Positions 1 to 36,760 of a stretch of DNA of 36,760 nt are shown here, piece by piece (the first letter of the stretch is position 1; each line of letters starts with the position of its first letter). Origin of the DNA: Hyphomicrobiales bacterium. GTDB taxonomy: Bacteria; Pseudomonadota; Alphaproteobacteria; Rhizobiales; Xanthobacteraceae. The notes beneath the pieces are model-generated. The model searched no databases. It was not told the DNA's origin and saw only the letters and a list, made by a program, of their open reading frames with translations. The stretch covers positions 1 through 36,760 of the forward strand of contig JAKFUP010000060.1 of assembly GCA_021732625.1 (NCBI GenBank). The letters are read 5' to 3'. The position numbers were made by a program, and so were the translations under genes.

Positions 1-129
1 TTTACACACGAGGCTGCGGACGCATCGCGCGTCCGGCGTTCCGCGCGCCCTCTCATGGAGGGTAGGGACGACTCTATGCTGGCGCGAACGGGAAAAATCC
101 CGCGCGCGCAAAAGGCGCCCCCGCGCCTC

Positions 130-296
130 AAACAACAGGGGTGATGGCGCATGCCCCCAAAAAGTGTGAAGCGGTTTTTGGATCAGGGCATGCGTGAAAA
201 ACAGCACGTGTGGACCATGGCGCGGGGTTTTCTTTTGCGCGAATGGCGCAAGCGCCAAGCGCGCAGCGCCGCAAACAACAGGGGCGATGAGGCATG
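130..296 (+). repeat. Pair of direct repeats in repeat-rich intergenic DNA
   Basis: A 24-base unit at 130-153 recurs at 273-296 with three differences; both copies contain AAACAACAGGGG followed by GATG and end in CATG. The units sit in GC-rich DNA with many CGCG runs and no credible reading frame. The function is unknown; it looks like part of a composite intergenic repeat. Confidence 0.6.
159..194 (+). repeat. Degenerate copy of a dispersed intergenic repeat (family also at 33519-33565)
   Basis: The segment reads AAAAGTGTGAAGCGGTTTTT followed by GGATCAGGGCATGCG. It resembles, on the opposite strand, the element between urtD and urtE (AAAAGTGGGAACCGGTTTTC then GGTCAAGATCATGCG). This pattern is familiar from intergenic regions of Bradyrhizobium and relatives. 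Confidence 0.55.
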
Positions 297-305
297 TCTC
301 CAACT

Positions 306-421
306 CGTCATTCCGGGGCGTGCGAAGCACGAACCCGGAATCCATGGTCAACGCAAACTCAGAACGTGTGGAGAGATGGATTCCGGGTTCGCGCGTGAAG
401 AACGCGCGCCCCGGAATGACG
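306..421. repeat. Imperfect inverted repeat, 116 bp
   Basis: The left arm (306-345) begins CGTCATTCCGGGG and ends CCCGGAATCCAT. The right arm (376-421) begins ATGGATTCCGGG and ends CCCCGGAATGACG. The arms are near-complementary, so the RNA would form a long cruciform-like hairpin. Elements with CCGGAATGACG ends are widespread in this bacterial family. The short reading frames running through it are judged non-coding. Confidence 0.8.
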
Positions 422-454
422 AAGGAAATTGAAGCCGCTCAATACACTCTGCTC

Positions 455-482
455 GTCATCACCGGGCTTGGCCCGGCGATCC
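455..482. repeat. Small hairpin repeat, possible terminator of the bdhA transcript
   Basis: CCGGGC and GCCCGG pair around a TTG loop, extended by ATC/GAT after one mismatch. It lies about 50 bases past the end of the leftward bdhA gene but lacks a clear T-run. It more likely belongs to the dispersed CGTCATCACCGGGC repeat class than to a standard terminator. Confidence 0.45.
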
Positions 483-528
483 ATCTTTCCTCAAGAAAAG
501 GGTGCTTCGCCTGACAAACTCCCGGCGT

Positions 529-1317
529 TTACGCCGCCGTCCAGCCGCCATCCATCGAGAGGTTGGTACCCGTGATCTGACTGGCATCGTCGCCGCACAA
601 AAAGAGCGCCAGCGCTGCCACCTGATCGGACGTAACGAACTCCTTGGTCGGTTGGGCTTCCAGCAGCACATCGTTGATGACCTGCTCCTTGGTCAAGTTG
701 CGCGCCTTCATGGTGTCGGGAATCTGCTTCTCGACCAGCGGCGTCCAGACGTAACCCGGCGAGATGCAATTGACGGTGATCTTGTGGGTCGCGACTTCGA
801 GCGCGATGGTCTTGGTCAATCCCGCGATGCCGTGCTTGGCGGAGACGTAGGCCGACTTGAACGGCGACGCCACCAGCGAGTGCGCCGAGGCCGTGTTGAT
901 GATGCGGCCCCACCCGGCCTTCTTCATCAAAGGCACCGCCGCGCGGATGCCGTGAAACGCCGACGACAGGTTGATCGCGATGATCGCATCCCATTTCTCG
1001 ATCGGGAAATCCTCGACCGGCGAGACAAACTGGATGCCGGCATTGTTGACGAGAATATCGACCGATCCGAAAGTGCTTTCGCCAAGCGCAATCATGCCGG
1101 CAATCTCGGCCGGTTTGGACATGTCGGCTGGCGAGTAAACCGCCTTGACCTTGAAGTCGCTCTCGATGCCCGCGCGCTCTTTCTCGATGTCTGCGGCGGC
1201 ACCGAAACCGTTGATCACGATATTGGCGCCTGCGCCGGCCATCTTGCGCGCGATCGCAAGTCCGATGCCGCTGGTCGATCCGGTCACCACGGCGGTCTTG
1301 CCTTTGAGGTCAGCCAT
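529..1317 (-). CDS. bdhA: 3-hydroxybutyrate dehydrogenase (SDR family)
   Basis: This cytoplasmic enzyme oxidises D-3-hydroxybutyrate to acetoacetate with NAD+, a step in use of polyhydroxybutyrate and ketone bodies. The 262-residue protein is a classical short-chain dehydrogenase. It has the N-terminal nucleotide motif TGSTSGIG (about residues 12-19), NNAG near 91-94, catalytic Ser144, and Tyr157 with Lys161 in YVSAK. The C-terminal SMDGGW is typical of this enzyme. Two adjacent ATG codons exist (1320 and 1317); AGGAG lies six bases before the second, which is preferred. It follows the patatin-like gene by about 20 bases, so the two are probably co-transcribed. The family is clear; the exact substrate is inferred from overall resemblance to BdhA. 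Confidence 0.9.
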   Translation of the reverse strand: MADLKGKTAVVTGSTSGIGLAIARKMAGAGANIVINGFGAAADIEKERAGIESDFKVKAVYSPADMSKPAEIAGMIALGESTFGSVDILVNNAGIQFVSPVEDFPIEKWDAIIAINLSSAFHGIRAAVPLMKKAGWGRIINTASAHSLVASPFKSAYVSAKHGIAGLTKTIALEVATHKITVNCISPGYVWTPLVEKQIPDTMKARNLTKEQVINDVLLEAQPTKEFVTSDQVAALALFLCGDDASQITGTNLSMDGGWTAA

Positions 1318-1341
1318 CATTCGCTCCTGTTCCTGAAAGTT

Positions 1342-2490
1342 CTATTCTGGATTGTCCGGCCCGGGACCGGTCAGATCGTAAGTCGCCATGGTCTCGCCGG
1401 ATTGCGGCCGTTGCAGCCACTGCGGATGCGTCATCGAGCAATCGACATCGCGACCACCGGCGCTCCAATGCTCGCGCATGCCAAAGTTGGAGAAGTCGTA
1501 GTCCTTGGACGAGGTCTGATAGTTTTTGCGGCGATAGATCAGGTGAACCACGGTCACCGTATTTTCCTTGGCGGCTTCGTTCAGCGCTTGCGCCAGCGGA
1601 TCGTTCTTCAGTTCATCCGGCAGTTTCGCGAACAGATCTCGCCACGCCCGCCGCGCATTGTGGATCTTCTTGTTGACGTCCGTGTTCATCCGGGTGCGGC
1701 TGGAGAAGCGAATATCCTTCTCGCGCTCGGCCGCTTCCAGCAGCGACGTCGGCATCGGACCGCGCGCGCTGAACAGATCGACCTGAAAGATCAAAAGATC
1801 GTTGATCCGTTCTTCATCAAGCACGTAATCGAGCGGCGTGTTGGAGACGATGCCCCCATCCCAGTATGGCTCGCCTTCGATCTCGATCGCCGGAAAGCCC
1901 GGCGGCAGCGCGCCCGAGGCCATGATATGTTCCGGGCCAATCTTGATTTTGGTGTTGTCGAAATAAGCGAAATTGCCTGTTCGCACATTCACAGCGCCGA
2001 CACTGAGACGCACGTCCTTGCTGTTGATGAGATCGAAATCGACCAGACGTTCCAGCGTCGCGCGCAGCGGCGAGGTGTCGTAGTAACTCAGCGACTGTGC
2101 GCTGCCCGCCGGCCAGAACGGAGCCGGCGGAAACCGCGGCATGAAAAACCCCGGCACGCCAAACGCGGCAACCGTTGCAGCACTGGTCTCATTGAACAGT
2201 GCCCGCGAGCGATCATCCGTCAGAAGCGGGCTCCACGGCACCGGCGCAGACGCCTGCTCCCAGAATTCGTGCAGCTTCTCGACGCGCTTTTCGCGCGGAT
2301 TGCCGGCGATGATCGCAGCATTGATTGCCCCGATCGAAATGCCGGCAACCCATTTCGGCTCGAAGTCATGGTTGCACAGCGCCTCATAGGCCCCGGCCTG
2401 ATAGGCGCCGAGCGCACCTCCGCCCTGCAGCACGAGAACGCGCTGGGCCTGAGCCGGTGCGGACGGGGGAGACATGTCTGACGAATTCAT
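1342..2490 (-). CDS. Patatin-like phospholipase family protein
   Basis: This is a predicted serine hydrolase of the bacterial patatin type, 382 residues long. The oxyanion loop GGGALGAYQAG is at about residues 23-33, the nucleophile Ser52 lies in GISIG, and the dyad Asp211 lies in DGG. No signal peptide is seen, so it is probably cytoplasmic or membrane-associated. The C-terminal third resembles the extension found in rhizobial patatin proteins (a DUF3734-like region, from memory). It is transcribed just ahead of bdhA, which suggests a link to acyl-ester or polyhydroxybutyrate turnover, but the natural substrate is unknown. No Shine-Dalgarno sequence is obvious at ATG 2490 or the alternative ATG 2475, so the start is uncertain. 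Confidence 0.88.
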   Translation of the reverse strand: MNSSDMSPPSAPAQAQRVLVLQGGGALGAYQAGAYEALCNHDFEPKWVAGISIGAINAAIIAGNPREKRVEKLHEFWEQASAPVPWSPLLTDDRSRALFNETSAATVAAFGVPGFFMPRFPPAPFWPAGSAQSLSYYDTSPLRATLERLVDFDLINSKDVRLSVGAVNVRTGNFAYFDNTKIKIGPEHIMASGALPPGFPAIEIEGEPYWDGGIVSNTPLDYVLDEERINDLLIFQVDLFSARGPMPTSLLEAAEREKDIRFSSRTRMNTDVNKKIHNARRAWRDLFAKLPDELKNDPLAQALNEAAKENTVTVVHLIYRRKNYQTSSKDYDFSNFGMREHWSAGGRDVDCSMTHPQWLQRPQSGETMATYDLTGPGPDNPE

Positions 2491-2593
2491 CGGGGCAATG
2501 ACTAACGCTACAAAGCGACAGTTTTACGGAGGATATCGCAGTGCAACGTGGCCCTCATCAGGGGCGGCGTCAACGCTTGAAAAGCTGGAAAAA

Positions 2594-3106
2594 TCAGCCG
2601 CGGCCGTCGGGGGCAGCCATGATCAGTGTCCAGAACACCTTGTACTTGGTATTCGGCGCGTAGGCCGTGGCGATGCCTATTTTTGTGACACCGCTTTTCA
2701 ACATATTGGCGCGATGAGGCGGCGAATCCCGCCATCCCGAGAAAGCCTCGGCAAGCGTGTGATACCCGGCGGAGACATTCTCGACCGCGACCTGTGCATC
2801 GAACTGCGTCGCCTTGATGCGCTTGGTCAGGTTTCCGGCGACGTCATGGTCGAGTTTGTTGCGGCTCGCCATCGCCTGCGACTGCGCTTCAGCGGCCTTC
2901 ATCAGTTCGGGATCGACGGTGACTGCCCCCAGACCATTGTTCTGGCGATAACCGGAGATCATCGACGCCGCGACTTGCGGATCGATCCGTGCACCGGCAC
3001 TGGCCATGCTGAGATAGAACGCGGGCTGACCCGAAGGCGGATCGCGATCAGCCGCGCAGCCGCTCAACACCAAAAGTCCCACGATCGCCAGTGCCAGACG
3101 CTGCAT
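2594..3106 (-). CDS. CAP (SCP/PR1)-domain lipoprotein
   Basis: The product is a 170-residue secreted protein with a lipobox, LSGC at residues 14-17, so Cys17 is probably lipid-modified and the protein anchored outside the inner membrane. The remainder matches the CAP / cysteine-rich secretory fold of bacterial YkwD type: N-terminal LMKAAEAQSQAMA, a histidine in KLDHDVAG, a VAENVSAG-like segment (VAVENVSAG) and WRDSPPHRANML. The frame is open to 3142, but ATG 3106 is chosen because GGGGGACAGGA lies directly upstream and a clean signal peptide then begins the protein. It is a single gene between bdhA-patatin and the sulfate importer. Its biochemical role is unknown. Confidence 0.87.
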   Translation of the reverse strand: MQRLALAIVGLLVLSGCAADRDPPSGQPAFYLSMASAGARIDPQVAASMISGYRQNNGLGAVTVDPELMKAAEAQSQAMASRNKLDHDVAGNLTKRIKATQFDAQVAVENVSAGYHTLAEAFSGWRDSPPHRANMLKSGVTKIGIATAYAPNTKYKVFWTLIMAAPDGRG

Positions 3107-3190
3107 TCCTGTCCCCCGATTCCAGCCCGATTTGTTGCACACAAACCGTGGCTGAAAGGTGAATACGGCGCAACATTCGGGGCAAAGCGG

Positions 3191-4240
3191 TTAGGTCGAG
3201 GCCGAGAAGATGCGATAGCGGCGGGGTTGCAGCCCGACCAGGTCGCCAGGATTCAGTTCCCGATCGCGCGGTGTATCGATTTCAATCAGGGTCTCGCCGT
3301 CGCCGCCCGGCAGCGCCACATCGGCGCGCTGGATCGGACCGAACGCCCTCACGCGCCGGACCGCCCCCTCGATCACGCCGGAGCCCACTGGACCGACCTG
3401 CATGTCGTGACGGCGGACGAACAATCGCGAAGGTCCGGCGCCGGCGCCCTGCGATTCGAGATTGAGCGCCTTGCCGCCGAGCTCGACGCGGCCATCGCGC
3501 ACATCCACCGGCAGCACGATCGACTCGCCGATGAAGCCGTGGACGAAAGCGGTCGCGGGATTGTCATAGACTTCACCCGGCGTGCCGATCTGCTCGATCC
3601 TGCCCTTGTCCATCACCACCACGCGGTTGGCGACTTCAAGCGCCTCCTCCTGATCGTGGGTGACGAAGATCGAGGTCACATGAATTTCGTCGTGGAGCGC
3701 GCGCAGCCAGCGGCGCAATTCCTTACGCACCTTGGCATCCAGCGCACCGAACGGCTCATCCAGCAGCAGGATGCGCGGCTCGATCGCAAGCGCACGCGCG
3801 AGCGCAATCCGCTGACGCTGACCGCCGGACAATTGGCTCGGGTAACGATCCGACAGCCAGGCGAGTTGCACAAGGTCGAGCAGTTCGTTAACGCGCTTCT
3901 TGATCGCGTCTTCATTGAGCCGAACCGCGCGCGGTTGCACACGCAGGCCGAACGCGACGTTCTCGAACACGTTCATGTGCCGGAACAGCGCATAGTGCTG
4001 AAACACGAAGCCGACATGGCGCTCGCCAGCGCCGCGCGCCAGTGCGTTCTCGCCATCGAAGCGAACCTCGCCTCCATCCGGCCAATCGAGACCGGCGATG
4101 ATGCGCAACAGTGTCGTCTTACCCGAACCGGACGGCCCGAGCAGCGCCAGCAGCTCGCCCTTGCCGACTTTCAGATCGACGCCATCCAGCGCGGTAAAGC
4201 TGCCGAATTTCTTTACGATATTGCGGACTTCAATCGTCAC
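3191..4240 (-). CDS. cysA: Sulfate/thiosulfate ABC transporter, ATP-binding subunit
   Basis: This is the ATPase that powers sulfate uptake with the CysT/CysW channel. The 349-residue protein has Walker [10 protein letters not shown] (about residues 35-43), the signature LSGGQRQR, Walker B ILLLDEP, and the switch histidine in VTHDQEE. A C-terminal regulatory region of about 110 residues follows, as in CysA proteins. The start is GTG at 4240, overlapping the cysW stop (TGA, 4230-4232) by 11 bases, so the two are translationally coupled. It is the last gene of sbp-cysT-cysW-cysA. Confidence 0.95.
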
Positions 4241-5126
4241 GTGGCACTTGCCCTTCTTGCAACCGGCCTTCGAGAATGGTCTTCACCACAAGTGTTACCA
4301 ATGCCAGCATCGCCAGCAACGAGGCAATCGCGAAAGACGCGACGAACTGGTACTCGTTATACAGGATTTCCACCAGCAGCGGCATGGTGTTGGTCTCGCC
4401 CCGGATGTGCCCGGACACCACGGAGACCGCACCGAACTCGCCCATGGCGCGGGCGTTGCAAAGCAGCACGCCGTAGAGCAATCCCCATTTGATGTTAGGC
4501 AACGTGACCCGGAAGAACGTCTGCAAGCCGGAGGCACCCAGCGACAACGCCGCCTCTTCTTCCTGGGTGCCCTGCTCCTGCATCAAAGGAATCAAGGCCC
4601 GCGCAACGAAAGGAAAAGTCACGAAGGTGGTCGCCAGCGCAATGCCGGGCACAGCGAAGAGAATGTGGATGTCGCGCGCCTGCAGCCATGCGCCAAAGAA
4701 GCCCTGCGCGCCGAACAGCAGAACGAAAACAAGCCCGGAAATCACCGGGCTCACCGAGAACGGCAGATCGATCAACGTGATCAAAAGCGTTTTGCCGGGG
4801 AAATCGAACTTCGCCACCGCCCACGCCGCAGCGAGACCGAATATCAGATTGAGGCCGACAGAAATTGCGGCAACAACCAGCGTGAGCTTGATGGCCGACA
4901 ACGCCTCGGGCTCGGCCAACGCGGCTAGATAGGCGCTGACGCCGCGCGAGAACGCCTGCGTAAAGACGATCACAAGCGGCAATACCACAAAGAGAGAGAG
5001 GAACGTGACCGCTATACCGATAATCGCAAGCCGGACCAGCCGCGGCTCGGTGCGGGCGTCATGCTCCGCGCTGATTTCGCGAACGCGAACCGGGGCAACG
5101 GTGGTTATGAGATCGAGCTGCGTCAT
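4230..5126 (-). CDS. cysW: Sulfate ABC transporter permease CysW
   Basis: This is one of two inner-membrane channel subunits for sulfate. The 298-residue protein has about six hydrophobic helices. Its cytoplasmic EAA loop, [16 protein letters not shown], contacts the ATPase CysA. The frame stays open to 5426, but the extension lies inside cysT and reads as low-quality sequence. ATG 5126, eight bases past the cysT stop, gives the expected family length and N-terminus. The N-terminal 40 residues are hydrophilic, followed by the first membrane helix ([16 protein letters not shown]). Confidence 0.95.
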
Positions 5127-5134
5127 CGGCCGGC

Positions 5135-5971
5135 CTAAAACGCAGGAACGCGGGTCTGCGCCCAGCGCTGAACCCGGTTGATCAGGAAGATGATCAAAAA
5201 CGCAACGACCAGCATCACGACGGCAACCGCCGTCGCATCGGCATAGCGAAACTCGGACAGGCGGATCACAATGAGAAGCGGAGCGATCTCGGAGACATTC
5301 GGCAGATTGCCGGCAATAAAAATCACCGAACCGTATTCCCCGACAGCACGCGCAAACGCCAATGCAAATCCTGTCAGCAATGCCGGCGTGAGACTCGGCA
5401 GGATGACGCGGGTCACCGTATTCCATCGGCTAGCGCCGAGACTGGCGGAAGCCTCTTCAATCTCTGGATCGAGATCGATCAGCACCGGCTGCACGGTTCG
5501 CACCACGAAGGGGATGCCGATAAACACCATGGCAATGAAAATGCCGATCGGTGTGAATGCTACCTTTATTCCCAGTTCGGCGAGCGGAGCGCCGAGCCAG
5601 CCTTTTTGCGCGAACAGCGCGGTCAACGCGACGCCTGCGACTGCGGTCGGAAGTGCAAATGGAATGTCGACGATCGCATCGAACAATCGCCGTCCAGGGA
5701 AACGGTAACGCACCAGCGCCCATACCACGATGGTGCCCATCACCAGATTGACGAGCGCAGCAAGAAACGCGAGCCCAAACGAAATCTTCAGCGCGTTCAG
5801 CGTCCGCCGGCTGGTGACGATCTCGAAGAACTGCGCAAAGCTTAGCTCGAAGGTCTTGAGAAACAGACCGGCGAGCGGAAGGAGAACGATGATCGAAAGC
5901 CATGTCAACGTCAGTCCCATGGTGAGACCAAAGCCCGGCAGCGTCCGTCGTCCTTTCGTTCCTCCGCTCAC
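5135..5971 (-). CDS. cysT: Sulfate ABC transporter permease CysT
   Basis: This is the second channel subunit of the sulfate importer, 278 residues, with about six membrane helices and the coupling motif EEASASLGASRWNTV. The reading frame can be opened with a TTG at 6001 that overlaps the sbp stop. GTG 5971 is preferred because GAGAGGGGC lies just before it and the resulting length (278) matches CysT proteins. It lies between sbp and cysW with very short spacers, consistent with one operon. Confidence in function is high and in the start codon moderate. Confidence 0.93.
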   Translation of the reverse strand: MSGGTKGRRTLPGFGLTMGLTLTWLSIIVLLPLAGLFLKTFELSFAQFFEIVTSRRTLNALKISFGLAFLAALVNLVMGTIVVWALVRYRFPGRRLFDAIVDIPFALPTAVAGVALTALFAQKGWLGAPLAELGIKVAFTPIGIFIAMVFIGIPFVVRTVQPVLIDLDPEIEEASASLGASRWNTVTRVILPSLTPALLTGFALAFARAVGEYGSVIFIAGNLPNVSEIAPLLIVIRLSEFRYADATAVAVVMLVVAFLIIFLINRVQRWAQTRVPAF

Positions 5972-5997
5972 GTTGCCCCTCTCAGCCCCAATCCAGA

Positions 5998-6987
5998 TCA
6001 ATTCTTGTAAATCTGGTCGAACACGCCACCCTCGGCGAAATGCTTTGTTTGCGCTTTGGTCCAGCCGCCAAACACGTCGTCGATAGTGAAGAGATCGATT
6101 TTCGCGAACGAATTTTCGTACTGCTTGCCAATCTCGGGATCGCGCGGCCGATAGGAATTTCGCGCGGCGATCTCCTGTCCCTCTTTCGTGTACCAGTATT
6201 TCAGATAGGCATCGGCGGCTTCCCGCGTCTTTTTCTTGTCAACCACGCGGTCGACGATCGTAATAGGAGGCTCCGCCAGAATCGATGTCGGCGGCGCAAT
6301 AATCTCGAACTTGTCCTTGCCGAATTCCTTTACAGCGAGAAACGCCTCGTTCTCCCACGCCAAAAGTACGTCACCGACGCCGCGTTCGACGAAGGTCACC
6401 GTTGAACCGCGCGCGCCCGTATCAAGCACAGGCACATTCTTGAACAGGTTTGCGGTGAAAGTTTTCGCCTTATCCTCGGAGCCATATTTCTTGAGTGCGA
6501 AGCCCCAAGCTGCCAAATAATTCCAGCGAGCGCCTCCCGAAGTCTTTGGATTCGGAGTGATGACGGACACACCCGACTTTGCCAGATCATCCCAATCCTT
6601 GATGGCTTTGGGATTCCCCTTCCGGACAAGGAAAACGATTGTGGACGTATAGGGCGAAGAGTTGAGCGAGAGACGCTTCTGCCAATCGGCTGCAATGATC
6701 CCCTTGCCGGCAATTGCGTCGATGTCGTAGGCGAGCGCAAGCGTCACGATATCGGCCTGCAAGCCATCAATCACCGAGCGTGCCTGCGAGCCGGACCCGC
6801 CGTGCGACTGCTTGATCTCGATGCTCTTGCCGGTGTCTTTTAGATAAGCTGCGGCAAAAGCCTTGTTGAACTCGGCATAGAGTTCGCGCGTCGGATCGTA
6901 GGACACGTTCAGCAGCGTGATATCCGCAGCGAAGGCAGTGCCTGCCCACAACATGCTCGCAGCGACCAAAGTCAAACGACGTATCAT
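5998..6987 (-). CDS. sbp: Periplasmic sulfate-binding protein
   Basis: This is the extracytoplasmic receptor that delivers sulfate to CysTWA. The 329-residue protein begins with a signal peptide ([20 protein letters not shown], cut before Ala-Asp). It shows family signatures: [13 protein letters not shown] after the signal, [25 protein letters not shown], and [18 protein letters not shown]. The frame opens at 7089, but ATG 6987, preceded by GGAGATCGGCA, places the signal peptide at the start. It is the first gene of the transporter operon and lies 117 bases past cysH, so it may have its own promoter or share the cysG-to-cysH transcript. Sulfate rather than thiosulfate preference is inferred from resemblance to Sbp. 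Confidence 0.95.
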
Positions 6988-7104
6988 TGCCGATCTCCAT
7001 GCATCGAACGACAGGATTGCAAAACCACGGCGAACGTCTTGGAGAAGGTGCATGATGTCAACGAAACCGGATTTCTTTGTGGCGAACAATTGTAGGTCAG
7101 GATG

Positions 7105-7848
7105 CTACGACATCTTCACGGTGTGAATGCCGCATTCTGTCTTGCCTTTTCCGCGCCAACGGCCGGCTCGTTCGTCCTCACCCGGCGCAGCTCTGCTCGA
7201 ACACGGCATACAACCAACCGACGCATAGCCGGACGCGACCAACGGATGCGATGGCAAATTCGAAAGCTTGAAGATCGCTTCCAGTTCCTCGCGCGACACA
7301 TTGGCTAAAGGATTGAATTTGAGGCGATTACCATCGGCCTCAACAATTGGAATAGCCGAACGCTCGCCGCCCTGAAACCGCTTGCGGCCGTTGATCCAGC
7401 CGGAAAATGGCTTCAGCGCCCGCTGTAAAGGCTCAACCTTGCGGATAAAACAGCAGCGATCGGGATTGGAAAACCAGAGCTCGCGCGCGCTGTCTTCGCG
7501 CGCAAGGTCGCTATCTAACGGTTTGATACTGCGAACATCTTTCAGACCAAGCAGATCGGTCAGCGTATCTCGATAGGCCAGCGTCTCTTCGAACAGCCAT
7601 CCGGTATCAAGAAACACCACGGGAATCGCTTGATCAACGTCCGCGACAATCTTGAGCAAAGCGGCAGACTCGGTGCCGAACGACGATACGACCGCAAGAT
7701 GATCACGGCCGACCGCCCTCAAAGCTGCCGTAACGATCTCGCGCGGCGAAGCGTTGGCCAGAGCACGGCCAAGCTCGGCGGCGTGTGCCTCTTGGCCGGC
7801 CGGCGTCTCCGATCGAACGCCATCGAGCACTGGTGCGACAAGGCTCAT
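7105..7848 (-). CDS. cysH: Assimilatory adenylylsulfate (APS) reductase
   Basis: The enzyme reduces activated sulfate to sulfite using thioredoxin. The 247-residue protein carries the PAPS/APS reductase fold (SSFGTESAALL, FLDTGWLFEET) and the catalytic cysteine in ECGIHT at the C-terminus. Two cysteine pairs are visible, RCC near the middle and GCMPC later. In this family these bind a [4Fe-4S] cluster and mark APS-using enzymes; PAPS-using enzymes of the E. coli type lack them. The gene overlaps the DUF934 gene by four bases (ATGA), so it belongs to the cysG-DUF2849-cysI-DUF934-cysH operon. Substrate choice is inferred from the cysteine pattern. Confidence 0.93.
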   Translation of the reverse strand: MSLVAPVLDGVRSETPAGQEAHAAELGRALANASPREIVTAALRAVGRDHLAVVSSFGTESAALLKIVADVDQAIPVVFLDTGWLFEETLAYRDTLTDLLGLKDVRSIKPLDSDLAREDSARELWFSNPDRCCFIRKVEPLQRALKPFSGWINGRKRFQGGERSAIPIVEADGNRLKFNPLANVSREELEAIFKLSNLPSHPLVASGYASVGCMPCSSRAAPGEDERAGRWRGKGKTECGIHTVKMS

Positions 7849-8357
7849 GAGCCAGCTACCTCCGCGTGGCGAGCCAGGCGCTGACGGAACGCCGTCACGC
7901 GACCATCGCCGGTTGGCTGATAGAACACGGAATAGCGCGCAGCGACCTCGGCAAACGCCTTGGCATCGCTTTCCTTCCTGACGTCGAATGCATCGAAGCC
8001 GGCACGCAGCATGAACACAAACTGATCGCGCAGCACCTGCCCGGTGGCGCGCAACTCACCCTTGTAACCATGCCGCTCGCGCAGCAGCCGCGCCTGCGAA
8101 TAGGCGCGCCCGTCGCGAAAACTCGGAAACACAAGAGCCACGATAGAAATCTTATCCAGATGCGCAACCAGATCGTCGATATCGCGATTGTTCAGCCAGA
8201 CAACTCCGGTTTTCCCGGACCGCGCAACCGCAGCCCCAGAATCTGCGAGAAAGCGCACCGCCGGAATTAGCAAGTCGCCGCCGCTCGCAAGCACCGCATC
8301 GTCCGCGAGATGGACGAACGTATCATCGACGATCTTGCCGTCTTTAACGAGTGGCAT
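7845..8357 (-). CDS. DUF934 family protein, sulfite-reduction partner
   Basis: This is a 170-residue protein of the DUF934 (COG3749-like) family, commonly encoded between cysI and cysH in proteobacteria. It starts MPLVKDGKIVDD and contains FPSFRDGRAYSQARLLRERHGY, the hallmark region of the family, and FDAFDV near the C-terminus. It has no signal peptide or membrane helix. It overlaps cysI by 14 bases and cysH by four, so translation is coupled to both. The reading frame extends to 8483, but that part lies inside cysI, and ATG 8357 gives the expected N-terminus. A role in assimilatory sulfite reduction is inferred from location; its biochemistry is not known to me. Confidence 0.9.
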   Translation of the reverse strand: MPLVKDGKIVDDTFVHLADDAVLASGGDLLIPAVRFLADSGAAVARSGKTGVVWLNNRDIDDLVAHLDKISIVALVFPSFRDGRAYSQARLLRERHGYKGELRATGQVLRDQFVFMLRAGFDAFDVRKESDAKAFAEVAARYSVFYQPTGDGRVTAFRQRLARHAEVAGS

Positions 8358-9999
8358 AGACGCGCTCCTTGAACGGCGTGACGCCGAGCCGCTTGACGGC
8401 TTCGACGAACACTTCATCGGGCCGCGCGCGCAACGCGAGATACGCTTCGACGATATCTTCGATGACGTCGGCGACTTCCGCATAGGGTACTGCCGGACCT
8501 ATCAAAGTCCCCACCTCGGCTTGCTCGTCGGCACGGCCACCGATGGTGATCTGATAGAATTCTTCGTTATTTTTCTCGACACCGAGAATACCGATATGAC
8601 CGACATGGTGATGGCCACATGCATTAATACAGCCCGAGATATTGATATGCAGCTTGCCGATAAGCTTGGCGAGATCAGGATTGGCGAAGCGCTTCGTTAA
8701 TTCCTGCGCAATCGGGATCGAACGCGCATTCGCCAGCGAGCAATAATCGAGACCGGGGCACGCGATGATATCAGTGATCAGATTGACGTTCGGCGTCGCG
8801 ACGCCAATCTTGTCGAGCGCACGCCACAATGCAGGCAGATCGCGTTTAGCTACATTGGGCAAAGCCAGGTTCTGTTCGTGGCCGACGCGAATCTCGCCGA
8901 AGGAATACTTCTCGGCGAGATCGGCGATCGCATCCATCTGATCGGCAGTAGCGTCGCCCGGCGGCATGCCGACCGGCTTCAGCGACAGTGTAACGATCGA
9001 ATAGCCCGGCACGCGATGCGGTGCGACTGAGTTACCGAGCCACATGGCGAACCGCGGATCGGCAGCGGCCGCCTTCAGTTCGTCCGGATTGTCGGAGAGC
9101 TTCTGGTAATTGGGATAGCTGAAGCGCGAGCGGATGTCTTCGACGACGACATCGTCGAGTGCCAGCACACCATCGCGCATCTGCAGCCATTCTTCCTCGA
9201 CTTCCTGTGCAAATTTTTCGATGCCGAGCTCGTGCACCAAAATCTTGATGCGCGCCTTGTAGATGTTATCGCGGCGGCCGTACTGATTGTAGACGCGAAG
9301 GATCGCCTCGACATAGCTGAGGATATCGCGGTGGCTGATGAATTCTTTGATGGTCTTGCCAATAAACGGCGTGCGGCCGAGACCGCCGCCAACAAGCACC
9401 TCGAAGCCGGTTTCGCCTTGCTCGTTCTTTTTGATGCGAAGGCCGATGTCGTGAACCTTGATGGCGGCGCGATCGTTTTCAGAAGCGGTGATCGCGATCT
9501 TGAACTTGCGCGGCAAAAACGAGAATTCCGGATGCATCGTCGAGTATTGACGGAGGATTTCTGCCCAGATGCGCGGGTCTTCGATTTCGCCCGGCGCGAC
9601 GCCGGCCCACTGGTCCGTGGTGATATTGCGGATGCAGTTGCCGCTCGTCTGCATGCCGTGAATGCCGACTGACGCCAGATCTTCCAGAGCGTCAGGCAGT
9701 TCTGAAAGCTTGATCCAGTTGTACTGGATGTTCTGCCGCGTCGTAAAATGGCCATAACCGCGATCATAGCGTCGCGCCACATGAGCCAGTTTGCGCATCT
9801 GCGGCGATGACAAAGTGCCGTAAGGGATCGCGATGCGCAGCATGTAAGCATGAAGTTGCAGATACACGCCGTTCATCAGCCGCAACGATTTGAACTCGTC
9901 TTCGGTCAATTCACCCGACAGGCGCCGCTGAACCTGATCTCGAAATTCCGAGACCCGTTCGTTGACCAGCGTGCGGTCTATTTCATCGTAAGCGTACAT
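8344..9999 (-). CDS. cysI: Assimilatory sulfite reductase (siroheme, [4Fe-4S])
   Basis: This 551-residue enzyme belongs to the nitrite/sulfite reductase family and carries out the six-electron reduction of sulfite to sulfide. It has two repeated ferredoxin-like domains. The N-terminal half has YGHFTTRQNIQYNWIKL and GNCIRNITTD. The C-terminal half has the cluster cysteines CPGLDYC and GCINACGHH, which in this family bridge siroheme and a [4Fe-4S] cluster. Sulfite rather than nitrite as substrate is supported by the operon: siroheme synthase upstream, DUF934 and APS reductase downstream. No flavoprotein partner (CysJ) is in the window, so electrons probably come from ferredoxin or another donor. 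Confidence 0.92.
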   Translation of the reverse strand: MYAYDEIDRTLVNERVSEFRDQVQRRLSGELTEDEFKSLRLMNGVYLQLHAYMLRIAIPYGTLSSPQMRKLAHVARRYDRGYGHFTTRQNIQYNWIKLSELPDALEDLASVGIHGMQTSGNCIRNITTDQWAGVAPGEIEDPRIWAEILRQYSTMHPEFSFLPRKFKIAITASENDRAAIKVHDIGLRIKKNEQGETGFEVLVGGGLGRTPFIGKTIKEFISHRDILSYVEAILRVYNQYGRRDNIYKARIKILVHELGIEKFAQEVEEEWLQMRDGVLALDDVVVEDIRSRFSYPNYQKLSDNPDELKAAAADPRFAMWLGNSVAPHRVPGYSIVTLSLKPVGMPPGDATADQMDAIADLAEKYSFGEIRVGHEQNLALPNVAKRDLPALWRALDKIGVATPNVNLITDIIACPGLDYCSLANARSIPIAQELTKRFANPDLAKLIGKLHINISGCINACGHHHVGHIGILGVEKNNEEFYQITIGGRADEQAEVGTLIGPAVPYAEVADVIEDIVEAYLALRARPDEVFVEAVKRLGVTPFKERVYATR

Positions 10000-10009
10000 T
10001 TTAGGACCT

Positions 10010-10324
10010 TTAAGCCGGCACTGGCAGCAGCGGGATCGTCAAACCTTCAGAGCGAATATGTTCACGCAGGTTGCCGGGCTCAATCTTGCCTTCGATCACA
10101 TCGACGGGAGCGATGTATGCTCCGATCGCGCCGACATCGTCGGCGACGGCTTCAGACAAAAGCGCGCGCGCTTCATCGGCGTTGCGCACGACTGACGCAT
10201 CGGCGATCCGGGCCGACCAGCTTTTCTCTCCAGTGCGATAGATCACCACGCCGTCGCCAGTGCGGTTAGCGGTAACGATCGAAGGACCGGAGATCTTGAT
10301 TTTTTGTTGCAGGGGAGAGGTCAT
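10010..10324 (-). CDS. DUF2849 family protein in the sulfite reductase operon
   Basis: This is a small 104-residue cytoplasmic protein with no membrane segment. Its start overlaps the end of cysG by four bases and it ends ten bases before cysI. Sequence such as TANRTGDGVVIYRTGEKSW fits DUF2849, a family that recurs next to cysI in alphaproteobacteria. The C-terminal ENLREHIR-like segment (NLREHIRSEG) is also typical. Its role is unknown; tight coupling suggests it assists siroheme enzyme production or activity. Confidence 0.85.
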   Translation of the reverse strand: MTSPLQQKIKISGPSIVTANRTGDGVVIYRTGEKSWSARIADASVVRNADEARALLSEAVADDVGAIGAYIAPVDVIEGKIEPGNLREHIRSEGLTIPLLPVPA

Positions 10325-11745
10325 TCGGCGGCCATGCGTACGTTGTTAACAATGTCGGTAAGGAAAGCGTCGCGCCACGGCGCAGAATGCATCACCACAT
10401 CGCCGATGACGAGAATGGCGGGACCACTCTCAACTTGTGCTGCGAGCGCGGGTAATTCGTTGAGCGTACCGACCACCGACTTGGCATCCGGGCGCGTGGC
10501 GCGTGCGAAGACACCCACTGGCGTCTGTGGCGAACGCCCGGCGGTAAGCAAACCCTCGCGAATCGTGGCAGCTGCGCTGATGCCCATGTAAACAACGACC
10601 GTCATTCTGGTGTCGGTCAGCGCCGACCAATCTACCGCTTCGGCATCGCGCGCCTTGTGAGCGGTCAGCAGCGTGATACGCAGCGCCTGATGCCGGAAGG
10701 TCAGAGGAATTTCGGATTCGGCGGCAGCGCCCATCCCTGCGGTGATGCCGGGAATGACGGCGTAAGCGACGCTGGCTTCGCGCAATGCTGCAATCTCTTC
10801 GCCGCCGCGTCCGAATACGAACGGATCCCCGCCCTTGAGGCGTACCGCGCGCTGCCCGACACGCGCTGCTTCGATCATCAAGGTATTGATTGCATCCTGG
10901 CCGATGCCGGGTTTGCCGATGCGCCGGCCGACCGAAACACGCGCGGCATCTCGCCGTGCACGATCAAGAATTTCGGCAGATACAAGATCGTCGTAGAAAA
11001 CCACATCGGCATCTTGCAGGGCGCGCAGCGCTTTCACCGTCAGCAAATCCGGATCGCCCGGACCGGCACCGACCAAAGTCACAAAACCGGGCGAGGCCTT
11101 GCCCGCGAACTCTTCCGGATCGTCAATCGCATTCAGCGCTTTCTCGGCGTCACCCGTTCTGCCAGCAAGAACCGAGGCTCCAATCGGACCATCGACGACA
11201 CGCTCCCAGAAACGGCGTCGCAACGGCATTTCGTCAATGCGCTCGGCAAATACCTTGCGAAATCGTCCGATGAATGTCGCGAGGTCGCCAATGCGAGCAG
11301 GCAGCGCGGCTTCGATGCGTTCGCGGACACGGCGCGCAACCACAGGCGATGCACCGCCGGTACCAACAGCGACGACCACATCCCCGCGATCAACGATCGC
11401 GGGGAAAATAAACGTGGAATGTTGCAGATCGTCCATCACATTGACGGGCAATCCCACCGCGCGAGCGTGAGACGCCATCGCGATGCCGAGGTCACCCGCG
11501 CCCGCGCAAAGCACGGCAATGACATTTTTCAGATCGTCTTTGAGCGGATCACCAGACGCACGCTCGACGGAAGCGGCGCTCTCGGCATCGAAACCTGAGA
11601 CGTCGTGATTTCCGTCAGTCGCGTACCAGCGAACCTGCGCATCAGCCGATATCAGCAGGCGCAGCTTCGCGCGCACGAGCTCGCCTTCACCCACCAGAAC
11701 GATGGGGCCAGCCTTCAAGTCCAGGAAGATAGGCAGAAACCGCAT
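10321..11745 (-). CDS. cysG: Siroheme synthase, trifunctional CysG
   Basis: The enzyme converts uroporphyrinogen III to siroheme, the cofactor of CysI. The 474-residue protein is a fusion. The N-terminal half (about 1-205) is the dehydrogenase/ferrochelatase, with a nucleotide-binding LVGEGELVRAKLRLL, VMDDLQHSTFIFPA and GGASPVVARRVR. The C-terminal half (from about 215) is the SAM-dependent methyltransferase, with TLVGAGPGDPDLLTVKAL and VRLKGGDPFVFGRGGEE. In E. coli CysG the corresponding loop reads NVVDD; here it is NVMDD. It is the first gene of the leftward operon and faces cysD across a 208-base divergent control region. Confidence 0.94.
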   Translation of the reverse strand: MRFLPIFLDLKAGPIVLVGEGELVRAKLRLLISADAQVRWYATDGNHDVSGFDAESAASVERASGDPLKDDLKNVIAVLCAGAGDLGIAMASHARAVGLPVNVMDDLQHSTFIFPAIVDRGDVVVAVGTGGASPVVARRVRERIEAALPARIGDLATFIGRFRKVFAERIDEMPLRRRFWERVVDGPIGASVLAGRTGDAEKALNAIDDPEEFAGKASPGFVTLVGAGPGDPDLLTVKALRALQDADVVFYDDLVSAEILDRARRDAARVSVGRRIGKPGIGQDAINTLMIEAARVGQRAVRLKGGDPFVFGRGGEEIAALREASVAYAVIPGITAGMGAAAESEIPLTFRHQALRITLLTAHKARDAEAVDWSALTDTRMTVVVYMGISAAATIREGLLTAGRSPQTPVGVFARATRPDAKSVVGTLNELPALAAQVESGPAILVIGDVVMHSAPWRDAFLTDIVNNVRMAAE

Positions 11746-11773
11746 ACGGCACTCCGCTTCCCCGATCTCGGGG

Positions 11774-11859
11774 TTGACTGGAATTATTTTCTATATATGT
11801 ATCTTCAACGTGCCGCAAAGAGAAAATTATTTCTTCTATGTCGCACTGCAACTATAGAA
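11774..11859. promoter_or_regulatory. Divergent cysG/cysD control region with repeated TTCTAT boxes
   Basis: The AT-rich stretch between the divergent genes holds TTCTATA at 11789-11795, TTCTATG at 11834-11840 and the inverse TATAGAA at 11853-11859; the last two form an inverted pair. A possible plus-strand promoter is TTGACT (11774-11779) and TATGTA (11796-11801), 16 bases apart. The boxes are good candidates for binding by the sulfur regulator of these bacteria. Which protein binds is inference; no regulator gene is in the window. Confidence 0.45.
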
Positions 11860-11953
11860 TTTTCCACCCTGATCGCCAAGCTCAAGAGATGCTTCTTCTT
11901 TTCGCAACTCTCCAAAGCATTGGTGGTTTCGGGAAAAGCCGGAGGGCTTGAGC

Positions 11954-12817
11954 ATGAGCGATGCGATTCCGGGGGTGAATGAGCGCCTTTCCACATCACG
12001 TTCCGGCGATCTGGCTCCTTCGATGGACCACCTCGACGAGTTGGAAGCGCAAAGCATTTACATCCTGCGCGAGGCCTTCGCGCGGATGAAGAAGCTCGCG
12101 CTGCTGTGGTCGCTCGGTAAAGATTCCAACGTGATGATCTGGCTCGCCCGCAAGGCATTCTTTGGCAAGGTGCCGTTCCCGGCGCTGCACGTCGACACCG
12201 GCAAGAAATTTCCAGAGATGTACGCCTTCCGCGATCAGTACGCGAAGGAATGGGGTCTAGACCTGCGCGTGGATCCCTGCCCGCCGATCGATGCGGTCGA
12301 TCCGACCCTGCCGCCGGCCGCGCGTTCTGCCGCGCGCAAGACGGAAGGTCTGAAGCTCGCACTCGCCAAATACGGTTTCGACGGCCTGATTGCGGGCATC
12401 CGCCGCGACGAGGAAGCAACCCGCGCCAAGGAGCGCGTGTTTTCGCCGCGCGGTATCGAGGGCGGTTGGGACGTGCGCGATCAGCCCCCTGAGTTCTGGG
12501 ATCACTTCAATGCGTCTCCGCCGCAAGGCGCTCACCTGCGTATTCATCCGATCCTGCATTGGACCGAGGCCGATATCTGGGCTTACACCCAGCGCGAGAA
12601 TATTCCGATTATCTCGCTGTATCTGTCGAACAACGGCAAACGCTATCGCTCGCTCGGCGATTCCGACATCACGTTTCCGGTTGCCTCGAACGCGGCGAAC
12701 ATCGACGAAATTCTGACCGAGTTGAATACGACCAAAGTGCCGGAACGTGCCGGACGCGCGCTCGACCACGAGACCGAAGACGCCTTCGAGCGGCTGCGCG
12801 TCTCGGGCTACCTTTAA
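11954..12817 (+). CDS. cysD: Sulfate adenylyltransferase small subunit
   Basis: Together with CysN this subunit forms adenylylsulfate (APS) from sulfate and ATP. The 287-residue protein belongs to the PP-loop ATP pyrophosphatase fold. It has SLGKDSNVMIWLARKAF as the PP-loop and helix, VDTGKKFPEMYAFRD, and GIRRDEEATRAKERVFS. ATG 11954 is chosen because GGAGGG lies seven bases upstream; a TTG two codons earlier is less likely. It begins an operon with cysNC, which follows after 14 bases, and is transcribed away from cysG. Confidence 0.96.
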   Translation: MSDAIPGVNERLSTSRSGDLAPSMDHLDELEAQSIYILREAFARMKKLALLWSLGKDSNVMIWLARKAFFGKVPFPALHVDTGKKFPEMYAFRDQYAKEWGLDLRVDPCPPIDAVDPTLPPAARSAARKTEGLKLALAKYGFDGLIAGIRRDEEATRAKERVFSPRGIEGGWDVRDQPPEFWDHFNASPPQGAHLRIHPILHWTEADIWAYTQRENIPIISLYLSNNGKRYRSLGDSDITFPVASNAANIDEILTELNTTKVPERAGRALDHETEDAFERLRVSGYL

Positions 12818-12831
12818 GCATTGGTGCTGCC

Positions 12832-14748
12832 ATGAACATGATTGCTCCGACATCATCGATCGCCAGCGCAGTGGCCACGCCGCGTCCGCAAATCCGTATC
12901 GTGATTGTCGGTCATGTTGACCACGGCAAGTCGACGCTGGTTGGCCGGCTGCTGCACGAAACCGGGAGCCTGCCCGACGGCAAGCTCGAGATGCTCAAAG
13001 CCGTCAGCGAGCGGCGTGGCATGCCGTTCGAATGGTCATTCCTGCTCGACGCACTGCAGACCGAGCGCGATCAGGGCATCACCATCGACACCACGCAAAT
13101 CCGTTTTCGCACGCCGTCGCGCGAGGTCGTTTTGATCGACGCGCCGGGCCACGCCGAATTCCTGCGCAACATGATCACTGGTGCATCGCAAGCTGATGCA
13201 GCCGTCTTGATTATCGATGCGCTGGAAGGCGTACGCGACCAGACCCGCCGTCACGGCTACCTGCTGCATCTGCTCGGCATCCGGCAGGTTGCGGTAGTCA
13301 TCAACAAGATGGACCGGGTTGATTTCGCGCAAAAACGATTCGCAGAGATCAGCCGCGAGATTTCCGAACATCTCATCGGGCTTGGCGTCACACCGTCGGC
13401 GATCATTCCGATCTCGGCGCGCGACGGCGACGGCGTCACCGCACGCACGCCGAGAATTTCCTGGCATCAAGGCCCGACCGTCGTCGAGGCACTCGATGCA
13501 CTTGAGCCGGCGCGAGCAATGACCGACTTGCCGCTGCGGTTGCCGATCCAAGCTATCTACAAGTTCGACGATCGCCGCATTGTCGCTGGCCGTATCGAAG
13601 CCGGTCAGTTGAGCGCCGGCGATGAAATCGTCATCATGCCTGCCGGCAAGATCGCGCGGATCAAGACGGTCGAAAGCTGGCCCGTCACTCCGGTTGCCGG
13701 AAAGCTCGGCGCGGGACGTTCAGTCGGAATCACCCTCGACCGCGAATTGTTCGTCGAACGCGGCGACATCGTCAGCCATGTCGGAACCGCGCCGCGCGAT
13801 ACACGCAGGCTGCGCGCCCGCATCTTCTGGCTGCACGACGCGCCGCTCGCGAAGGGCGCACAGATCCTGGTGCGGCTCGGCACCAAGGAAGCCCGCGCAA
13901 CCGTGGTCGCCATCGACAAGGCGGTCGATCCCGGCGATCTGGCAAGCATCGAGACCCAATTGATCCAGCGCAATCACGTCGGCGAAATCGATCTCGCATT
14001 GGCGCAATCGGTCGCGGCCGATCCCTATCTGGAAAATCCCAATACAGGCCGCCTCGTCATCGAGGTCAACGGACGCATCGCCGGCGGTGGACTTGTGCTC
14101 AGCGTCAATGCCGGCGAGCGCGCCATTCCGATCGACATCGTGCCAGTGGAGTCCGCTCTACAAGACGACGAGCGCTCGGCGCGTTATGGCCACTCCGGCG
14201 CAGTGCTGTGGCTGACCGGACTTCCCGGCTCGGGCAAGTCGACCATCGCGCAGTCGCTAGAGCGAAAACTGTTCAGCCGCGGTGGGTCGCCGGTGTTTCT
14301 CGATGGCGATACGCTGCGCGCCGGACTGAACGGTGATCTTGGCTTCTCACCAAAGGACCGCTCGGAAAACATCCGCCGGCTTGCGGAGGTTGCTACCCAT
14401 CTGGCTCGCAATGGTCATATCGCGATTGTCGCGGCCGTGTCGCCATCGGCCGACGATCGCGCTCAGGCGCGTCGGATCGCCGCAGATGCTTTCCGCGAGA
14501 TTTTTGTCGCGACACCGCGTGAGGTTTGCGAAGGCCGTGACCCGAAAGGCCATTACGCAAAGGCTCGCGCCGGAACGCTGACCAACTTCACCGGCACCGG
14601 CAGTGATTACGAAAAGCCCGATGCCCCTGAACTGACGCTCGACACCACCGCGCGGTCAGCGGCGGATCTGGCGGGCGATGTCGAACAGATGCTGGCAAAA
14701 ACCGGCATTTTGTCCGCTGAACCGGCGGATATCGCCGCCAACATCTGA
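12832..14748 (+). CDS. cysNC: Bifunctional sulfate adenylyltransferase large subunit / APS kinase
   Basis: The 638-residue protein is a fusion. Residues about 20-440 are the CysN GTPase, with GHVDHGKST (27-35), the switch region [13 protein letters not shown] and NKMD; GTP hydrolysis drives APS synthesis by CysD. From about residue 455 to the end is APS kinase, with its P-loop GLPGSGKST (463-471) and [12 protein letters not shown] followed by [13 protein letters not shown]; it makes PAPS. The architecture is that of CysNC/NodQ. The frame extends upstream to 12559 inside cysD, but ATG 12832 gives the correct N-terminus. Because CysH here looks APS-specific, the PAPS made by the kinase half probably serves sulfotransferases. 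Confidence 0.96.
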
Positions 14749-14950
14749 CCCGGCCGCACTGGCGTTCTTGACATCATTTATCCGACCGCCTTCGGCTGCC
14801 TCCATTTGCGGCTCAAGGTCCATTTGGCGGGCTTTTCATAAGGCGCTGTTTGACGGTAAAAGACGCCTAGAAAGTTGCCGACCGCCCCTGGAACGGCTTT
14901 TTCCCCATCCCATCAACGGCCCAGAGCCGTATCCTGTGAGATCGTCAAAT

Positions 14951-17113
14951 ATGAAACGTATTGATGCCAGTGGTTTGAAAGTCGATCCAATTCTGTTCGA
15001 TTTCATTGCCAAGGAAGCAGCGCCTCAGACCGGAATTTCGCCGGACGCATTCTGGGCGGGTCTTGCCGGAGTTATTCGCGATCTCGCCCCGCGTAATCAG
15101 GAGTTGCTGAAGGTTCGCGACACGCTTCAGGACAAGATCGACGCTTGGCATCGTGCCCACAAGGGCAAGGCGTTCGATATGAACGCCTACACGGCGTTTT
15201 TGAAGGAGATCGGCTATCTGCTGCCGGAGCCTGCCACGCGTCATGTCGAGACAGCGAACGTGGACGAAGAAATCGGCCAGATCTGCGGTCCGCAGCTTGT
15301 TGTGCCGTTGACTAACGCCCGTTACGCGCTCAACGCGGCGAATGCGCGTTGGGGCAGCCTTTACGATGCGCTCTACGGCACCGACGCAATCCCGCAAGAC
15401 CCAAGCGAAACCGGTAAGGGGTACAACCCGGCACGCGGCGCCAAAGTCGTGGCAAAAGCCAAAGCCATTCTCGACCAGGCCGCGCCGCTGGCGACGGGCA
15501 ACTACAGCGATGTGGTCGCCTACAGCGTCGAGAGCGGCAAACTCGCGGTCAAGCTCAAGAGCGGCAACGCCACCGCGCTCAAGGACGAAAAGCAATTCGC
15601 CGGTTACCTCGGCGATCCGGCTTCTCCATCGGCGATCCTGCTCGTCAACAACGGTTTGCATCTGGAGATCAAGATCGACCGTAGACATCAGATTGGACAG
15701 GACGATCCCGCAGGCGTCGGCGATGTCATCCTTGAGGCCGCGATCAGCACCATTCTCGATATGGAAGACAGCGTCGCGGCAGTGGATGCCGAGGACAAGG
15801 TGCTGATTTATCGCAACACGCTCGGCTTGATGAACGGCACTCTAGCCGCCGACTTTGATAAGGGCGGCAAGACGCTTCAGCGCAAGTTGAACAGCGATCG
15901 CATCTACAAGTCTCCGAATGGCGGCGAGATCAAGCTGCACGGACGCAGCTTGCTGCTGATGCGCAATGTCGGCCACCACATGTACACCGACGCTGTGCTC
16001 GACGCGCATGGTCAGGAGATTCCCGAGACATATCTCGACGCCGCCGTTGCCGGTCTGCTCGCTATCCATGATCTCAAGAGCAAGTCGAGTATCCGTAACA
16101 GCCGCAAGGGCTCGGTCTACATCGTCAAACCGAAGATGCACGGCCCGGACGAAGTGCAGCTCGCCTGTGACCTGTTCGCTGCTGTCGAGAAAATGCTGTC
16201 GCTGCCGAAGAATGCCATGAAGATCGGCATCATGGACGAGGAGCGCCGGACAACGGTGAACCTTAAGGCCTGCATCGACAAGGCTCACGACCGTATCGTG
16301 TTCATCAACACCGGCTTCCTCGATCGCACCGGCGACGAAATCCATACGTCGATGGAAGCCGGGCCGATGATCCGCAAAAACGAAATGCGGGGCAGCGCAT
16401 GGATCAAGGCCTACGAGGACTGGAACGTCGACAACGGCCTGATCGACGGTCTGCCCGGACACGCGCAGATCGGCAAGGGCATGTGGGCCGCGCCGGACAA
16501 GATGGCCGACATGATGGCTCAGAAGATCGCGCATCCGCAGGCGGGCGCAACGACTGCTTGGGTGCCTTCACCGACCGCGGCAACACTGCACGCGATCCAT
16601 TATCATCAGGTCAATGTCCTGGCGAAGCAGAACGAACTGAAGGGGAAAGTGCCCCGCGCCAAACTCTCGGACATTCTGACTATTCCGGTCTCGCAGTCGA
16701 ACTGGGCGCCGGACGATGTGCGGCAAGAAATCGACAACAACTGCCAGGGCATTCTCGGTTACGTCGTACGCTGGATCGATCAGGGCGTTGGCTGCTCAAA
16801 AGTGCCGGACATTCACGATGTCGGCCTGATGGAAGACCGCGCCACGCTGCGCATCTCCAGCCAGCATCTGGCCAACTGGCTTCATCACGGCATAGTCACC
16901 AACGATCAGGTGATGGAAGCCATGAAGCGCATGGCTGTTGTGGTCGATCGCCAGAACGCCGGCGATCCAGAGTACAAGCCGATGGCACCTGGATTTGACG
17001 GCATCGCGTTCAAGGCAGCTTGCGATCTCGTGTTCAAGGGCAAAGAGCAGCCGAACGGCTATACCGAGTTCATCCTGACCGAACGCCGCAAGGAAGCCAA
17101 AGCAGCGGGATAA
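14951..17113 (+). CDS. glcB: Malate synthase G
   Basis: The enzyme condenses glyoxylate and acetyl-CoA to malate in the glyoxylate cycle. The 720-residue length matches the long G isoform (about 720-730). Recognisable segments include [42 protein letters not shown] and the active-site region [16 protein letters not shown] followed by MEAGPM. ATG 14951 fits the normal N-terminus, although no strong Shine-Dalgarno sequence precedes it. The gene stands alone: a 202-base spacer without recognisable promoter separates it from cysNC, and a strong terminator follows. With bdhA in the same window it fits growth on C2 or polyhydroxybutyrate-derived acetyl-CoA. Confidence 0.96.
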
Positions 17114-17138
17114 GACTACGTTGATTGAAAACAGAAAA

Positions 17139-17166
17139 GCCCCGGCAATTGCCGGGCCTTTTTATT
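17139..17166. terminator. Bidirectional Rho-independent terminator between glcB and DUF2865 gene
   Basis: The perfect palindrome CCCGGCAATTGCCGGG (17141-17156) is flanked by AAAAG on the left and CCTTTTTA on the right. It therefore ends with a T-run on both strands and can stop both glcB (plus) and the converging 17186-17815 gene (minus). Confidence 0.9.
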
Positions 17167-17185
17167 GGCCGATGAATGTCGACTT

Positions 17186-17815
17186 CTAGTTCCGCAGTTG
17201 CCGCGCTGCTACCTTGGGCAATTTCCCGGCCTTTAACCGAGCCGCGCGAATTCGCGTGAAGATGACGCCGGAGCGGCCTTCACGAGACGCCACCATGAGC
17301 CCATTGGCGTTGGCGACGATGTCACCGACGCGGATCGTCTTGTCGTCCTCAATGCGGACATGCGCCAATCCGAAAGCGCCTGCGGCATGACAACGGCATT
17401 CGGACACGAACTCTTTTCGAAACCTGAAGGCATTCGCAATCTTGCTGTAAAGTTTGCCCTCAGATGTCTTCGCATCGTCGATTGTGCTTCCTGAATAGAT
17501 TTTGGTTTCCGCAGCCGGGCAAAAGTTTTTGCAGAAGTCCTTGCTGTTGACGTTGCCAGAGGCCGAAACTGGAAAATAGCGGCCATCGCACGATCTGACG
17601 CAAAAATCCTGACCGCCAGCGCCACGACAGACGTTATGACGTAGCGATGGCCGTACGGTGATGTGAGTACTCGGGCGGTCGGAGGGCTGCGAAAATGGAG
17701 CAAATGCCGAAGGTCCGAAAATATTGAATTCCTGGGATTGCGCTGCTTTGCTCGTCAGCAATCCAAGAGACCCGAGAACGAGAACATACAATAACGGCAA
17801 AGCACGACAACGCAC
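17186..17815 (-). CDS. Secreted DUF2865 family protein, copy 1
   Basis: This is an exported cysteine-rich protein of unknown function, 209 residues. A signal peptide covers about residues 1-27 (MRCRALPLLYVLVLGSLGLL, then TSKAAQSQ). The DUF2865 core carries CVRSCDGRYFPV, CKNFCPAAETKIYSG and ECRC, probably disulfide-bonded in the periplasm, then a GDIVANANGLMVA segment. It is a paralogue of the 18329-18973 protein, sharing the CDGRYFP and CPAAET blocks and the KTIRVGD/RTVRRGD region. Unlike the nearby genes I find no GGAAC-type stress promoter upstream; 17816-18032 contains only two weak inverted repeats, including ATAACC...GGTTAT at 17961-17987. The function is unknown. Confidence 0.85.
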   Translation of the reverse strand: MRCRALPLLYVLVLGSLGLLTSKAAQSQEFNIFGPSAFAPFSQPSDRPSTHITVRPSLRHNVCRGAGGQDFCVRSCDGRYFPVSASGNVNSKDFCKNFCPAAETKIYSGSTIDDAKTSEGKLYSKIANAFRFRKEFVSECRCHAAGAFGLAHVRIEDDKTIRVGDIVANANGLMVASREGRSGVIFTRIRAARLKAGKLPKVAARQLRN

Positions 17816-18032
17816 GGCTAACCTCGTTCGAGGGCTTTAATAGATGGCTCGGATTGCTCTGAAACTAAAGCACTTTGTTGGCTCTCTGTATGACAACCGA
17901 GCCGGACGATCGAGTAAATCGCTGCACCGTGGTTAACCCCGGAGCGACTCCAAGACAGACCATAACCTTAGCGATCAATACTGGTTATAGAATGTCCTGG
18001 AGTCGTTCAGCGTCGATTTCGCTAAGTGAGCG

Positions 18033-18194
18033 TTAGAACACTGCCAGATACTTCAGCAGCGAGATAATGCCGATGATAATCACCACGACGCGCGCGATCT
18101 GCTTTGCACGGCCATCGAGCGGCAACATGTTGATGAGGTACAGAACCAGGATAACGACCAGAAACGTAATCAGAATGCCGATGAGAAGTGACAT
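18033..18194 (-). CDS. Small two-helix membrane protein (Thivi_2564-like)
   Basis: This is a 53-residue protein. It begins MSLLIGILITFLVVILVLYL, then a short polar turn (NMLPLDGRAKQIAR), then a second hydrophobic helix ending LLKYLAVF. The layout, including Leu-Pro-Leu-Asp between the helices, resembles the small Thivi_2564-type membrane proteins. This assignment is from memory and tentative. A perfect EcfG-type promoter (18266-18290) lies upstream on the same strand, which strongly supports a real, stress-induced gene. Its function is unknown. Confidence 0.75.
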   Translation of the reverse strand: MSLLIGILITFLVVILVLYLINMLPLDGRAKQIARVVVIIIGIISLLKYLAVF

Positions 18195-18265
18195 GGGAAA
18201 CCCCCGCTATCGGCGATCTGCTATTGCGCTCATCGCAAAAATCCAAATCGCCAAGATGCGGATAT

Positions 18266-18290
18266 AACGAGAGAGTCAGGCTCAGGTTCC
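18266..18290 (-). promoter_or_regulatory. EcfG-type general stress promoter for the 53-residue membrane protein
   Basis: On the minus strand GGAAC (18290-18286) and CGTT (18269-18266) are separated by exactly 16 bases, the consensus of EcfG-family sigma factors. Transcription should begin near 18259, about 65 bases before ATG 18194. Confidence 0.82.
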
Positions 18291-18304
18291 ATGCTTGGAA
18301 CCTG
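18283..18304. repeat. Perfect inverted repeat overlapping the stress promoter
   Basis: CAGGTTCC and GGAACCTG pair around ATGCTT. One arm contains the -35 element of the promoter at 18266-18290. There is no T-run on either strand, so it is not a standard terminator for the DUF2865 gene ending at 18329. It could be an operator or simply a hairpin. Confidence 0.6.
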
Positions 18305-18328
18305 AATAACGATAAAGCGGAAATAGGA

Positions 18329-18973
18329 CTATTCGGCCGCTAATACTGGATAACGGCTATATCGCGCCTGTAAGTCAGGTGAAGCGGGCGAGAACTGCAA
18401 GGCAGCTCTTCGTCCTCCCGCGCTTCGTCCGATGACCATCAGTCCGTTCGCTCCCGCAACGAGATCGCCACGGCGCACGGTGCGATCGTCCTCGATCTTG
18501 ATCTGTGCGAGACCGACCGGGTCCTTGCCGTTACATGAGCAATTGCTGACCAGTTCGTCGCGGAAACGGAATGCGTTCGGCGATTCGCTGTAGCTTTTTC
18601 CATTGTCCGCAATGGCATGGTCGATTGAACCGCCACTATAAACCCTGGTTTCCGCTGCCGGACAAAAACTCTTGCACGTCTCGGCCTTGCTTTGGCCACC
18701 GGCTGCCGGAATAGGAAAGTAACGCCCGTCGCAGGTGCGCACGCAGTATGAACCACTTACGGATCTGACGGCCTGCCGACGCATTCGTCCATCCTCAACA
18801 GGCTGATCGGGTGCAAACGAGAGGACTGGCGCCGAACGAGACGACTTTCCTCCAAAAACATTGCCGAACAGCGAAAAGAAATCCTGAGCATATGCGCTGG
18901 ACACGCCAGGGCCGAGATGAACAGCGGCTATCGTGATAGCGAGGACCATAACTCTCGATATTAGAACGCGCAT
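18329..18973 (-). CDS. Secreted DUF2865 family protein, copy 2
   Basis: This 214-residue exported protein has a signal peptide over about residues 1-29 (ending SSAYAQD) and a DUF2865 core: YCVRTCDGRYFPI, CKSFCPAAETRVYSGG, NAFRFRDELVSNCSC and RRGDLVAGANGLMV. Cysteines are conserved with the copy at 17186-17815. ATG 18973 lies 13 bases past the end of the L,D-transpeptidase gene and is preceded by GGAG, so the two are probably one transcript driven by the perfect EcfG-type promoter at 19782-19806. That pairing suggests a role in envelope maintenance under stress. The biochemical function is unknown. Confidence 0.87.
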   Translation of the reverse strand: MRVLISRVMVLAITIAAVHLGPGVSSAYAQDFFSLFGNVFGGKSSRSAPVLSFAPDQPVEDGRMRRQAVRSVSGSYCVRTCDGRYFPIPAAGGQSKAETCKSFCPAAETRVYSGGSIDHAIADNGKSYSESPNAFRFRDELVSNCSCNGKDPVGLAQIKIEDDRTVRRGDLVAGANGLMVIGRSAGGRRAALQFSPASPDLQARYSRYPVLAAE

Positions 18974-18986
18974 CGTACGCTCCGTC

Positions 18987-19733
18987 TCAATAGAGCGTAG
19001 ACATCGATGAGCCTTGTCGAGCAGGTAGTGATGCCGACAGAATCGGACGACGCGCTTCGGCTGTCGTATCGAATTTCAGCGGCGCGCTCTTCGGCAGAAC
19101 GACGACCTTTGTCCCGACAGTCACACGGCCGAACAGGTCAGATACATCCTCATTGGTCAGACGGATGCATCCGCTGGACACGAACTTGCCGATGGTCGAC
19201 GGATCGTTGGTGCCATGGATGCGATAGACGCTGGAGCCGAGATACATCGCACGCGCACCAAGCGGGTTGCCCGGTCCACCGGCCATGAATCGCGGTAGAT
19301 AAGGCTGGCGCGCGATCATATCCTGCGGCGGATGCCAGTCCGGCCACTCCGCCTTGCGCGTGACAGTCTGAGTGCCATTCCAGGTGAAGCCCTCGCGACC
19401 GACGCCAACGCCGTAACGAATCGCCTTGCCGCTGCCGAGGATGTAATAAAGCGCTGTATTTCCGGTATCGATCACGATCGTTCCGGCTGCTTCGCGCGTC
19501 GCGAAATCCACCGTTGTTTTCCGCAATCGCTCCGGCACCACTGCCTCATCGGTCGCGGCAATGTTCGGCTGATCGAGCCGTTCGGCGCTCCAGCTGGTCG
19601 TTTGCGGCGATGCGTAACCAAGTGCTTGGGCAGAGGCCGACTGGCTCCAGATCACTCCGGGAAGAGCCAGTGCGATTGACGAAACCGCAAACAATGCATT
19701 GCGAACTCCAATTGCCGATCGCGAGTTTTCCAT
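18987..19733 (-). CDS. L,D-transpeptidase (YkuD domain)
   Basis: This is a periplasmic enzyme that cross-links peptidoglycan or attaches proteins to it. The 248-residue protein has a signal peptide (ending QSASAQ at about residue 36). A YkuD catalytic domain runs from about residue 83, with His173 in RIHGTNDPSTIG and the nucleophile Cys189 in SSGCIRLTNEDV. A PGNPLGARAMYL segment typical of this subfamily precedes the active site. A perfect EcfG-type promoter lies about 40 bases upstream, and the DUF2865 gene follows after 13 bases. It is thus predicted to reinforce the cell wall as part of the general stress response. Confidence 0.92.
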   Translation of the reverse strand: MENSRSAIGVRNALFAVSSIALALPGVIWSQSASAQALGYASPQTTSWSAERLDQPNIAATDEAVVPERLRKTTVDFATREAAGTIVIDTGNTALYYILGSGKAIRYGVGVGREGFTWNGTQTVTRKAEWPDWHPPQDMIARQPYLPRFMAGGPGNPLGARAMYLGSSVYRIHGTNDPSTIGKFVSSGCIRLTNEDVSDLFGRVTVGTKVVVLPKSAPLKFDTTAEARRPILSASLPARQGSSMSTLY

Positions 19734-19781
19734 AACCTGCCCCTGCGTTTGTGCATCCAGCCGACGCCGGATCGCAGAATA

Positions 19782-19806
19782 AACGCGGATGCATGCAATC
19801 GGTTCC
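19782..19806 (-). promoter_or_regulatory. EcfG-type general stress promoter for the L,D-transpeptidase operon
   Basis: The minus strand reads GGAAC (19806-19802), 16 bases, CGTT (19785-19782), a perfect match to the EcfG-family consensus. Expected initiation is near 19775, giving a leader of about 40 bases before ATG 19733. Confidence 0.85.
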
Positions 19807-19863
19807 TCCCCGCGATTTTGAATTGGTATGTGTCAAGGCTATGGATAATCACGTTTGCACGAT

Positions 19864-19888
19864 GGAACTTTTCCTATTGAAGACTGTT
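19864..19888 (+). promoter_or_regulatory. Probable EcfG-type promoter for the AI-2E family gene
   Basis: GGAAC (19864-19868) and TGTT (19885-19888) are 16 bases apart, differing from the consensus -10 CGTT at one position. The site is directed at the AI-2E family gene and stands back to back with the perfect promoter of the L,D-transpeptidase. Confidence 0.5.
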
Positions 19889-19959
19889 TGACGTGAGATG
19901 TTTGCGGACGCGGACGATGTCCGCTCAGGTAGCTGCAATTCGTGTGGAGGAGCACTGCC

Positions 19960-19992
19960 ATGTCGCTCGAGAACATTCCAAGCTGTGAGTAA
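19960..19992 (+). other. Ten-codon mini-ORF with strong ribosome site ahead of the permease gene
   Basis: GGAGG at 19946-19950 precedes ATG 19960, which encodes only MSLENIPSCE before TAA. The stop overlaps, in another frame, a region open into the permease gene (GTG 19985 onward). It could be a leader peptide, or the true permease start separated from its body by a single-base frameshift. Neither can be decided here. Confidence 0.3.
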
Positions 19993-20068
19993 GTCCTCGC
20001 AAATAGCGTTTTCGAAAGGCAAGCACCCAGCTGTGGTTCAATCGACGCGGCGCGCCGAAACCTCGGCG

Positions 20069-21157
20069 ATGGAGCAAGTAAGAGCCGAAGCAAAAACTCC
20101 ACCTTCAATTACACTTCCAATTACACTTCAGGATCTTGCCTATTTCTCACTGATAGGTATCGCCGTTATCGCTGCAATCGCGGTGCTTTACGTAGGTCGC
20201 GTATTTTTTCTGCCAATTGTAACAGGCTTTGTCATCGGCACCATGTTGTCGCCCGCAGCACATTTTCTCGCAAAATCGAAGTATCCCATCCCTCGTTCGG
20301 TCTCAGCTGTCTTGATCGTTGCGGGCGTTTGCGCCGCGTTGGCGTTCGTCATTGGCCTGATATCTGCCCCGGTGATGGACTGGAGCCAGCGCCTGCCCGA
20401 ACTCAGCGCAGCGCTGAGGGAGAAGGCGCACGTGTTCGACAAGCCGTTGGCGCTTTGGCACCAGTTGCAGGGGATGTTTGGCGGCGAAACTTCATCGATA
20501 GCGCCTTCGCTACAGCTACCCAAGATCGAATGGATGCAGCCGACGCTGGAGTTTATCTCGCCAACGCTCGCCGAAATCCTGTTGTTCTTTGCGACATTGG
20601 TTCTTTTTATCGCGAGCTGGCCCGATATGCGTCGCGCATTGGTGCTGATGTATCCGGATCGTGAGGGGCGACTGAGAACGCTCCGGATCGTCAATGCCAT
20701 CGAGCAAAAGCTGGGCGCCTACCTGCTCACAGTCACCGGCATCAACATGGGCGTCGGCATCGCTACCGGATTGATCTGCGTACTCACAGGCATGCCGAAC
20801 CCCGCGGGCCTCGGCGCCCTGGCAGCGACGCTCAACTACATTCCGATCATCGGTCCGATTGCAATGTTTGCCGTGATCTCTCTGGTCGCGCTCGTCACTT
20901 ACTCTTCGCTCAGTGCCGCTTTGATCCCGTGCCTGCTATTCGCCGGCATGACGTTTATTGAGGGGCACTTTGTCACGCCAGCGATTATCGGACGACGTCT
21001 TGCGCTGAACGCGCTTGCCATTTTCCTGGCCATCGCGTTCTGGACCTGGCTATGGGGCCCAATGGGTGCGTTTTTGTCTTCGCCAATCCTCATTGTCGGA
21101 TTGATTCTCAAAGAACATCTGATGTCGGCCGAGAACGGACAATTACCCGAAGATTGA
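20069..21157 (+). CDS. AI-2E / PerM family multi-spanning membrane transporter
   Basis: This 362-residue inner-membrane protein belongs to the UPF0118 (AI-2E exporter-like) family. About seven or eight hydrophobic helices are visible, starting at LAYFSLIGIAVIAAIAVLYV. Family-typical features are a long periplasmic segment between the early and later helices, GVGIATGLICVLTGMPNP, ATLNYIPIIGPI and the C-terminal FIEGHFVTPAIIGRRLALN. Members export diverse small molecules or ions, and the substrate here is unknown. The start is uncertain: ATG 20069 lacks a clear ribosome site, the frame is open from 19898, and the best ribosome site belongs to a ten-codon mini-ORF in another frame. A near-consensus EcfG-type promoter lies upstream. 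Confidence 0.82.
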   Translation: MEQVRAEAKTPPSITLPITLQDLAYFSLIGIAVIAAIAVLYVGRVFFLPIVTGFVIGTMLSPAAHFLAKSKYPIPRSVSAVLIVAGVCAALAFVIGLISAPVMDWSQRLPELSAALREKAHVFDKPLALWHQLQGMFGGETSSIAPSLQLPKIEWMQPTLEFISPTLAEILLFFATLVLFIASWPDMRRALVLMYPDREGRLRTLRIVNAIEQKLGAYLLTVTGINMGVGIATGLICVLTGMPNPAGLGALAATLNYIPIIGPIAMFAVISLVALVTYSSLSAALIPCLLFAGMTFIEGHFVTPAIIGRRLALNALAIFLAIAFWTWLWGPMGAFLSSPILIVGLILKEHLMSAENGQLPED

Positions 21158-21171
21158 ACGGGTTACGCGAT

Positions 21172-21196
21172 GGAACTTCGCCGTCCCGTGAACGTT
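21172..21196 (+). promoter_or_regulatory. EcfG-type general stress promoter for the DUF883 gene
   Basis: GGAAC (21172-21176), 16 bases, CGTT (21193-21196) is a perfect consensus match. Initiation near 21203 excludes translation from the upstream ATG at 21170 on this transcript and supports a DUF883 start at 21230 or later. Confidence 0.85.
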
Positions 21197-21229
21197 GGAA
21201 CTGTTCGTAACCCCCAGCAGAGGCCAGCG

Positions 21230-21601
21230 ATGTCAAGTATCGAGGGCGAAGGTGAGATGAAAGCGATGGCCGACAAATCAACATATGATCGACTTGAGAA
21301 GGACGTGGAGGCTGTGAAAAACGATATCTCGGCGTTGGCCGATCAGATTTCCGAAGCTCTGAACTCATTGGCTGGCACCGCGCGCAAGGAAGCGCGCCGG
21401 GGCTACAAGCAGGCTCGCTCCACCGCCGATTCTCTGATGACCGACGTCAGCAAGCAGGGAAATGCTGCATTTGAAGCTGCTCAGGATGCGGCCTCGACGC
21501 TCGAGGAAACGCTGGAAGACGCCATCCATCAACGGCCCATCGCTGCAATCGGCTTGGCCGTTGGCCTTGGCTTCCTGATCGGTGTGACTTGGCGACGCTG
21601 A
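21230..21601 (+). CDS. DUF883 (ElaB/YqjD-like) tail-anchored protein
   Basis: This 123-residue protein has a long amphipathic coiled-coil helix (about residues 18-95, with YDRLEKDVEAVKNDISALADQ at its start) and a C-terminal membrane anchor (RPIAAIGLAVGLGFLIGVTW, ending in two arginines). This is the architecture of ElaB/YqjD, which in E. coli attach ribosomes to the membrane in stationary phase. A perfect stress promoter lies directly upstream. ATG 21230 was chosen as the first in-frame start behind the promoter with an AGAGG-like site; ATG 21257 (behind GAAGGTGAG) and 21266 are alternatives. A holin-like membrane protein follows, as yqjE follows yqjD in E. coli. Confidence 0.85.
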   Translation: MSSIEGEGEMKAMADKSTYDRLEKDVEAVKNDISALADQISEALNSLAGTARKEARRGYKQARSTADSLMTDVSKQGNAAFEAAQDAASTLEETLEDAIHQRPIAAIGLAVGLGFLIGVTWRR

Positions 21602-21686
21602 GAGGCTTGCTGGTCGCGAAAATAAGCAATGACGGCGACGCTTGCGTCGCCGTTTCAGTCCAGGTGTCATCTCAGGAAGACGGAAA

Positions 21687-22118
21687 ATGTTACAGCGGCT
21701 GGTAGATGATTTGAGAGACAGCACGGGTCTGGCGCTCCGCATGACGTCGCTAGCAGCAGCTGCGGCAATATCGCTTTTTGTTTCGACCGCATTCCTGACT
21801 GCGGCAGCATTCGTATTCGTACTGAATAAGTACGGCTCGCTTTATGCCTGCCTGACTGGAGCTTCCATTTATCTGGTACTGACGCTGCTTGTTGCCGGCA
21901 TTTATATTTATCGCCAAAAGCAGGTGAAGCGCCGTCCGGTCGAACAAACCAAATCCATGCTGCAAGCAGCCCTATCCGATCCTGTCATACTTGCAACAGG
22001 GCTACAGGTTATCAGGACGATCGGAGTCAAGCGCCTGATCCCGATTCTGGCAATCGGCGGGGTTGCTCTTGGTTTGATGGCATCGCGCCAATCTGCCAGC
22101 GACGAGGCAGAAGATTAA
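21687..22118 (+). CDS. Holin-like integral membrane protein, YqjE position
   Basis: This 143-residue protein has two long hydrophobic helices (AISLFVSTAFLTAAAFVFVL and the LVLTLLVAGIYIY region), a basic loop (RQKQVKRRP) and a third hydrophobic segment near the C-terminus (LIPILAIGGVALGLM). It has an acidic tail. ATG 21687 follows AGGA with good spacing and starts a credible N-terminus. Placement 85 bases after the DUF883 gene, like yqjE after yqjD, suggests joint stress-induced transcription from 21172-21196. The resemblance is of layout more than sequence. No phage genes are nearby, so lysis is unlikely. The function is unknown. Confidence 0.72.
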   Translation: MLQRLVDDLRDSTGLALRMTSLAAAAAISLFVSTAFLTAAAFVFVLNKYGSLYACLTGASIYLVLTLLVAGIYIYRQKQVKRRPVEQTKSMLQAALSDPVILATGLQVIRTIGVKRLIPILAIGGVALGLMASRQSASDEAED

Positions 22119-22130
22119 GCTGTCCAGCGG

Positions 22131-22559
22131 TCAGGTAATGCAGCGACTCGAATCAAGCAGTTTGGCAACTTCCGTGAGAGCGCTCACCACAGGTTCACAC
22201 GCAACAATCCTGCGCGGAGACGTCTTGGAGTCGAGTTTGGCAGGTCTTTGAGACGACGGACTGACGCTTTCTCCCAAGCGGTCGGCGGGCACGCGGATCA
22301 ACACAGAGGTGTGAGCGAGTTGATCGACATGAATCGATACGGTCCGCAGAACTTCTTTCGTCGGCACCACGACCACGTCGCGATTCTGTTTGCTTTCGCG
22401 ATTGATCTGCGGTGCCGATCCTGGTGCAAATAAAGCGGCGTCTCCATACCGCGCTCCAAACGTGTCGAGGTCATTTCCCGAAGCAACTTGGAGATGAGCC
22501 GCGCTGAGCACCAGCGTGGCGGTGGCAACTCCTAGAATTCCTGAAATCCATCGAGCCAT
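22131..22559 (-). CDS. Small secreted protein of unknown function
   Basis: This 142-residue protein has a signal peptide (MARWISGILGVATATLVLSA, then AHLQVASG) and no recognisable domain. It has two cysteines near the C-terminus (VACEP and SSRCIT) and a hydrophilic middle. The frame extends to 22625, but ATG 22559 has GAGG upstream, places the signal peptide first and lies about 30 bases behind the start predicted for a perfect EcfG-type promoter at 22599-22623. It converges on the holin-like gene with only 12 bases between stops. I do not recognise the family. Confidence 0.72.
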   Translation of the reverse strand: MARWISGILGVATATLVLSAAHLQVASGNDLDTFGARYGDAALFAPGSAPQINRESKQNRDVVVVPTKEVLRTVSIHVDQLAHTSVLIRVPADRLGESVSPSSQRPAKLDSKTSPRRIVACEPVVSALTEVAKLLDSSRCIT

Positions 22560-22598
22560 GATCGGCCTCAATTTGTTCGCGGTTGTTTCTACACAATC

Positions 22599-22623
22599 AA
22601 CGGCGAGCGGAACGCAATGTTCC
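22599..22623 (-). promoter_or_regulatory. EcfG-type general stress promoter for the secreted protein gene
   Basis: The minus strand reads GGAAC (22623-22619), 16 bases, CGTT (22602-22599), a perfect consensus match directed at the gene starting at 22559. Confidence 0.83.
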
Positions 22624-22667
22624 ACGAAACAGCTACCGGCAAACCCGCCAAAATATGCCGACGCTAA

Positions 22668-22692
22668 GGAACAAATTCGCTCGAACCCTGTT
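22668..22692 (+). promoter_or_regulatory. EcfG-like promoter for the candidate small RNA
   Basis: GGAAC (22668-22672) and TGTT (22689-22692) are separated by 16 bases, one change from consensus and the same variant as at 19864-19888. Initiation is expected near 22699-22701, exactly at the base of the first hairpin of the candidate RNA. Confidence 0.5.
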
Positions 22693-22698
22693 GCCTGT

Positions 22699-22776
22699 GC
22701 AGCCGGTTATTCCCCCTGCCCCAATTGACCGGCTATGTGGGGCGTGACCGTGGTGATGCCGGTCGCGCCCCATTTT
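22699..22776 (+). ncRNA. Candidate stress-induced small RNA with C-rich loop
   Basis: This is a proposed RNA of about 77 bases in the non-coding gap between the secreted protein gene and phyR. Hairpin 1 pairs AGCCGGT (22701-22707) with ACCGGCT (22728-22734) around a 20-base loop containing TCCCCCTGCCCC, which could bind purine-rich ribosome sites of mRNAs. Hairpin 2 (22738-22750 with 22760-22772) is a strong terminator followed by TTTTCTTT. No credible protein is encoded on this strand. The GCCCCA of loop 1 could also pair with TGGGGC of hairpin 2, so alternative folds are possible. A C-rich loop and stress-sigma control recall GsrN of Caulobacter; this comparison is inference. Confidence 0.52.
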
Positions 22777-22780
22777 CTTT
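22738..22780 (+). terminator. Rho-independent terminator of the candidate small RNA
   Basis: TGGGGCGTGACCG (22738-22750) pairs with CGGTCGCGCCCCA (22760-22772), with a single G-T wobble over 13 bases, around a nine-base loop and followed by TTTTCTTT. It has a T-run only in the plus direction, and no plus-strand protein gene ends upstream within 600 bases. Confidence 0.82.
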
Positions 22781-22856
22781 GCATCAGTTGAACTTCATTC
22801 CGGTTTGACGAAGAAGCGCTCTCACAGTTCAACTGCTCGGGCGGCTCGCAAAGAAA

Positions 22857-22879
22857 AACCGGGCGAACTGCCCGGTTTT
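22857..22879. terminator. Terminator of phyR
   Basis: ACCGGGC and GCCCGGT pair around GAACT; on the minus strand the hairpin is followed by TTTTTC. It lies about 30 bases past the phyR stop. The plus strand also has TTTTC, so it may work both ways. Confidence 0.85.
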
Positions 22880-22908
22880 CGATCTCCCATTGTAGCCAAA
22901 TCCCATAG

Positions 22909-23712
22909 TTATGCAGCTGCGTTTGGTGTTCTCGATCGCGAGTTGCGCTGAAAGAACAATGCCTGGCTGGCAACCGCAGACACCATCGCTGGCTGGAAAG
23001 GTTTCGAGATCAGGAAGGCCGGTTCCGGACGCTCGCCTGTCAGAAAGCGCTCCGGATAAGCAGTGATGAAAACAACTGGAACTTCGAACGTCTTGAGCAG
23101 CTCGTTGACCGCATCGAGACCCGAACTGCCGTCGGCAAGCTGGATATCGGCCAGAATCAAGCCGGGCTTTTTCTTGCCCGCCATGGCGACCGCATCCGAA
23201 TGGGTGCGTGCCACGCCAATGACGTTATGACCGAGATTCTTGACCAGGCTTTCCAGATCCATCGCGATAAACGTTTCGTCTTCGATGATGAGCACATCGG
23301 TTGCAATCTCGGCTGCCATCTCTCTGCCGGCCATATCGGCGAATTGACGCACCTCGGCGGCGCTCTTGCCAAGAATGAAGCCTACCTCTTCCTCAGCGAA
23401 GCCTTCCAGCGAGAGCAGAAGAAAAACCTGGCGCGGCAGCGGCGTGACATTGGACAATCTTCGCTCCGACGCAACCTGTTCAAAGGGTGCGTCGGCACTT
23501 TCGTTGACCGAGACCGAATTCCATATCCGGGCGAATATCTTGAACAGCCCTGCACGCGGCCCATGCTGCTCGTCCAGCAGCGCCGGATCTTCCAGCAGAG
23601 CTTCCAGCATCGCTGCGACATAGGCGTCTCCAGACGCCTGATTTCCTGTCAAAGCACGGGCATAGCGCCGCAACAGCGGCAAGTGTTCGGCAACAACCTG
23701 TGATCGAGACAT
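22909..23712 (-). CDS. phyR: General stress response anti-anti-sigma regulator PhyR
   Basis: This 267-residue response regulator controls the alphaproteobacterial general stress response. The N-terminal half (about 1-135) mimics an ECF sigma factor (LPLLRRYARALTGN..., LPRQVFLLLSLEGFAEEEVGFILG). The C-terminal half is a receiver domain with acidic pocket IEDET and phospho-acceptor Asp189 in ILADIQLADGSSG. When phosphorylated, PhyR sequesters NepR and frees EcfG. The frame runs to 23859, but ATG 23712 follows GGAGTGGGG and gives the standard start. It is transcribed divergently from nepR-ecfG behind an EcfG-type promoter, implying positive feedback. Confidence 0.96.
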   Translation of the reverse strand: MSRSQVVAEHLPLLRRYARALTGNQASGDAYVAAMLEALLEDPALLDEQHGPRAGLFKIFARIWNSVSVNESADAPFEQVASERRLSNVTPLPRQVFLLLSLEGFAEEEVGFILGKSAAEVRQFADMAGREMAAEIATDVLIIEDETFIAMDLESLVKNLGHNVIGVARTHSDAVAMAGKKKPGLILADIQLADGSSGLDAVNELLKTFEVPVVFITAYPERFLTGERPEPAFLISKPFQPAMVSAVASQALFFQRNSRSRTPNAAA

Positions 23713-23790
23713 CCCCACTCCATGCATTTGGACCGCAGCCCACCGGGCTTTGCCCCATGGTTTCTGCGCGTCCCCTATTATTGTCATGAT

Positions 23791-23815
23791 GACGCCCCTA
23801 GGGGACAAAAGTTCC
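23791..23815 (-). promoter_or_regulatory. EcfG-type promoter of phyR
   Basis: The minus strand reads GGAAC (23815-23811), 16 bases, CGTC (23794-23791). The last base departs from CGTT. Initiation near 23784 would give a leader of about 70 bases before ATG 23712. Autoregulation of phyR by EcfG is known in related bacteria. Confidence 0.72.
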
Positions 23816-23835
23816 ATCGTATCGGAACTCATATT

Positions 23836-23860
23836 GGAACTTATCAGGTGGACCGGCATT
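23836..23860 (+). promoter_or_regulatory. Possible EcfG-type promoter of nepR-ecfG
   Basis: GGAAC (23836-23840) and CATT (23857-23860) are 16 bases apart; the -10 differs at one position from CGTT. It is the best candidate for the nepR-ecfG operon, though about 110 bases of leader would follow and a second promoter nearer nepR is possible. Confidence 0.4.
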
Positions 23861-23980
23861 AGAAGTTGGATTGGACCGCCATCTTAACTGGATTTCAGAC
23901 CACCCTATCGAAGATAAAAAAGGAAAAATATTGTCTTTACAATATGTTAGTCTCAAGTCTCGAGAAAGTCGGAATGGAAT

Positions 23981-24199
23981 ATGAAAGACAATAAACCACA
24001 AATCGCCAAGTCGGGCGGGGCAAGTAAGCCGGGCGGATTGAATTCTGAAATCCAGTCAAGGATCGGGCATCAGCTCCGGGCGATGTACGACGACGTGGTC
24101 CGCCAGGGCGTTCCGGACCGTTTTGCGGATCTGATCCGGAAGCTCGACACCCCGGATGGTGGTGCGGGGACACCGGTCAAAAACGATGGGAGGGACTGA
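23981..24199 (+). CDS. nepR: Anti-sigma factor NepR
   Basis: This is a 72-residue anti-sigma factor that holds EcfG inactive in unstressed cells and is captured by phosphorylated PhyR. The conserved two-helix core is clear: LNSEIQSRIGHQLRAMYDDV followed by VPDRFADLIRKLD. The ends are charged and probably disordered. Its TGA stop overlaps the ATG of ecfG by one base, which couples production of the sigma factor to its inhibitor. Confidence 0.95.
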   Translation: MKDNKPQIAKSGGASKPGGLNSEIQSRIGHQLRAMYDDVVRQGVPDRFADLIRKLDTPDGGAGTPVKNDGRD

Positions 24200-24744
24200 T
24201 GCCTCTCACAAATTCCCTGCGGGACGACATTCTCGCAACCGTACCGAGTCTTCGCGCCTTCGCGATGTCTCTGAGTGGCAACAGTGATCGCGCGGACGAT
24301 CTGGTTCAGGAAACGCTACTTCGGGCACTTGCCAATATCGACTCGTTCCAACCCGGCTCCAATCTGCCGGCGTGGCTGTTTACGATTTTGCGCAATCTAT
24401 TTCGATCCGATTACCGCAAGAGGCGACGTGAGGTTGAGGATGCAGACGGCAGCTATGCCGAGACATTGAAGTCTCAGCCGAACCAGACCGCGCACCTTGA
24501 ATTCGAAGAATTCCGCGCGGCTCTCGAGAAGCTACCTCAGGATCAACGTGAAGCCCTCATCCTCGTGGGTGCGTCCGGATTTTCGTATGAAGATGCTGCC
24601 GCGATCTGCGGATGCGCCGTCGGAACGATCAAAAGCCGCGTCAATCGTGCCCGCTCGAAGTTGAGCACCATGCTGTCCGTCGATAACGCGGAAGACTTCG
24701 GGCCTGACGATACGGTGCGCGCGGTTATTGGTGGAGGACGATAG
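24199..24744 (+). CDS. ecfG: General stress ECF sigma factor EcfG
   Basis: This 181-residue ECF sigma factor (EcfG group) directs RNA polymerase to GGAAC-N16-CGTT promoters. Region 2 spans about residues 10-80 (DDLVQETLLRALANIDSF, then AWLFTILRNLFRSDYRKRRR). Region 4 spans about 105-160, with LPQDQREALILVGASGFSYEDAA and a helix-turn-helix ending KSRVNRARSKL. It starts directly at the nepR stop with GGGAGGG upstream. Several matching promoters in the surrounding 10 kb make this cluster a likely part of its own regulon. Confidence 0.95.
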   Translation: MPLTNSLRDDILATVPSLRAFAMSLSGNSDRADDLVQETLLRALANIDSFQPGSNLPAWLFTILRNLFRSDYRKRRREVEDADGSYAETLKSQPNQTAHLEFEEFRAALEKLPQDQREALILVGASGFSYEDAAAICGCAVGTIKSRVNRARSKLSTMLSVDNAEDFGPDDTVRAVIGGGR

Positions 24745-24797
24745 ATTTACCGAGGGTAACAATAATCTAAATATCAAACGACTGAAATTGGGAACGA

Positions 24798-24830
24798 GAA
24801 AGAGCGGTCAGATGCTGGCCGCTCTTTCCA
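24798..24830 (+). terminator. Terminator after ecfG
   Basis: GAAAGAGCGGTC (24798-24809) pairs with GGCCGCTCTTTC (24817-24828), with one G-T wobble, around a seven-base loop, followed by CATTTCTATT. It sits about 55 bases after the ecfG stop. Confidence 0.8.
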
Positions 24831-24872
24831 TTTCTATTGATCGCAATTGCCGACTTGGTGCGTGGCGTCAAT

Positions 24873-24950
24873 TCAATCCGCCAAGGCCCAGATCAAAACC
24901 AGAATTGGAATCGGGACTCCGAGAAACCAGAGTAGCAGGTAGCGGCCCAT
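24873..24950 (-). CDS. Tiny 25-residue membrane protein
   Basis: This is a single hydrophobic helix protein, MGRYLLLWFLGVPIPILVLI followed by WALAD, preceded by GAGG with suitable spacing. Near-identical short proteins are familiar to me from Bradyrhizobium-type genomes, where they are left as hypothetical or unannotated. It lies on the minus strand between the ecfG terminator and the sensor kinase gene, 65 bases past the latter. A candidate EcfG-type promoter (GGAAC-N16-CATT) stands about 30 bases upstream of its expected start site. The function is unknown. Length and composition fit stress-associated small membrane proteins. Confidence 0.68.
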   Translation of the reverse strand: MGRYLLLWFLGVPIPILVLIWALAD

Positions 24951-24987
24951 ATAACCCTCTACACATCGGGAATGTAATGGGACTTCA

Positions 24988-25012
24988 AATGCACGACTGG
25001 AATTTTAGTTCC
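24988..25012 (-). promoter_or_regulatory. Possible EcfG-type promoter for the 25-residue protein
   Basis: The minus strand reads GGAAC (25012-25008), 16 bases, CATT (24991-24988), the same -10 variant as the nepR candidate. It begins only three bases past the stop of the sensor kinase gene and would give a leader of about 30 bases. Confidence 0.45.
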
Positions 25013-25014
25013 GA

Positions 25015-26667
25015 TCAGGTGCGCTTTGCCGGAACCAGCAAGCGTCCGGTACGCGCCAATTCAAGAGCGTCGACCACTGTCTTCATTGGAGCGACAAGCT
25101 CATAGATATAGCTCACGTCTGTGAAATAACTTTTCGACGTACCTCCAAGCGCTTCTGGCGCAACACGATCCAGCAAAGTGCGTCCAAAATCACTGTCCGG
25201 CCGGCGGGTGGCTTCGCTGGTGTTGAACTCTTCCCAGCGGAAGTGAAGCATCGGCTCCGGCCCATCCCCATCGATCGACCACCGCGCAACAACATTTGGG
25301 TGTTTGCCAACCAGTGACAGCCCCTCATCAGAATGAGACGCAAGTTCAAAAAAAAGCAGCGAAAGACTCTGCGCCGCACGTGCGCTCACGACAAGATCCG
25401 GCCCATCGAGCGATATGCGATCGGCATTAGGAATGGCGCGAGCTTCGAACAAACCCTTGAGCTTGACGCCTTGCCACTGGCTGTCGCTCAGAAGCGTGAC
25501 CACATGCGACATCGCATGGATACGCCCTATAAGAAGCTCGCGTGCGATATTCAGATCAGCCCCCGGCCGCACAGTTCGCGTGACGATGGACTGGATCACG
25601 GCTAAAATATTCTTCACGCGATGGTTGAGTTCGTCGATGACCGCCGTCAATCGCCGTTCAAAATCAATTCGCGTCTCGATTTCGCGGGTTAGTCGAAGAT
25701 TGCTGTAAGCGACATAGCCAAACAGACCGCAGGTGATGCTGGTCAGAGCAATTCCAATCAAACCGACCACGCCTGCAATATTTCGCGCGCGGACACTCGG
25801 TTCAATTTTTGGATAATAGATAAGAGTCCAATCCCGATCGCCGAAAATGACGGTCCGAGCCCAACCTTGCGTGCCATCAGGCCGGCGCACTGGCCCAACT
25901 GTGACACTCCCTTCAGCGTCTGAACGCAGTTCCTGGGATTCGTCTCGCGGATCAATCAGCGCGACGGAGAAAGGAGAAACATCGTCATTCGGCAACATCA
26001 GCGGCGCAATACGATAAGAGATCGTGATAAAGCCCAGAATATCGCTTGTTGCGTCTCGCGAAACCGCGGCCGCCAGTACAACTCCCATCGGTCCGTCGCC
26101 GAAAAGTTGCAATGGATCGGAGCTTATCGGCTTATCTTCCTTGATAGCTCGCTCGAGGACATGCCCGATCAAAGGACTCTTCTGGAGTGAACGCCCCGGG
26201 AAAACTGCCGACTTATCCGCCTTGGGCTCCACATCCATCACAACCCATTGCGGATCTGTGACAGATTTCAGGTCGAGCGGACTATCGTCGTAATTGCGGA
26301 TGCTTGTCTGAGGGTAACCGGCGCGCTTGAGTTCAGCTTCTGCGGCGGCAAGGTCCTTGGGCTCGATACGCGATATCCAGCTGACGACAGCGAAATCTGC
26401 CTTTGAAGCAACGATCGCCGGCCTGAGCGGCCGTAAAGTATCGGATTGATAGAACGACGGAGACCGGAACAACCCGACCGCAACCCTCATCAGCAATTCG
26501 CGCTCGCCCAGCCGGTCCTGAACCGCGTTGGCGTGCGTATCGATCGATCGCGCCAACACCAGCTGATCTAGCGACAGTTCCTGATCGTAAACGCGCAGCG
26601 CCGCCAGGCTTGAGGCCAGCGCTCCTATCAGCGCCACCAGCGCAATCATGATCCCCAGTCGAAACAC
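25015..26667 (-). CDS. CHASE-domain sensor kinase of the HWE/HisKA_2 type with altered N-box
   Basis: This 550-residue membrane sensor has a first helix at about residues 5-24, a periplasmic CHASE-type domain (about 40-260), a second helix (about 290-320, IAGVVGLIGIALTSITCGLF) and an HWE-family histidine kinase. The phospho-acceptor is His349 in ELNHRVKNILAVIQ, and the family Trp-x-Glu is W478-E-E480. The N-box is unusual: family members have a conserved Asn in ELATNA, but here it reads ELASHS with His445. The glycine box is also degenerate (SDFGRTLLD). HWE kinases phosphorylate PhyR, so this is a likely stress sensor or a catalytically weak modulator. GTG 26667 gives a basic N-terminus; ATG 26649 (after TGGGGA) is the alternative. 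Confidence 0.88.
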   Translation of the reverse strand: MFRLGIMIALVALIGALASSLAALRVYDQELSLDQLVLARSIDTHANAVQDRLGERELLMRVAVGLFRSPSFYQSDTLRPLRPAIVASKADFAVVSWISRIEPKDLAAAEAELKRAGYPQTSIRNYDDSPLDLKSVTDPQWVVMDVEPKADKSAVFPGRSLQKSPLIGHVLERAIKEDKPISSDPLQLFGDGPMGVVLAAAVSRDATSDILGFITISYRIAPLMLPNDDVSPFSVALIDPRDESQELRSDAEGSVTVGPVRRPDGTQGWARTVIFGDRDWTLIYYPKIEPSVRARNIAGVVGLIGIALTSITCGLFGYVAYSNLRLTREIETRIDFERRLTAVIDELNHRVKNILAVIQSIVTRTVRPGADLNIARELLIGRIHAMSHVVTLLSDSQWQGVKLKGLFEARAIPNADRISLDGPDLVVSARAAQSLSLLFFELASHSDEGLSLVGKHPNVVARWSIDGDGPEPMLHFRWEEFNTSEATRRPDSDFGRTLLDRVAPEALGGTSKSYFTDVSYIYELVAPMKTVVDALELARTGRLLVPAKRT

Positions 26668-26855
26668 ACAGCTACCCGAAATCAGATTTGGTCGAGAAAC
26701 GCACCGCTATCGGCGCCGGATCAATGCCAAAGCCATCGCTTAAAAAGGTCGAACAAAGAAGGAAGGATAAGGGCAAGTGACGATTCCAGATTGCAAACCC
26801 AAGCTTTCGCCACGGAGCGATGAGGACAATAATTCGTGGGGATACAACTGGTTCC

Positions 26856-26874
26856 AAAAATTTGCCAAATTTTT
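26856..26874. terminator. AT-rich inverted repeat, possible weak terminator
   Basis: AAAAATTT and AAATTTTT pair around GCC just past the stop of the 26891-27058 gene. It is perfect but entirely A/T, so as a terminator it is weak. The rest of the 26668-26890 gap is AT-rich for this genome and shows no gene or recognisable promoter. Confidence 0.35.
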
Positions 26875-26890
26875 AGTAGTTAAAAATTCA

Positions 26891-27058
26891 TTAGCTTTTA
26901 TAATGCCTTATGCTGTTAGCGTCACTGACGATCGGTCGTAATTCGCCAGCATGGCCGGTGCGGGACTGCTGCGCTCGCGCAAGAAACAACCCGACCACGA
27001 TCAGGACAATGCCGGTCAGAATAAGCCCCAGAAACATTTTGCCGTAGTCGCGCATCAT
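26891..27058 (-). CDS. Small single-helix membrane protein
   Basis: This 55-residue protein begins MMRDYGKMFLGLILTGIVLI, continuing VVGLFLARAQQ. It is a single membrane helix with a hydrophilic C-terminal tail of about 25 residues. Two ATG codons (27058, 27055) follow a GGTGAGT sequence; the upstream extension to 27124 looks non-coding. A near-consensus stress promoter candidate lies upstream (27084-27108). It follows ureG on the same strand after about 100 bases. I do not recognise the family. Confidence 0.6.
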   Translation of the reverse strand: MMRDYGKMFLGLILTGIVLIVVGLFLARAQQSRTGHAGELRPIVSDANSIRHYKS

Positions 27059-27083
27059 ACTCACCACACCCGTATTGAATGGT

Positions 27084-27108
27084 AACCGGCTGGGTCGGCC
27101 TCCGTTCC
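27084..27108 (-). promoter_or_regulatory. Weak EcfG-type promoter candidate
   Basis: The minus strand reads GGAAC (27108-27104), 16 bases, GGTT (27087-27084), with one mismatch in the -10 region. It is placed correctly for the small membrane protein starting at 27058, but a one-mismatch match could arise by chance. Confidence 0.35.
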
Positions 27109-27166
27109 GAAAGTTGCCGGGCAAAATCTCAGCGCGTGCAGTTGATCACTGAATATCTCGATCGAG

Positions 27167-27802
27167 CTAGTGTCGCGGACCAGCCGCAGCTTTCAGACCG
27201 CCTTTGCTTTCGATGAAACCGATAATCCGGTCGAGGCCTTGGCTTTTCTTCAGATTGGTCATCACGAACGGCCGTTCGCCGCGCATCCGCTTGGCATCGA
27301 CATCCATCTTCTCCAGAGAAGCACCGACATGAGGAGCAAGATCGATCTTGTTGATCACCAGAAGATCGGAACGCGTGATGCCGGGGCCGCCCTTTGACGG
27401 GATTTTATCGCCGGCTGCAACGTCGATCACATAGATCGTCATATCGGCGAGTTCCGGAGAAAAGGTCGCCGCCAGATTATCGCCTCCGGACTCAATCAGA
27501 ATCAGATCGAGATTCGGGAACTTCGCTCGCATATCCGCGACCGCTGCGAGATTCATCGAAGCATCTTCCCGAATTGCCGTATGCGGGCAGCCGCCCGTTT
27601 CCACGCCCACGATGCGATCAGGCGTCAACGACCCGGAACGGACGAGAAACTCTGCATCCCACCGGGTGTAGATATCGTTGGTGATCGCGGCGATGTCGTA
27701 ACGGTCGCGCAAGCTCTTGCACAAGAGATCCATCAGCGCCGTTTTACCGGAGCCGACTGGTCCGCCAATGCCAACGCGAAGAGGGCCGTTAAAGCCGGTC
27801 AT
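27167..27802 (-). CDS. ureG: Urease accessory GTPase UreG
   Basis: This 211-residue SIMIBI-class GTPase supplies energy for nickel insertion into urease. The P-loop [13 protein letters not shown] is at about residues 12-24, the nickel-site Cys-Pro-His lies in [33 protein letters not shown] follows, and the guanine specificity motif is NKIDL. It is the last gene of the urease run, 40 bases after ureF. Confidence 0.97.
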
Positions 27803-27842
27803 GATGTCGATCGCTCCGATAATGAGATGGACAGGTCAAAAG

Positions 27843-28589
27843 TCATGAACGGAACAGCCGGGTGTACTGGGTTTCATGACGCATGCTGGCAAGATCGGCG
27901 CGGAACGTGGCCCCGCCCAGATCGTCGAGGGTCGCACCAAGCGCACGTTCGGCCGTCAGCGCAGCAGTCGCCTCCAGCGCCGCGAGAACATGCTGGCCAT
28001 CGGTCTGGCCAAGCGGCACGAGGCGTAAACCGGCCGATATCCAGTTTGACACGACTGCATGGAGAAAAGCGTGCAGCGTCGGCGCCACGGGCAGCTCGTG
28101 AGCCGCGCTGACGATCCCTACTGCGACGGGATAGGCAACCGGACCATTGAGATTTGCGAGCGCTTCGTCGAGAGCCGGATACGACCAGGCAGCGCGGGCC
28201 GTGTCGAGAAACGCGCGGCCCTGCGCTGTGGTCTCGAGATGCCGCTCGCGAGAGGTGACGTATGCAGCCGCCATTTCGGCGACGACGGCTAATGCCGCAT
28301 AATCCTGGGTAGCGACTGAACGATGCGCGTGAACCAGAAAAATGCTGTCGCAAAAACCTGAGCCGCCGCTCAGCATCGCATCGAGCCAATTTCGCAAACT
28401 TGACGCATCGACAATATCGCCCGTCTCGACCGCCCATTCGATGCCGCTGGAATAGGCGAACGAGCCGACCGGAAACGACGGAGACAACCATGTCATCAGT
28501 CGATAAAGCGCAGCCGGGCTGATCTCTGCATCCTTAGTAGAGACAGGCGCTTCACCGGATCCGCGCAGGCTGCTATTTCCCGTGGTCAT
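27843..28589 (-). CDS. ureF: Urease accessory protein UreF
   Basis: UreF bridges UreD-bound apourease and UreG during nickel delivery. The 248-residue all-helical protein shows [25 protein letters not shown] and [10 protein letters not shown]. The frame is open to 28751, but that region is the reverse reading of ureE's histidine-rich tail. ATG 28589 gives a normal length and overlaps the ureE end by 17 bases, so translation is probably coupled; ATG 28595 is possible. No independent ribosome site is obvious. Confidence 0.94.
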
Positions 28590-29133
28590 GAGCATGGGAG
28601 TGACTGTGAGAATGATCATGGGAATCGTGATCATGAGAATGATCATGGCCGCGGCCATGATGATGGCTATGGCCGATGTGATTCGGCGCGGGCACGTGTC
28701 CGCTGGTATGATAGGCGCCACCCTCAGGATCGAACGGCGCTTCGATCTCAATCACGCGCGCACCAAGCCCGCGAACCATTTCCTCGATCACATGATCGCG
28801 GCGAGTGCGTAGCGCCTTCGGCATGATTTGCGTCGGCAGATGCCTATTGCCGAGGTGCCACGCAACGCGAACCAAATGTAATGCGTCGTTGCAGCGTATC
28901 TCGATCAGCAACTCTGGCGCAGCAATCACCTCAACCAGACCGCCACCATCGAGAACCAGCGCATCGCCCCCCCGCAACACAACCGCTTCCGCGAGATCGA
29001 GCATGAACGCCAGCCCGCGTGTTCCCATCATTGCCATCCGCCGCCGATAACGATCGTCAAAATCGAGCACGATGGAATCCGCGGCGGCCTGCTTCCATAG
29101 ATGCTGCCTAATTACTTTAGTCGCGCGGATCAC
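28573..29133 (-). CDS. ureE: Urease nickel metallochaperone UreE
   Basis: UreE collects nickel for the urease active site. The 186-residue protein has the N-terminal peptide-binding domain ([14 protein letters not shown]) and the metal-binding domain ([16 protein letters not shown]). A C-terminal tail of about 40 residues is very histidine-rich ([17 protein letters not shown] and following, ending HAHDHGK). Such tails buffer nickel in other bacteria. It follows the ABM monooxygenase gene after about 20 bases and overlaps ureF. Confidence 0.95.
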
Positions 29134-29156
29134 ACGATTCTTTCAGCGGTTGGATT

Positions 29157-29456
29157 CTATCTGACATCAACTTTGGCAGGCGTAATAACTTCGATTTTCG
29201 CAGGTGCGCTCATGCATTCTTTCACGATCTTGCGCCATGCCCGCATATGATCGCTCGCGCCGTGCGGAACAAGCGCTTCAGCACTTTGCCATTGCTCGAC
29301 AAACACGAATTTCGCCGGGTCGGTGACACTCTCGTGCATGTCGTAAGTAATGCAGCCAGCTTCCTTGCGGGTTTCAGCGATGCACTTTGTCGCGCCTGCA
29401 ATCAGTTCGGCACGCGTTTCGGGTTTCACAGTCAGGGTTGCAACCACGTAAATCAC
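29157..29456 (-). CDS. ABM-family (quinol monooxygenase-like) protein within the urease operon
   Basis: This 99-residue protein has the antibiotic biosynthesis monooxygenase (ABM / YgiN-like) ferredoxin fold: VATLTVKPETRAELIAGATK, then GCITYDMHESVTDPAKFVFVEQW and a C-terminal amphipathic helix. GTG 29456 is chosen because GGGAGGA lies six bases before it; the frame is open to ATG 29495. The gene stands on the same strand between ureC and ureE with short spacers (about 50 and 20 bases), so it is probably co-transcribed with them. ABM proteins act on quinones or other small aromatics; a urease role is not established. Confidence 0.85.
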   Translation of the reverse strand: MIYVVATLTVKPETRAELIAGATKCIAETRKEAGCITYDMHESVTDPAKFVFVEQWQSAEALVPHGASDHMRAWRKIVKECMSAPAKIEVITPAKVDVR

Positions 29457-29507
29457 GACAAATCCTCCCGGCTTATTATTCTTGGCTTTACTCAACCGGG
29501 CGGGAGA

Positions 29508-31220
<1,713 letters not shown>

Positions 31221-31245
31221 GATCGATTTCGCCTTGCTTTAGCTG

Positions 31246-31551
31246 CTAGAGCTTGCCCATCACATCACCGCGGAAGCCGTATACCACCCGCTTCCCAGCA
31301 AGCGCGACGAGTTGCACGTCGCGCGTCTGGCCTGGCTCAAAGCGCACCGCCGTGCCGGCGGCGATATCGAGCCGCATACCTCGGGCTTTCTTACGATCGA
31401 ACTTTAGTGCCGGATTGGTCTCAAAAAAATGATAGTGCGAGCCGACCTGAATGGGTCGGTCTCCGGTGTTGGCGACCGTGATCGTCATCGTCTTACGGCC
31501 GGCATTCAACTCGATCTCGACATCCTTGACGAACAGTTCACCGGGAATCAT
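31246..31551 (-). CDS. ureB: Urease subunit beta
   Basis: This 101-residue small structural subunit of urease carries typical motifs [29 protein letters not shown] and KRVVYGFRG. It is separate from UreA, as in most proteobacteria, and follows ureA after 12 bases. It forms the (UreABC)3 assembly with ureA and ureC products. Confidence 0.97.
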
Positions 31552-31563
31552 CTCTGCTGCTCC

Positions 31564-31866
31564 TTAGCGGATCGGCTCATGCACCGTGACAAGCTTGGTG
31601 CCGTCCGGGAAAGTAGCTTCGACCTGTATGTCGTGGATCATCTCGGCGATCCCGTCCATCACCTGCGCGCGGGTGATGACCTTCGCCCCCGCCTGCATCA
31701 GTTCGGCGACGGTGCGGCCATCGCGTGCGCCTTCGATGATGAAATCGGAGATCAGTGCAATCGCTTCCGGATGGTTGAGCTTGACGCCGCGCTCCAGCCT
31801 GCGGCGCGCCACCATCGCAGCCATCGAGACGAGCAACTTGTCTTTTTCGCGGGGAGACAGATTCAT
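31564..31866 (-). CDS. ureA: Urease subunit gamma
   Basis: This 100-residue small subunit begins [20 protein letters not shown] and contains [29 protein letters not shown] and a C-terminal [14 protein letters not shown], all standard for UreA. It follows ureD after 47 bases and is the first structural gene of the set. Confidence 0.97.
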
Positions 31867-31913
31867 GTATGAGCGTTCTCTTGCGTATGATCTTTTCTTA
31901 ACCGCGTGTGATT

Positions 31914-32750
31914 CTATTGCAGCCAGATGCGGGGCAATGGTGCGATGCCAGCCTGCATAAGGACCGCCATCATATCGGCGCGAACCGCAGCGGCATCTTG
32001 CGCACAGAAGCGCGCCATTGCAAATCCGTTCCAGCAGGAGATACCCACTTCGCCGGAGAAGGAATCCTGAAGTGTACGGATTCGTTCAACGACAGCTTCA
32101 TTGCCGGGAGCGATCAGCGCAGTGCCCACCGCCACGCCCCCCTTTGCAATTGCAGATTTTCGGAGTTTCGGAGCAATGTCTTCGCGAAGCCTGACAGTCT
32201 CGGCGAATATCAATTTTCCGCCCCGGTGCATGCGCCAGCGATCCGTGTAACTGCCTTCGCTCATAGTCTCCTGCATCGCCGCACGCCCGAACACGACGAT
32301 CTCGCTCAGAAGCAACGTCGCGTGATCGTCGAGCTCAATATCGATTGTCCGGGATACCCGTGCATGATTGAACAGAATGGTTTCCTGCGGCACCCACGCC
32401 AGACACGCGCCATCACCCACCCGCAGCTTTACGTTGATGGCCGCATCTGGCCCGTGCGAGCGATAGATTTTCTCTGCGGATGCTGTGGTCAAAGTGATCC
32501 TGGAATTCGCACCGGCGGTCACATCGATATCGAATCTGTCGCCTCCAGCAACTCCGCCTGCGGTATTGACCAGCATCGCCGAAAGCCCTTCACCCTCGGG
32601 CGAAGGGAAGCGAACGCGCAGCGAACCATGCTCATGCAGATTTCGCAGCCGGGATTTGCCATCGATCGACTGGATATCGAACGCGACACCACCAGCGGCA
32701 CGATTTGCCGCAAACACCTCAGATTGACTTGCCGTCAATTGCCCCCGCAT
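31914..32750 (-). CDS. ureD: Urease accessory protein UreD
   Basis: UreD binds apourease and forms the base of the UreDFG nickel-delivery complex. The 278-residue protein shows [19 protein letters not shown], an SAEKIYRS segment, [20 protein letters not shown] and GRAAMQETM, which are family hallmarks. It stands between the urea importer and ureA; a 57-base gap separates it from urtE, so import and hydrolysis genes may share a transcript. Confidence 0.95.
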
Positions 32751-32807
32751 CGGCCTGGTCTCACCCCATCGTCCCTGCGGTCAGCGCGGCTACCCGACAG
32801 CGCCATG

Positions 32808-33503
32808 CTATAGCGCCATGGCGCGGCTGATCTCGCTGGGGTCCAGATTGCTGCGATCACAGCTGAACTTCACTGCGCCGCGATCCATGACCGCGAAATT
32901 GTCACCGAGTTCGCAGGCAAAGTCGAGATACTGCTCGACGAGGACAATCGCGATATTGCCAAGGTTACGCAGATAAGAGATTGCGCGGCCGATGTCCTTG
33001 ATGATCGAGGGCTGGATGCCCTCTGTCGGCTCGTCCAGCAACAGCAGCTTTGGCCTCATCACCAGTGCGCGGCCGATGGCCAGTTGTTGCTGCTGGCCAC
33101 CCGAAAGATCGCCGCCACGGCGTCCAAGCATGGTTTGCAGGACCGGAAACAGCGAGAACACGTCGTCCGGAATATTGCGCTGATCGCGCGATAAAGGCGC
33201 GTAGCCAGTCTTGAGATTTTCCTCGACCGTCAGCAGCGGGAAAATCTCGCGGCCTTGCGGCACAAAGGAGATGCCTTTGCGCGCGCGCTCATAAGGCTTT
33301 AATCCCTTGATGTCGACGCCCTCAAATTCGATCGACCCGCTCGCGATCGCCTGCTGTCCGACCATCGCCCGCAGCAAACTGGTCTTGCCCACGCCGTTGC
33401 GGCCAAGTACGCACGTCACCTTTCCCGGCTCCGCAGCTATCGAGACGCCGCGTAACGCCTGCGCCGCGCCGTAAAAGAGCGTGATATCCTTGACTGCCAG
33501 CAT
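32808..33503 (-). CDS. urtE: Urea ABC transporter ATP-binding protein UrtE
   Basis: This is the second ATPase of the urea importer, of the branched-chain amino-acid transporter (LivF) type. The 231-residue protein has Walker A GRNGVGKTS, signature LSGGQQQQLAIGRAL, Walker B LLLLDEP, and the urtE-typical DEPTEGIQPSII. The frame continues to 33566, but that extension is encoded by the intergenic repeat; ATG 33503 gives the normal start MLAVKDITLFYG. Confidence 0.95.
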   Translation of the reverse strand: MLAVKDITLFYGAAQALRGVSIAAEPGKVTCVLGRNGVGKTSLLRAMVGQQAIASGSIEFEGVDIKGLKPYERARKGISFVPQGREIFPLLTVEENLKTGYAPLSRDQRNIPDDVFSLFPVLQTMLGRRGGDLSGGQQQQLAIGRALVMRPKLLLLDEPTEGIQPSIIKDIGRAISYLRNLGNIAIVLVEQYLDFACELGDNFAVMDRGAVKFSCDRSNLDPSEISRAMAL

Positions 33504-33518
33504 TGCTATTTCTCTCTT

Positions 33519-33565
33519 CGCATGATCTTGACCGAAAACCGGTTCCCACTTTTCGGGATCATGCA
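33519..33565 (-). repeat. Dispersed intergenic repeat between urtD and urtE
   Basis: Read on the minus strand the element has GATCCCGAAAAGTGGGAACC then GGTTTTCGGTCAAGATCATGCG. GGAACCGGTTTTC and the AAAAGTGGG box mark a repeat common in this bacterial family; a degenerate copy is at 159-194. It occupies nearly all of the 62-base space between two co-transcribed genes. Confidence 0.72.
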
Positions 33566-34318
33566 CTAGCGCCCCAGATAGACTTCAATGACACGTTCGT
33601 TCGACGACACCTGATCCAGGGTGCCTTCCGCCAGCACTGATCCTTCGTGCAGGCATGTGACGCGCACACCAAGTTCGCGGACGAACGTCATGTCGTGCTC
33701 GACGACAACCACGGTTTTTTCCTTGTTGATTTCCTTGAGTAGTTCGGCAGTTTGATATGTCTCCACATCGGTCATGCCCGCAACCGGCTCGTCGACAAGC
33801 AACAACTTGGGATCTTGCGCCAGCAGCATGCCTATCTCGAGCCACTGTTTCTGACCGTGCGATAGATTACCGGCGAGCCGATCGCGCGAATCCTGCAGCC
33901 GGATCGTCTCCAGAACCCGCTGAATCTGTTCGGATTCGCTTTTTGTTTCTTTCCAGAACAGCGTACCACGGACACGGTGATCTACGTTCAACGCCAGCAA
34001 CAGATTGTCTTCGATCGTCTGGCTTTCGAACACGGTCGGCTTCTGGAATTTACGACCGATGCCAAGTTCAGCGATCTTCGTTTCATCGAGACGTGTCAGA
34101 TCGATACTACCGTCGAACAACACATCACCTTCATCCGGCTTGGTCTTGCCGGTAATGATATCCATCATCGTTGTCTTGCCGGCGCCGTTCGGACCGATGA
34201 TCGCGCGCATCTCGCCGGGAGCGATCGTGAGCGACAAATTATTGATGGCATGGAAGCCATCGAACGACACATGAACACCGTCGAGATAGAGCATCGCGGA
34301 TGTGGTGCGGGTTTCCAT
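33566..34318 (-). CDS. urtD: Urea ABC transporter ATP-binding protein UrtD
   Basis: This is the first ATPase of the urea importer (LivG type), 250 residues. Walker A is GPNGAGKTT, the signature is LSHGQKQWLEIGM (an LSHGQ variant normal for UrtD), and Walker B is LLLVDEP followed by VAGMTD. The switch histidine is in VVEHDMTFV. It starts three bases after the urtC stop and ends before the repeat that separates it from urtE. Confidence 0.96.
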   Translation of the reverse strand: METRTTSAMLYLDGVHVSFDGFHAINNLSLTIAPGEMRAIIGPNGAGKTTMMDIITGKTKPDEGDVLFDGSIDLTRLDETKIAELGIGRKFQKPTVFESQTIEDNLLLALNVDHRVRGTLFWKETKSESEQIQRVLETIRLQDSRDRLAGNLSHGQKQWLEIGMLLAQDPKLLLVDEPVAGMTDVETYQTAELLKEINKEKTVVVVEHDMTFVRELGVRVTCLHEGSVLAEGTLDQVSSNERVIEVYLGR

Positions 34319-34321
34319 CGC

Positions 34322-35491
34322 TCACTCCGCCATGTGGGGTTTAGCAGCAGCCGTATCTTTGTCGTCCGGCACAGGGATGGCGGCCATTCGTTGTGCCCGC
34401 CATGGCGCCCACCAAGCTTGAAACGTGCCAACAATGCCTTTCGGCAGCAGCAGCGTGACGAGAACAAACAACGCTCCGAGCATGAACAGCCAGTACGGGG
34501 CCAGTGGCCCTGAGGTAAAAACGGTCTTGGCATAGTTGACGACGACGGCGCCCAGCGCCGCGCCGACCAACGTGCCGCGCCCGCCGACCGCCACCCATAT
34601 AACCGCCTCGATCGAATTGCCCGGCGCAAACTCGCCAGGATTTATGATGCCAACCTGTGGAACATAGAGCGCACCCGCAACGCCCGCCATGCAGGCAGAC
34701 ACCGTGAACACGAACAACTTATAGGATTCGACGCGATAGCCGAGAAACCGCGTCCGGGATTCCGCATCGCGGACCGCGATCAGCACCTTGCCGAGTTTCG
34801 ATGTGACAATCGCACGGCAAATCAGAAACCCGACTGCCAGCGCCAGACACGACAGCGTGAAGAGCGCGGCGCGCGTACCTTGCGCCTGCACATTAAACCC
34901 GAGGATGTCCTTGAAATCGGTCAGGCCGTTGTTACCGCCAAAACCAAAATCGTTTCGGAAGAACGCCAGCAGCAACGCATAGGTCATCGCCTGCGTGATG
35001 ATTGACAGGTAAACGCCGGTTACGCGCGAACGGAATGCCAGCCAGCCGAAGCCGAAGGCGAGCAATCCCGGAACCACCAGAACCATCAAGGCCGCAAACC
35101 AGAAGTGGTCGAAGCCGTACCAGTACCACGGCAACGCCTTGTAATTGAGGAACACCATGAAGTCCGGCAGAATGGGGTTCCCGTAGACACTGCGGCTGCC
35201 GATCTGACGCATCAGATACATGCCCATGGCATAGCCGCCGAGCGCGAAGAACGCGCCATGGCCGAGCGAAAGAATACCGCAATAACCCCAGATCAGATCG
35301 ATCGAGAGAGCCAAAAGCGCGTAGCAGACATATTTGCCAAACAGCGCGATCAGATACGTTGGCACCTGAAACATCGAGTCGGCCGGCAACAGCAAATTCG
35401 AGAGCGGCAGCAAAACGCCCACTGCGGCGACGACGATCAGAAATATCGCAGCGCTCCGGTCCAGCGACCGTGTGAGGAGATGCGGCATCAT
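34322..35491 (-). CDS. urtC: Urea ABC transporter permease UrtC
   Basis: This 389-residue inner-membrane permease of the branched-chain (LivM) family has about nine or ten hydrophobic helices. Features include YCGILSLGHGAFFALGGYAM, FGFGGNNGLTDF, the coupling region AVRDAESRTRFLGYRVESYK and IEAVIWVAVGGRGTLVGAALG. The start overlaps the urtB stop by four bases (ATGA). The hydrophilic C-terminal tail is rich in alanine and aspartate. Confidence 0.95.
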   Translation of the reverse strand: MMPHLLTRSLDRSAAIFLIVVAAVGVLLPLSNLLLPADSMFQVPTYLIALFGKYVCYALLALSIDLIWGYCGILSLGHGAFFALGGYAMGMYLMRQIGSRSVYGNPILPDFMVFLNYKALPWYWYGFDHFWFAALMVLVVPGLLAFGFGWLAFRSRVTGVYLSIITQAMTYALLLAFFRNDFGFGGNNGLTDFKDILGFNVQAQGTRAALFTLSCLALAVGFLICRAIVTSKLGKVLIAVRDAESRTRFLGYRVESYKLFVFTVSACMAGVAGALYVPQVGIINPGEFAPGNSIEAVIWVAVGGRGTLVGAALGAVVVNYAKTVFTSGPLAPYWLFMLGALFVLVTLLLPKGIVGTFQAWWAPWRAQRMAAIPVPDDKDTAAAKPHMAE

Positions 35492-36760
35492 GCTTCCACC
35501 GAGCGCCCCTTGAGCGCAAACATCCCGCGCGGGCGCTTCTGGATGAAAAGAATGATGAGGACGAGGATGGCTATCTTGCCGAGCACCGCGCCGGCGACTG
35601 GCTCAAGGAATTTGTTGGCAATGCCGAGCGTAAACGCTCCGACCAGCGTCCCCCACAGATTGCCGACACCACCGAACACGACAACCATGAAGCTATCGAT
35701 GATATACGTCTGGCCCAGATTGGGGCTGACGTTGTCGATCTGCGACAGCGCCACGCCTGCGATACCAGCGATACCGGAACCGAGGCCGAACGTCAGCGCA
35801 TCGACACGCGCGGTTGGAATGCCCATCGACGCCGCCATGCGCCGGTTCTGCGTCACCGCGCGCATTTCCAGGCCGAGGCTCGTGTAACGTAGCATGGCAA
35901 GCAGGATGGCAAACACCGCAAGGGTGAAGCAGAAAATCCAGAGCCGGTTGTAAGTGATGGCGATCTGGCCGATTTCAAAAGCGCCGCTCATCCAAGATGG
36001 ATTGCCGACTTCGCGATTGTTGGGCCCGAACATGGTTCGCACCGCCTGCTGGAGGATCAGCGAGATACCCCATGTCGCCAGCAAGGTCTCAAGTGCACGG
36101 CCGTAAAGAAACTTGATGACACATCGCTCGATCAGGACACCGATTAGACCCGCAACGACGAAGGCTAGCGGCACTGCAATCATGAGTGAATAGTCAAACA
36201 GCCCAGGATAGCGGGTGCGGATGGTTTCCTGCACGACGAAGGTGACATAAGCACCGATCATCACCATTTCGCCGTGCGCCATATTGATGACGCCCATCAC
36301 ACCGAAGGTGATGGCAAGACCAATGGCGGCGAGCAACAGCACTGAGCCAAGCGAAAGACCATACCAGGCATTTTGTCCGATCGACCATAGCGCGAGATTG
36401 CTTTGAATCGAGTTGACCGCGCTGGTCGCAACACCGGCGACGCCGGGCGATAATCCAGAGAGCCCGGCGAGAAGCGCAAGCGCGTCTTGATCGCCTTTTG
36501 CACGCAGCGTACCGATGGCTTCGATTTTATCGACGTCCGATGCTGCGGGCTTAACCAGAATGGTTGCAGCGCGCGCTTCGGCAAACGCCCGCTTCACGGC
36601 CGGTACGGTTTCCTTCTTGAGCGCGTCTTCGATCGCTGGAAGCGCCGCGGCATCCCGGGTCTTGAAAGCAGACTGCGCAGCGAGGGTACGCTTCGCGGGA
36701 TCGGGAGACAGCAATGTGAGAGTGCCAAGCGCTGCTTCTACCGTCCGGCGCAGGCGATTG
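35488..36760 (-). CDS. urtB: Urea ABC transporter permease UrtB (5' end beyond window)
   Basis: This partial gene has at least 424 codons visible, open to the window edge. The N-terminal part is a hydrophilic, alanine-rich helical domain (LLSPDPAKRTLAAQSAF and AIEDALKKETVPAVKRAFAEA), a known extension of UrtB proteins. The C-terminal 300 residues form a LivH-type permease with ITFGVMGVINMAHGEMVMIG, MFGPNNREVGNPSWM, the coupling segment MRAVTQNRRMAASMGI and VVVFGGVGNLWGTLVGA. A TTG at 36714 is not the start, because the frame and family similarity continue through it. The substrate-binding protein gene urtA is expected just outside. Confidence 0.93.
   Translation of the reverse strand, partial: NRLRRTVEAALGTLTLLSPDPAKRTLAAQSAFKTRDAAALPAIEDALKKETVPAVKRAFAEARAATILVKPAASDVDKIEAIGTLRAKGDQDALALLAGLSGLSPGVAGVATSAVNSIQSNLALWSIGQNAWYGLSLGSVLLLAAIGLAITFGVMGVINMAHGEMVMIGAYVTFVVQETIRTRYPGLFDYSLMIAVPLAFVVAGLIGVLIERCVIKFLYGRALETLLATWGISLILQQAVRTMFGPNNREVGNPSWMSGAFEIGQIAITYNRLWIFCFTLAVFAILLAMLRYTSLGLEMRAVTQNRRMAASMGIPTARVDALTFGLGSGIAGIAGVALSQIDNVSPNLGQTYIIDSFMVVVFGGVGNLWGTLVGAFTLGIANKFLEPVAGAVLGKIAILVLIILFIQKRPRGMFALKGRSVEA

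Follow-up and report, generated by a model that had tools for sequence, protein, structure and literature searches.

The window analysed here is a stretch of 36,760 nt from a Hyphomicrobiales bacterium of the family Xanthobacteraceae (contig JAKFUP010000060.1), whose genome comprises 3.77 Mb. It contains a putative small RNA (sRNA) gene, to the right of which follow phyR, then ecfG and then a gene for an HWE kinase (Table 1). The listed open reading frame of phyR probably starts too early, judging from the homologs, most of which align from residue 31-50; nepR, which is absent from the list of open reading frames, should be located just before ecfG according to position and to tblastn matches in relatives. 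On the other side, the RNA is flanked by a small, poorly conserved gene; at 38 of 41 loci a homolog of it, likewise divergent, is situated no more than 500 nt from the RNA. The true start of this small gene is probably later than listed because a GGAAC-N16-CGTT motif (22623-22599) falls within its listed 5' part, and upstream of its homologs a GGAAC-N15/18-NGT(T/C) motif was detected in 14 of 40 cases, compared with 2.2% of shuffles. The window additionally harbors a 5' ureB sRNA, which is an element separate from the sRNA next to phyR; the same Rfam family (RF02514) was also recognized at the edge of another phyR locus (L105).

Table 1. Features at the phyR locus and elsewhere in the window (window coordinates)
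Feature	Position	Strand	Basis or remark
Small gene divergent from the RNA	22131-22625	-	0 Pfam families; taken for a secreted protein gene in the preliminary description
EcfG-type promoter GGAAC-N16-TGTT	22668-22692	+	Motif match
Predicted small RNA	22699-22777	+	Extent of covariance model match; 5' end inferred
5' hairpin, 8 bp (22702-22709 with 22726-22733)	22702-22733	+	Covariation
C-rich loop CCCCCTGCCCC, candidate pairing seed	22712-22722	+	Conserved loop sequence
Terminator hairpin, 13 bp (22738-22750 with 22760-22772)	22738-22772	+	Covariation
Terminator loop TGGTGATGC, 9 nt	22751-22759	+	Within terminator hairpin
T-rich terminator tail TTTTCTTTG	22773-22781	+	Sequence
Hairpin AACCGGGCGAACTGCCCGGTTTT, candidate terminator of phyR	22857-22879		By eye; T-run on phyR strand too; similar hairpin in sister genome G001
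phyR, convergent with the RNA	22909-23859	-	Pfam PhyR_sigma2, PhyR_sigma-like, Response_reg
ecfG	24199-24744	+	Pfam Sigma70_r2, Sigma70_r4_2
5' ureB sRNA (Rfam RF02514)	30779-31065	+	135.9 bits

Structure and conservation of the RNA

From its promoter through its terminator the sRNA gene covers positions 22668-22781 of the plus strand. A preliminary description, made from the letters of the window alone, had pointed to a C-rich loop and to a 13-bp terminator hairpin with a T-run, and both are indeed present at this site, with both stems covarying among relatives; the whole loop of the 5' hairpin comprises 16 nt (22710-22725, TTCCCCCTGCCCCAAT). The RNA from 22697 to 22782 is predicted to adopt a two-hairpin fold (-43.2 kcal/mol, z -4.76, with none of 200 shuffles folding equally well). 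Most of this signal stems from the terminator, which reaches a z of -5.61 alone, and a z of -0.89, equalled or bettered by 36 of 200 shuffles, was obtained for a fragment truncated within the first stem (22704-22737). The terminator is absent from the list produced by a simple terminator scan, probably because its 9-nt loop exceeds the limit of 8 nt set in that scan.

When the window was aligned with a sister genome of the same genus (G001), 78 of 79 positions of the RNA were identical, compared with 24 of 42 and 60 of 134 positions in the flanks and 21 of 31 in the promoter segment. BLAST searches of 61 genomes yielded matches with E values no higher than 8e-9 in the genome of the window and in G001, G024, G025, G006 and G026, and in the last four of these the matches are confined to the RNA; among 57 BLAST places, 24 short matches (L007-L030) were dropped as chance. 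A set of 52 loci was obtained from 54 model matches by removing a reverse-strand artefact (L005, E 0.046) and an ordinary copy (L070, 9303-9380). Second copies were noted as well: the one in G197 (L297, 4164-4231) is recognizable by its terminator hairpin alone, and the one in G116 (L070, 10437-10513) represents the whole RNA without an upstream GGAAC.

A first alignment of 18 sequences found by BLAST contained double changes in 7 of 23 pairs. In a MAFFT alignment of 50 related sequences, 95.4% of 1049 cells were paired (86.8% in shuffles), and changes on both sides were found in 15 of 21 pairs and in 139 cells (8.5 and 40.5 in shuffles, respectively), a count that leans towards the structure, as most of the aligned sequences were gathered with a model already holding it. 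None of 500 shuffles reached any of the five values computed, and sliding the structure along the alignment left only 25-49% of the cells paired, with at most 24 double changes. The terminator stem (double changes in 10 of 13 pairs, with 97.7% of cells paired) and the 5' hairpin (5 of 8 pairs, 91.7% of cells) both contribute, although the innermost pair of the latter is broken in 26 of the 50 sequences. In an alignment of 34 sequences that includes the outer genera (A5), 15 of 20 pairs and 103 cells showed double changes, compared with 32.9 cells in shuffles; it was derived from 39 matches by leaving out three artefacts (one in L109) and two further rows, the rows named as left out being L116, L137 and L109, and L152 was added. 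This covariation indicates that both stems of the sRNA are maintained by selection.

The loops are conserved in sequence. The C-rich loop reads CCCCTGCCC in 42 of the 50 sequences and follows a looser C-rich pattern in 49, and the terminator loop region contains GGTGATGCC in 40 and GTGATGCC in 46; several outer genera have C-rich loops resembling CCCCCTCCCC together with different terminator loops. The preliminary description had named covariation of the stems and conservation of the C-rich loop as features to look for in relatives, and both were found. The site can be regarded as a real RNA gene because the RNA is far better conserved than its flanks, both stems covary, and a GGAAC box is nearly fixed upstream of it (see below).

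Distribution and linkage to phyR

In Bradyrhizobium, the genus of G024, the RNA was detected by BLAST in 191 of 195 sampled genomes (E <= 1e-5), and shape and loop of the C-rich-loop sRNA are kept in Bradyrhizobium, Rhodopseudomonas and their relatives. At the family level, covariance model R1 matched 97 of 296 genomes and 13 of 47 genera (E <= 0.001); model R3, which was partly built from genera in which it was then scored, matched 130 of 244 genomes and 28 of 41 genera (E <= 0.01; raw matches, not inspected singly). The stretch searched in one genome of a carrier genus (G019, L148) contained no match. Model R2, applied to 37 loci (36 phyR-anchored genomes, mostly of other genera, and G739), gave 13 matches at E < 0.05. 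With the exception of G739, all of them (12 of 13) are located within phyR stretches and show GGAAC at about the expected distance, and six of these 12 also have CGTT after another 16 or 17 nt; L161, which is among the 12, belongs to a genus already represented in the model. Two additional loci, L152 (E 0.27) and L169 (E 0.12), are similar in look to the R2 matches.

Beyond the family, matches were few. Model R2 matched 17 of 347 genomes of the order, of which 16 belong to the family, and the remaining one (G739) has no phyR in its stretch. Model R3 matched 17 of 249 genomes, 11 of them in the family, including a weak match that is not at phyR (G022), and six outside it at E 0.013-0.045; these six were not accepted as copies of the RNA: GGAAC is missing from the 62 nt preceding each of them, and the match at L295 represents a terminator that follows phyR immediately and on the same strand. 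In the class, R3 matched 3 of 193 genomes, namely the window's own and two others, which were rejected because neither site has a C-rich loop together with a fitting promoter: L315 is located after an ECF-sigma-like gene and has no GGAAC, and L314 lacks a C-rich loop, and its GGAAC is oddly spaced. A phyR-anchored locus outside the family (L164 in G051) that combines promoter, C-rich loop and terminator (E 0.0085) is a fair candidate for a non-family copy, and L176, flagged by a script searching for promoter plus terminator, is a possible further one.

Two groups of matches deserve mention on their own. One genome of another genus (G005) contains seven R3 matches (L151, L285-L290), one beside phyR and six elsewhere; several of these copies have loops like CCCCCCAAGCCCCCC, and five of the six distant ones show GGAAC about 30-43 nt upstream, so that they possibly represent a multicopy stress-sRNA set. 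Look-alike C-loop hairpins followed by a terminator, lacking both GGAAC and a phyR gene in the stretch, were seen at L291, L293 and L298 (from two other families and G362) and possibly constitute another C-loop sRNA family.

The linkage to phyR is tight in most cases. Among 41 loci (the window and 40 others), phyR is located within the stretch in 39 and is convergent with the RNA in all 39, and the distance between the two is 700 nt or less in 36 of the 41; of 12 loci compiled earlier, seven had phyR inside the stretch. Of 358 named phyR loci, some of which are on the same contigs as the G-numbered loci, the best 80 include 60 with the RNA, among them Bradyrhizobium diazoefficiens and Rhodopseudomonas palustris, and the RNA is always 3' of phyR and convergent with it; for the other 20 of these best 80 there was no match within the flank searched. 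Some Bradyrhizobium genomes show a looser linkage, with phyR being about 15 kb away from the RNA in G024.

Promoter, loop contacts and competing readings

The loose pattern GGAAC-N15/17-NGTT occurs seven times in the window (2.46 expected; 0 of 100 shuffles reach seven), and a single such site is therefore weak evidence by itself. The EcfG-like promoter GGAAC-N16-TGTT of the preliminary description is nevertheless well supported by the comparison with relatives: at 50 of 52 loci (all but L136 and the second copy in L070) a GGAAC begins 30-33 nt ahead of the RNA, and its presence is independent of the covariance models, which contain no promoter. An NGT(T/C) box follows 16 nt after GGAAC in 37 of 50 loci and 17 nt after it in at least six more. 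The box found at 16 nt is most commonly CGTC (20 of 50), followed by AGTC and CGTT (seven each); in G001 GGAAC is kept and the -10 letters are AATT. At the same loci, the strict N16 box was detected in 4 of 44 cases on the phyR side and in 9 on that of nepR (1.5% of shuffles), and a widened box, GGAAC-N16/17-CGT(T/C), in 11 and 7 of 44, respectively (0.9% of shuffles). A still looser box is present on the nepR side in 43 and on the phyR side in 18 of 44 loci, compared with 12.5% of shuffles, and GGAAC as such occurs on both sides in all 44, which is also the case for 58% of shuffled stretches; phyR of the window has, by eye, GGAAC-N16-CGTC on its own strand. EcfG is thus the likely sigma factor for the sRNA promoter, likely rather than certain because matches to the strict box are uncommon at the nepR and phyR promoters of these loci. 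Inspection by eye additionally revealed a box like ATCAnTTAACCGTGT, about 15-25 nt before GGAAC, that recurs in many of the 52 loci and may serve as a binding site or belong to the promoter of the divergent gene.

A structural switch, in which the C-rich loop pairs with the left arm of the terminator, had also been suggested. This pairing exists in the window, but in the 50 sequences it shows no excess over shuffles (74.1% of cells paired in both); slid versions reach 29-63%, and the longest complement between loop and arm averages 5.74 compared with 5.68 for the reversed loop. The switch was therefore abandoned. Searches for pairing partners in other RNAs yielded no target. The exact 11-base loop complement, GGGGCAGGGGG, was found in seven genomes at 13 sites outside the gene (1-4 per genome; 5 for the reversed pattern), and no common gene was apparent by eye among these sites. 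Nine-base complements near the locus amounted to 15 in 53 loci (12 when reversed); the sRNA gene itself accounts for three of them, and a further four fall in one and the same coding stretch of the kinase gene. Predicted pairing between katG leaders and the C-rich loop was no better than in shuffles in 10 of 10 cases (39 of 200 shuffles as low for the best one), using one loop sequence for all ten and start codons picked by script.

These data bear on two explanations that accept the RNA as real. It might be read by another ECF or by a housekeeping sigma factor, in which case the adjacency to phyR would reflect inherited linkage only. The predominance of CGTC and AGTC over CGTT in the -10 box, the rarity of the strict box at the phyR and nepR promoters of the same loci and distances to phyR of up to 15 kb would be in line with this, but the nearly invariant GGAAC at near-fixed spacing, the CGTT in 6 of 12 outer matches and the EcfG dependence of ReC64, an sRNA from the ecfG1-phyR region of Rhizobium etli (PMC3892343, as far as the available text goes), make it rather unlikely. 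Slightly less improbable, though still clearly disfavored, is that the sRNA mainly binds and titrates a protein via its C-rich and terminator loops instead of pairing with mRNA, a role compatible with two loops of conserved sequence and with the lack of a conserved complementary target in 7 genomes, 53 loci and 10 katG leaders. On the other hand, targets may pair imperfectly, and for GsrN, pairing between its C-rich loop and katG mRNA was demonstrated by compensatory mutation (PMC5869019).

Two further explanations, which would deny the existence of an sRNA, are very improbable. A terminator for phyR or for read-through, accompanied by an incidental C-rich stem, could be expected between convergent genes, where this terminator is indeed situated. 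Its T-run, however, is on the plus strand, and phyR does not need it because a candidate terminator hairpin of its own is available (Table 1). Moreover, both stems covary, the spacing between promoter and RNA is kept, and promoter, stem and terminator occur together at L127, L135 and L140, at distances of 1.5-8.3 kb from phyR. Equally hard to defend is the notion of a short protein-coding gene. By eye, an 18-codon frame starting with an ATG between the stems can be recognized in the window, but Bradyrhizobium-type sequences have TAG right after this ATG, or ACG in place of it, and substitutions track base pairing.

Proposed role and known relatives

Taken together, a conserved RNA with two covarying stems, an EcfG-type promoter and a conserved C-rich loop argue for the stand-alone sRNA gene at the phyR locus that had been postulated initially. 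We consider it probable, at roughly 0.8, that positions 22699-22777 of the plus strand encode a small regulatory RNA belonging to the output of the general stress response governed by PhyR, NepR and EcfG. According to this interpretation, stress would free EcfG, which, judging from the sequence and from the precedents of ReC64 and GsrN, would read the GGAAC-N16-NGT(T/C) promoter, and the resulting transcript of about 80 nt would end at the terminator, whose stem, like that of the 5' hairpin, is backed by covariation. By analogy with GsrN, the C-rich loop, kept open by its covarying stem, might base-pair with G-rich mRNA segments, perhaps close to ribosome sites, and thereby alter the translation or stability of these mRNAs. 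The second conserved open loop, located in the terminator, may be a further contact site. More tentatively, and in our view rather doubtful as a whole, the RNA could be a core general-stress sRNA of the entire family, inherited vertically and with two conserved single-stranded sites (the C-rich loop and, on the Bradyrhizobium-Rhodopseudomonas side, GUGGUGAUGCC) for two kinds of partners, the seven copies in G005, six of them with GGAAC, being a sibling set under one sigma factor.

The PhyR-EcfG response is reportedly important for stress survival and symbiosis of Bradyrhizobium, a finding attributed to Gourion and coworkers in 2009. Within the literature searched, the RNA arm of this response has so far consisted of one positional prediction. 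With promoter, loop and terminator defined, there is now a concrete gene to delete, probe or tag in laboratory strains; the covariance model of the sRNA could become an RNA family entry, and whether EcfG-driven C-loop sRNAs beside phyR have a common origin or arose repeatedly becomes testable.

No family of Rfam 15 was above its gathering threshold over the RNA in the window and six related loci; at E values of up to 10 the best overlap was ncS16 (16.4 bits compared with 48 needed), which covered the terminator part only. The motif CCUCCUCCC is the loop motif of anti-SD sRNAs (cuckoo RNAs, alpha-r14), and assignment to this class was rejected for the window, where the loop reads CCCCCTGCCCC. 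A sequence or structure of the sRNA next to phyR was not found in the literature searched, which consisted largely of partial texts (including PMC5869019, PMC5082802, PMC3892343 and PMC4842269). Bradyrhizobium sRNAs BjsR1-BjsR10 are, compared by description, likewise orphan sRNAs of the same genus; they are listed with RpoD, RpoN or no predicted promoters, and with homologs beyond Bradyrhizobium for BjsR1 and BjsR3 alone (PMC5082802).

ReC64 of R. etli comes close in size (88 nt), promoter (GGAAC-N16-CGTT) and region, and its 5' end was mapped by 5' RACE and its reporter activity was reduced in mutants, according to the available sections of the paper (PMC3892343); it differs in being located downstream of the kinase gene tcrY, and the likeness is one of description. 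GsrN of Caulobacter shares with the sRNA described here an EcfG/SigT-type promoter and a 5' C-rich loop (PMC5869019, available in part), again by description and not by sequence, and is set apart by its pairing with katG, a signal of which is absent for the 10 katG leaders compared here. The preliminary description had regarded the position at the phyR locus as a contrast to GsrN, which has to be corrected: as stated in the accessible text of the same study, GsrN-like genes are linked to the GSR locus in most relatives, and C. crescentus is the exception (PMC5869019). From position and an EcfG site alone, Tien et al. 2018 predicted GsrN-like genes in R. palustris and B. diazoefficiens (PMC5869019, partial text). 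The sRNA next to phyR, with its exposed C-rich loop near the 5' end, a near-consensus EcfG site in its promoter and its proximity to phyR and ecfG, is very probably the gene of this prediction, matched by description. What is already known is thus the positional prediction of 2018, to which sequence, structure, covariation and extent of the RNA are added here.
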